Source: Cavenderia fasciculata (taxonomy: Eukaryota > Evosea > Eumycetozoa > Acytosteliales > Cavenderiaceae). From it: DNA of 64,000 bases. The stretch spans positions 193,233-257,232 of the forward strand of contig NW_004457734.1 in NCBI RefSeq assembly GCF_000203815.1, read 5' to 3'. Each line of letters begins with the position of its first letter. Position 1 is the first letter of the stretch. Below, piece by piece: positions 1-64,000 of the stretch. Made by a program: the position numbers and the translations under genes. The notes under the pieces are model-generated. The model did no database searches. It was not told where the DNA came from and saw only the letters and a program-made list of their open reading frames with translations.

Positions 1-623
1 GAAGGCACTGTGTTATCAGTGAAACCAGTCACACCTGATTTTGGTGGTGGACATCTATCAAGATGACTGAATAACAAAGTTGCAATCTTTAAATTAATGT
101 CTTTTTCAGAATTATTATTTCTTGCAGCATTGAGAATAGCCATTGAAGAGAATGATTCCGACGTCGGTCTATTATTCAATAAATATTCTATGACATTTAA
201 ATGTGAATTGGTAGCTGCCAACTCTACACCTCTATCCACCTTTAAATGAGGATATGTCTTGGTTAAATAATCTAGTGTTGATAATTGACCATACTCTGAT
301 GCAGTGTCAAGTGTCACGGTAGTTGGTTCAATACCAATCGTTTGAATTGCATAAACCAAGCATTCGACACTACCACTTGCAGCCACATTATCAACTACCC
401 AACTCTTTGAATCTACCAAATTTGTATCTTGACTCCCCAAATCAAAAGGTAAATCAAAATAGTGAGGATACAGTTGATACAACCTTTGCAATACCTTTAC
501 ATCTTTACAATTCCTTAGTATTACAGGCATTGCTCTGAAATAGACTACAAACTGTGCGTCATTCAATAATTTGTATCTAAATAAATTGAATGATCTTTGT
601 TGTTGTTCTATTATACTCTTTTG

Positions 624-654
<31 letters not shown>

Positions 655-863
655 GTGTCATCAGTGGTATGACAACATCTTAGATTAGATATAGATATAT
701 ATGATAAATCTTTGAATTTAGTGTATTCAATATTATTAAATTGCTGTTGCTGATGTTGTCTATTGATTATAGGTATGAATTGAAATATATGATTTAATAA
801 TACTTTAGATTTAATCACTCTAAATATAGTTGTAGTAGCTGTTGTTGTTGTTTTATCTTCCAT
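1..863 (-). CDS. Ankyrin-like protein, 5' part (runs off the left edge)
   Basis: This is an uninterrupted minus-strand reading frame from ATG at 863 to the window edge, about 287 codons, with the 3' end missing. It starts MEDKTTTTATTTIFRVIKSK, has an Asn run near residue 72, and then the segments FVVYFRAMPVILRNCKDV and SKSWVVDNVAASGS. The same segments occur in the complete gene at 40222-42771, so the two are close paralogues. From about residue 180 helix-pair repeats of the degraded ankyrin kind appear, with a YGQLSTLDYL-type core (small residue, G, L, L). Such ankyrin-like families are expanded in dictyostelids, and individual functions are mostly unknown. No signal peptide or membrane segment is visible, so a cytosolic scaffold role is a guess. 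The homology is well supported by direct comparison within the window; the function is not known. Confidence 0.75.
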
Positions 864-1309
864 TATTATTATTACTATTATATTATTATTACATTATCTA
901 TAGATAACAAACTCATAGAGTAGAAGTAGTAGTATGGTTCATCTAAAAGTATCAGTTGTTTTTTTTGATTAATTTCCATTTATTCATGACCATCTAAAGA
1001 CTAGACTGGATAGGATACTAATAAACGGATATTTGAAAATAATTAGTTAGTTTAATGATATTATTCATTCATTTAAGATATATATCAAGTATGTACATAT
1101 ACACAAAGACATACTAATGATCATTTGTGGAGGAGCCAGACTTTTGAAACCAACCAATTTTAATTTAATTTTTTTTTTAGTGAGGGAGTTGTTTTCCTCG
1201 AACATGTTGAAGTCCAATCATTCATTCTTTCGGCTTGTTCATCTTTAATCTATTTTATATTATTATTATTATTATTATGATTACAATTATCCATCATCAA
1301 GAATAGATT
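864..1309. promoter_or_regulatory. Divergent intergenic region with an upstream ORF
   Basis: This A/T-rich stretch separates the divergent ankyrin-like gene and the helicase gene, so it must hold both promoters. It contains T runs (for example 1171-1179) and a TTA repeat. A ten-codon upstream ORF (ATG at 1277, stop TAG at 1304-1306) ends three bases before the helicase ATG at 1310. Whether it is translated depends on the transcription start, which cannot be seen here. Confidence 0.4.
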
Positions 1310-4300
1310 ATGACAACACCATCAACAGCAGCAGCAGCAACAACAACATCATCAATAGCGGCAAACATAGACGTGTTTGATCCATCGCCATATGAGAATG
1401 ATCATGACTTACTACTACAAAAAGCAATCGACTTTTGTATGGCAAGAGATCAGTAAGTAGTGCCGCTGTAGTATTTGTACCCACTCTATTATATACTTAC
1501 TTACCTTCTTCTTTATCTCTTTTTTAGTTTATGGTGTAAACATCCATCCGCAGTCAAAGCAATATTAGCAGATATATGTCAAGCTCCTGACCAACTTCGA
1601 AATCATCTATCTGAACAACTTTCAAGATGTTTAGATTGGTATGTTATTATTACTTTTGTATTATTATGATTACAATCATCACTAATACTTACTTACTTAC
1701 GTAACTTTCTTGTCTATTTATTGATTGATTGATTGAATGATTTAATTAAACCATTTATTTTAGTATCATCAAATATCATAGAGAAAAGAAATTAATGAGG
1801 GATAAATATTTGTCGGAATTTACCACAGACAGTGTCGATGAACTATACAATGAACTTAAAAAGGGTGATCAGAATCGGTTGCTAGTATCACTCGATCGTT
1901 ATGGTCACGATACTGCTAGATTGGTCAATATCTTTCACGAACTACTCCATCAACCAGAATTATTAGAGGAACCGAGGTTATACGTTTTGTTCAAGGAAAA
2001 GTTGTCATCGACCGTTACAGATTACGATGTGTCATTTGGTGATCCAGGTAAAAAGGTGCCTGGTGTCTATGTCTTGCTTATGAGTGGTGACAAGGTGTTG
2101 ATCGATTGGGCAATCTGTCATCTCAAAGACAATGATGGAAAGATTGATGGGGAGGAATTTCATGTCATTCATCCAATCTTTGAAAGATGTGTATCAAAGA
2201 TAAAGAATTATCATAAAATACGAATATTACAACAAAAGAATACAACTACAACAACAACAACAACAACAACTACCAATAATAATAATACCACTTCAGCAGT
2301 AACAACAGAAGATGAATTTATTTCCTATTTTTCTGATGATATCAATCATTTTTGGAGTGGATTTCAATTATTTTTAGAATATATTAATAATGATACTTTA
2401 AAGGTAAAAAAAGAAAAAAGAAAAAGAATATATATTTAGATTTAGATTAATAATAATAGATTTATTAATTTTGATTTATATTGTAGAATGGAATAATTCA
2501 ATATTTTCCAATGTTTATTGATATTATATTATCAGAGATTGATGTAGTACCCAAACCAATGATAAATCATCATTATCTATCATGTATCAATCAATTGTTA
2601 TCAGTTTTTGGTAATGACATTTGGAGCTATTCACAAAAATATACAGCCACCACCTATTCTCAATCATTGTTTGATCTCTTTACGCTGTATCGAGATGAGA
2701 CGATTATCAACAAATGTTTTCAAATATTTTCACAAATCCTTTTATACGTTAGAGAGGATAATTCTCCCGAAGCAAACTTTCTTCGTCAAACATTGATTGA
2801 ATTCTTTTTAAAAGAAAGTAATTTAAATTCAAATCAAGAACATCTATACAACAAATCTCAAATTAATCAAACTGTCAAAATTAAATCATTTTCAATTTCA
2901 ATGGATATTTTAATGACTTGGTAAAAGATAAAAAAAAAAGAAAAAAGAAAAAAGAAAAAAAAAGAAAAGAAAATAATTAATATTAATTTAATTTTTTTAT
3001 ATTTATATTTATAGTTATCAATTAAAACAATTTCCAATAGTTAAAGGATGGGAAGAAAGATTAGTTTATTATGCAATTCAATACCCAGCTTCAAATAATA
3101 ATAATAATCATAATAATAATCAAAAAAACTATCATTCCTCTTCATATAATAATAATAATAATAATCATTCTTCTTATAATAATAATTATAATAATAATCA
3201 ATCAAAAAATTCCATGTATAGTCCATCACTTGAAGATATTATAAAAGCAGAAAATCTTTTAAATTCAATTTTAGTTTCAAATGCAACAGAATTAAGATTA
3301 AGATTTCAATTAGTTTATCATTCTTCAAATGATACAAAACTGAAAATTTTAAAAGATGATTGTATGTACAAACAACAACTATTTATTGAATATTTATTAA
3401 TTTCTTTTTTATTTAGGTTTATTTTGGAGAGATGATATTTGGAGAATATTATTATCACAATCATCACCAAATACAATTGGATTTAAAATTCATGAAACAT
3501 TATTTAAATGTCAAAGAGTGTTGTGTTTATTGACAAGTGGTAATGATATTATTAATAATAATGTTCATTTATCATCTGTACTTTCGAATCCAAGTAAACG
3601 ACCAGCACTATATCGATACCTTCATCAATACCAAGAATATATGAGTCAATATATTGTACAATTTGCCAATCAATATCCATTCAACACTCCCAAGGAACCA
3701 GGAAACGAATACATTAAACTCAACTTGTTGGACCAAGAAAACTTTGCAAGATGTCTCTTTTCGTTGGTAGTTTCATCGTCAGACGTTGTAAGAGAGAGTG
3801 CTAAAAAGTTGTTGCTCAAGAAATACAACTCGAAAAAGACCATTACAGAAGCTTTAAAGGCTGCCATTGAAAATTCACCAAACGATGCATTACTTGGTAT
3901 CATTGGTATCTATAGAGACATTGTTCTCAATTTTGGAGCACCATACATTCAAAGTAGTTATCATTTACTCTTTTACTACTCGAATCATATCTTTTACCAA
4001 CTCAAAAACCAATTGGCTCCATCACACACACAGACCTACTTTCCTTTGATGACCGATGCCTTTTGGTGTCTTGTTGAACTCTTTTTCCAACAGAATCAAC
4101 TATTCAAGATTGAAGATCTCTCCAACCTCTTTATCCTCTTTACCGACTCGTTTTCAACCTTGTCGCTCGAGCATTACACATCCATCACCAAGACATCACA
4201 TACAGCCACCAAAGAGGATGGCACCACTCCAGCATTTCTAGTCAACCACCAACAACTTATTTTCCCAACACTCGATTCTTACCCTTCCTACATGCGATCA

Positions 4301-7300
4301 CATCTTGCTCGTCTCTTTGTCGAACAAAGCAACGAAGGTGTCATCGATCTTGAAGACAATGGTTTAGATGGTGATGATGGTCGATTTATCTATCAATACC
4401 AATTACAAAACGGTGATCAATTGGCAACCATCACCAACTACCCCGCCATTACTACTCAATTTGATAATTATGAACTGTTGGCCGATGATATCAAATGTTA
4501 TTATCGTCAAAGTGACTATGATGATAATAGCTCAAAAATCTATACTAGTATCATCAATAATCATAGTCATTGGATTGAATTATTTATCAATTGGGGTGAT
4601 GAAAATGTAAATTGGGCAAAATCTTTTATTCAAATTACAAAATGTAAGTAAAACAACAAAAAAAGATAAATATTATTATTTATTTATTTATCATCTTTTT
4701 TTTTTTATTTTAATTTTTTTAGCAATATTAAAAAATGAAATACCACCATGTACATTTTTATTGGAATATGTTGCAAAATTATCAAAAGCGATTGCAGGTA
4801 AAAAGATTCAAGATGATATTAAACAAACTTTGGAAAAACATTTGGTTGTTATGAATCAATATAATAACCAACCAGTCAAACAACAACCTCCACCAGTTCA
4901 AAAAACAATTCACAAGAATCCAACATCGGGAGGTGGATTAGGGGGGCATGGTGCTCCACAGTTGATTAAAAGTTTACACTCTTCATCACCAACCCTTTCT
5001 TTTACACCGACATCATCTTCTTCTTCTACTCCATCACCACAATTCTCTAGACAACACGCCAATTCAAAAGATTTTTCAAATATTATTGGTGAATTGTCAT
5101 CAAACAATGCAAATGTATTTGATTACTTTGAACAAACAAGTCGATCCATTCCATTGGCCGATAGAAAAAAAACAAAAATCTTGGATTTGGATGTTCCATT
5201 GTTTAGAAAAGACAAGGCCAGTAAATACCAACATCAAATGGAAAAGTTCTTACCAAAAGTTGAAAACCTTCATAAAATCATTTTATCTTGGGATCCTGCA
5301 AATTTAAATGAAAATGTAAGAATATTATAAAAAAAAAAGATTTGATTCAATTTATATTAATCTTTTTATTACTCTCTTTTTTAGGATACAAAAGGATTAA
5401 GATCAATTCCAACAACATTTGAAAATTTATCAGAATATATTGAAATTTTTGAACCATTATTATTACAAGAATATAAAGGTCAATTGATAAAGAGTATGGA
5501 AGAAATGGATAATGTTTGTTACAAGTTGACAGTTGAAGATGTTGCACGAGAGAATGATTTCCATGTTTGTGATTATTTCTTTGATCACAACCAAAGTTCC
5601 GATGAATTCTTTATCGATGATTTGGTCATCATTTCAAAACCACAATTTGGTGGATCAAAGTTTGGTAAAATTGAGAAAAAGGAGAAAAAGGAAAGAAAGG
5701 AAATGAACAATATCAAATGCAGTTGGATCAAGGTACGATTCTTTTTTGAAAATGCTACTAGTTCCAATGCCAACCCAAGTACAACGCTAATTGGTCAACT
5801 CAAAATTGGTAGTCAATGGAAAATGACTAAATTAACAAGTCTTTCAACCGTCAACAGAGAGTATATGGCTTTACACACGGTTGGAAAGATTCCTCTTGGT
5901 GCATCAATCATTTCACCCAGTCTTTCACTATCATCCTATTCACTTGAAAATGCATCGTCACGTGTAACTATTCCCAAAAAGTTAGAGTCTGCTCTCAAAG
6001 AATCTTTAAATGACAGTCAGATTGAAGCTATCCACGCTTCTCTTACACCAAGTGGTTTCACTCTACTTCAAGGTCCACCAGGTACCGGTAAAACCAAGAC
6101 TATTATCGCTCTCCTCTCTGTTCTCCTTCACACAATGACACCAATCAAAGATGACTCTAAACTTAAAAATCAAGCTCCTATTAAAATTCTTGTCACTGCT
6201 CCTTCCAATGCTGCCGTTGATGAAATTGCTACTAGAATTTTAGATCAAAGAATGTTAAATCAAGATGGTTTACCTTATCAACCTTTTTGTATTAGAATTG
6301 TAAGAAGAAAACAAAATAGAATCAATAATGGAATTATTTTTTTGTTAATATTTATTTCTATTTTTTTTTAGGGAAACAAACAACAAATTAATTCAACAGT
6401 TTCAAAAATAAGTTTAGATAATTTATTAAGTGAAGAACTTCAAAAAGATGATAACAAGGTTTCTCAAATTCAACAAAGAGTTGCCTCCTTGCATGAAGAA
6501 TCTGAAAAGACTAGATCAGAATTGGATGAAGTACATAATAGAATTAATCAATTAAGTACAGAATTAAAAGTATTACGTGATGCTAAACAACCAACAGATC
6601 ATATTACTTCGGAATTGACTAAACTACACAACAAAAAGTCAATGTTGAAGTCTTCGAAAAACAACTTTGTCGATCTAAGACGAGGCTATGATAATTTGGA
6701 AAATGAAAAGAGATCAATGCTTAGTAACATGTTGAATCGTGCATCTATTATTTTGTCTACATTGTCTGGTAGTGGTTACGAATCATTGTCGGCAGCAGTC
6801 AAACAATTTGATGTTGTCATTATCGATGAAGCAGCCCAAGCTGTTGAATTGTCTACATTGATTCCACTCAAACACAATGTTAAAAAGTGTATTTTGGTAG
6901 GAGATCCAAACCAATTGCCTGCCACTGTCATTTCACGTATTACGACCAACTTCCAATACGAACAAAGTCTCTTTCAAAGATTGTCACAATGTGGTATCCC
7001 CATGCAAGTGCTCAATGTTCAGTATCGTATGCATCCAACCATCTCTAGGTTCCCATCGAAACATTTCTACCACGGACAGATCAAAGACGGTCACAATGTG
7101 ATTGCACTCAACCACAACATCTACAAAGATGCTCGTTTTGGTCCATTTATTTTCTACGATATCACAGACAGTGTGGAAGACAGCAACCAAAGCTCACATT
7201 CACTCAGAAACGTTCACGAAGCAAAGTTGGCAAATCTCATCATCTCTCAATTGCTCGTTCATTTCTCAAAGGATTGTGAAAAGCTTTCGATCGGTGTAAT

Positions 7301-7773
7301 TACACCTTACAAACAACAACAAATCGAACTCTCACGTAGACTTTCTCATTTTAACAGTATGGTCGAAGTAAACACTGTCGATGGTTTCCAAGGTCGTGAA
7401 AAGGATATCATTATTTTCTCTTGTGTACGTGCTCACAAAGGTGGTTCAATAGGTTTCTTGTCAGATGTTAGAAGAATGAATGTCGGTCTTACACGTGCCA
7501 AATTATCGATGATTGTCATTGGACATACAAATCTTTTAATGTTAAATAGTGATTGGGGTGAATTGATTAAATTTTCAAAACAAGTTCCAAATGGATGTAA
7601 GTAAAAGAAAAAAAATTAAATAGAAAGAAAAAAAAAAAAGAAATGATTCTAATTAGAGATCTCTTTTTTATTATTATTACTTTCTAGATTTCCCAATTTC
7701 TTCTAGATCAATTGAAGACAATCAATTGCCAATTGTTCCTTTAGTATCTAAAATTCCATTTAATAACCCACCA

Positions 7774-7807
<34 letters not shown>

Positions 7808-7896
7808 GTAATATGGGTGATGATGGTAAAAACAAAAAGCATTATATGGATGATCAGAGAGGAGGACCAAACACAATTAAAAAACAAAAATATTAA
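1310..7896 (+). CDS. Senataxin/Sen1-like superfamily 1B helicase
   Basis: Ten exons (1310-1452, 1528-1638, 1764-2403, 2487-2920, 3015-3361, 3417-4643, 4723-5315, 5385-6299, 6372-7596, 7688-7896) join in phase into about 1,947 aa. The N-terminal two thirds are helical and resemble the Sen1 N-terminal region. The C-terminal third has the full Upf1-like helicase set: Walker A LLQGPPGTGKTKT, Walker B VVIIDEAAQA, GDPNQLPATV, QYRMHP, the VDGFQGREKD motif and VGLTRAK. A charged coiled-coil-like insert (about 6430-6720) lies between motifs I and II, as in Sen1/senataxin. Family members unwind RNA-DNA hybrids (R-loops) and act in RNA polymerase II termination and genome stability in the nucleus. The tail has an Asn run and ends in basic residues (KKQKY) that could serve in nuclear import. 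Very confident of the family. Orthology to senataxin rather than another Upf1-like helicase rests on the N-terminal length and the insert. Confidence 0.93.
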
Positions 7897-8635
7897 AATA
7901 AAGATCATAACATAATATATTGAGTACCAAAAAGATCAAACAAATGATCTGCATGCCTCTTCTCCACTTGATTAATCAGAGACCCGTCCTACTATAAAGA
8001 GATAAACATTGTAAATATACTTGAGGTATTTCGGTTTTTAATCTTTGATACTTGTATACTTGCAACTTTCAACCAAGGCCAAGGCTTCACCTCAGCTCTG
8101 CAGATAAAAGAAAGTATAAAATGATATATATTTATAACCTCTTTCATCTGCAAAGCTGAAACCGATTAGCCTTGGTAACTGAATCCATCGGTTGATACGA
8201 TTGTTAATTCCCGATTTCATTTGATCCATAATGTACTTGACATTATTGTGGTCAGTTCGAACTTAATACTATAACCAAAAATATTATAATTAGTACGAAG
8301 AGCAAATACTACTGCAGCTTTTCTACCACACAAGACTATAAATAAGAATGGTTACATATTGGAACAAACTAGCTCTATACCTAAATAGTATTATTATGAT
8401 CATAAGTAGCTTGTGTTACAGTATCAACTCTTATTTATTGTATTGCAAATGTTATACTATGAAGAGTTGATGAAAGAATCTTACATTAAAATGGCCTGCC
8501 TATTTGACACTATGAGATTCGTTATTACTCTTTTAATTATTTCTATTGTAATAACTACACAACTTGTGTATCTTTTGTTTTTTTCAAGCCAAAATCATTC
8601 TTAATTTTATATTTTATTTAATTTTGAATTATTAA
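7897..8635. other. Intergenic region between convergent genes
   Basis: This lies between the 3' ends of the helicase (+) and the channel gene (-). I see no convincing coding frame; a 63-codon ORF near 8413-8604 is hydrophobic, A/T-driven and unsupported. The only structure that stands out is the long imperfect hairpin at 8073-8175, listed separately. Confidence 0.5.
8073..8175. ncRNA. Long imperfect hairpin, candidate structured RNA
   Basis: The arm 8092-8111 (TCAGCTCTGCAGATAAAAGA) pairs with 8140-8159 over 20 positions with about two mismatches, around a 28-nt A/T-rich loop. An outer 7-bp stem CCAAGGC/GCCTTGG (8079-8085 or the overlapping copy at 8073-8079, with 8169-8175) closes it. Stem length and loop size would suit a small-RNA precursor, but strand, promoter and expression cannot be judged. 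An inverted-repeat remnant of a mobile element is the main alternative. Confidence 0.3.
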
Positions 8636-11125
8636 TTATGGAGCAGCTCCATGAACTGGATCAAAAGAAGTTGTAAGTGAACTATTTTGAACAGCCATGA
8701 GTGGACGATACCATGGTGGTTGGTATTGAGTTTCATTGTAACTTTGGTAGGCAAGACCTGCATCATAAAATATTCCTTGGTTGTTGAGTGGGAAGTCTTC
8801 ATCTTGAGCAATTCTAGAGTCCAAGATTCCATGCTCTGACTTGTGACAAAAGAGGAACTCACAGTGAGCCCAAAACAATAATGTAGCGACCAATGGAATG
8901 ATCACTAGATTTCCCCAAAAGAAATCATACACATTGAATACTCCAATCATGACGAGTTGATAAATGATTAACCCAACAATACTACGTCTGTATGCCAATG
9001 GGTATAATGATCCTCCTGATTGATAATTTGGTGTATTGACCCAAATAATATTATACTTTTGTGCCAAATAAGCTCCCATAAAATAAATGGTTCCAAATAT
9101 AAGAATGAATGGTGTCAATGTTGAATAGGCTAAACAAATTTGAAGATATAACCTAAATAATTAATTAATTAAATTAAAATATTAGAAAAAGATGGTTAAC
9201 TTTTTTTATCTTTTCTTTCTTTTGGAAACATACAAATTGGTAGTATAACTTGTACTATAAGAAAATGGTCCACATTTTTGAACTTCTTCTAATTGTCTTT
9301 TGGTTGATACAAAATATCTGATCCGAATAGATTTAACAATTAATTCAATTAATCTTAATACTTGTAAAAATACTCCTACAGCTAAAAGGAAATAAAAAAA
9401 AAGAATATATTAATATTAATATTAATTTTAAGATTTGATTTTGTCTTAAATTTTTATCTACTTACAGGCAATCATAATTAAATTGATCATTTGGAAAGCT
9501 TGACCTGGGAGAGCAGTAGAGAGAAGAGTAATAATGGTTGAAGGATTATTGACGATTGATTCCAAAGATTGGAAGATTGAACCGGCGATAGCAGAGATGA
9601 GGAAAACGTTGAATACTTGGAAGAAAAAGTATTTAGAGAATACCGACTTGTCAATAGAGGTGAATGAATGGAAGCCTTCAATCTTGGAGGCCAAGGTAAT
9701 GATTGGCACCAAGATGATCATAAAGATGATCAAAACAAGATTGGGAAGGAAACCTTGGAGGAAACCAGAGAGGACTGAAGACTTGTTGATGATATCAACC
9801 AACCATGAAAAGGCAGATATCTTGGCGAGTGTGGCGAGATTAGAGAAACCAGATAAAAAGGCAACTGGAATCGACCAGAAAAAGACGAGGAAAAAGATAA
9901 AGATGGAAACGAGGAGAGTACGAATGAGAATGGATTTGTAGCCAACCGAGAGGTTCTTCCAAAAGATGTCACTTGGGTCTGGTGAATCATGTCTTCTAAA
10001 TTGGTATGGGTAGTCTCTATTCATGATGGTTTGGACTGATATCTTGGCAGATTGTTTTTGGCTAAACACTACAAAGGCTGCTGTTGATCTGTTATTCTCT
10101 GCTTCATGTCTTTCACTTTCAATCTCCTTGTTGAGTTCATTGATACGTTGTTGATAGTATTCCAAAGCTTCTCTCTTTTCACCAAAGCATCCTAGGAATC
10201 CAGTCTTTACAAATTGCACTTTCTTTTTTGACTTTTCCTGAGCCACCTCGTAGCTCTTGATGAATCCTTCACGTTGTTGGATAAGAGTGAAAATGTGGTC
10301 AGCTGGATGATGCATGACAACATCTTGGATATCACCAAGGGTTGGTGGGAAGAAGGAGTAGAGAAAGTTGGTGAGTTGGTCCTTGGTAGAGATTGATTCT
10401 GGAATGTCCTTGATGAGTACCGAGTAGTTGCACAATCTATTTTGACATTTATATAGTATTCTCTTGATACTATACTCTCTATAATCCAAAAAGGTGAAAA
10501 AGAGTACGACTGCAGTGACAATCAATGTAAAACATAGATGTACCCAAAGTTTGTTGCTACCACGTTCAATGTTGGACATGGAAATCAACGAAAGTCCTTT
10601 GATCTCATCGACCAATTCTCCATCTTCATTGGTTGGACGATTCTCATTGTACTTTCCATAATAATTGGTTGGATACAATGCAATGGCAGACAATACCATT
10701 AATATTACCATAATCATTAATGATGTTTTAATTTGTCTAAGATAAAAATATGCATCCTAAAAAGAAACAAAAAAAGAAAGAATAAAAAGATAAATAAATA
10801 AATAAATAAATAAATAATTGGATTTAACGTATTAAAAATATATATATTTCTTTTTGTTTGTACTACTACATACCAAACCAGAATGTTCAATAATTTTTTG
10901 ATTTGGATAACGAATGGTAGAACCAATCCAACCAAAGAAAGTATTGGAAGGTGGTTGATCAACGGTTGTACCTTGTTGTTGATGCATTTCATAACGGTAT
11001 CGGTAGACTAAATTGTATCTTCTACGCAATACACAAAATAGTATCAATCCAAGAACCCCAATCACTACATTGATTACCAATGTAACGACAAATGCTGAAT
11101 CTTGTACTTCATATCTATTTGTCAT
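8636..11125 (-). CDS. CSC1/TMEM63-like osmosensitive cation channel
   Basis: Four exons (11125-10874, 10756-9466, 9381-9234, 9152-8636) join in phase into 735 aa. The protein has an N-terminal transmembrane helix (residues ~12-35, ending in the basic LRRR), a second near residue 90, and a cytosolic domain of about 200 aa with an RRM-like VLIKDIP start. A block of at least eight hydrophobic helices follows. Family hallmarks include the charged PYQFRRHDSPDPSDIFW stretch before the core, a pore-region LVIIFMIILVP helix, and YKYN-like and SGGSLYP segments near the end. This is the RSN1/DUF221 architecture of plant OSCA/CSC1, yeast Phm7/Rsn1 and animal TMEM63, which form mechanically or osmotically gated cation channels. 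Dictyostelids face osmotic change in soil, so an osmosensing role is plausible but inferred. Length is normal for the family (about 700-900 aa). Confidence 0.88.
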
Positions 11126-12351
11126 TTTTTTTTGATTTAATACGAAAGAGAATAAATATTGTTTTTACTCCCTTTTATATTTTGATGTTGGGTGTAATAT
11201 AAATATAAATAAAAATAAAGGTTTGTATATATAAATATATAAATAACTATATAAATAACTATATAAATAACTAACTATATAGTGAACAAGTTTTGAAAGA
11301 AAGCTAGCTAGCTCGTTAACACTTGTTTGAGCAACAAACCAACTAATAATTAATTAAGTTAGTTTTTGGTTAGGGTCAGGTACCTTGAGCTGACTGATGA
11401 TTGTTGAATGATTAAAAAAAAAGTTGAGTTGTTGTTGTTGTTGTTGAACCTATTTAAAACTTTGCATATGATAAAATTTGCAGTTGCTAGCCTGAATTGG
11501 ATTGATCTAAAAAAGGCAATGATAAAATTTGTCAGCAGATTGGTTTTTGTTTTTTTTTTATATTATCGGTATCAACATACTCTATGAGAGGTGAATGAAA
11601 AAAAAAAACAACTATTGAAAGAAACAAGATGTTTGTTTGTTTGTTTGTTGCAAAAGATCCATCAGACAACGCGCTCTCTTGGATAAAAATAAACAAAAAC
11701 AAAAATTAATTTAATTACATTCAGTGTGTCTGTTGTCAGTGTCGTCGTCTTTCTATCATTGAATGAACCACACAACGCACCCCTTCACACAAAATGAAAA
11801 AACATTCATTCAGTGATCTCGACCATCGGTGTGTTGCATGCACCACCACAGCTTCTAAAGCACGTGTTTAATTAATTCATTTTGTTGGTGTGTGTGTATG
11901 TTGCTCCTTTTGGGGGTATTATTACATGTTATTTATATTTATAAGTGATTATAGGAATGATGATCTTTGTTACAGTTTAAGTTAAAAATCATTGCCCGTT
12001 CCCCCAATATCATGATTTTTTATTATTGTTGTTGAAGAAAAATAGGATGTTGGATGTTGAATGTTGGTTGAATATGATTACTCACTCATCTGTTACTCTT
12101 AATTAGAGTAAACTCTATATTATCTATAGTATTGTTAAAAAAAATGAGGAGTGAAACCTTATTCGTTTTTTTTGAACATCCCCTTTTTTTTTTTTTTTTT
12201 TTTTTTTTGTATTTCAGGGTCGATTGAGAAAAGTGCTCTGAACAACAAATAGGGTCATATTTAACAAGTGTAGTGAGATAGATAGATATAGGATAGATCT
12301 AAGAGTAGTGATTATAATCAACTACAAATCACACACTATCTCTTGTACACA
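11126..12351. promoter_or_regulatory. Divergent promoter region, low complexity
   Basis: This 1.2-kb region lies between the divergent channel (-) and Nup160 (+) genes and has no supported gene. It contains three to four tandem copies of a 12-bp unit AACTATATAAAT (about 11244-11280), an oligo-T tract of 24 T at 12185-12208, and several G/T-rich stretches, for example GTTGGTGTGTGTGTATG near 11884. Such features are common upstream of dictyostelid genes. No specific factor site can be assigned. Confidence 0.4.
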
Positions 12352-15300
12352 ATGCCTTCAACTACATCATCATCATCATCATCGAATATAGTACCTTCAT
12401 TTCATCATCAAACCGAAGTTGAATTAAGATCATTTGGTGATAACTTTGATCATTGGAGAGAGTTTTATCTATCATCACCATCTTCATCATCATCATCGAC
12501 AACAACAACAACATGTTATAGATCAGGTGGATTTTCATATTCAAATACTCCTCATACTAGAAATAGATTCATATTATGGTAGGTAGATAGATAGATAGAT
12601 TAGATGATAGATTGTGATTCGATTCATTTATGGTTCTAATATAACGTTATATTCATTACTACTATTACTATATATCTATTTATATAGGAGAGCAAACAAT
12701 TCAGTATTAGAACTGTCAGAGTTTGACATGGGATTGAGATTAGATGATTCATCGATTCGTATCAACTTTCCAGCAACTATAAATCAGAATAGTGGTGTTT
12801 GCATCTTTGAATGCAATCAACAATATATTGTTATCATGGTATTATTGGATACAAAGATACTCTATAGATTCACTTTTGTACATCCATGTGCCGATTCTTC
12901 AAATGTATGTTAAACATATTGAATTGATTTGTAAATTGTGAATTGTAATATTAATAATGTTGGTCATATTTTATTTGCACTTTTAGTTGATTGGAAACAA
13001 AAGAAAACAAGATCAATATGCTAATAGTTTGGGTGGATTAAAGAAATCGATATTTTATAACATTTCAATTGGCGATTTGGAAAACTCTGCTTCAATGATG
13101 AGATCACCATTGATTGGAGGAGGTGATTCCGTAGAGGTAACAGTCTGCAAGATACTGTCACCAACTAGATTATGTGTTGCCACCAATCATTCAAATTATG
13201 CACTGTGGATTGAATTGTCCGATGTATCACCACCAGCATCATCACACCACCACCAACACCAACATCAACAAGACTCAATGGATCAATCTATGAATGGAGA
13301 TTTGACAGTGATTAAAAAGGTAGAGTTGAAGGAAGGAGGTTTCTTGTCATCTTTTATTCCATCAAAGTATACATCCTCTTCATCTTCATCGTCACCCGTT
13401 CAAGACATTCAATTCCTTCAACACCAGTCACAACACAATCCAACCATCTATGTATTTGTATTACACGCCGACAATACAATTAAAATTTGGTCTGCACAAG
13501 AGAAACAATGTCTATTTACATTTACAATTGATACTGAAAATTGGTCTCAAACAATTCAGTCATCCTCTTCGACTCGTAAAATGTTTAAATTATACAATCA
13601 TAATTTAAATTCAAATAATTTTAATCTCTTATCATTCTCTTTAATTCTTTATATTGAAATGGAAGAAAGTGAATCTCATGTATGTAAAAGAAAAAAGTAT
13701 AATATATTTATTTATTTATTTATTGGTTGATTAATTCTTTTTTCCTCTATCTTTTGCTTTTTATTATAGTTTCAATTTTATTCAGGATTAATTGAACCAA
13801 ATAATACAAGATTACAATTACAAAGAGTATCATATACCAAATCAACAGGATTAATTGATTTTAGTGTAACTGCTCAAAAAGATACTTTATATGCATTGTT
13901 TAAATCAGATAGTACTACGAGTCAATTGGATCAATCAGACTATGTAAATGATTCAACTGATTCACCATCATACTCTATCGAATATATTTCATGTGCTGGA
14001 GTCATTTCAACATTTGTGGGTGATGGTAGTAACGATGTGAATATGGCATCGTCGGATGAATACTCTGAGAATATTAATATGGAATACAATATCTTTCACA
14101 AGGTTGATATTGCACAACAACAACGAACCAATGATAAACCACCATCTGCCGATTCCATCGAATCCCACTACCTCGAAAGATTATTCAATAGAGGTTATTT
14201 CTCAAAAAGATCTATTCAAAAGGCTTTAAATATTTATAGTCCTTCCTATTCAATGTCTCCAACCATTCCATTAGAATATCAAATTTCAAAATTAATTAAA
14301 AAAAAGGTAAACAAACAAATAATAATAACAAGTAAGGTATTGCTTTCAAAAAGAATCTAATATATATTTTTTTTCTTTTATTATTTAGATTACAAATTTA
14401 TCAAATATTGGAAATAATCAAAATAATAGTGTAGATGATCAACAAGAAGAAATGATAGCATATAATGAATGGAATGAATTTTATCAAATTTGTTTAAATC
14501 AAGCAAAATATGATATTCAACCAACTGGTTTATTTATTAATCAATCTTTAAATTTAATTTTCATTGTTAAAATGGTAAAGTAGTGAAACATAATAATATT
14601 TATTTACAAGTTGATTAATTGTTTTTTTGTTTATATATAGAACAAATTATCAATAATTAGAAATAATATTGAAAAATTTGATTCATTATTAAGTAGTTCA
14701 ATTGGATCGGAATCATTTAATAGTGCATTACAACAACTTGGAAGTCAATTCCAAGAGGAGGAAGTTCAAGTTCGAAACATTGAATATGTATTGGAATGTT
14801 GTAAAATGATTGACAAGAGTGTTGATTATGACTATTCATCGATTGAATATGATTTACAAAGATCACAAACCAATACTGCATTGGCATCTGAAGTGAATAG
14901 CAATATTTTAACATGTTCAATTAATAGTATGGCAGATAGAGTTTCAACAACTATGAAACATAAAAGACAAGGAGCAAGACAATCAAATAATCAACAACAA
15001 ATGATAGTACAATCAAAATTCACAGTTGAATTTACAAAACTTTTTAAAATGATTGAAACTCCCATTAAAACAATCTCATCATTGATTGTTTTATTGAATC
15101 AAGATTTTGAAAAGGAATCATCATCACTCCAAAACAACAATAATAATGGAAACAGTGATTTGTTTAGTGATATGATTGTATCATGTTTTAAACAATCTAT
15201 TCAAGCCAAGTATCAATTTGCTAGATCACTTTCACTATTGTTGTGTATAGTGTCTCGTCTTAGATCACAATTGTCCCTCTCATGTGAACAATTATTGACA

Positions 15301-15785
15301 ATTGAAAAGAATCTAACTCCAACCACCTATAGAGTATTAAATACCTATTATACTTTATATTGGTTTACAAATCAACTTTATTATCCTTCTTCTTCTTCTT
15401 TAGAGTATGTATAAAAAAAAAATAGAAAAAAAGAAATAGATTTCATTTTAATTAATTCATTTTCCTTTTTCTTTTTATTTTAGTATTGATCATAAAATGA
15501 ATATAATTGATAAGAAACAACAACAAACTACATTTAAAAGTCCATTATTGTTTGTTCTCATTTCACAAAATATGGATTATTTTTCAACTCTGTTGACACC
15601 GTCAACATCAATCTTGGATAATATTCAATTACAAATTGAAAAGATTGTACATCTTTTGGCCTATAAAAATGATGTATTCCCAATTGCAACTTATTTAACA
15701 GAGAAACAACAATTTAAACAACTTTCTGTATGTACAAAACAAAAATATATAGATAGATAGAATAATAATAATGAATGTATCATAT

Positions 15786-15816
<31 letters not shown>

Positions 15817-18145
15817 TTTTTATTTTTAGGTATTATTAACAATGATACAAAAGAATAGACCAATATTATTAGATGAATCATTAAATCCATTAACAACAAC
15901 TACAACCATGCCATCATATTATTATTTAATGGGATTGTGTTTTGCTCATTTTTCAAAGTATTCAGAAGCCTATCAATATTTGATTAAATCATCGGAATCG
16001 TTAAAATTGCAAGGTGAAATATCATTGGATTCAATCGATCCTCACATTAAGCATATTTGTATACTGTCAGATGAAGAATTGGTACCAAACATCTTTACCA
16101 TCAACAATAGTGATATCTCTCCTCCATCCCCTCCCCCTCCATCAATTGCTCAAATGCTCTACAAACTGTTGCTCAAGTGTTCCAAGGTGTTTGAATTAAG
16201 AAACCAATTAGACTATTGTATTCAATTGTCATTATTGGCTATTCAATACTCTCCACAACAGGAACATGGACAAGGACAAGGACACATCGGACAAACCAAC
16301 GATATATCAAATAGTTATGTTAATATATTCAAGTATGCCATCAAGATGTCACAGTATCAAGTTGCTTATCAAGCCATTGTAATGAATCCAGATAGAAGAG
16401 TCATGTTGGAATGTTTGGAGAAATTCATTGTTATCTTGTCCGAGGGATATGGAAAGAGTGATGTGCTAGAGTCGTTACCATTTGTTGGTATCTATCAACA
16501 TGTTGAAGCTATCCTATTAAACAAAGCTAGAGCACAAGACCTACTCGTCTCACCAGACTATTACTCCATCTTGTATTCTCTTCAAATGAATCATTCAAAC
16601 TATAACAAGGCAGCCGCCATCATCTATGAAAAGTCAACAAGAATCATCTCTGAAACAAGTGCTTCTGGTAAATTTGTTCGCAACAAGGGCAGTGCCGCAG
16701 ACACTTCCAATCTCTATCAATCCAAACTCAACTATCTTAGTATGTCTATCAATTGTTTGGAATTGATTGAAAATGAAAATAATAGATGGATTTCAATCGA
16801 TAATCATTGTTTCGACCATAACAATAACAATAGCAATGGTAAAGGTAAGAGAAAAGTAAATTCAAATAATAATATTATTTTATCATTCCAAAAACATAAT
16901 GAAAATGATAATAATGATAATGATAATAATAATAATGATGATATCAATGGAACAAATGGTGGTCAAAGTATAATAATGCACAAAGATATTAAAAAGGAAT
17001 ATCTTTTTTATAATTGTCATTTTATGATTTATCAAATGGAAAAACAACAAGATTCATCTTCTCCTACTTCTTCTTCATCATTGCCAATATATTATCATCA
17101 AGAAAATAATCAACAACAACAATCAAATCAACAATTAATTCAAAAATTAATTCAATTTGGTATGATTGATAAATGTTTTAGTTTGGCAGTTGCCAATGAT
17201 TTAGATATGAGTGTCATATTTAAATCATTTACTACTATGTGTATTGAATATGAATTGGACCCAACCAAGAACCCATTCTCATTCTCGCCACAGGCTTTTG
17301 ATACATACAATCTTCACTACCTCAACGATAATGTAAAGATTGTTTGGAGTTTATTGGCCAAATATCTCGAGAGATATGATAGCTTTACTACTGATCCAGC
17401 TATTGCTCAGAGTACCTATCAAATCGCAAACAACAAGATCGCTACAACATCGAATCAAGTGTATGGTCAAGTGATTGTAAACAGTGTAAAACAAAACAAA
17501 GATGGTTTTTACACTTTCCAAATCAGTAGTGGTAGTTTGGGACAAGGCAGTAACAACAAGTTGGATGTCATCCTACTTGGTCACCACAATGGCAAGGTTG
17601 TCCAAAAATACTTGCCACCATTCTTTAAAGAGGGATATGGAGTGGTGCTTGGAGGAAAGATGGTATCTTCTGGTCAGCGCTTTGAAGCCACTGAAATCTA
17701 TTGCAAGAGTGGTATTGACAATTGTCAACAACAAGCAGGTTACTATTACGAGTTGGTTGCCAATCAACTTTTAGAATACCCTCTTCAACAATTACCACTT
17801 CCAGAATGGTTATTAAATGCTTATTTCTTTAAATCAAATAATAATAATCAACAACAACAACAAAGATCACTTTCAAGATTAGGATCACTATTCAAATTAT
17901 ATTACAAAAACAACAGAGTTGAAGAAGCAGCCAAAACATTGGAATCTATTTTCAGTCAGGCAGTCGCAACCAAATCAACTCTGTCTCTTCCATCATTCAA
18001 CAGTATTGATCAATTTATGGTGGAATGCAAACAATTATTGGCCAATAATAATAATAATAGAAACGTTATACTAGAGGATAGTAATAAGAAATCACTCCAA
18101 CTTTTATTTGATAATATTCAAAATTTAATTAAAAATGTTGTCTAA
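12352..18145 (+). CDS. nup160: Nucleoporin Nup160
   Basis: Eight exons (12352-12578, 12688-12904, 12987-13679, 13770-14306, 14389-14574, 14641-15404, 15484-15727, 15830-18145) join in phase into 1,727 aa. The start of exon 2 gives the Nup160 signature: ILWRANNSVLELSEFDMGL, then INFPATI and a VIMVLLDTKILYRFTF strand with HP. This matches the beta-propeller start of human Nup160 (W, LEL, F, P, V/T, HP). The middle is an alpha-helical solenoid interrupted by Asn/Asp and Gln/His/Ser runs that are typical of dictyostelids and probably sit in loops. Nup160 is a scaffold subunit of the Y (Nup107-160) complex, which forms the cytoplasmic and nucleoplasmic rings of the nuclear pore. The start at 12352 is the first ATG and gives a Ser-rich leader. 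The family is well supported by the N-terminal propeller; the C-terminal solenoid is diverged. Confidence 0.82.
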
Positions 18146-19788
18146 ATGAAAAAAAATTAATAAATAAATAATGATAACTATCAAAACAAAAAAAACAAGA
18201 ATCACGAGGATTGTGGTGGTAAGAGCAATACACAAACCAAACAACAATCAATCTACCAATAGATAGGGGAGAGGGTTCACATTTTTTATGAGGATATCAT
18301 TAAATTTAAAAATGACGATCACATCAATGTTACCATTACTAGTTCCAACAACACCGGTCCAATAATAATAATTCTTCTCTAATTTTAATAATCCAGGAGG
18401 GGATTTGTCAAGTGGCTCAGGGGTAAACAACAAATTCAGGATTTGCAACAGCAGCATCAACAACAACTACATCAACAACCTGCACCAGCCAGAGGTAACA
18501 GGGTCGGTAGAGGTAGAGGTGGTAGAGGTAGGAGCTCTAGATAGTTAAATAAAAATAAATAAAAAATCCCCTTCTAGACATAGTTCTATAATAATGTATT
18601 AATCTATCTTTTTTGTTCAACAGTCAGATTTAATTGTTGATAGTGATCACATGATGCGGACTATGGCAAATATGATCATTGTAAGTCGTAAACCAACAAT
18701 GGAATACATTTCGTATTTGGATAATTCTTAAGAATTAAAAATGATTGGAAATGTTTTGAAGATTTTAGATTTGTTTATTAACTTATTAATTTTCTCTTTA
18801 AATATACCTATCCTATTTTTTATTTTATTTTGATTACATTTAATTTAAATAAATTTCCTAATATGGAAGTTGACATGAATTCAACTAGATACTGTCAAAT
18901 CAGAAACGATAAAGGTAGATGCTGATAGACATAGATGTTCCTAAATGAGACATCTGATTTGAGTCTTGGATTCTAGTTGTTCTTCCTAATATTGGTACCT
19001 ATATGTTATACATCCTATCTCAAAGATGCTAAAAAAACTATCAATGTTAATTAATATAATTCTGTTTTTACCAGGGTTGTCCATAATGTCTTCCATAAAA
19101 GGGTTAATGGAAATTCTATTTTTTGATTTAATAAATAAATTCTTTCCATTTTCACTTAGACTTTGGTGTAGATTTGTTGTTTGTTGTAGAATGATACAAG
19201 TATATTAAAATTATTTATAGTAATAAAAAATTATAATTTTAAAAAAAGTAAATTCAAATTACTGTTTTGGGGTGAACTTGGGTTTGTTGTGTGTTATAAT
19301 TCATTTCGCTTTGAGTAGAATTGAATTCAAGAAAGGAAGATAATATCTATCTATCTTTTTCTTTCTTTTTAAAGACAATTAGATTTTTGTTGTTGTAATA
19401 CCAGCGGTTATAGGATTTCTCTCTGTAAATGAAATAGAACAGTAAAAAGTAGAAAAGGAATGTAAACTTGGTATGGTTACAGTTCGCACACTATGTCGTT
19501 CATCCTATCATATGATGTTGAATAGAAAATAGTAGATCAATAATAATAATATCCCCATCCTCTTATATATATCAGAGTATCATATCACAAGTAGGTAGAA
19601 GAAGCATTCTATAAATGATATCTCCATGTATATTGTAACCCTACCTCCACCAGATGTAAGTACTTTAGACTTTTGTTACTGCGGTTGTTATCAATTCAAA
19701 AAAACAATTCCTATACTACTATTATATATATTTAAAACATACATGCAATAATATACATTGTTATATTATTATTATTATTATTTAAAAA
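18146..19788. other. Intergenic region with decayed coding fragments
   Basis: The 1.6 kb between Nup160 and the GMC oxidoreductase gene has no intact gene that I can support. It holds the RG-rich fragment listed at 18395-18544 and a 36-codon open stretch at about 18622-18732, which follows an acceptor-like TTCAACAG and ends in a stop. A perfect 9-bp inverted repeat pairs 18896-18904 with 18953-18961. These look like remains of one or more old genes. Confidence 0.4.
18395..18544 (+). pseudogene. RG-rich C-terminal gene fragment
   Basis: This is an open frame of 49 codons plus a stop that follows an acceptor-like ATAATCCAG. It begins with a basic RRGFVKWLRGKQQ segment, passes through a Gln/His stretch and ends in a Gly/Arg tail, VGRGRGGRGRSSR, before TAG. 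GR-rich tails are typical of RNA-binding proteins such as Sm/LSm or fibrillarin-like proteins, but nothing recognisable remains upstream in frame. It is therefore read as the relic of the last exon of an RNA-binding protein gene. It could instead be chance coding in repetitive DNA. Confidence 0.25.
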
Positions 19789-21535
19789 ATGATACTCTTA
19801 AAAATATTAATATTATTATTTTTATCATTATTTTCATTCAGTGGTCAAACAACAACAACTGTTTATGGAGCAGTTCAATCAATGCTAACTAGTAATCAAG
19901 ATGAAGTCGATTATATAGTTTTGGGAGCTGGTACTGCCGGATCAATAATGGCATCCAAATTATCAGAGGATCCAAACATCAAAGTTTTACTCGTCGAACG
20001 TGGTGAATGGGATTCGGATCCTTACATTTACAATACTAGTGATTGGTACGATCACTGGTTTGTCCATCGTAACCCTCTCTACAGTCATGACTATGTTGGT
20101 CAACCTGAACCAAATCTAAATAATGCAAGACCATCAAATATTGTTGGTACCATGGTTGGAGGGTGTTCTGGTAAATTAAATCAAAAAATTAATATTTAAA
20201 TATTAATAATAATTATTTGTTAATTTAATTTCTATTATTATTATTATTAAATTTTTAGGACATAATGGAATGTTGGCAAATTCGGGAAGTGCAAAATTTG
20301 ATTGGGAAAAATGGGGAGAAGAGACAAATGCCAAAGAAAATTGGTCTGGAGATGTTGCCAAGGGATTGTTGCAAGAATTCCTTGCAGACATTCCATTGGT
20401 CTTTCAAGACAGAGATAGAACATGGTTACCAGAAATAGGACAGGCCATTGAAAAATCATTGGGATTCCAATGGAATCGCCAGGAATTTGTAAATTTGGAT
20501 CAAACTGGGTACTCGACCAAACAACATTGGTTCACACCTCAACAATGGAAAAGAATAACAACCTACAGTCAAATGATCAAAGACAATGGTGCGTTGAATA
20601 GACCCAATTTACATGTCGTTGTGAATCAACGTGCCACCAAGATGGAGTACGAGTCGTTGGCAGATACTGCATCTGGTACTGGGTTCAAGGTGACAGGTGT
20701 TTGGATACAAAACACTCAAACTCGTCAGAGTGTATTGGTCAAGGTTAGAAAAGAAGTCATCTTGTCAATGGGTGCTATAGAGTCTCCTAAATTCCTCCAA
20801 CTAAACGGTATTGGTGAAAGAGGACATCTCTCGTCGCTTGGTATTACCACGGTCGTTGACTCTCCAGGTGTCGGTATGAACTACCAAGACCACAGCTCCA
20901 TCATGTTCTTTGGTCGTCCGCTAGTCGACAGTCTCAAAAAGATTGCCGTACCCAAGCGTGGTCCTGTCCAAGACGGCTACAGTATCTTTGGTCCACTCGA
21001 TGCTGCTGCCACATCGGGCAACAGCTACACAATGAACGTTGATATTGACAACTCTGCCTTCTTTTGTTATGTCGAAGCCAACAGACCAAAATCACGTGGA
21101 CATGTCAAGATTACATCGACCGACCCCTACGCAGATCCAGATGTCTATGCCAACTTTTTTGACCATCCACAGGATCTCGAAGACATGATCAAAGGACTGA
21201 CAGACTGTTTCACCTTGCAAGAGGAACTTACAAACATGGGTATCCTCGATGCTCACGGTGCATCTCTTCCACTCGGTCTAAACTCTTCACGAGAGGCCTA
21301 TATCAACTATATCAAACAGGCTGCCTCTACCGATCACCATCTAACCAGCTCCGTCAAAATGGGTGCCAAAGATGATCGTATGTCGCCACTAGACGGCAAT
21401 CTTCTAGTCAAAGGTGTTTCCAATATTCGTGTAGTTGATGCTTCAGTACTTCCTTCAGTTCCCTCTGCCAATACTGCAGTACCTGCATCTCTTGTTGCTT
21501 TACAAGCTTTTAAAATTATTAAATCACAAAATTAA
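19789..21535 (+). CDS. Secreted GMC-family FAD oxidoreductase
   Basis: Two exons (19789-20170, 20259-21535) encode 552 aa. A hydrophobic signal peptide (residues 1-20) is followed by the dinucleotide-binding motif DYIVLGAGTAGSIMASKL and the acidic ribose-contact strand VLLVERG. VGGCSGHNGM corresponds to the GMC GGSSAHNG segment, and GAIESPKFLQLNGIG is the second GMC signature. The C-terminal domain has DHHLTSSVKMG with the expected catalytic histidine, and VVDASVLPSVPSANTAVPA, which closes the FAD site. Relatives include choline dehydrogenase, glucose oxidase, aryl-alcohol oxidase and mandelonitrile lyase. They oxidise an alcohol and pass electrons to FAD and then to O2 or another acceptor. 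The substrate cannot be read from sequence. The signal peptide and absence of a membrane anchor suggest secretion or a lysosomal/vacuolar location. Confidence 0.9.
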
Positions 21536-21570
21536 ATTAATTAATTAATAAATCAATTTTGTTTTATTAT

Positions 21571-24043
21571 TTAGATAAATTTATCTAGATGATTCTCTAG
21601 GAGTTGGCATACTTCAAAATGGTCACTATATTTAATTTGTTGAATGATTCTATTAATTGATTCTGTTTCAAATGTATCTCCAAATTGCTCTAGAATCAAC
21701 TTTGCTATATCATAGTATCCTTTAATTGATACAGTTCTTAATAGGTTTTCATTACATGTCTCTTTTCCAACATTGATTAGAAAAGAAACCATTTCCAGTG
21801 ATCCATTACTACATGAATAATCAATAGCCGATTTTGTAAATCCTTCATTTCGATTAAAGTATAAAAACTAATAAAAGAAAATAAATTAATTATTTTGATA
21901 ATATTATTTATAAATGTTATATATAATACATACTTGGAAAACTTGAAAGTGATTATTTTTAGCTGCCCTATCCATAGCATAGGTGGTTGCACCTTCTGTA
22001 CGATGCTCATGAAGGAACTTGACCACATCAATGTAGCCGTTTTCAGATGCCCAATCCAAAGCTTTGGTTGTTGCGCCTTCACTGCGATTGAAATGAAGAA
22101 ACTTTACGATATCAATGTAGCCATTTTTAGCTGCATCGTCCATAGCATTGGTTGTTGCACCTTCACTACGATGCTCGTGAAGGAATTTTACAATTTCAAA
22201 GTTTCCAAACATTGATGCATCATCCATGGCATCAGTTGTTGCACCTTCACTACGATTTTCATGAAGAAAGTGTACAATATCAATGTAGCCGTATCGAGAT
22301 GCCAAATCGATGGCATCGGTAGTTGCACGTTCAGTTCTATTAAAATGAAGGAACTTTACGGCATCATAGTGTCCGTTTGAAGAAGCGTAATCCATAATCT
22401 TCCAAATCTTGCAATTAGAGAAATGGTCATGAAAGAAATAGAATACATCCAATTTCCCATGATCAAGTGCATCCAATAAATAATAAGATTCACATGTTAC
22501 ATTGGCAGCGCTGACAAGATACGATAACATTTCAATGTTTCCATTATTAGCAGCATGTCGTACAGCTGCTGATAGTTGTCCTTCTATACGTTGTTGCTCT
22601 AAAAGGAATTTAACCATTTCAAGGTGACCCTCATAAACTGCCGTATTCACTGCATAGATTGTTGCACCTTCAGTCCGATGCTCTGAAAGGAATTTGACCA
22701 TTTCAATGTGACCTTTTTCAGCTGCCCAATCCATAGCATTGGTTGATGCACCTTCACTACGATTGAAATGAAGATACTTTACAATATCCATGTGATTATT
22801 TTTAGATGCATAATTCATAGCATTGATTGTTGCACCTTCACTACGATGCTCTGAAAGAAACTTTACAATTTCTATGTGACCGTTCATTGCAGCCATATCC
22901 ATAGCTCTCTTTGATGCACCTTCACTACGATTGAAATGAAGAAACTTTACTATATCTATAAATCCTCCACCACATGCTCTATCCATAGCATATTCTGAGC
23001 ATCCTTCTTGACGATTTTCATGTAAGAACTTTAAATAAATAAAATTATATAATTTAAGTTAATATTTATACAAGTAGCTTTTTGATAAATACCTATATAC
23101 ATACTTGAATCATGTGTAAATGACCATTTTCAGCTGCATTATCCATAGCATCTTTTGAACAACCTTCCGTTCTATTTAAATGAAGAAACTATAAAAAAAG
23201 TTGTTGTATTAGTTTAATGAACGATAATCTAATTATAAACCAAACTCACGTTTACAATATCTAAATAGTTATTCTTTGCTGCTTCGTTCTACAATGAATA
23301 ATGAAAGAGAGAGAATTAATTAGTTAATAAATTAATTATTTCTTTTTTTTTTTGTAATTACTTACCATTGCATCAGTAGTACATTCAAAATCAGTTCTAT
23401 TCTCGTGTAAATACTTTACAATGTCAATGAATCCTTTACTACTAGCAGCGTCTATTGTAGAGGTACTTTCAAGTTGTACACCTTTGATAGAGCATATTAA
23501 CTTGATAATTGAGAAATGACCATCTTCTTCACATGCATTATTCATTGCATCATTGAGAAAGCTGTTAATCTCTCCATCGACAATTGGACATTTCTTGATT
23601 AGGTATTCCAATATCTCTTGATTTATTATTTTCTCTCTATTTTTCTCTAATAGATTCCATTCAAAGTCTATACCAATCGACCATTCCACAAGATGAATAA
23701 GAGTATCCAATGTTGCATTTGGATGATAACAGTATTGAGTAATCACCCTTTTTCTTCTTTGTACCACTATTTGATTACAATCTTTAGGTAGATAATGTCT
23801 AATAAAGTCCCATGGTATTCCATACTTTGATATCATTTCAAGTCTAGGTAATTTGATAATATCTCTTCCTTTTAATGATGATGATGATGATGGTCGTCGT
23901 TTGCTTTGACTATGATTTTCATCGTCATCAACTGCTGCTGATGATGGATACAATTGATTTGATATCACATCTATCTGATTGAATATCAATTGTCTAATAT
24001 ATTTCACTCTAAACATAGAATGAAATATACATATAGTATTCAT
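21571..24043 (-). CDS. Ankyrin-repeat protein with introns at repeat boundaries
   Basis: Five exons (24043-23366, 23288-23250, 23188-23105, 23028-21934, 21867-21571) join in phase into 730 aa. The first 200 residues hold the dictyostelid ankyrin-family header ([28 protein letters not shown]). About fourteen repeats of 31-33 residues follow, with the consensus [28 protein letters not shown], which is an ankyrin helix-turn-helix without most of the canonical TPLH start. Exon 2 is only 39 nt, exon 3 is 84 nt, and both end at repeat edges. Three of the exons begin with the FLH or FLY codons that open a repeat. The tail ([19 protein letters not shown]) is a degenerate repeat. No enzyme domain is seen, so it is probably a protein-binding scaffold; the partner is unknown. 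Confidence 0.85.
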
Positions 24044-24179
24044 TATTATTATTATTATTATTTATAACAATGCAATGAAAAAAAATATCATACATTTTAC
24101 AAAGTGTCTTGGATCAGTGTCTTGTGACACGAGCTGATTTATTAATTTTAATTTAATATGATGATTTGTTTAAACAAAT

Positions 24180-27100
24180 TTATTGTCTTGAGGATTTACT
24201 TGTAAAAGATCTTTGAAGTCTCATCTTTACATTATGATTCATAATCTTAAAGTTTGCTTTACGTCTCATATAGAAGAGAGTTCCAATGACGATAGCTACA
24301 ACTGCTGCACCACCTACAACACAACCAACGATGATTTTCCAAGTGTTTGAATCAATGTTGTCGTCGGTGTTGGTGCATTCACCGTTGGTATTTGATCCAC
24401 CAATTAAAGTTGAAAAGTCTGGGTCAACTAGACACGATCGACAATTTGGTAGATCAATGCCGATAGTTGCAACTGGAATTTGGTCCGATGAAATGTTGAC
24501 TAGTCTATTGACAATCGTTGTAACTCTACCATCCGACAGAGCAACTGGAAGGAATCTACCGTAAAATATAGTACCATGCATATGAAATTGGAGGTTGGAA
24601 ATAGATGCTCCATCACCTCCATATACAATGGTACTGTCTGTGTCTGTGCCATTACAATTATTGGAGTAGGGTTGCGAGACTATAGGAGTGACAAACAAGA
24701 GACGGAGAGTATTCAAAGTTGTTTCATATGGCCATGCATCAACTCTGACTGCAACTTTTATAGAATTGGGTGATAGTGGGTAGACTTGATTGGCAAACTC
24801 GTAACTTGATGCCTCGGGGTAATAAGTCAAAGATGCATTCAATACGAATCCAGTCAAGTTGAATGGTGGTTCCAAGGTGGCTGGTTGGTAGATATAGTTG
24901 GTTGAACCATCCGATGGTATGGTTGAATTGGTTATATTCCACTTGTTAATCGACATACTCTTGACTACTCGACCATCCATATCCAACTCTTCCACACCAA
25001 TCAGTGCAAAACTGTAGACTGTGTCACCTACTTTGATTTGGCTGTTTGGAGTATCACTGTTTAATGGTTCGGCCGATGGACTGGCAACTGATGAACATGT
25101 CGGTCCAAAGAATCCAGACTTGCAATAACATATTTGGTTCACACAACTAGCTCCATTTTGACAATTACAAATTTGCTCCTTTGTCTTTTGTACAACTATA
25201 ACAATAGAGTAGATGTATCCACCATTTAAATCAACTGACAGTCTAGGAATACCAGGTGAAAGTTTTCCATTTTCAACGTAGCAAATGATAAATGTACTGT
25301 TGATTGATTGAATCGAACAATTTACTTGTCCAATCTTTACTTTTGGTGTTAGTGGGGTCGCACCAAATCGACCAAATATAGTTATATTACCACCTATATC
25401 TTGTACCGGTGAAATACCATAAATCATTGGTGCATCCCAACTATAGAATGCTAATCCAACAGAAGCAATGGTATAGTCTGTTTTCAACTTTACAGAGTAT
25501 AATCGTGATGGTAAGACAGGTGTTACACAATCAACCATTGTCGGATTAAAGGTGTTGTTGTAACATCTATGAGTACCAGCTCCACCATCCAATTCTACAT
25601 AAAGTGGTACATTTGGAACAAATTTAAATGGTCCAATGGTTATATTGGTAGCTCCATACATTGATGTAAATATTATCTTGGGAAACAAGTTTCTAATGTT
25701 TACTCCAGCATTTAAATAATTAAATGTTGCATTGTACCCATAATATTGTGAAAATATAACTTGTTTTGTTGTTAAATTACCTTGAATTGGTATACTAAAA
25801 ATAGATAAATAAATAATTAATTAAGTAAATTTGAAAATTAGATTTTTTTTAAAATTTCAACATACGAGAATTTTGTATTTGGAATAATTGGGGATATACC
25901 GGGAGTAATATCAGATTGATTCTTTGCCCAACCTAAATTAACTCCATCAACAATAATAGTCTCTCCATCCAATGATATATATTGTTTGGTTGAATCTTGA
26001 ATAGAGAATGCTAAAAACAAAATACATTAAATCAATATTAATATTGTATTAATGATTATTATAAATAGTACAATTGTTACATACGACAAACAAAAGATGG
26101 ATCAGGTGTAATAGAAGTTGGGAATCCCATATTACCCTTTACATTCCAATAACAAAGCATACAATCTGGAGCACTTGTAAAGTTGTCCAAGAGATTGAGA
26201 AAACCAGATCTGCAAAATGAGTTTGGGATGGCTCCTACAACATTTGGATTTTGTAACATGGTGATAGATGATCCGTCAAGTGGTACAAAATTGGATGGAA
26301 TAGATCCTATTAATTTTTGATTGGTATTAAAATTACTTAAATAATAAAAAATAAAAAATAAAAATAATTAATTAGTTTCAATTGATTTTGATTGTTGTTG
26401 GGTGTATGTACAGTACAGTATACATAAGTACATACAGTATATTTGTAATATTTGGTGGGATGTTTGGAAAGGTGGTAAAAGAAGAACCAGCATAACTGAG
26501 GTACATTGGATTATTCGATGGGTATTTGGTTGGGAAGAATGAGTAATCTCCTCTTGCATCAATTCGATCGAATAGAGGACACACTGAAAAATCATATGAT
26601 GCAAATGAAAACGGTGAATCGCCAACCAATTGGCTTAAATTAAAAATAATTAATTAAATAAATCAGTTTATAAAATAATCATATTTCTCATCAAAAAGAC
26701 ACTTACATTGAATTTAACTTGGCACATGATTTTAATGTAATGTTATATGGGTTTTGATTTGTTGAAGCTGATAAATCTAATGATCTAAAAAAAAAAAAAA
26801 AAAAGAATTAAAATTAAATAAATAATTGAAATGTTCATCATATGATATGTAAAACAACATACATATAATCCATAGGAAGATCAATTTCTAAATTAATTGG
26901 ATTATTTTTTGATACTAAACGACTAGAAAAAAAAAATTTTTAATTAATTAGGTATCATTCATTGGGTGTGACACAACCCTACACAACATAAACATACAGT
27001 TGACCAGTAAGCTTTGGGAATTTATCAGTGTTTAGTTTCCATACTGCGTCTTGACTTGCCAATGAAATGGTCATGGCACGCCAATTTGAAGGTACTCCAT

Positions 27101-28099
27101 CATCACCCAATTTATTAATGGTCCCAAATGTTTGAGAATATGTGAATATTTGTCTAGACAAACAAATAATTAATTAATAATCATATAATAATACTATGAG
27201 TTTTAAAAAACTTACACATCAGCATATAAATTCATAAGTGATTGAGGTATTGTTGTGAAATTATAATTAACCTATTTTTTAAAAGTGGAAGTGTCATGTT
27301 AATATAGTTATTATGATGTACATACAATGAAAATAAATGTGTTACACTTACAATTGAAAAACTTGATAGGTTTGGTTTGTTAATTGCAAATTCATCCGGT
27401 ATAGAACCAACAGTATACTTGTCATCAATTCTAAATTAAATAAATAAATATTACTACTATTATTACCCAAAATAATAATCATTCATTAAGGTCGCGTGAC
27501 TCTACTTACAACATTGTTTTTACAGAGTTTACATTACCAAACATTGAAAGAATATTGATTGATGAATTGGTGACATTACGATAGGAAGTCATAATAACAA
27601 AATCTGTCATCATTGGGAAATAAAACGATGTTAAGCTACTATTTAATGGACCACTTAAATGGAATGTATCCTTTTTTTGATAAAATGAACTAAAGAAAGA
27701 ACAAAGGAAAAACGAGAAAGGGTTAATAACAAATTATTGTACAACTTGTTATTTTTGATGATCCTCATCATTTAAATACCTACAAATAAGTTATATGAAG
27801 ATTGTTTGTACTACGATCACAATTCAATGTAATCAACGATGAATTATTAATAGTACACCAAGAACTTGAATTAGTTCTTGATACCTCTACAGGTGCTTGG
27901 TATTGATCTAAAAGCCATATGACCGATTGTTCTATACGATAAATAATCATTAGTAAGGTTATTATTATCATATTATTTATTTTATCTTACCTTCTTCAAC
28001 TTCAAATTCTAATAATTGAACGTCAGCAATAAAGTTGATTGCGATGACAATACTAAAGAGTATGGTGAGCAAAAATGAAAATGATGATAATGAAGTCAT
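24180..28099 (-). CDS. ComC-like surface protein (LRR, TIG, EGF, transmembrane)
   Basis: This is a many-exon gene; the start ATG at 28099 opens a signal peptide (MTSLSSFSFLLTILFSIVIA). From about 27970 to 26070 a series of short exons, split by introns inside repeats, encodes leucine-rich-repeat-like segments (NLSSF-, LTxLYL-, IPxNIPPN-type). The large last exon (25688 downward) holds a TIG/IPT beta-sandwich (GGNITIFGRFG) and a single EGF module CNCQNGASCVNQICYCKSGF. It continues with a long extracellular beta domain of the ComC kind, a transmembrane helix (IIVGCVVGGAAVVAIVIGTL) and a basic cytoplasmic tail of about 30 aa. ComC and related proteins of D. discoideum are developmentally used cell-surface proteins in cell-cell communication, and this role is inferred by family. 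The exact joins of the small LRR exons are uncertain. Two more family members lie at 52107-55880 and at the right edge. Confidence 0.8.
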
Positions 28100-28610
28100 C
28101 TTTGTGGGTGGGTAAAAGAAAACAAATTAATATCGAGAGGATCAAAGGCACTTGGTGATGCTGGTGTTTTTTATGCTAGCAAGTCTTGTTTTAATGGGGT
28201 TAATTTAGAAAAGAATGATGATCAAATATATAAATAACTTTCGCAACGAATGGTTGAGAAAGGATCTAGTATTTTTGTCGTACAATGATGGAAAGGCGAG
28301 TGGAGCAGTCATGGCACTCTTGTCGTTGGTTATCGAAAGATTTCGTGTACAACATCGGGGGTTTTTGTGTCCTTTGGGAAAAAAAACAAAAAAAAAGAGG
28401 GACAAGAATCAGAAAACAAATATTTTGCAACAGGAGAAGGATTAATTAGCTATTGTATTTCCATTTTATAGTATTAATAATATAACTATAACTTCCTTTA
28501 TTATTACACCCTCTTGCACATGATTAGGAGATTTATTAACAACAAGACAAAAGTAATTTTAATTTAATCAGAAAATATAGTAATTAGATTTTTATTCATA
28601 GTCCATTGTT
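28100..28610. other. Intergenic region upstream of the ComC-like gene
   Basis: The promoter of the ComC-like gene (-) lies here. A plus-strand open frame of 76 codons at 28215-28445 has a less A/T-biased first half (DGKASGAVMALLSLV) and then runs into A-rich low complexity. A second frame just upstream (about 28140-28227) is also open. Together they could be a decayed gene fragment, but no family could be assigned with confidence. Confidence 0.35.
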
Positions 28611-31215
28611 TTACTTCTTGATTTTCGAGGTATAAGTGGTTGAAGTTTGTTCACCTTCATCCTCTTCTGTAACCATGAAACTTTTGTCTTTTTCATCATC
28701 CAAGCAAGATGGGTTTCTCTTTTGGGGTTGTGGTGCTGTATTTATATTTGGTCGGTTTAGTTGAAGGAGTTGAGAAAAAATAGGACCAAAGAAACTTTTT
28801 GCTCAGATCCAACAATTATTGTGCTGTATGGAATAATATCGATTGAGTCTTGATGGAATCTTTTTGTTGTGCATACAAATAAAATGGGGATTGTGTCGCT
28901 GTGGATGAATGGCCATTCCTTAATAGCTTGTTTCGACTTGGTGATCGAATCTGTCACCTTATCCCATTCACTTTTGACAAGGGCGTTTGATACCTCACCA
29001 CTAGTATCGTTCGAGGAAAATTTTGATTGACCACAAATCAAAATGTATTCATCTTTAATCATTCCCACCGATTTAATGTAGTTAAACCAATCAAATTGAG
29101 CACCAGCATTAATATAGGTGGAAAAACAATTTCCTTTACAAATATCATTAAACTGGGCCATTGACTCTTTTGTTTGAGTGGTTGGGTATCTATAAGAGAG
29201 AGTCGATACGGAGGGACGGGAATCTGGTGGGGAGGGTTTTGAAATAGTGATTTTCTTTGATTTCAAATCTTGAGATGAAAATATGGAATCTGAACCAAAT
29301 AGTTGTTCAAGTGTAACTGTGGTTATTCCTAAATACAAGAACATTGCAATTCTTGCTTGCATAACAAAAGCACAATATCTTTCCCAGTGCTGCCAAAAAG
29401 CTTTGGTCTTGATTTCCTGCAAAAAATCTTGTAGGAAGAGGAAGCTGGGGTGGACAATGGTGAGGGCACTCCAGCTAATAAAAATGAGAGGAAATGACAA
29501 GGTTGTGGTGACTTCATTCAAATACACTTTTACGATAAATCCACTATGCTCCAATTCTTCAAAAGTGAGGTCCGTTCCATTAGGTTTTCTCTGGGTCCAA
29601 TTGTCGATAGAGAGTGTGGTGATGGAATAGGCCACGAGTGTCATAACCAACTCTCTATTTAAATTTGAAATAGGATATATTTGTGATACGAGATAATATT
29701 TGTTCAATCTTCAGGTTTGATATTGTTGTTGGTGTCAAATCCGAGTTGGATATTTCTTCAATTAAACTATCACAAGAAATATTCAATTGGTCTAGCCCAA
29801 CCTCCCATCAACATCTGTGCATAGATAATAAATGGATCCTGAAAGCTGATGATTTGTGGTTTGGATGACATTATTTTTGACACATCATCAGCTGAAAAGA
29901 GTGGTAATTTGAGTGAAATGCATCAGTGGGAAGATTCTTGGGAGATTGTTTCTTGAAGAGATGACAGTAATGTCCCACCAAATAGAGCAACCACAAAAAT
30001 GCCATCTGTTGATCTTGTTTGGGCTGCTCCTACTGCCATTACAATATCTCTGAGATGTTTTCTTCTGACCTTGATGTCTTTTGATGTCACAGAAGAATCT
30101 TGGAGTAACTTTTGAAATTCGTCTATGGCCAATAATATTGTCAGAGATTCCTTTTCTTCCACTTCTTTGATGAGAGCCAATACAAGAAGTAAAGGCAATT
30201 CTTTATCCCAAGTATCAAACCATTGTTGGATAAAAAGTACCAAAGGGTCTCTGATGCGGAAGTAGTTGTGAAGGATTCTTAATGAGAATCCTGATACAAT
30301 GTCTCTAAACTCTAATTTACTAAGGGGTTCCCCATTTCCATAAGTCAAATATAAGTAAACACTGTCTGCTGATGCCTCAGGCACACTTTTACTAATGATA
30401 CGAGGAAACTCTAAAAGAAATCGAGTTTTTCCTGTGCCTGGGGCTCCAGCCACTACCATAATTGGGTGTACTTTTTGATCATCCTCTTGATTTTTGTGAC
30501 TCTTCCATCTATCGCGAACTGTAGCCTTCAATAATTTAGAAGATTGTTTTCTGCCAACAAAAGGAAAATCCTTTCCAAAACCAGAAATAATTTTATCTTT
30601 TTCAAAAGCAACCTAAACAAAAAAAAAAAAAAAAAAAAAGTCAGCTTTTGTTGTTGAATTCTTTATAGTGGTTGAATTACCTTTGGTTGTATTTTATATT
30701 GTTTTATCCATTCCTTTAATGATAGAAGGTTCAAAGCTAAAAGATCTTGAAAAAAGAATTATTATTAATAAAAAATAAAAATAAATCAAAAAAAGGAGAG
30801 CGTTTTAACCACAAAAGAGAAAGAATTGGTTGAACAATGAAGAAATAAAAATGATTTGATAGATGGAGTAATAAGACTTACTTTGAGGTAATTCTACATG
30901 AGATGATTCTAATTTTAAAATTAGATCGAGTGTCGCACCATCATCAAAATTAGTCACAACTGACTTATCTTCCAAGAGAGATCCTTCGAAAGAGAGACCA
31001 AACGAATCTTGGGATCGACCTTTTAGATCACCAAACTTATTGAACTTGAGAAGGAAACTTTTTACATTGTCAACATATATTTTTGTATTTTCATTAAATT
31101 CAAACTGACTATTAGAGTCTTTGTATCTAATCCAAATTGTTTTGCTACCTATCAAATAGAAAAAGAAAATCAATAATCCGTTTTCATGATGAATGTTGTT
31201 TATATATGTACTCAT
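28611..31215 (-). pseudogene. Crinkler (CRN)-type protein gene, apparently broken
   Basis: The 5' half is a clean spliced gene: ATG at 31215-31213 with a 4-nt first exon (31215-31212), then 31148-30882, 30745-30681 and 30612 onward, all in phase. It encodes a ubiquitin-like CRN header (KTIWIRYKDS, then DGATLDLILKL), the linker FVGRK and a P-loop NTPase with Walker A VVAGAPGTGKTRFLLE and Walker B LLAIDEFQKLL. A TGA at 29925-29923 stops the frame inside the NTPase domain, although recognisable NTPase sequence (SADDVSKIM, MLMGGWARP) continues after it in the same frame. Further stops or frame changes follow near 29800-29710. The C-terminal part (29707-28757) resembles the restriction-endonuclease-like nuclease of CRN proteins, with FDWF and a GQSKFS (QxK) strand. 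A change of frame in an A run near 28797-28801 precedes an open tail ending at 28611. CRN proteins are effectors or selfish-element-derived proteins known from oomycetes, chytrids and some amoebae. It could instead make a truncated NTPase. Confidence 0.75.
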
Positions 31216-31544
31216 TTTAATTATATATAAAACAAGAAATGACTCTCTTTAATGATAAAGTAATAAATAATGTATAAGTTCTACTAGATGAATATTTAAA
31301 AAAAGTTGAGACAACTTGGTAATTTGAGCTTTTATTTTAAAATGAGGAAAAAAGTGTGTCAAATTTTTTGATTTTTTTTTGAAAGAATTTTTTGGAAAGA
31401 AATGTTTTTTTGAATTAATTATAAGGTCTTGGTATAATTTCTATATGATTTAACTTACAAGATATTTGCGCAATTAGAGTAAATAACTGCGACTTCCCAT
31501 ATTTATACAGGGTAACCCTATTAAAGAAAACTAGGATACATACC
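31216..31544. other. Fanzor 3' flank and CRN upstream region
   Basis: These 329 bp separate the Fanzor-like stop codon from the CRN start on the same strand. The half next to the CRN gene is oligo-A/T. The half next to Fanzor holds GGGTA/TACCC motifs, including the near-palindrome AGGGTAACCCT at 31509-31519, and the end of the hairpin at 31534-31591. No ORF is supported. In TnpB-like elements this position carries the guide-RNA scaffold and the element end. Confidence 0.4.
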
Positions 31545-31591
31545 CTACCTGCCAAGGTGTAAGACATCAGCGGGTAAGGAACGGTATATCC
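31534..31591 (-). ncRNA. Hairpin over the Fanzor stop codon, candidate guide-RNA scaffold
   Basis: Read on the minus strand, GGATA-TAC, then CCTTACC, a loop of about 24 nt, GGTAGG, and GTA-TG-TATCC fold into a stem of about 14 bp with small bulges. The Fanzor stop codon TAG (31547-31545) lies in the 3' arm. TnpB and Fanzor omega-RNAs are known to overlap or follow the 3' end of the nuclease ORF, so position and strand fit. The boundaries of any transcript and of the mobile element are not visible. Chance folding cannot be excluded. Confidence 0.35.
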
Positions 31592-31942
31592 AAGGGCGAT
31601 AACCTGCTTTGGTCTGGTGTAATATTCCCAAAAGGAGAATATTTTTTGCAGCACTCGTATCTCTGTTGAAGAACCTGTTGCAGACTGGACAAAAAAGCCA
31701 TTTCCATTGAGTTTGAAATGGCATATCCAATCCCGGGTACTTTGACTTCCAGAGAGCTTTTATTTGAGTGTAACAAAGTGACTTACCAAACTCATAGTCG
31801 TGGGTCGGAGCAGAGTTGTTTGTAAACTTGTTCCCATCCTCTTGACTATGGCCAATATTTTCTTGAATATTATTACTATTAGTTTTTTTTTGCTTTTCAA
31901 AATTAAACTTTATGATCAAGTTTATAATTTTGTCCTTGGTTA

Positions 31943-32037
<95 letters not shown>

Positions 32038-35000
32038 TTTTTTTTCTTTTTAATTATATTAGTAATTTTTTTTTTTTTTCTCTTTTTACCTGTTTTTTTT
32101 TGATTTTCCTTTGACTCTTCATCATCTTCTTCTTCTTCTTCATCATCTTCATCATCTTCATCTTCTTCATTTTCTTTATCATTGTAATCGATTTTGTTCT
32201 CATTACAAAAGACTATCAACTCTTTTTTAGTCTTTTGGTTTAGAGAGTAAAGTGACTCCAATGGCAAAGTATGAGAAGGTGAACCCTTTTCGAGGGTTAT
32301 GAATGTTTCCAGAGAACTATTGATATCTTTTGCCAAATCACCATTGGCGCACTGACAATCGTACTTTTTGCAAGCACATTTGCCACATTTTTCATCTTTT
32401 TTAAAGTTGCATTCCCAATGTACACCATTATCTGAAATAGGGGGGGTCGCAACAACAAGGGTCTTTTCAAGAGATTCAGGTAACTGTTTGTTTTCAATCT
32501 TTTGATGTTTAATTTTGTCTTTAAACATTTCGTTGTTGGTAAGATGAATGCTAGCGGCACATGCATTATGAATCTTGGAAAAAAAATATTATTAATGAAT
32601 GGTTTCATTTGTGAGTGATGAGAATAAACACATACTTTGGAGGTATTAAATTCATTTACCATAAGAGCCTTGTATCCCATATTCTTCCAAAGACGGTAAA
32701 AAGACTTTGGACCAAGACCAGTTGGTCCACCACCCCGAGAGGAACGGTAAAAATCAGAACCACCAATACCTATAGAGGATTAGAAAAAAAAAGATTAATA
32801 AAATAAATATATATAAATATGATAAATGACATACAAATAACAGTTTTGTTTTTGGGTATTGTTGTGGGTGGCACAAATCGCTTTGCATAAGCATAGCGGG
32901 CACGCTGATTGTCAATGTGTTTATTCTTGTCCATGGTCTGGAACGTATAGGAGGTGACCACCTGGACATAGAGACGACATTGATGTTGGCATGTAACCCT
33001 TTCATACTCGATTCGCTTCATTACCGATTCTAGACTGAACAAAGTTTCTAAAAGATAAAAAAAATAAAAAGTTTAGTTTAACAATAATACAATGATTTTA
33101 AAAAGTATTACACATACCAAAGGTGTTGTATTCTGGCAACCCTCTTTCAAATGATTTCAAGGGCATTTTGTACTTTTCTATCATCGCACAAAGACGGCTA
33201 GTCTTCATCAGGTTGTAGAGCGTTGCTACAGAAACCACTCTGGCGCGGTTCAGAGAGTCGACGATCGTGTTTTTTGACCTTCCAGGATCAATGCCAACAA
33301 AAAGATATTTGGAACTGATGGCTTGTCGAATTGATCTCCATTGATACCGACGTTTTTTACACATACCAGGATGGTAAAAATTTCTCTTGGCCCTTCTATT
33401 TTCATATAATGGTACTCCATCATCATCTTGAATATTTTTTATAAAGGATGAGTCAGGTACAGATGGGGCCGTAGGTGTTGATCCAGATGGGGCAGGTACA
33501 GATGAGTCAGGTACAGATGGGGCTGGTACAGATGAGTCAGGTACAGATGGGGCTGGTACAGATGGAGCCGTAGGTAGTTTTTCGGAGTATGATTTTAACA
33601 CTTTTACCAATATTTTTAATTTGGTGGTGAACCAATCGTCCTGTATAGAAATTTGATTGTCTCTAGCCCAAATTAAGAGTTCCAACTTGCTTTTGTTTGG
33701 GTCAAAAGATTTATCAGTTGATACTTCACACTCGCCGAGGGTTGCTTTCCATAAAGCCAATTTTATCGAATACGGATCTTCTTCTGCTTGAACAGTGATG
33801 TCGTAGGCCTTTGCTTGTTCCAATAGTGCTGCTTGATCAAATTTGGTAAACATGTTAAGTGATTTACCATTAACGAGACCCAATTTTTTTGTATTGTTCA
33901 GACCAGTCGAGGTTGATGTGAGAGGTATGCCAACAGATGATGAAGTTGTTGTGAGACCAGATGACGACGAGGAAGATGATGGCTCCGACGAGGAAGATAC
34001 AGCAGAGGTGGTTGATGCAAATGTTTTAATTTTATCAAACATTGACACTTTTGGTTTGAGCTCGTAAACTGAATGAGCAATCGTAATGTATGCAGCGATT
34101 AAATGAGTTGCCAACATTACTGATGGGTGATGAGCCATTGCGATGAGTCTTTTCCCTTTGACTTTAAATGTATCACATATGTTGTCATAGGAGTTTTGAC
34201 TATAATCAACAATTTCATAGTCTTTCTTATTCACCTCGTAAGCAGCTTTGGCAGCTTTACATGCAACATGACCACAAATGATGATGACTTTAGAAGTTGT
34301 TGATTCAAATTGCTTCTTTAGTTCTTCTGCCATTTCTTTTTCCTTTGGTTCGTCTTCAAAGCCACCTGCAGAAGAGTCGCGAACGCTGGTAAATGCGTCA
34401 CGAATACGAAACGACATCGAGGGATCGGATGTTGCATTGATTACATTGGCCAAGTTTCGCATGGTTGGGGCAATTCCTGAACGGTCAGAGTTGAGAGCAA
34501 TCGAAGTGGTGTTGAGTGGCTCGTGAAGAAATATTTCGACATGTGGTGAATCTGTCGAGATATATTCACGCAATATGCGATCTACTTGTGAGATGGCTGG
34601 CTTCACAGGTGGACAAGAGTCAGAGGAATGGACGAGTTTTTCCGATGCAGCTTTTTTGAGCGATGGGTCTACATTGTACAAGTTGGAAAAGTTACCACAC
34701 GTTTCTTTCCTTTTTTCATGTTCGGAAAGAATGGGTATCTGAATGTTACAAAGAGGCGTTGGGCATTGAATTGGCAAACATTCGCTATTGAGAGTGTGGG
34801 ACACAAGACAGTGGGCACAAGTGATTTTTCTAATCTCTTTGGTGACACTTGGTTTCAATCCAACTTGTTGTGCAATATAACAGGGAAAATGGGGGTGATT
34901 AGGTGACATCTTAGCCTTGTCTGTTTCCACTACAGTGCATTTCAGAGGATAAGAAATAATATCAGTGGAGGGAGTGGAATCCTCTGACATGGGTACATGT

Positions 35001-37404
35001 TCATTTGGTTCTTCGAGATTCTTTTGTTTTTTCCAAGGAATACATGGGGTTTCGAGATCAACCGATGGGCTGAAACCACGTTTCGACGTATTTTGAATAT
35101 CGATTAGCATTTTGTCAACAGCAACTATATAAAGAAAAATTGAATATTAGTAAACCAGAGAATAAATATATACTTTAATATTGTTAAATTACCTTTTTCT
35201 CGAAATGAAACAGGGCCGGGGGTGTTTTTCGTTATCATCATCACCCTCTGGTTGATTCTAATTGAAACGTTTTGAAGGTAAATGTAACCGATCTTATCCT
35301 TTACATAATCGTTAAAGTTGATATGGACAGTGGGGGGATTCTTCTTATCAAAAACTGGATCGGGTTTTGGCAGAGGAGAGACCAGGTAATCCACCAACAA
35401 GGATTTGTCGACATGACCAGATGTGTAGTATTGAAAAAGTCCAGACTGTGGCAAAGGTTTTGGCCTCCATATCGGTTGGTTTGTCAGTTTACTGATTGAA
35501 ATGTTTTTTGCTTCTAGCTGAACTTTCAATTCTTTTTTTAGTAATGGCAACGATGTTGAGTACCAACCGTCTTTGATTTCAATGTTGTTATCACGCAACC
35601 ATGTTAAAATCTCCATCTTGTTGGGTGACCGATTATAATCAAAATCTACAATATTCAATTCTGGACGATTTTTAAGCATATCTTTCCATAATACCAATTT
35701 AACCAATGCTATTTTATCTTCTTCTTCTTCCTTTTTTGGTGTATCGGTATCAAAGTTGATCCCTCGAGCTTTTAATTGTTGACAAAGGTCATCCCAAACC
35801 AATCCTTTGAAGTTGTGAAATGTATCAGATTTTTCACCCAATATTCTCACATTCGATTTTGACGACCCTCTTGACGATACAACAGGCGAGGGGGATGGTG
35901 GTGATACAACAGGCGATGGGGATGGTGGTGATAGATCAGGCGAGGGAGATTTTGATAAATCAATGAGATGATCGATTTCCTTGTCAAAAAATGAATATCT
36001 GCTTAATGGATAGCCACCACTCAACGGATGGCCAAGTACATTTTCCAGGTTGGGAAAGATGGTCTGGAGATATTTGTTAATCTTGTCCTTGGAAGTGAGC
36101 GTAATGGTTCTATCAATGCCAGAGTTTTTAAGGATGTTTACAAACAATTGTAACGAAAAAGGAATCAGAGTACTATTAAATCTAAAAGTTATATATATTA
36201 GTTTACAATACAAAAAAATATATATCTATTTTTTTTTTTAAAAAGTTTATAACATACCCATATTGAGGAACCAGGCATTTGATTCTTATTTCTTTGGTTC
36301 TTATCCTCTCGAAATCGGAGGTTTGAAGATTCTCCAATTTCTCCTTGTGATTGGATGCATTGGATTCTTTGGGGAATTCGTATCCAATAGTTTTCCAAAA
36401 ATCAATCAAAGATTCGAATTGTTTTGTTGTCAATTTTGACAAATCCACCTTTTCTTTGTCGAGACTATAGAGAATAAAAAAAAATGAATTAATTAGTGTG
36501 TGAAGTATAATGAATATATAGATAAAAAATTAATTACCAAATGACATTTTCGAGATTGAATAATTTCAATCGATTCAATTGATCTTTATCCAAGCTGGAC
36601 CAGCTGCTCTTTGGGGAGACAGAGCTATCGATTAATTCCTTCAAACGTTTGGACGTTTCAGATAACATCCTCTCATTGACTTGGGGTAAACCATCATTTG
36701 TTGGAATGATACCCGCATCCAAGCGCAATGCTGTCTCAGCCAATTCTTTAATGGTAATAATTTTACCATCAATGTTGATTTTGCTAAAATCGGCCATTTC
36801 ATTTTCAAGGTCATAATTCTTTTTTGACTTCTTTCCACGAGCCTGCTTCTTTTCCCTCTCTTGTTCCTTTTCTCTTTCTTCGAGGTTCTTTTTTCCTTTT
36901 GCAATACATCTCAAGTTGTGGTCTAATAGAATAAATAAAAGAAGAACAGAGGGTTAAAAAAAACTTTCTTTTTTAATAATAATTGATAGAGATCCTATCT
37001 TAGATATTTACCTTTGAGTTGTTGAGAGTCACAAATTAGTTTGATAGCCTCGATGGCCTCACCGATATCATTACCACCACCATTCAACTTGTCCAGTATT
37101 CCTTGCAAGAGTTCACATACTTCATATGAAAGGAGTAGATAGATTCTACGATCGTGTATATAATCTTTGAGACTGGTTAAATGGCGTTTGAACGTTTCCA
37201 CTGTTTCCGCCAAAAATTGAGTTTCAATGGAATTTGAAAACTCTGTCAAATATGAATGGCATGTTCCGATTGGAGCCAAATCTGAATCTTTGAGGGCGTT
37301 GCGGATCTTTTGATTTTCCGTCAATCTCTGGACATTTAGTTTAGAGAATGTTTTAGAAACCATTTCTAATATAGCTTTAGCCTTTTCCTCGTCTTTACTT
37401 GATA

Positions 37405-37451
<47 letters not shown>

Positions 37452-38029
37452 TAAAACAAGATATCTATGAGTATATCATTGTATAGTCACAACGTACATA
37501 TTTCTTTGGTAAAGAACTACTACTTCGTTCTTCCACTTGGGTTACTTTACATAACACGGCGTCAATTAATGCTTTTCCAATTGACAGTGGTCCACTCAAA
37601 CATTTATCTATGTCTTTCATCATTTCATCTTTTTCTATCTTGTTCAATCCAGTGGTATCATAGTACTTGGTGAGTGCATTTTTGAAGTCCTGCTTGTCTC
37701 CACTAAATACTAAAAATGGTAAATATAGAAAAAGAGAGAAAAAAATAAATTAATTAATATCCCTTTCAACCGTTGGGGTGATGTTGATACACATGCATAC
37801 CATTGGAGTTGCAAATGATTGTAGCGTGTGATAGTTGTGCCGTGATGCGACAGGTGGAGTAATACTGGCGGGTGTATTGGCCTAGATGTTTCATAAATGT
37901 ACTCTGGGTTTTATTCCATCTTTTTCCCATGACCGAATCGAGTGGGTTTTGTGTCGTCCGTGTTAGTGTATACGTTGGATATGGAAGAGGACCCTTTTCG
38001 AATGGATTGTCTTGCACTTTGGTGGCCAT
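31545..38029 (-). CDS. Fanzor-like (eukaryotic TnpB) RNA-guided nuclease, very long form
   Basis: Ten exons (38029-37801, 37709-37498, 37405-37012, 36922-36538, 36464-36258, 36181-35193, 35124-33118, 33047-32835, 32769-32636, 32573-31545) join in phase into about 1,932 aa. The C-terminal 530 residues carry the TnpB/Fanzor core. RuvC-I is FVGIDPGRSKN (residue ~1419), followed by GIGGSDF..GGGP and VNEFNTSK (~1584-1590), whose Glu is the likely rearranged RuvC-II acid of Fanzors. CPVCNRFFNRDTSAAKNI (~1885-1902) gives half of a zinc ribbon plus the RuvC-III Asp. An acidic/basic stretch and about 30 Asn separate the two zinc halves. The N-terminal ~1,400 aa contain charged helices (with an RGKKSKK-type nuclear signal), SAP-like modules (~600-690 and ~1235-1315), a Cys-rich patch (~900-945) and a glycosylase-like segment (~1000-1145). 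Fanzors are programmable DNA endonucleases carried by eukaryotic mobile elements. The start at 38029 is the first ATG of the open frame. All three catalytic acids appear present. Confidence 0.82.
31946..32036. repeat. (TTA)n microsatellite coding poly-Asn
   Basis: This is an almost perfect trinucleotide array of about 90 bp. On the minus strand it reads as AAT codons and gives about 30 consecutive Asn in the Fanzor-like protein, between the two parts of its zinc ribbon. Such tracts are common in dictyostelid coding DNA. Confidence 0.9.
33447..33572. repeat. 30-bp minisatellite coding a Pro/Ser-rich linker
   Basis: Two perfect 30-bp copies (33501-33530 and 33531-33560, unit GATGAGTCAGGTACAGATGG plus ten bases) are flanked by degenerate copies. 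On the minus strand they encode the repeat VPAPSVPDSS, a flexible linker just before the RuvC core of the Fanzor-like protein. It has the character of replication-slippage expansion. Confidence 0.85.
35876..35929. repeat. 27-bp tandem duplication in Fanzor exon 6
   Basis: Two 27-bp units that differ at one base are followed by a partial third copy to about 35950. They encode repeated SPPSPSPVV segments of a Pro/Ser linker upstream of the first SAP-like module. Confidence 0.85.
37408..37446. repeat. Oligo-A tract of about 39 A in a Fanzor intron
   Basis: On the minus strand this is a T run immediately upstream of the acceptor of exon 3, where it extends the pyrimidine tract. Length is likely to vary between isolates or to be an assembly estimate. 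Confidence 0.85.
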
Positions 38030-38418
38030 GGTGGTAACGATCTTGAGAGGGGACCCCAGTGGTGGCGCTACAAGAGACTGCTCTGAAGATAACTTGAGTA
38101 AATAGTAAAATGAGATACTGTAATGTAATTAAACTTTGATAAAATAAAATAGATAAAGGGATGGAGATAAATATTGAGAGAAGTTAAAAAATAATAATGA
38201 AATGAAGAGCCCAAATTTGTGTGATTTAAATAGAGATCGCATTGAAGATCAAAAAAAAAAAATTAATTTAAAAAATATCTTTCTTGGAAACAATAAACCT
38301 TCACCGTAACGATCGATGCTTATTTATAGATTTATTTATATATTGATATTTATGAATGATCAATAAATTTTATCAATATTATAGATATATTTTTATCTTT
38401 ATTTTAAGCATATAAATC
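38030..38418. promoter_or_regulatory. Divergent upstream region of Fanzor and a small gene
   Basis: This is an A/T-rich region between the Fanzor start (-) and the small plus-strand gene. The Fanzor frame stays open upstream to a TAA near 38130 but has no earlier ATG. I looked for inverted or direct terminal repeats shared with 31216-31544 and found none that I would trust. Confidence 0.4.
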
Positions 38419-38945
38419 ATGAGTACAGCAACCCAAACTATCACTGCATCTCCAGCAGCAGTAGCAACAACAACAACAATCACAACACCACCAACAGGAG
38501 CATTCTTTCAACCATTCATTGGCAATCGCGTTAAACCAACATACCCATTAAGACAAGTCCAACGCATTAGAAAACAAATATCATCTACGTTAAATAGACA
38601 TACAGGTGGCGACCAAGAACTACAATCAGAGGTTCTAAGAAGTTTCAGCATATCTAAACATGGAAGAGGTATCAAGATGTTGCTCGATCCCAAAGGAGAA
38701 AAGATCTACAACGATGGTACAGTTTTTATGGCTACAAGAGATTATAGTTGTCTCAACATCATTAGAAAGATGCACAAGGAAGCAAAAGATGGGAAAAAGA
38801 ATCATTTTACAAAAACACAGTAAGTTGCATTTATCACATCAAATACCTCTTCTTTCAACCTCCCATATAAATTAGTATGGATGTTCAAACCACACTACTG
38901 AGTGTCTCATCAAGTAATACAGGATTGTGTATATATTATATTTAA
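38419..38945 (+). CDS. Small protein of unknown function
   Basis: The ATG at 38419 opens 133 codons; without splicing the frame stops at 38821-38823 (134 aa). The last codons contain a perfect donor, CA|GTAAGT at 38820. Joining it to the acceptor AAATTAG at 38875 replaces the last residue and adds about 22 residues, ending at TAA 38943-38945. The protein has a Thr/Ala/Pro-rich leader, a basic helix (LRQVQRIRKQISSTLNRH) and a compact domain (KMLLDPKGEKIYNDGTVFMA, then DYSCLNIIRKMHKEA). Codon use is gene-like and less A-rich than the flanks, which supports a real gene. I do not recognise the family. Expression and the splice are unproven. Confidence 0.5.
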
Positions 38946-40221
38946 AATTACGAGTTCATTTATACTAATTCCTTTCTTTAAAAGAATATTATCATCGGTA
39001 TCACCTTTTCATACTGCTTCACAACTAAGAGATTTTGGTTTCAAAATGATTTGAATGTGTATTGAATATATTTTTGTTATTTAATACCTATTTCAATTAT
39101 CGAGCCAATGCCAAATTTGAAATGATAGGTATGTCAATTACTACAAGTTAAATATTTTATAGTTAATACGATATACTCACCAATTCATTCTTTAAAGATA
39201 GTTTGTTGTTGTAATATTAGTTCAACTATTATCAAAAGGTTACAGTGAACCTTTTCAAACCTATTTATATATGGAACTCCACATTGATTCGAGTCAATTA
39301 TTATTCGTTGATTTCAATGATCTAGTGGTCCAATATATATACATATTTTTTTATAATAGACTGTATATACAGGTATGGATTATTATTAATATTAATTTTA
39401 TTTTTGTTTCTTCCAACTTTACACATTTTTAACTTTTTTTTTGCCATTATAGATTATAGATATGATATCGATCAAGAGTAATGGTAGCTCTATTGATTCT
39501 ACTCATATTTCCTCTTTTTATTTATCCCTTACAGCTTTATAGTTCAATATTTAATCAAACAATACATCCATATATGGTACCTATCCATAAATGATAAAGT
39601 TTAAGTATCATGTAGACTTCAACATAGTAGTAGTATATACTACAACCACCACTCAATTACTAATACATATTTTTAACATAGGTCATCCTTACTATTTTTC
39701 TATAGAACCGATTGATCTTCTTCTTAATCAACCGCTGATCTATTAAAGTTATGTATATATTCATAACATAAATTAATTTCAAAACTAACAATTCCAATCT
39801 ATCAGATATCTGTTTAATGAGACTAGTCAACAAATCGGTTCATACTATAGCTGATAGTCTTGTATTATAGCAACAAAGGTGGTTGTTTGGTCATCAACTC
39901 TACCCACCTGAATTAGAATACAAAGTTAAGTAAATTCATCACAATACAACTATCAAACCCTCAACTAATCATATTCATGCCATATTATACTTTAAATATA
40001 GATAATGAAAAGATCTATCGATTGGTAAAAGAATAATTAAAAATAAAGAAGACCATAGAGAGAAATAAGTTTTACAAATAAATAGATTCTGAGGCGGTAC
40101 TCCCAACCAAAAATTTTCAAAACCCCCAAAGAAAATAAATATTCATTTTATTAATTTTTTTTTTTAATTTGTTTTTAATATAGAATTCTTTTTTTGGTGT
40201 GTTGTATGTAACTTTTATTCA
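38946..40221. other. Intergenic region, no gene seen
   Basis: This 1.3-kb A/T-rich region holds only short structures: an 8-bp stem AAAAGGTT/AACCTTTT (39235-39256), a 14-bp palindrome GTAGTATATACTAC near 39630, and T runs before the next ATG. It presumably contains the promoter of the ankyrin-like gene at 40222. Confidence 0.45.
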
Positions 40222-42657
40222 ATGAACAACAACAATAACGAATCAACAATCATAATATTTAGAGTGATTAAATCTAAAGTATTATTAAATCTTATATTAT
40301 CATTCATACCAATAATCAATCAACTATCATTGCTATACTCTCAAAAATATCAGTTTCTATTATATAAATCTATATCTTTATTAAAGTACAGTGATCATGT
40401 TGGAGCTTGTTACAAGACTAAAAGTAGTCATCATTACGATGACGATCAAAAATACATAGAACTAAAAAGATTGCAACAACAAAGATCATTTGTTTTGTTT
40501 AGAGATAAACTATTGAATGATCGACGGTTTGTAGTCTATTTCAGAGCAATGCCAGTAATACTGAGGAATTGTAAAGATGTCACATTGTTACAAAGACTGC
40601 ATCAACAGTATCCTCACTATTTTAATTTGCCACTCACTAAACCACCACCTGAAAAGTCAAGTAGTGGTAGTAGAAGTAATAGATCAGTTCCAAGAGTGGG
40701 AACAGCGTCAACTACAACATTGGGTGATTGTATTGGATCAAAGAGTTGGGTCATTGACAATGTGGCTGCAAGTGGTAGTTTGGCATGTTTGGTCTATACA
40801 ATTGAAAGTATTGGTATTGAACCTACTACCATGACACTCGAGATGGCTTGCGAGTATGGTCAATTATCAATACTCGGCTTTATTCAAGAAAACTATCCAT
40901 CGTTGCCAATTGGTAGAGCATTTGAATTGGCCACCTACAATGCACATCCCTCCATTGTACAATTTCTATTAGAGAATAAAACAGACGAGTCATTCAGCTC
41001 TGTTTCTCTTGTCAATGCTGCAAGAAATCAAAACAAAGAGAATAATCTAAAGATTTGTACACTGCTCTTTGAATATTCTAAAACGAGACACGGTGGTAGT
41101 GAAGAAGGAGATAGATTTGGTTTGGTTGATAATTCAGTCATGTCTGGGTCATTGGAGATTGTTAAGTTGTTTCATAGTCATTATGGTCATTCAAAGAATG
41201 CACTTGACATGGCTGCCGAACTAGGGTATTTGGATATAGTTATGTATCTCGATCAAGTTGGAGCACCTGCATCTACGAGTGCAATGGATTATAGTGCAAA
41301 GAATGGACACTTGGATGTAGTAAAATACCTAAAAGAACATAGAAAGGAAGGGTGTTCACCAGACATATTGAAAAAGACATTGGTTGGTGGATCTATTGAT
41401 GTTTTTAAATACCTTTATTTTAACGTACTTGGTGGTGAAGGAGGTAGTGTTGGGACGGTTGATTTAGCATCGTATATTAGTAATGTCACAAGTGGAAACA
41501 TTCCACTCTTACAATTTATAAGAGAGTGTTGTATGTTGACACAACCACCACCCACCAACTTGTTGTCACAAGTAATCACTCGTGGACAAGGCGATCGTTT
41601 TGCCATGGCAAAATACCTCATCGAGAGTGAGATGGTGGTTCAGCCAGATCATCCAGATTATGTCTACGAACAATCATTAATCATGCAAGGATTGGTTAGA
41701 CGTGGTCCACTATCACTATTTCTCTATCTAGTAGTAGATACGTTTAAAATCGACTTGACCAACAAACCATTGTCAGAGGATATTTGGGAGCAACTAAAAA
41801 GAGAGTATGATGGTCAAGTACTGGTTTATATGCTCCAACAAAACAAGCATCATTTAGAGGTGGTGCATTACAACGATATTCTTATCAACGGTAATCCCCC
41901 CTACTTGCAAGTACTAGAGTATATTTGGGAGGTGTGTCCAGATGCATACTCATACTCGCCGTATACAAGTCGACTTGCCAACCGAGTGTGCACACTCGAT
42001 CAAAAACAACAACGTATCGATATTTTCAAATTCCTCCATCGCAATCAACTTGTCAGTCAGTTCACCCTACCAAAACTAATTTCCCAAACGCTTCAACATG
42101 ATGGTGATTTTGTCTGTGCAATTCTATTACACTCTTTTATCGAAGAGGAGGAGGAGGAGGAGGATAAGAGTAGTAGAATAGTGGTAGAAAAGTTATTTGA
42201 AGATGCTGCCAATAAGGGGTCACTTGAAATGATACGATTTCTGGTCAACCGGTACCCACAACATATAATCTTTGAATATAAAAGACACGATGCGTTGTGT
42301 CTAGCTGCGAAGCATGGACACTTTGAAATTGTCGATTATTTGATCAACAACCAAATTCACCCTCCTCTTGACATACTGTCTCGGTCACTATTACAAGATT
42401 CAAATATCATTGATTGTGCAGCACAATCCAACAAATTAGAGATACTTGCCCATGTTGTTGGAAAATTTCCGAGTATCCTACCAACACACCGTTCATTAAT
42501 TGGGACCAGTCTTGATGTTCCACAATACCTAGCCAATCACTATAACCTAGATGACCTAATCCTATCATGTAAAGGTGAATCTAATTATTTTATTTTATTA
42601 AGAAATGCAAAAAATGATTTAATTAATCAAAATCAAAATAATCAAAATAACAATCAA

Positions 42658-42688
<31 letters not shown>

Positions 42689-42771
42689 GGAATAGTGATA
42701 ACATACCAACATCAACATCAAAATCTTTTGGACTCTTAAACATATTTAAAAGTGTATTTAAGAAATATTAG
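40222..42771 (+). CDS. Ankyrin-like repeat protein, paralogue of the gene at 1-863
   Basis: A single exon encodes 849 aa. The N-terminus (IFRVIKSKVLLNLILSFIPI) and the segments FVVYFRAMPVILRNCKDV and SKSWVIDNVAASGS match the partial gene at the left edge almost residue for residue. A solenoid follows, with ankyrin-like repeats such as ALDMAAELGYLDIVMYL, AMDYSAKNGHLDVVKYL and ALCLAAKHGHFEIVDYL. Near residue 640 there is a Glu run, and near the end an Asn/Gln run of about 25 residues. The final FGLLNIFKSVFKKY is a short basic amphipathic end. No catalytic domain is visible, so it is probably a scaffold of unknown partner. The family is well supported; the function is unknown. Confidence 0.85.
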
Positions 42772-43304
42772 TAGTAACCTTTATGAATTCTATACTTTTA
42801 AATAAATACTTTTGTACACTCTACCTTCTCCATCTTATGTAAATATCTATAAATATATATATATAAAAATCAAAACAGATAATTGTTTAAAAATAAAAAA
42901 TGATTTTGATTTTTGAAAAAATCAATTTCCTTTAAAGGATTAATGGGGGTTCATTCATTTCATTTTTTTTAATAATAATGGGTCTCCTCTCTTTGTGTCA
43001 ACCATTGACAAACTAGTAAACACACACAATATGCACATCAATTTCAGTTTATATAATTAGCTATCAGGGTGATCTAATACCAACCACAAACATTAATCAT
43101 TTATCATTACTAATATAAATTGTTGTTGTTCTGTACATTAACTGCCACAGAATATTATACATAAATAATATAGATAAATATAAATACATTCAAAAAAACA
43201 TCTATCATTTCTAAAACAAATAATAATAATAATAATAATAATTATCATTTTAATATAATATAATTTATATTTATATATATGTGTTAATTCTAATATAACG
43301 TATA
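42772..43304. promoter_or_regulatory. Intergenic region between co-oriented genes
   Basis: This A/T-rich stretch contains the 3' end of the ankyrin-like gene and the promoter of the acetyltransferase gene. I see a T run at 42964-42971 and a TAA/TAAT repeat near 43220, but no further gene. Confidence 0.4.
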
Positions 43305-43547
43305 ATGTTTATACATTATGAAGATCAAGCATTCAATGATTTATCAGAGGATTGGAAATTAGCTATATTGGATCTATTTAATCACAGCTATGGTAGGTGG
43401 AGTAGAGACGTCAAACCTCCACGCGTACCAGGGTCACGTGTTAGAATGACTCTAAGACAATTAAATCAAAGAAGTAAGAATTCTTTTGTCATTCTTGCAA
43501 AGACTGCTTCATTGTCACCAAATAATAATTATAATAATAATAATAGT

Positions 43548-43584
<37 letters not shown>

Positions 43585-44129
43585 TTAAGAATGAATTAGT
43601 TGGATATGCATTATATACAAAATTTATGGTACCTCAAATGGGAGAGGCAAGATGGATAGTACAATTTGTAGTTTCTGGTGAATACAGACACCATCATATA
43701 GGTAGAGAATTAATATCACATGCTTTGGGAACAGGATGGACTGTATCAGGTCTAGTCAGCAGTAACCCCTATGCAATTAGGTGTCTCGAAAAGGCATCGT
43801 CGTCGCAATGTAGTTCTGTAGAGACTTGTAAATATGTAGATACCGTCATTCAATGTTGTAATATATCCTATATACGGCGATCACCACTACACTGTACGCA
43901 ATCCCAATCATTGATAGATACTCGATTCCGACTTGACCATACCGACAGTTTAAAATACCTAGAGGATGAAAAAGAAAAGGGTCATTGGAAATTGGGTGAT
44001 CATCTACCTGAAGGAATGGAATTTGTTGGTTTAGTATTTAATCATCAATTATTAAATAATAATAATAATAATAACAAACAATTTGACAATGACGATGATG
44101 ATGACGATGATGATGATGAGGGAATATAA
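43305..44129 (+). CDS. GNAT-family N-acetyltransferase
   Basis: A single exon encodes 274 aa. After a helical start (LAILDLFNHSYGRW) and a strand NSFVILAKTA there is a poly-Asn insert of about 25 residues. LVGYALYTKF and then WIVQFVVSGEYRHHHIGREL follow. The latter is GNAT motif A: a beta-4 strand followed by the R-x-x-x-I-G acetyl-CoA pyrophosphate loop. GLVSSNPYAIRCLEKA matches motif B, where Asn and the later helix contact CoA. The C-terminus is acidic (Asn and Asp runs). The reaction would be acetyl transfer from acetyl-CoA to an amine; the substrate is unknown. The loop reads RHHHIG rather than the common RGxGIG, so binding may be atypical. The family is reasonably sure and the substrate is not. 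Confidence 0.7.
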
Positions 44130-44879
44130 AAGAAAAACATAGTCATCAAGTTGGGGATTTTTATAACCTATAAATAGAAATATAAATATATATTGTAATA
44201 AATGTAAATGTAAATACATATAAATCTAGTGTAGGGGCATTTATATATACCTCTCTCTCTCTCTTTTCTTTTTTCTTTTGATACATGCCATACTACCTTA
44301 CCTTGTTTCAATATCTCCATGGATGATTCCAATTGTATTTCAAACCATTTAGTTTGACAGATGTTTCACTTGATGACAAAGCAAATGGGTTGAAATACAA
44401 TCGGACTGGGCAAGTTAAAACAATACTAACCTAGTAAAGTAAACTCTCTTTTTATCATTGATGGCAGTGGGCTCCATTAATACTAATGATACACTTGAAA
44501 CACCTAAAATACAAAAAATAGTCTAGACTATGTTACCGAATTAAATTTTAAACTCTCCAAGTGTAAGATTTAAACCTGCTAATGATTCAATAACTAATAA
44601 ATAAATAAGATATGTGATGAAGTAAATAGTATATATTATAATAGCTTATACTACAAAACCACCTAAGAAAGTGAAAGACATTTATGATTGAAATTTGCAC
44701 CTGTGATGCCTTTAATTTTTCTTTTTCCTTTTAATTTTTTTCAAGACAGAATCTTCATTGTTTGTCTTGAAGTGATTTTTATTATTAATATTAATATATA
44801 TATCTATATATTTATTTATATTATATTTAATATCAATCGATAGAAGATATCAATACTACAGAGAATAGAATAGAGAAAG
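44130..44879. other. Intergenic region with a precursor-like hairpin
   Basis: No ORF is supported between the acetyltransferase and Vps11 genes. The notable element is the hairpin at 44332-44401. A TC repeat (44251-44264) and an A/T-rich inverted repeat TAGTATA...TATACTA near 44630 are also present. The Vps11 promoter is presumably in the last 150 bp. Confidence 0.45.
44332..44401. ncRNA. Compact 25-bp hairpin, candidate small-RNA precursor
   Basis: The 25-nt arm 44332-44356 (ATTGTATTTCAAACCATTTA plus five) pairs with 44377-44401 at about 22 of 25 positions, around a 20-nt loop. The geometry (70 nt, long stem, small loop, few mismatches) resembles a pre-miRNA. Dictyostelids do encode miRNAs. 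Strand and expression cannot be told from sequence; a short inverted repeat of a small element is the alternative. Confidence 0.35.
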
Positions 44880-47800
44880 ATGATACAGTGGAAGAAGTTT
44901 CCCTTCTTTGAAAAGGAATTGGTCAAAGAAGATGGAGCTCAAAACCCAAATACTACCATTCAAGTATGATATCATCACCTATGATCAAAGCAAAGACTAT
45001 ATCTCTTTTGAGAGAGATAGAGAGATAGAGAGATAGATAGATTAAAGAGAGAGTGAGAGTAGTACAAGAAGTATAACTAACTTTGATCATCATCATCATT
45101 ATTATTATTATTATAATATTAGAAAATGAAAATATCATGTACAACAAGTGGTAGAGGTTGTTTGATTGTAGGTGATTCAGAAGGTTTCATTTCATTCTTT
45201 GATAGAGAGATGACTGCAACTTCATTCCATGCATACCGTCAATTTGTTACACATCTTCATCAACTAAGAGAGAGAAACTTTTTGATTTCTATTGGTCATG
45301 ATGATGCTGCCTCTAACCCATTACTTCGTATTTGGAATCTTGATAAAAAGGATAATGATACTCCATTATGTGTTAGAGCTATAAAGATTGAAAGAACTGT
45401 TGTTGTATGTAAATAGAAATAGAAATAGAAAAAGAGGTTGAAACTAATGTTTATGTTTAATGTTTAAATATTTAGATTACATCATTGGCAGTATTGGAGG
45501 ATTTATCACAAATTTGTATTGGTTTTGCAAATGGAGAAGTTATATCGATTAGAGGTGATATATTTAGAGACAAGGTTATGAAGACTAAAGTGATGAAACC
45601 ACCTGGTGAAGATCCAGTCACTGGAATGGGTTTCATGACAAAACAAACACCTCATCCTGTATTGTTTGTTGTTACTACTTCAAAGGTTTATACTTATATT
45701 AGAGATCAAGAGGTAAGTAAAACAAAACACAGATATTATTTTAATTTATATATTAATTAAATTTTTGTTAATAGATGATAATTGAAGATGAAGGAGGAGC
45801 AGAGATGGGATGTTTTGTAATGGGAGATGATCAAACACCTATTATTGGTAGATCAGATGCTATCTATTATTATAATACTGATGGACGTGGACCGTGTTTT
45901 GCATTTAGTGGACCCAAGCAGAGACTGCTTTCATTCCGTTCGTATTTGGTGGTGGTGAGTCAAGAGTCGTCGGGTGGTGGTGGGTCGGGTATTGGATACC
46001 CAACATCACCGAGCGGGTCCCAAGGAGGGTCGTTTGCCAAGCAACAGGTGACACTCAACATATACGACACCAAGAATAGATATGTCGGCTTTACAGACAA
46101 GTTTGAGGGCATTTCATTCATCTCTTGTGAATGGGGCTCGATCTTTATCTTTACCACCGACAATAAGCTCTTCCAACTCGAAGAAAAGGACACTCAGACC
46201 AAGTTGGAGACACTCTTTAAAAAGAATTTGTATAGTGTCGCCATTGACCTGGCCAAGAGTAACCACTATGACAATAACTCCATCTCGGATATTTACAGAA
46301 AGTATGGCGACCATTTGTACGGCAAGGGTGACTTTGACAATGCTATTGCTCAGTATCTTTGTACGATTGGAAAGTTGGAGCCGAGTTATGTGATTCGTAA
46401 GTTTTTGGATGCGCAGCGTATCCACAACCTCACCAGTTACTTGCAAGCACTGCATGAAAAGAATCTTGCCAATGAAGACCATACCACACTGCTACTCAAC
46501 TGTTACACCAAGCTCAAGGATGTCAAGAAACTCGACCAGTTTATCAAGACAGAGTCAGAGATGAACTTTAACGTCATTACAGCCATCAAGGTGTGTAGAC
46601 AGGCTGGATACCACGAACATGCACTCTACCTCTCTCTCAAGCATCGTCAGCATGATCTCTACCTCAAGATTCTCTTGGAGGATTTGGGTGACGATCAAAA
46701 GGCACTAGACTATATCCAAACGCTCAAATTAGAGGAAGCACAAAAGAATCTAAAGACCTATGGTAAAATGTTGGTATCGAATTTGCCCGAGCCCACAACC
46801 AACCTTTTAATGCGTATCTTTACCGACTATCAGCCATCACACTCGATTTCCTTCCCATCGTCTTCGTTGCCATCGCCAACTGCCTTGCCAGAGGTTCGAT
46901 CTGCATTTTCAGATTTTAATTTTCAAGACAAGCAAAAGGCAACGCCTGATGAATTTATCGATATTTTCGTCAATCAACCCGAATGGTTGATCAAGTTTTT
47001 AGAGTATATGATTCAAACTGGAAACGACTCTGCTCAAATCTATAATACTCTTTTGGAATTGTATTTACGTGATGATATGGGTCACCATGGTATGAATGGT
47101 AATCATCTATCTAAAACTCAAAAAGAAGAAAACAAAGCTCAACGTTTAGAAAAGGCTTATGAATTTTTAACAAATCAAAAGGTAAGAAAATAGATAGAAA
47201 AAGAATTATACTTATTATTATATGATTATTAACATATTTTTATTTTATTTTTTAGAATGGATTTGATGAAGATCATGCATTGATTCTTGCACAAGTACAT
47301 AATTGGAAACAAGGAATTCTTTATCTTTATGAAAAATTGAAATTGTATAATGAAATTATAGAGTATCATATGGAGAATAGTGATTTTGAAGGTTTAATTA
47401 AAGCATGTAAAAAGTATGGTGACAAAGATCCAAATCTTTGGGTACAAGTTTTATCCTATTTTGCAACAAACAAGGAAAATTGTCAAAATGAAATTGCTGA
47501 AGTATTATCAAGTAAGTAATATATATTTATTTATACATATAAATTCATTTTTAGAATTAAATTAAATTAATTAATTTATTTATTATTTATTTAATTTTTT
47601 TTTAGATATTGATAAAGATAATTTAATCCCACCATTGTTGGTTATTCAAATTCTTTCACAAAACAAAAATACTACATTACAAGTTATCAAGGATTATATT
47701 TCAAGAAGATTATCACAAGAAACTCAACAAATTGATAAAGATTATGCATCCATTAGACAATATGCAGAGGAAACTGATAAAATGAGAAATGAAATTAATG

Positions 47801-48174
47801 AATTAAGAACAAAGTATGTAAAAAAGGAAATAGGATATATTCTCAAATTTACATAATACTTATTTATTTATTTATTTATTTATTTATTGTTTAGTGCTAA
47901 AATATTCCAACAAACAAAATGTGTTGTTTGTCAAAGTCCACTTGATTTACCATCGATTCATTTCCTTTGTCAACATAGTTTCCATCAAAGATGTCTTGGT
48001 GATAATGAAAGAGAATGTCCCATTTGTGCACCAGACAATAAGAGAATTCTTGAAATCAAAAAGGCACAATCTGAATCTGCAGGTCAACACAATCAATTCT
48101 TTAAGGTTTTGGAAAGTTCTCAAGATGGTTTCTCAACTGTTAGTGAATACTTTGGTAGAGGTATTCTTTCTTAA
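44880..48174 (+). CDS. vps11: Vps11, HOPS/CORVET tethering subunit
   Basis: Seven exons (44880-44963, 45123-45404, 45476-45712, 45775-47181, 47256-47511, 47606-47813, 47895-48174) join in phase into 917 aa. The N-terminus (MIQWKKFPFFEKELVKE) and the first beta-propeller blades (GRGCLIVGDSEGFISFFDRE, NPLLRIWNLDK, PLCVRAI) match Vps11 closely. The middle is an alpha-solenoid with the clathrin-heavy-chain-like repeat (FDNAIAQYLCTIGKLEPSYV). A coiled coil follows (residues ~770-815), and then a RING-H2 finger: CVVC, CQHSFHQRC and CPIC. Vps11 is a core subunit of HOPS and CORVET, which tether endosomes and lysosomes and carry a RING used to hold Vps18. Length is close to that of human VPS11 (941 aa). 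Start, domains and end all agree. Confidence 0.96.
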
Positions 48175-48424
48175 AAATACAATCCATTCACCCTCTACCG
48201 TACAGCACATACACCAACCATTACACTTGTTGTCATACTAGTTTTATAAATCTTTAATAATTAATCATTAACCAACCATCCATCCTTCATTTACATTAAA
48301 ATAAATAATAATAATAATCCCAAATCACAATCACATAATTAAAGTCTCATTTAAATGATAATTTATAAATAATATCTATTCTCTCTTCTCTTATCCTAAG
48401 TTCGTGTTTAGTCAAGTCTTGGGA

Positions 48425-49102
48425 ATGGGATCAAAAAAAAAAAAGAGCAAATTCAATCAAATTATTAATAGAATCAAAGTCAGACAACTACTCGTTGATC
48501 GGGTGACAAACAATGATTCAGAGAAACTAGTCAAGAGATACTACAATCAAAATAGAGAAGAACGAACCCCAGACCTTTATGGATTCCTACAAGACATACT
48601 TGTTCATCCAAATATGAATAACTTGACATTTGAAGAATCATGGTACAAAGATTAGTTAACTAGTGACAAATGTATCAATACTATCGAGTAGTGAACAAAT
48701 ACAATTGATTGATATGTATTTTTTTGGTTTTTCTAGAACAAAAATAGATGCAAATCAATTCATTGGTCATGTGGCAAAAAGGTGTGGTGATTCAACATTC
48801 CTTTGTATTTGTTGGGATCGGTTTCATCAAGATAAAACAATACCCAAATTAAATGTGTTGGTAATGGCTGGATGCAAACTAGATGTAAATGACTTGCTGA
48901 CTACAAATCTATGATCCATTTCTTATTGTCAAGTGCGTTGGATTCTTCACTACATAATAATTTCTTGGAAGTGGTTTATCATTCTATGGAACGTTTCACA
49001 AGTGAAGATCATATCGATCTCTATATAATTGATAAGTTAATTCAAACAATCACTAGCTCTATCAAAAAATACTCTTTTAGTTCAAACAATGACAGACACT
49101 AA
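48425..49102 (+). pseudogene. Decayed paralogue of the gene at 49215-51524
   Basis: Three short frames in two phases (48425-48655, about 48663-48914 and 48911-49102) are separated by stops. The first, from ATG 48425, reads a lysine-rich start and then FNQIINRIKVRQLLVDRV and LVKRYYNQ...ILVHPNMNNLTFEE. This aligns with WIKLINRISTRELIKTRL and VDRYYKEMLRHPNLMCKTFN of the intact minus-strand gene that ends just beyond it. The second frame retains helical-repeat residues (HVAKRCGDSTFLCICWDRFH). Frame changes, absence of GT-AG explanations and shortness (about 220 codons against 769) point to a truncated pseudogene. Confidence 0.65.
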
Positions 49103-49171
49103 ACTTAGAATAACAAAACCTATTAAAAAACAAAAACTAATAAACAATTGATCGACATTAAATAAATTAAA

Positions 49172-49173
49172 TT

Positions 49174-49225
<52 letters not shown>
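49172..49225. repeat. (TTTA)n tetranucleotide array
   Basis: This is a run of about 13 TTTA units between the tail-to-tail paralogues. It runs into the stop codon of the minus-strand gene at 49215-49217. Confidence 0.9.
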
Positions 49226-49226
<1 letters not shown>

Positions 49227-51524
49227 TAATTCTAAAAGTTGTTGTTTTTGTTTGTTAATGATTGGTTTGGAATTATTTAATATGGTAGTGATTCGATTGA
49301 CAATGTCGGAACATCTAGATGAACGATTCTTTTCAAAATAATGAAATAGAATCTTGAAACAATTGGAATTTAAAGCTTCGGTGATATTGTCCATGGTATA
49401 GTAGGTTTTGTAGTATTTGGATTCCACGTGTATAATGAGAGCATGGTTGCTGGCTTTGAAAGCACCTTTGACGACCCTAGATAAAACTGGTTCCGATTCC
49501 TTATGATTAGCCATGACTAGGTCAAGAAGATCAGTACTTCCAATCTCTCCAATCGTCTCCCATGTGTCTGGAGTGCTGATAATCTCGCCTGAACCATACC
49601 TTGATACACGTAAACATGTCTTTTTGATGGCTTCAGGGGATCCTCCAAAACAGAATTCGGTTGGAACAGAACGTGGCATAAATACTGAAAAGACTTCGGG
49701 CCTGTTTAAGAATAGTGCCAGTTTACAGAGAACTTGATCGTAATAACCTTGATCAAAGGTCATAAAATACATCCATGCCTGTAGTTGAATAAAGTTTCGT
49801 ACAATGAAATAGGCTGTTTTGGGTCGTCCACTAATTCGATCGAATTCATTGGTTGAAAATCTAATCGTTTTTTGATGGTAATAGACTGACAATAAAAAGG
49901 TAGCAATCTCTATATTACAACTATTGAATATAATGTCGAGGCTAATACTTGTCAATACAAGGATATTGGTATGTATTACATGTCTAACCAACTCGACATT
50001 ACCAACCTTGATGGCAGCATTGATAATGAGCATTAAATCATGAACTGTTTCATATTTAAAATGGTTGCTTAGAAATAGGAATATATCCAACTTGCTGGTT
50101 GTTGGTGGAATGAATTTTTCGGTTGTGTTTACAAGATTCTTTTTTTTCTTTTTTAATTCTTCAATCTTTTGTTGTTGTTGTAGTTGTTGTTGTTGTCGTT
50201 TTAATTGATACATTGGGAAATAATAATATACATTTTCGATATAGTCAGATTGACAAGCTGCATAAAACAATTGATCAATGTCTAATAGCTTGCCAAGATG
50301 AGTTCCAATATATTCAGCAACCTTTTGATGCCCAGATAATGACATGATCATTGCCAACGATGGTACGATGAGTCTAGAAAATTTGGCAAGTCTAACGGTA
50401 TGCTCACCAGTTGATTGGGTGGGAATACCATTATAAAGAGGAAACTTGTAAATCTCTAAAATCAACTCGAATGCAGTGAGAATGTTTAACAATTGCTCTC
50501 TTGATACAATTCTTTCCTTGTGTGTACCGATCCAGTCAATTGGTATTTCCTTTTCAAATCTTGATTCCATTACTTGATGTGAAGCTTTGAGTTTGTGAGA
50601 CCCAAGTTCCACCCAAGCCAAAGATAATACTTGAATTTGTTGAGAGGTGACTTGCATAATATCCTCCATTACTCCAAACGCATAAATCTCGAGTCTTGGC
50701 TCTTCATAATGTACCACCTTTAAATCTTTGACCAAACGACGAATCAAACCAACGTCACCAATCTTGAGCAGTCTATCAAAAATGTCGGGATAATCATGAG
50801 ATCCTTGAACATTATACTTTCTAACCAATTTATCCTCTGATAATAGTGTGATGAGATATTCTACCGCTTCTGCTGTATTGCCTGACAACAACATATTGTA
50901 CAGACACATGTCAAAATTTTGACGTTCAACAGTAGTAGCATACTTTAAAACGAATTGGATTGAATAGATGTTACCACCATAACAAGTAGCATAGAGCATC
51001 TTTGAAAAATTAAACTTTGTAATGATACTATGTGCAACAGTCACCATTCTGTGGTCACCAGACCGACCAGCACCCTCTAACATACCAAGATGTGCACCAT
51101 AATGATCCTTTATCGATCCAAAGTATTGTTTCACCAAACGTTCAATCTCTTCATCTATAAAGATATACAAGGTTTCTCTGGTGACAAGATCCATCCAATT
51201 GCCGTCAAAAGTCAGTTCGTGACCAGCTCTGATCTTGTCTCGCAAGAGATAGTGAAACCCATTCTTTAGTAACCACATCACACTATTTGCTTGATTGAAT
51301 GTCTTGCACATCAAATTGGGATGACGTAACATTTCTTTATAGTATCTATCAACATTTGAATTGTGCACTCTATCGTACTCGGGTACGATCTGTAGTCTTG
51401 TCTTGATCAACTCTCTTGTGCTGATTCGATTGATCAACTTTATCCATCTCCTAATGTTTCGAAGTAAATAGGTGCTATGTAATACTGATTTAATAGCTAT
51501 TTCCTTTCTTTCTTTATAATCCAT
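49215..51524 (-). CDS. Helical-repeat (ankyrin-like) protein of unknown function
   Basis: A single exon encodes 769 aa, with ATG at 51524-51522. The N-terminal header (LRNIRRWIKLINRISTRELI) is basic. The rest is a chain of helix pairs of about 30-35 residues with ankyrin-like cores, such as GNIYSIQFVLKYA, GNTAEAVEYLITLL, GNVELVRHVIHT and CNIEIATFLLSVY. A Gln/Lys-rich loop (QQQQQLQQQQ, then KKKKK) interrupts it near residue 455. No signal peptide, membrane helix or enzyme motif is seen. It is one of the divergent ankyrin-type families of dictyostelids, and the function is unknown. A broken copy lies tail to tail at 48425-49102. Confidence 0.75.
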
Positions 51525-51938
51525 TTAAAATCTAAATTTAAAACAACTTTTTCTTTTATAGAGATAGATATATATTGTTAATATATTAACATGTTATGTA
51601 TGATATCATCATCGATGTATCCCTGAATTACCCCATGGTGCACTGAAACTGTGAAAAGTTTGAGATAATTTATTTTTAATTTAGAATTTGTTTAGTTAAT
51701 CATATAAAAAGGATAGGATGTCTGAGATCTTTGAATTTATTCGGAATGAAATCTGCAGCTGAATGGGTTACAATGTGATCATCCTACTAAACTAAATAAA
51801 TGATCTAAACAAAACAGACTTTTGCGATAAAAGTTAAATAAATGATCTAGTTGCCTAACAACTAGTGAATCAACTAGAAAATGGAGTATGTGTCTTTCAA
51901 ATACTGATACCGTTGTTTAGTTTAATAAATAGATTCGA

Positions 51939-51988
<50 letters not shown>

Positions 51989-52106
51989 TTGTTTTAAAAT
52001 TTCTAGGTTGGTTGTATAGTACAAAAAAAAAAACTATGGTTTATGAACTTTTCTTCTTCTTGTGAAAGTAGGTAGGGTAGGTAATAAATAAATAACTAAA
52101 TTAAAT
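51525..52106. other. Intergenic region with (TTA)n array
   Basis: No gene is supported. It contains a TTA array at about 51941-51985 and two copies of TAAATAAATGATCTA (near 51792 and 51836). It holds the promoter of the helical-repeat gene (-) at its left end and the 3' flank of the ComC-like gene (-) at its right end. Confidence 0.45.
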
Positions 52107-55100
52107 TTAGAGATTTGAATTTAATTCTCTTAGACGTTTGTCAAGGGCAGACTTGGTCTTATTGATCTTGAGTTGTTGTTTGACTAAAAAGTAACCGGCA
52201 ACACCCAATAGAGCAGCTCCAATAACTGCACCGATTACAGAGACTGCGATCTTCCATTTGGCAAACGAGGTGTCATCACATCCACCAGTCTTGGGACTAC
52301 GAGATGACGATGCTTTTAGAACGGCAAAATCATATTGGAAAAAGACATTACGGATTTTAGTTTCACCTGCTGGTGGCTTGACATAGACAATCAATAATTG
52401 ACTACTACCATCTTGTTTGAGTAGAGATGTCTCTACATTACCAGAACCACCATTATTGACATGTGCAATACCTGGGTGACGAGTGAACCATTCGACATCG
52501 TATACTGTCAACAGTGACCATCTGAGATCACCGATGACTCCAGTAGACTCATTCAACCCGACTGGACTGGCCAATGTGATGGGTGCCGTTGTGCACTCAT
52601 CGGGGGTCATATCGATCGCGAACTTAAATTGGACACTATCATCAGACCCACCCTCCAAAGTATAGTTGATGGCATAGGTATAACTATTCGAAGGGAATGT
52701 CAAGTACGATCCACCAAACAGAGCACTACCTCCATCTTGATTGGGGATGATTGAAACGGTCACAATCTTTGCTCCACTAGTCCACTCGTATTGATGAGTC
52801 GATGAATTAGCCAACAAAGTGTATCTCCAAGATGGAATGATAATCTCTGCTCCATTTTCAACCACCGATATCAATTTAGCTGTCAATACTGTCTTTTCAT
52901 TAAATGATGGTGTTATTTCTAATATTGGTTCCAATGTTGAAAATACTGCATTATTATCATATGATTCTAAATAGAAATAGAAATAGAAATAAATAAAAAG
53001 AAATTAATAAACAAATAAATAATAATTATTTTTCTATTCTATTTTTTACCTTGTTCACAAGAAGGACCAAATAAAGTATTATTATTATTTGTAATTGAAT
53101 TACAAACACAAAAACCAATTGCAACATCACAAATACCATTATTATTACAATACTTTGGGCAAACGGTTTCATCGAGGAATTCAAACAATTTGTTTGGTGC
53201 AGATGTTTGTCCATTTACAGTGACCTTGATATTCTTTCTTCCAGTGGTGTATGGTGAAGCTGGGAAATCACATACAAAGTAACTGTGGTTGGAATAGGTG
53301 ACTGGGCATGGGATGGGAGGAGTGTCTTCAATGACCACTGAAATGAGCGAGACATCATTCCAAAAGTCAGACCCTGTAATGGTGAGTTGAGTAGCTTCAT
53401 TTGGTTTGGTGGCAAATGAAGAAACGACATTTGGTGGTAGGTATCTGAAATAGGCATCATTACTAGCATTGTTGTACAACCCACTCACTTGAATTGAGAT
53501 GGGTACGTTGGATGTGATACCAGCAGCGTATTCACAACTAACGGCACGGTACGATGCCAATACTTGATAGTTTGTACAAGGTCTACCATAAATACTAATT
53601 CCAGTATCTTTCTTTCTAACTGCATTAGCCATTAAATCATATCCATATAATGTAATTCTACCTCCCAATGTTGGACATGGAGTTGATTGTAAAATTGATG
53701 GTCCTTTAAAAAATAAATAAAAATAAATAAAAATAAAAATATTAATTAATCAATCAAATTAAAAATGATTTATCTATCCTTTCCTCCACTTTTCAATTAC
53801 TTACTTTGATAAGTGAAATTTGAATTAATGATTGTATATTGTAAATTGACCAAAACATAGACTTGTAGTTTACCAAAACCAAGTGTCAAGGGATTAGTAC
53901 ATTCAAGACGATAGTTGGGGATAGTAAATCCACAACTGGTTTGAATAGCGTCACCCATGGTATTGGTCAAAGCAAGGAATAGGTATGGTGCCTTTGGACC
54001 CAAATCATTACCATTGATAACAATACTACTATTGGTTGAAAATGGTTCAATCTGTGAAATAGTGGGATTACAATCACGTTGGAAAATAGATCCATTGTAA
54101 TTGCTAAATACCAATCCTGAGATAAAATAGTTGGTTGAAAAGAGTCCGTGGAATGCACATAACAATACTCTTGGCAATTCACCTGTAATCGAAGTCTGAG
54201 AAACATCAACAATTTCCATTAACAAATTATCAAGAATATTGGCAGGAATTGAACCAGACAATCCATTGCAACCACTAAATCTAATTACTGTCAATTGACT
54301 AGTATTTAAGTAATTTGGTAATGTAAATGTTAATAATGCATTATAATTTAAATTCCTAAAAAAAAAAAATAATAAAAAAAAAAAAGATTAATTGCAAAAG
54401 AAAGATTGATAGATAACTACTATTATTCTCCGTTAAATATATACATACAATACAGATAAATAAGGGATTTTAAAATATTGTTCATCAAGTGGACCTGTCA
54501 ATTGTAATCCTTGGAGTTCCAACGTAACTAAGTTATCCCATCCAGTCAACTCTTTATAAAGTGGCATTGTTCTATTTGCTACTGATGCAAATACATTAAT
54601 TAATCGTCTAAAAATTTTTTTTAAATTATTTGTAAATTAATTAATTAAAATATTTATATATTTATATATGTATTATACATACAATGAAGTTAATACTGGT
54701 GGTAGAGTATAGAAACTCTTAAAATCAACATTATATCCAGCGGATTGGATTTGTCTAGACAAAAAAAATAAAATAAAAAACATTATTATTAAATGTTGCA
54801 ATAATATTAATCATAATAATCATAATAATAAATACATACAATGATTGTAATTTTGTACATTGAGCAATACTAATATTAAAAGCTGGACCTTGAAGTATGA
54901 AATTAAATGTATTTAATTCACTAATATTATTATTTAAAAAAAAAAAAAAAACCAAAGGTTAATATTTAATATTTAAATAAAGTTGTAATATATTATATTC
55001 TTGACATACTAAACCAATAATTCAGGAGTAAACAAATTTGTATGAATGGCAGCCGTTGAGAATTGTCTCAATGATTGTTGTGATGGTGAACTAATATGAA

Positions 55101-55880
55101 CAAAGGTTACAGAAGGTGGTAATATTGGAAGTGTTCCCCACATACCATCAATATAACTATAGATCAATCAAAAACTAGTTTGTTAGTCTTTTAAATAAAT
55201 AATAATATAATAATAATTATTATTATTTACTTACACTTTTTCTAAACTAGTCATTCCAGTCCAATTAGATCTTGTAACATCTACAAACATACCTTGAGTG
55301 TTATCTTGTACAGGAGTAAGATAGATTAACTCAAAGGTAGTGATATTCTTGTGTGTTAACAGTGTTGCTGGGAAGAGAACAGGTGTCGATGTGTAAAAGG
55401 TAAGACTCTTTAAATATGGAACAACTGAGAAATCAATCATATCAATATTCAAATTTAATAATTGTGTTTCAATGGTTCTAAATAAATATAAAGATGGATA
55501 GATAAGAATTGATTAGTTTATGTATAAATAAATCATAAAGATGATGAGTCTACTTACAAACCAGTAATTTGGGTATTCTCAGGATTACACATAACCAAAC
55601 TTCTTACTTGTAGACCTGTACTTCCACAACCTGGAGTACTACCAATTGGCATCCAATAAGTTAAAGCATAGTTGTTGAGTTGTTTGAGAAGTGTAACTAT
55701 TTAAAAAAGATAGATGATGAGTATTATATTCTTCTTGTCAAACAACCAAATAAACATTAACATACCTTGTTCAGATGGTAATTGAGCTTGAACGAAACCA
55801 TTGTTGTTATTATCATTAATTAGAACAATCAACAACAACAACAACAAGATTGTTGTTATATATCTAAAAGTGAACTTCAT
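52107..55880 (-). CDS. Second ComC-like surface protein (LRR, TIG, EGF, transmembrane)
   Basis: The start ATG at 55880 opens a signal peptide (MKFTFRYITTILLLLLLIVL) with an adjacent Asn run. The next exon has an LRR-cap pattern (LNNYALTYWMPIG, then CGSTGLQVRSLVMCN). Several short exons between about 55640 and 54400 encode leucine-rich repeats split by introns, followed by GSIPANILDN and ITGELPRVL segments. A TIG-like domain follows (about 54060-53820), then a second one (SFATKPNEATQLTITGSDFW), then one EGF module (CPKYCNNNGICDVAIGFCVC). The last exon (52967 downward) is the ComC-type extracellular beta domain with a transmembrane helix (IAVSVIGAVIGAALLGVAGY) and a cytoplasmic tail of about 30 aa. 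The architecture is the same as the gene at 24180-28099. A role in development or cell contact is inferred by family. Joins of the small exons are approximate. Confidence 0.8.
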
Positions 55881-56515
55881 CAAGAAATGGTGATACTGAT
55901 CTTTAGAAGACGAAACCTGGTGGGGGTTGTTTTTTTTTTTTTTTTTTTACCGCCTGGTGAGTGTCTAAGATATGTGTTTATCACAAGATAAGATTGATAG
56001 ATATTAATATTAAAAGTGTAAAGTCTTTATGTTTATAAATAGATAATTAATTGATAGGGAAGTAAAAGATAAAAATAAATAAGTGATGATGAGATGTTGT
56101 TGTTTCTAAAAACAAGAGAGAGCGTCTTTTCTAATCTTACAACGAGTGTTGTTTTGGAAATATCTGAATTGTGATATTAGTCTGTGATCTTTCAACAGAA
56201 TGGAATCCATGCCGCGGAATTTTAAATATATATTTTTATTCAATTTAATGTTTTTTCAAGAAGGGGAACATCCTGCAAAGATGAGAAGAATGGGGGTGCG
56301 ATCATGAGATCACCTTGGCTAAAGGTGGAAGGATACCCGGCATTTTGCATTGAAATTTCGAAGGACTACTGATCACTCTATCGAGTTGGTGTAAGGATGG
56401 AACCTTATATATTTTTCACAAGAGAAGAATAAAAGTTTTAAAAAAAAAAGAAAGATGATGATGTCAGTTTATGTTTGTGTTGTCTATAGATCATTCCACA
56501 ACTTATTCGATGTAT
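55881..56515. promoter_or_regulatory. Upstream region of the ComC-like gene
   Basis: This 0.6-kb stretch has an oligo-T tract (55930-55949) flanked by CACCAGG/CCTGG-like words (CCTGGTGGGGG and CGCCTGGTG). The remainder is mixed sequence up to the acyl-CoA oxidase 3' end. No gene is seen. Confidence 0.4.
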
Positions 56516-58962
56516 TCAGAGAGGTGAGCGAAGGGCTACTTCCCTTCCCATCGAAGGACTGCATAGGTCAGCCCAAAAAAACAAGAAAAAAAGTAAAACC
56601 TTTTTTTTTTTTTTGAACCTGGGAACAACAAATATATTTTTTTGTCTACATACTTTTTAGGAATTTTAAATGCAGATGCAATGTCTAAAGAATAGGGAGT
56701 GAGTTCAGAGCATACATGAGTAATTTCTTTTTCCATATCAAACCATATACCAGTGCCATTTTCTTTGGCTGCCAGGATACCATTGCTTACAAATACACCT
56801 AGATCCCTTTGAATCAAATCAAAGGCATCGAGAGCACACATCTTTTTGAGTACTGCCACTGTATTGACATCAGTGTCTTTGGCCAATGACTGTATCTTTT
56901 CTAAAAAGAATTTGTGAACGAATCGATCCACATTGGCTCTTGCCAATTTCAATGTCAATGACAGATTTTCATTCCATAATCTATACCATTCAACTGAATT
57001 AATTTTAATAATAATATTATTATTCTTTGTTGAATACATTATATTATATAACTAAATTAAAATATAAATATATAAGTAAATTAATTTAATAATTATTATA
57101 CTTTTTTGTTACCTTTTCAATTAATAAATATTCTCTTTTTTGAAATGCCAATTGTTGATATGTGAATTGTTTAAGGTGACTAAAGGAGATTGGTTTTTTG
57201 TTGGTGTGATAATCATATTGTTTGATATTATTGATATATGATAATTCACCTGTGAATTGTTGAGTGTTGTTTGATTTAATATCTTGAAGTTGTTTGTGGT
57301 AGGTTGCAAGGAGGAATTTACTGGTTTGTTGACAGAGGATGGTGTTGTCACCTTCTCCTGTGAGTCCGACCTCAAGGTGGTTTCTGAGGACGGGGACACG
57401 CGCTGACAGACGGAACCCCTGACCTCCCATACACTCTCTAGCCAACTGGGTGGCGCTGAAACAGTCCCATGCGCCAATCGCCTTGAGACCCGATGAATAG
57501 CTGTGCTTGAGCTCCATCGCATCGGTCAATATAACTCGTTTATGTGCAAAGTCGAGTGCAAAGCATCTTGCCAAGTTGGGAAGCAGACGACGTTGTTGAG
57601 TGGTGTGGTGGATGATGGGTTGCTCGGGTTTGCCAGGCTCACCAAACTGCTTGCGATTGTGTGAGTAGCTCAACCCGATAGAGACGGCTGTTTTGGCAGC
57701 TGCAAGACACAATACTGATATACAGAGACGACCGATATAAAATACAGACATCATAGCTCCAAAATGACGGTTTGGTGCAATCGTCGATTCATACTCTCCC
57801 CCGATTCAGTGACACGACTGAATCTATCCAACATGTTGTCCAATGGAATACGTACTTGTTTAAACAACAGTCCTCCATTATCAATACCGTTGAATGATGA
57901 TTTCAATCCAATATCTCTAATCTCGACACCGGGCATTGGCAGGCCGTATGGGTGTCCCGACAATGGAGGGGTTCGAATAGGTACCACAAATGCATGTACA
58001 CCATGATCACGACCCTTTAATATCAATCTAGCAAACACTGTACAAAACTGACCATGTGTAGCTATATTTCCAGGCCAATATTTTTGTGATGTCCAAGTAG
58101 GTGAATTTACAATAAACTCTTTTGTTTCTTGATCATATGTTGCTGTTGTCTCCAACCCATTTACATTACTTCCATGACTAAACAATAAATTAATTATAAA
58201 TAAGTAAATTAAATTAAATATTATTATTATTATTATTATTTACTTACCCTAACTCAGTTAAACCAAATACACCAAGTTTAGTACAATCTTGAATACCAGA
58301 TAAATACTTTGAATGATGTTTCTCTGTTCCAAGGAATAGTATAGTTCCACCCCATAGATTGTACTGGACGGCAAACTTGAGACTGACACTTAGATCAGCA
58401 TAAGAAATGGTTTCAAACCATGCCAAGAATTTATCAGGTCTATTCTTCATATCTTCCAATGTAACAATCTCTTGATCTGCAATCAATTTTGATGCAATTA
58501 ATGTTCTAAAAACAAAGAGTTGGTAAAGTTAAATTAACAATTTATACAAATACTATTATTACTATTATGATTATTTTTACCTTTCTCTATGTTTATAGTT
58601 TGTGTAGCCAGGTTCAGTTAAGAATGGTTCATCAAATTCTTCATTGTTTTGGAATAATCTAAAAAGATGATCTCTGTCTTGTTTAAAGTCACCGTCCAAT
58701 AGAGATGTTAAATACTCTACATTGGGACTACCTCCCAAAGGTGTAGAAGTAATATCATCATAGATATTACAACAATGACCTTCATTATGTTGATGATGAA
58801 CACCTGTTATTTCATTCTTTAAATGTTGAATTGTCTGAATATATAATCAATTGAATAGAGAGAAAGAGAGAGAGATAAAGATAATGATTTTAGTTGGTTT
58901 GAAAAAAGCTTGTGTTTCAACACAACACATACAACTGCAATTCTTTTTAAAGGTGTATCCAT
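56516..58962 (-). CDS. Peroxisomal acyl-CoA oxidase, with an apparent frameshift
   Basis: Exons: 58962-58933, 58834-58581, 58505-58248, 58177-57113, a further exon from about 57024 (or 56993), and possibly a last one to a stop at 56516-56518. Family features are GVFGLTELG near the flavin site and SPTWTSQKYWPGNIATHGQF. They continue with GVEIRDIGLKSSFNGIDNGG, the ARECMGGQGFRLSARVPVLR block and GLTGEGDNTIL, whose Glu is the catalytic base in this family. The enzyme would do the first, H2O2-forming step of peroxisomal fatty-acid beta-oxidation using FAD. At a run of five C on the plus strand (57798-57802) the frame breaks. The homologous sequence (YESTIAPNRHFGAM) continues one base out of register, with no intron to explain it. 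An assembly indel and a recent mutation are both possible. A clear C-terminal PTS1 is not seen, and the last intron is uncertain. Confidence 0.8.
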
Positions 58963-59740
58963 TTTTTATAATATAATATTATTATTATTATTTTATTTGT
59001 ATGTGATCAAAAAAGAGATAATAAATAATGTATAATGAATGAATGATTGTTTAAAGTGAGTGCGTCGTGTTGCTAACTTTAAAACAACCACAAGAGCTGA
59101 GCTTACGCTTTTAAATAAAGAAAAATATCTTTTTTAAAATTTTATTCTCGAAAATCTTAATACAAAGGAACTTCATTTCATTCATTCATCATTCGTTTAT
59201 TCATCAATCGTTTTCAAATATCTTTCTTTTCTTGTGAAACAACTAAATCCCTTTGGGAACGGACAATATTATTATTGCTAGTCCATTTGATATGATCAAT
59301 CCCTAATGCTGATGAATAACCAGGTCACTGTGTGTCTGCTCGATTCTTTTATATTATCTTTAAAGATAATATGTACACGAGTTATTTCTTATAACAATTA
59401 GCTTAATAAAGATACATATACATATAATAATAATAGTATTTAATTAAAATATTTGTATGCTGATAAAAATAATAACATAATGGATGAACCTCAAAAACTT
59501 TCGCAAAGACAAAAGAATTCTTTGTGTGAAAAAAAAAAAAAATCAATTTTATTATTGTTATTATTATTATTATACCCAAATTTGTATCTTGTAGTTTTAT
59601 ATTTATAGTTTATCTCACACATCAGTATCAAAAGAGGATAGATATATTTTGATTGACATAGTAGTTAGTTAGTTCGTTAGTAGTTAGTTGTTGTTGTTAC
59701 AGAGACTACTGGTTCGAAAGATATCTACCTACCTACAACC
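58963..59740. promoter_or_regulatory. Divergent intergenic region with a perfect palindrome
   Basis: This lies between the divergent acyl-CoA oxidase (-) and EEP (+) genes. It contains the 22-bp perfect palindrome at 59351-59372, an oligo-A tract at 59529-59540 and a TTA repeat near 59560. No gene is seen. Confidence 0.4.
59351..59372. repeat. 22-bp perfect palindrome
   Basis: The 22 bases at 59351-59372 equal their own reverse complement, centred on CTTTAAAG. It could be a dimeric transcription-factor site or, in RNA, a short hairpin; chance is also possible in A/T-rich DNA. Confidence 0.6.
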
Positions 59741-61155
59741 ATGTCACTCAACAATGATTGGAAGAAAGAGTTGTACAAAGCATCGAGAACAACCATCATC
59801 AACATATCAAACGACACTGATTATATATTACAAAGAGTCTATGTTAAATTACAACAAGGTTTATTGCGAATATTTCCTCCTGGTATGATAGATCGTTTGA
59901 TATGTAATGTAAAAGATAGATCTAACTAATATACTCATATATCTATATCTATCTTTTATTTTATTTTCTCATTCTAAAGAAATCATTGCACCAAATAGTA
60001 AAATAGAATTTGCATCAGAGAGTAATGCATTTGTAACAGGTACAAAGGGTAGTGTCATCTATTTGTTGTTACCTCCTTCGATAGCTCCTTTGCACTCGAG
60101 TAGTATACAATCATTGTCTAATCTAATTGGAATGAAGTTGTGGGAACCATTCTTGTACGTCACTGTCGAATGGTCAAACCCGTACTGGACGACACACAGC
60201 TGCTCGATATCAGCGTCACCACAAAACATCATCGAAACCAAATACTATCTATCACACGAAGAGATCAATCGTCAAATACACTCTGAAGTAAAGACAACTA
60301 TCAAAAGTAACAATATCAACTTTAAATTAAACCAAAAACAAATTGTATTATTGAATCATCCTCAACCTTCTTCTTCTTCTTCCTCTTCATCCTCCTCATC
60401 CTCTTCATCTTCATCAACGTCACAAATAACTCCTGGAGGTCCCAATTCATCATCTCCTTCTCCTTCTGCTGCACCCAACACACCAACATCACCTAAAACT
60501 ATAAATACTAAACGTGAGAATCAAACGTCAAATAATACAACAACACCTTCTTCAAATAATAATAATAATAATGGTTCTATTAGACATTCAACATCATCAT
60601 TAACATCAAATTCTTCTACAACTTCAACTACAACACCAACATCACCATCATCATTGGTATCACTCAGTAGTACATTGTCATTCTTTTCATCGTTGTCAAA
60701 TTCACCGATACGAGGAGAATCGATATCGGGTGGAAAGGATTCGTTCCCATTCCCATGGAACAATTCAGATAGTGGTGCTTCAAAGGATAGTTGGAAACAT
60801 GCTGTAAGACGTGGAACTAGAGGTCAGTTTGTGACAGTTATCAACCGTACGACGAGACTTTGGATACGTAGAGATTACTCATTGGAGCATGGTAATTGGT
60901 ACGAGCTGCCACCCGAGGGTATTCCTCCAGGAGCAACCATTGAATTTGGTACCGCTGCAAGTGGTATTTGTACAGGCACAAATGGAAGTGTAAATTATTA
61001 TTCAAATGGACTCAAAGGTGACATCAAACTGACATTTAATAACCCATTCATTGGCGAAAACACATTCTCTTCGCATTGTCCTCCTCAATATACCATTGAA
61101 AAACATGCGATCCCTGGAACCACATCAACCGTCGTTTTTGTCATTACTGATCAAA

Positions 61156-61192
<37 letters not shown>

Positions 61193-63257
61193 GTCTCAAC
61201 AATCACAATCTTCTCAACAAAATCCAAATAATAATAATAGTTCAAGTAATTTATCAAATAGTTTAATAATAAGAGATTATCAACAAAATAGTGTACCACC
61301 ACCACAAAATACATTTAGAATGATATCATTGAACCTTGGATTATTGGTAAACTCTACCAATTATAGTTTAGAGGATCGTGTGACCAATGTAGCCAATATG
61401 TTGATCAACATGTCTGAAAAGTATGACATTATATGTTTGCAAGAGGTGTTTAATCAACAGGCAAAAGAAAAGTTTACAAAGATTCTTAGGTCGTGTTACA
61501 GTTATATCATTGACAAGTCTGGTGAAGACAGTGGATTGTATTTTGCTAGTACATTCCCAATCTTGTGGAGTGATTTTAGACTATTTAACGAGGGTATTGG
61601 TTTGGATGTACACTCTAGCAAGGGTATTCAAGCTGTTAAACTCGACACTTCATCCATCAAGGAAAACTCGATACTCTATGTATTCAATGCACACCTTCAA
61701 TCAAATCCCATCGAGGGATCAGTAGCTTGGCAAATGGTATCGGGTGACGATAAATTGAAAAAAGCTCAAACTGTTAGAACGCTTCAACTTCAATCCATTC
61801 GTGATTTCATTTCAACAGAATTATATAATAATCAACAAAACAAGAATAATAATAATAATAGTAGTAATCATAGTAGTAGCGGTAACGGTGGTAATGGTGG
61901 TGGACAAAAGAAATCGATTGGATTAATACTGTGTGGTGATATGAATATTATTGGAGAGAATGAACAAATCATATCGGATGAGGGTAGTATAGTACTCTCT
62001 CAAATCATTCCTAGTTTTGCTCGAAAGATCAATACAAAGGAGATTACGGCAACTTTTTCACGACAGTTGATGGCTCGTATACAAGACAATAACATTCCCA
62101 TCAGATATCTTGGTATTCTTCGTCAACAGGTCAATATTCCTCGTATGAAGAGTTTGATTCTCACCGAGATGATTTCATATATTATTAAAAAAGAGATCAA
62201 CGACCTTCTCAGCCAACGACACAACCATCAACTAAAGAACCAACAACAAGAGAGTAGCGATGAAATCACATACAAGAGCATTGTACTAGAAACTCTCAAC
62301 AAGGTGTTCCACTATGATTTGAAGCAATCGACAGATTATTGGACCAACACTCTCAAGAGAAAGTTAAAGTTGGAGTTTGTCAGTGCTCTGACCGAGCTTG
62401 AAGAGATGGATTTTGTCGATCTCAGATCACACGTTATCAATCTTCAATTGGTAACATCATTAAAGACAACGTTGGAAATGACACTACAAACCAAAGCTAT
62501 CTATCAATTGGTTAAAGGATCAAAATTCAACTCTAATATTGCCGCTCCACTCATTGTGGCAAGTGACATTGAAGAATTGATTCTACCACCTCTTACCAGT
62601 TACTGGGGTATTGAAAATAATTCAGATATTTATTATATTAGTCAACATCAACAAGCTAAATTGGATCAATTACAAAAAGAAAAGGATCAACAACCTTCTT
62701 CTCCACAACATCAATCTTCTTCTTCCTCTTCCTCTTCACTTGGTTTATCATTGTCACCACAATCTCTAGGAGGATTAGATGATACCTCTAGTGGTATCGG
62801 TAGTACAAGTAATGGTGGCGTTGGTGGTGGTAATCAAAAGATTAAAATCTTACTCAAACCAACCGAAGAGTATGATTCACTTCAAATGATTCTTGGACAT
62901 CCAGTCGATTTGTTTAGAATTGCCAATCCTCATCAACCAGGTTACACCATTCATCAATCACTCAATCAACTAGTACCAACTGCAGGGGTCAAAGAACGTG
63001 TCGATTACATATTTAGTTTTAATTCTCATTTTGGTGACGATGAAGGTAGAAATCCACTCCTTTATCTCAACTGTCTCGAATCCACAGTCATTCCAATGGG
63101 ATCAACTCCACAAACACGTTTATCCGATCATTTTGCTGTAGATTGTTTGATCAAACTTGAGGATGCTCCTAAAATCCCTCTTGGATCACCAACCCTAACA
63201 AGCAAGAAACAAACTTCTTCTAATTCTCTTCATATGAGAAGTTCTTCTCGTGGCTAA
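59741..63257 (+). CDS. Sphingomyelinase-like EEP-fold protein with duplicated N-terminal domain
   Basis: Two exons (59741-59882, 59980-63257) join in phase into 1,139 aa. Residues ~1-105 and ~265-380 are two copies of one beta-sandwich-like domain. Shared residues include N-x-T/D, RxY, an I-x-P-x-x-x-I-E-F strand and a TGTxGSVxY strand, with Ser/Thr/Pro/Asn-rich linker between them. The EEP (endonuclease/exonuclease/phosphatase) core follows: MISLNLGLL, YDIICLQEVF (metal-binding Glu), FNAHLQSNP and LILCGDMN. It ends with VDYIF and RLSDHFAVD, the final His-containing motif. The overall pattern fits neutral-sphingomyelinase-type phosphodiesterases, which cleave sphingomyelin to ceramide and phosphocholine; the substrate is inferred. 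A helical insert of about 350 residues separates the GDMN and SDH motifs. The N-terminal domains recall lipid-binding aegerolysin-like sandwiches, but this is weak. No signal peptide is seen. Confidence 0.72.
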
Positions 63258-63388
63258 AACATATTATTCCCTCCCCAAAATAACCTTTTTTTAAAATATA
63301 AACAAAACAAAACAAAGACAATTCCAGTTAAGAATTGCTCTAAAATATTATTTAATCAAAATTGATTTATTTATTTATTTTTATTTAT
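63258..63388. other. Short intergenic region between convergent genes
   Basis: This is 131 bp of A/T-rich 3' flank shared by the EEP gene (+) and the TIG-domain gene (-), with TTTA repeats near the minus-strand stop. Nothing else is seen. Confidence 0.5.
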
Positions 63389-63975
63389 TTATACCACGTT
63401 TAAAATTAAAATGATAAAGATAAATGTGAATAGATTACTAGTTGATAGTTGTTGATAGATGGAAATTGATGGACTGGCAAAATCAGATTGAATGATCATT
63501 GTGGCATTGAATGATTGACCGTCTACCAAGAGTGTGATTAATATTTCCTGGCCACTACCCAATTCACTGTCACGTGGGATGGTAATCAAGGTATGATTAA
63601 TAAATTGGATTTCATGTTGGACATTATTAATGGACAAGGTGACAAGAGTAGAATTGATACCATAGTTTGATCCAGATATAAATATTGATGTTTCATTATC
63701 ATCGAGAATGACGATAGAGTCGACGACGGGTGGTAAATAACCATAGGTGAAATTATAGAGTATTTGATTATCATCAAACCAATGAGATGTAGTGTACCCT
63801 CTACCAGTTCCAGCTGGCACCTTTATAGCGAGTTGGTTGTTTGGTACCAATACAACTAATGGCAATGATGCTGAATTTGCTCTTACACTTGTCCATCCAA
63901 AATCTTTACCCTCAATTATAATACTTCCGCCCATTGTAGAAATTGATTGATTATAATCATAAATTTCAAATGATT
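63389..63975 (-). CDS. TIG-domain surface protein, last exon (gene continues past the right edge)
   Basis: The last exon begins after an acceptor TATTAG at 63976-63977, and the rest of the gene lies outside the window. It starts ESFEIYDYNQSIS and then gives a TIG/IPT domain (MGGSIIIEGKDFGWTS). A second one follows (LPPVVDSIVILDDNETSIFI, then ISGSNYGINSTLVTLSIN), with several N-glycosylation sequons. The C-terminus is a hydrophobic stretch, LFTFIFIILILNVV, with no basic cytoplasmic tail. This is what a GPI-attachment signal looks like, unlike the transmembrane-plus-tail ends of the two ComC-like genes. It belongs to the same broad surface-protein family. Confidence 0.7.
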
Positions 63976-64000
63976 CTAATAGAAATAAGAAATAAAGAAA

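Follow-up and report, generated by a model that had tools for sequence, protein, structure and literature searches.

Sola2-type elements carrying Fanzor1 genes, DFa-1, DFa-2 and DFa-3, were published for Dictyostelium fasciculatum in 2013, with terminal inverted repeats of 12-13 bp and, in DFa-1 and DFa-3, without most of the transposase (PMC3627910; this and the other publications are cited from the parts available). Fz1 proteins are mostly 600-700 aa long (PMC11423790) and Fanzor1s reach about 800 aa (PMC10711439). Their fingerprint combines a DPG with a glutamate that lies six residues ahead of the zinc motif, and the published search pattern places 120-160 residues between the DPG and this glutamate and 12-18 residues inside the zinc site (PMC10711439). 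Among the characterised proteins, SpuFz1, GtFz1 and PpFz1 combine a RuvC nuclease with a zinc domain (PMC10432273, PMC11423790), and PpFz1 also has an inserted domain of ~100 aa that binds cyclophilin (PMC11423790). The Fanzor1 element of SfAV, non-autonomous and present in two copies with inverted repeats, encodes only the Fanzor protein, of ~600 residues, and its guide RNA was seen by sequencing (PMC10711439).

Here we analysed a window of 64,000 nucleotides from Cavenderia (Dictyostelium) fasciculata and consider it probable that it contains a non-autonomous Sola2-type DNA transposon made up mostly of a single spliced gene, whose product is a giant and divergent nuclease of the Fanzor lineage that acts by the mechanism proposed below. 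We refer to this element and its near-identical copy on C18 as family A, and to the related families in the same genome as B to E. Because it has been published for C. fasciculata (PMC3627910), a Sola2-borne Fanzor in this species is not new. The element shares with DFa-1, DFa-2 and DFa-3 the species, a 4-bp AT-rich target duplication, short inverted repeats and the shared transposase end, and A and B have, like two of the three DFa families, lost most of the transposase; unlike them, as far as the available description goes, it stands out by protein size and by inserted modules unmentioned there (PMC3627910). A or B is probably one of DFa-1 to DFa-3, as inferred from the description and not from sequence comparison. 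Like the SfAV element, that of family A is non-autonomous, has inverted repeats, occurs in two copies and codes only for a Fanzor protein, and its protein shares with the SfAV lineage the DPG and the alternative glutamate; unlike there, the guide RNA is here only predicted (PMC10711439). Like SpuFz1, GtFz1 and PpFz1, the A protein is a predicted nuclease with RuvC and zinc domains, and it has inserted domains as PpFz1 has one, but it measures 1,932 aa, contains several inserts and has HxxC replacing the first CxxC (PMC10432273, PMC11423790). Nothing in the literature consulted describes this giant architecture of several modules: titles and abstracts on Fanzor, TnpB, Sola2 and Dictyostelium yielded no description of such a Fanzor.

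The element and its parts lie in the window as follows.

31326..40144, minus strand (Fanzor gene as sense): whole element, 8,819 bp (8.8 kb), Sola2-type by its ends and transposase stub
31322..31325: ATTT, target-site duplication on the Fanzor-3' side
40145..40148: ATTT, target-site duplication on the opposite side
31326..31339: 14-bp terminal inverted repeat at the Fanzor-3' end
40131..40144: 14-bp terminal inverted repeat at the opposite end
38419..38823, plus strand: truncated transposase gene, exon 1, 134 codons
38932..39048, plus strand: stub of the next transposase exon, 39 residues, matching residues 4-42 of the 358-residue family C query

By reading, the terminal inverted repeats are imperfect: the two ends of the window element agree at 10 of 14 positions, those of family B at 11 of 14. 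Six B copies had both ends among the sequences fetched (the left ends of the other four were not among them), and five of these are flanked by AAAT on both sides, C1 being one base off. The C18 copy of A matches the window over 31319-39468 at 99.36% and over 39473-40002 at 99.07%; its left inverted repeat was looked for and not found. About 750 bp of that copy are missing from the window element at 39468-39473, and near 40000 the window copy also lacks ~700 bp that other elements have. Two substitutions, one synonymous and the other nonsynonymous, and one codon of a poly-Asn run are all that separates the coding sequences of the two A copies, so that both frames are intact. There may be a third A-like locus, a shorter one, to judge from a match to exon 1 at C18:1055079 (97%) and from the gene model DFA_10242. 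Seven other places in the genome carry the initial 151 bp of the left end (window 39900-40148) with 100% identity, and several further places carry them with 92-99%, which suggests recent activity of the transposon set.

On the Fanzor-3' side the element adjoins an AAA-type ATPase frame (window 29923-30531, minus strand; PF13401 just above the cut-off), which, together with a frame at 30805-31215, we take to be reminiscent of Crinkler/RHS-type proteins. Its other end lies ~75 bp ahead of the start of an 849-codon ankyrin-repeat frame (PF12796), with window 40145-40222 in between, and this closeness may have an effect on the expression of the ankyrin-repeat gene.

The first transposase exon matched 24 stretches in the genome, near other Fanzor loci and, among others, beside a longer transposase in L033, and the 358-residue family C transposase query found a full-length match at three places. 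At nine B-type places a remnant of ~57-60 residues persists, with at least one internal stop in eight. The transposase segment of the family C relative had no Pfam match; the label 'Sola2' rests on the element ends and on the published description (PMC3627910). Because the element retains only a transposase stub, it is probably mobilised in trans.

The Fanzor gene reads leftwards from window position 38029 to 31545 on the minus strand.

31545..38029, minus strand: Fanzor-lineage gene, 10 exons, 1,932 aa, from splicing and from family B with the same structure
38029-37801, 37709-37498, 37405-37012, 36922-36538, 36464-36258, minus strand: exons 1-5
36181-35193, 35124-33118, 33047-32835, 32769-32636, 32573-31545, minus strand: exons 6-10

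The 10 exons, spliced at GT-AG introns and all in phase, give 1,932 codons and a stop. A preliminary description of this DNA had already proposed ten in-phase exons, and both the splicing and the ten-exon family B copy on C12 bear this out. Exon 7 is a single open stretch of 669 codons, for which the chance expectation at the local base composition is ~2e-21 (~6e-11 for a 330-codon open stretch), and it contains the RuvC-I motif as well as an alpha/beta domain. With the RuvC aspartate at residue 1418, the earlier figure of about 1,400 residues ahead of the RuvC core was correct. Calling these residues an 'N-terminal extension', as was done there, is too simple, because family C also has a front part, of ~1,010 residues, and because A and B add an insert of 289 and 264 residues, respectively, in the zinc site. 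We read the novelty as modules inserted into a dictyostelid Fanzor that was long already; three hhalign comparisons of the A/B front parts with the family C front gave no significant similarity. In the public annotation of C. fasciculata two models match, DFA_06309 and DFA_10242, both of them fragments (361 and 106 aa), showing that intron-rich Fanzor genes escape annotation.

The nuclease core occupies the C-terminal part of the protein.

33287..33289, minus strand: RuvC-I aspartate D1418 (DPG)
32651..32653, minus strand: alternative-position glutamate E1585, 6 residues ahead of the zinc motif
32559..32570, minus strand: first zinc half-site HNAC, aa 1592-1595
31692..32558, minus strand: zinc-site insert, 289 residues (264 in B), with low-complexity runs
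31659..31691, minus strand: second zinc half-site CPVC, aa 1885-1888, and D1895

The motifs GIDPG, VNEFNTSK and CPVC-x6-D are all present, and the D-E-D triad of RuvC is complete (D1418, E1585 and D1895), with matching residues in B and C; as read, the fingerprint is D1418-P-G, E1585-FNTSKI-HNAC and CPVC-x6-D1895. Both A and B have DPG and E-x6-HNAC, and sister family C has DPN. The DPG-to-glutamate spacing, 164 residues in A and 166 in B, falls outside the published 120-160, and 289 residues separate the zinc half-sites in A, against the published 12-18. The zinc site itself has the form HxxC...CxxC and not a compact C4, with histidine as first ligand in A, B and C and, by reading, also in D and E. 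The C4 zinc finger of canonical Fanzor1 was thus not found in A, B or C, and since HxxC and CxxC replace it we call the protein divergent Fanzor-lineage, not canonical Fanzor1.

Taken alone, the core scored below the Pfam cut-off of PF07282, at E 0.026 for A and 0.018 for B, so that the profile check proposed earlier fails as a direct match and becomes significant through the sister families. The family C core passes this TnpB zinc-domain profile with 35.8 bits (cut-off 26.3), and hhalign matched the A/B core to the C/E core with E 3.1e-20 and a probability of 99.3% over 408 columns at 22% identity, in an alignment, built on C and E cores joined by eye, that starts at the RuvC aspartate and reaches into the C-terminal part. 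Together with the triad, this upholds the original call of a TnpB/Fanzor core with three acidic residues: judged by its sequence, the core is TnpB/Fanzor-related. A protein search with the core profile gave only two matches, both fragmentary C. fasciculata models. No match came near a cut-off in NCBIfam or appeared among PDB sequences at E up to 1 with the core profile, and a scan of viral contigs with the C/E core returned 121 pattern matches and no relatives. The full-length A protein had no match at E 0.001 among 8,000 candidates scored, a list that we suspect was filled by low-complexity words.

A search of the genome with PF07282 found 23 places, assigned by score and frame length to A (2), B (12), C-type (7), D (1) and E (1); the loci read were A, ten B places and one each of C (plus C2:106501), D and E. 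Family C (L029/L033, C14:2921531-2926642, minus strand) has 10 exons and 1,436 aa by our own splicing, and introns 7, 8 and 9 of A and C lie at corresponding places of the core in equal phases. The family C Fanzor adjoins a long transposase frame (L033:4926-5999), and this element is a candidate for the published DFa-2. The further Fanzor-like loci, E (L031, C14:3231500-3233600) and D (L032, C18:1308200-1310200), have the HxxC half-site by reading, and locus D resembles an internally deleted A/B relative.

Searched against the 31.0-Mb genome (21 contigs), the exon-7 frame found one other family A copy, that on C18, at 100%, and 10 family B places at 53-55% identity over the best stretch. Over the whole protein A and B are 50% identical. 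The B copy on C12 has 10 exons in the same order as A, encoding 2,019 codons, and eight of the nine intron phases are equal, the exception being intron 1, whose donor is uncertain.

Exons 1-5, lengths in A/B: 229/146, 212/205, 394/394, 385/385, 207/192
Exons 6-9, lengths in A/B: 989/1088, 2007/2340, 213/213, 134/134

Nine B copies were examined, the tenth, C1, being excluded because a search for the start string failed there. Two spliced fully (C12, 2,019 aa; C21a, 2,015 aa), three (C17, C14a and C14b) have a frameshift in exon 3 through a common 4-bp insertion, with an additional 14-bp insertion in C14a, and four gave no splicing result, as the acceptor string used for the splicing did not match them. 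Across 1,811 aligned codons A and B diverge with pN 0.326 and pS 0.686, and pN is below pS in every exon. In each of exons 1-7 pN is 0.28-0.47 against a pS of 0.63-0.85 (near saturation), which shows that purifying selection has acted on the long front part as a protein and agrees with the coding selection previously claimed for it. In exons 8-10 (window 31545-33047) the synonymous divergence falls to 0.46-0.57, which could reflect gene conversion between the families or constraint at the nucleotide level. The core is the part best conserved between A and B, with identities of 60% (aa 1383-1713) and 62% (aa 1810-1932), compared with 42% (aa 27-548) and 46% (aa 589-1174) further forward. Among the nine B copies the differences comprise 21 synonymous, 48 nonsynonymous and 2 stop-making changes; the synonymous share, 21 of 71, is close to the random expectation of 21.5%, as is expected of young copies.

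Ahead of the core we recognise the following modules.

35509..35844, minus strand: internal repeat copy 1, aa 589-700, exon 6, SAP/HeH-like by eye only
34031..34819, minus strand: Cys-rich stretch and alpha/beta domain, aa 908-1170, exon 7
33581..33859, minus strand: internal repeat copy 2, aa 1228-1320, exon 7

The repeat came to light through a match between the exon 7 query and exon 6 (36%, E 1.4e-8), and it extends across families, aa 590-695 of A matching aa 1276-1376 of B (E 2.8e-5). The stretch holding the Cys-rich part and the alpha/beta domain is 53-55% identical to the 10 B places. A protein search with the exon-7 region gave no match at E up to 1 among 1,794 candidates. Structure models of the Cys-rich/alpha/beta region reached pLDDT 54 and 60, and fold comparison with these low-confidence models returned mainly MogA/MoaB/gephyrin-type rows. 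The uracil-DNA glycosylase superfamily profile PF03167 found four places in the genome, none of them in the Fanzor gene; pairwise and hhalign comparisons of aa 998-1170 with uracil-DNA glycosylases were not significant, and neither were two control pairs of true glycosylases. Carbonic anhydrase, which Pfam offered for exon 7 below its cut-off (E 0.0046 and 0.0011), was set aside as absent from the B domain. By eye, we also had the impression of an A/B-C alignment around aa 470-545 and of a WED-like strand pair near aa 775-795.

By analogy with PpFz1, whose insert binds cyclophilin (PMC11423790), the most likely role of the inserted modules is to provide further contacts with DNA or protein, and their binding partners may come from the host or from the element. 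We regard as doubtful a bolder reading in which one polypeptide joins the RuvC core, with its large zinc-site insert, to SAP-like repeats and to an alpha/beta domain that is enzyme-like and perhaps similar to uracil glycosylases or to MogA. This would be a new architecture, kept by selection in two families, that would couple guide-RNA targeting to a second DNA-handling activity.

For the element as a whole we propose that a transposase from sister elements moves it in trans, and that the protein would bind a guide RNA read from the element's own 3' end through the inverted repeat and the target duplication into the flank. The nuclease would then cut matching DNA, for instance the uninterrupted homologous site, and repair would copy the element back or spread it. 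RNA-guided cutting favouring retention or spread of the element has been proposed for TnpB and considered for Fanzor (PMC10432273).

31326..31544, minus strand: non-coding stretch 3' of the gene, reaching the element end, where the guide RNA is predicted to lie

The guide RNA should derive from this stretch with the inverted repeat and target duplication, a placement at the element's 3' end that we base on analogy with Fanzor1 reRNAs (PMC10711439). Directly after the stop A and B have a short block in common. Folding of three stretches for a guide RNA gave nothing significant (z-scores -0.51, 1.51 and -1.35).

That folding result, together with the altered zinc site and spacings and the very large inserts, would fit a protein that has lost its RNA-guided nuclease function and serves as a Fanzor-derived DNA-binding protein or transposition helper. 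We think this unlikely, given that A, B and C all have the three acidic residues and that it is the core that is best conserved between A and B. It is more improbable still that the front exons form a separate gene beside a smaller Fanzor. The exon joins were read from genomic sequence and the front part has no significant similarity in family C, as two genes might predict, but exon 7 holds the alpha/beta domain and the RuvC-I motif in one open stretch, and family B keeps the same exons with eight of nine phases equal.

Domestication had been raised from the outset as an option, namely that the slime mould has taken over the Fanzor for a cellular function, and the long conserved frame, the nine introns and the selection seen between A and B could be read that way. 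We nevertheless judge it the least probable of the alternatives, and very improbable indeed: the gene sits between transposon inverted repeats with a target duplication, beside a transposase stub, and has a near-identical copy on C18, and in family B both the near-random changes and the frameshift common to three of nine copies fit an element and not a gene that the host retains. The Fanzor gene is an intact mobile-element passenger.

This passenger on a Sola2-type transposon is an intact gene more than twice the usual Fanzor1 size, and selection has acted on it between two families of a transposon set that looks young. Such a gene would mean that very large insertions, including one within the zinc site, can be accommodated by the Fanzor scaffold, and the inserted modules offer testable roles in targeting, in partner binding and in coupling to the transposase.
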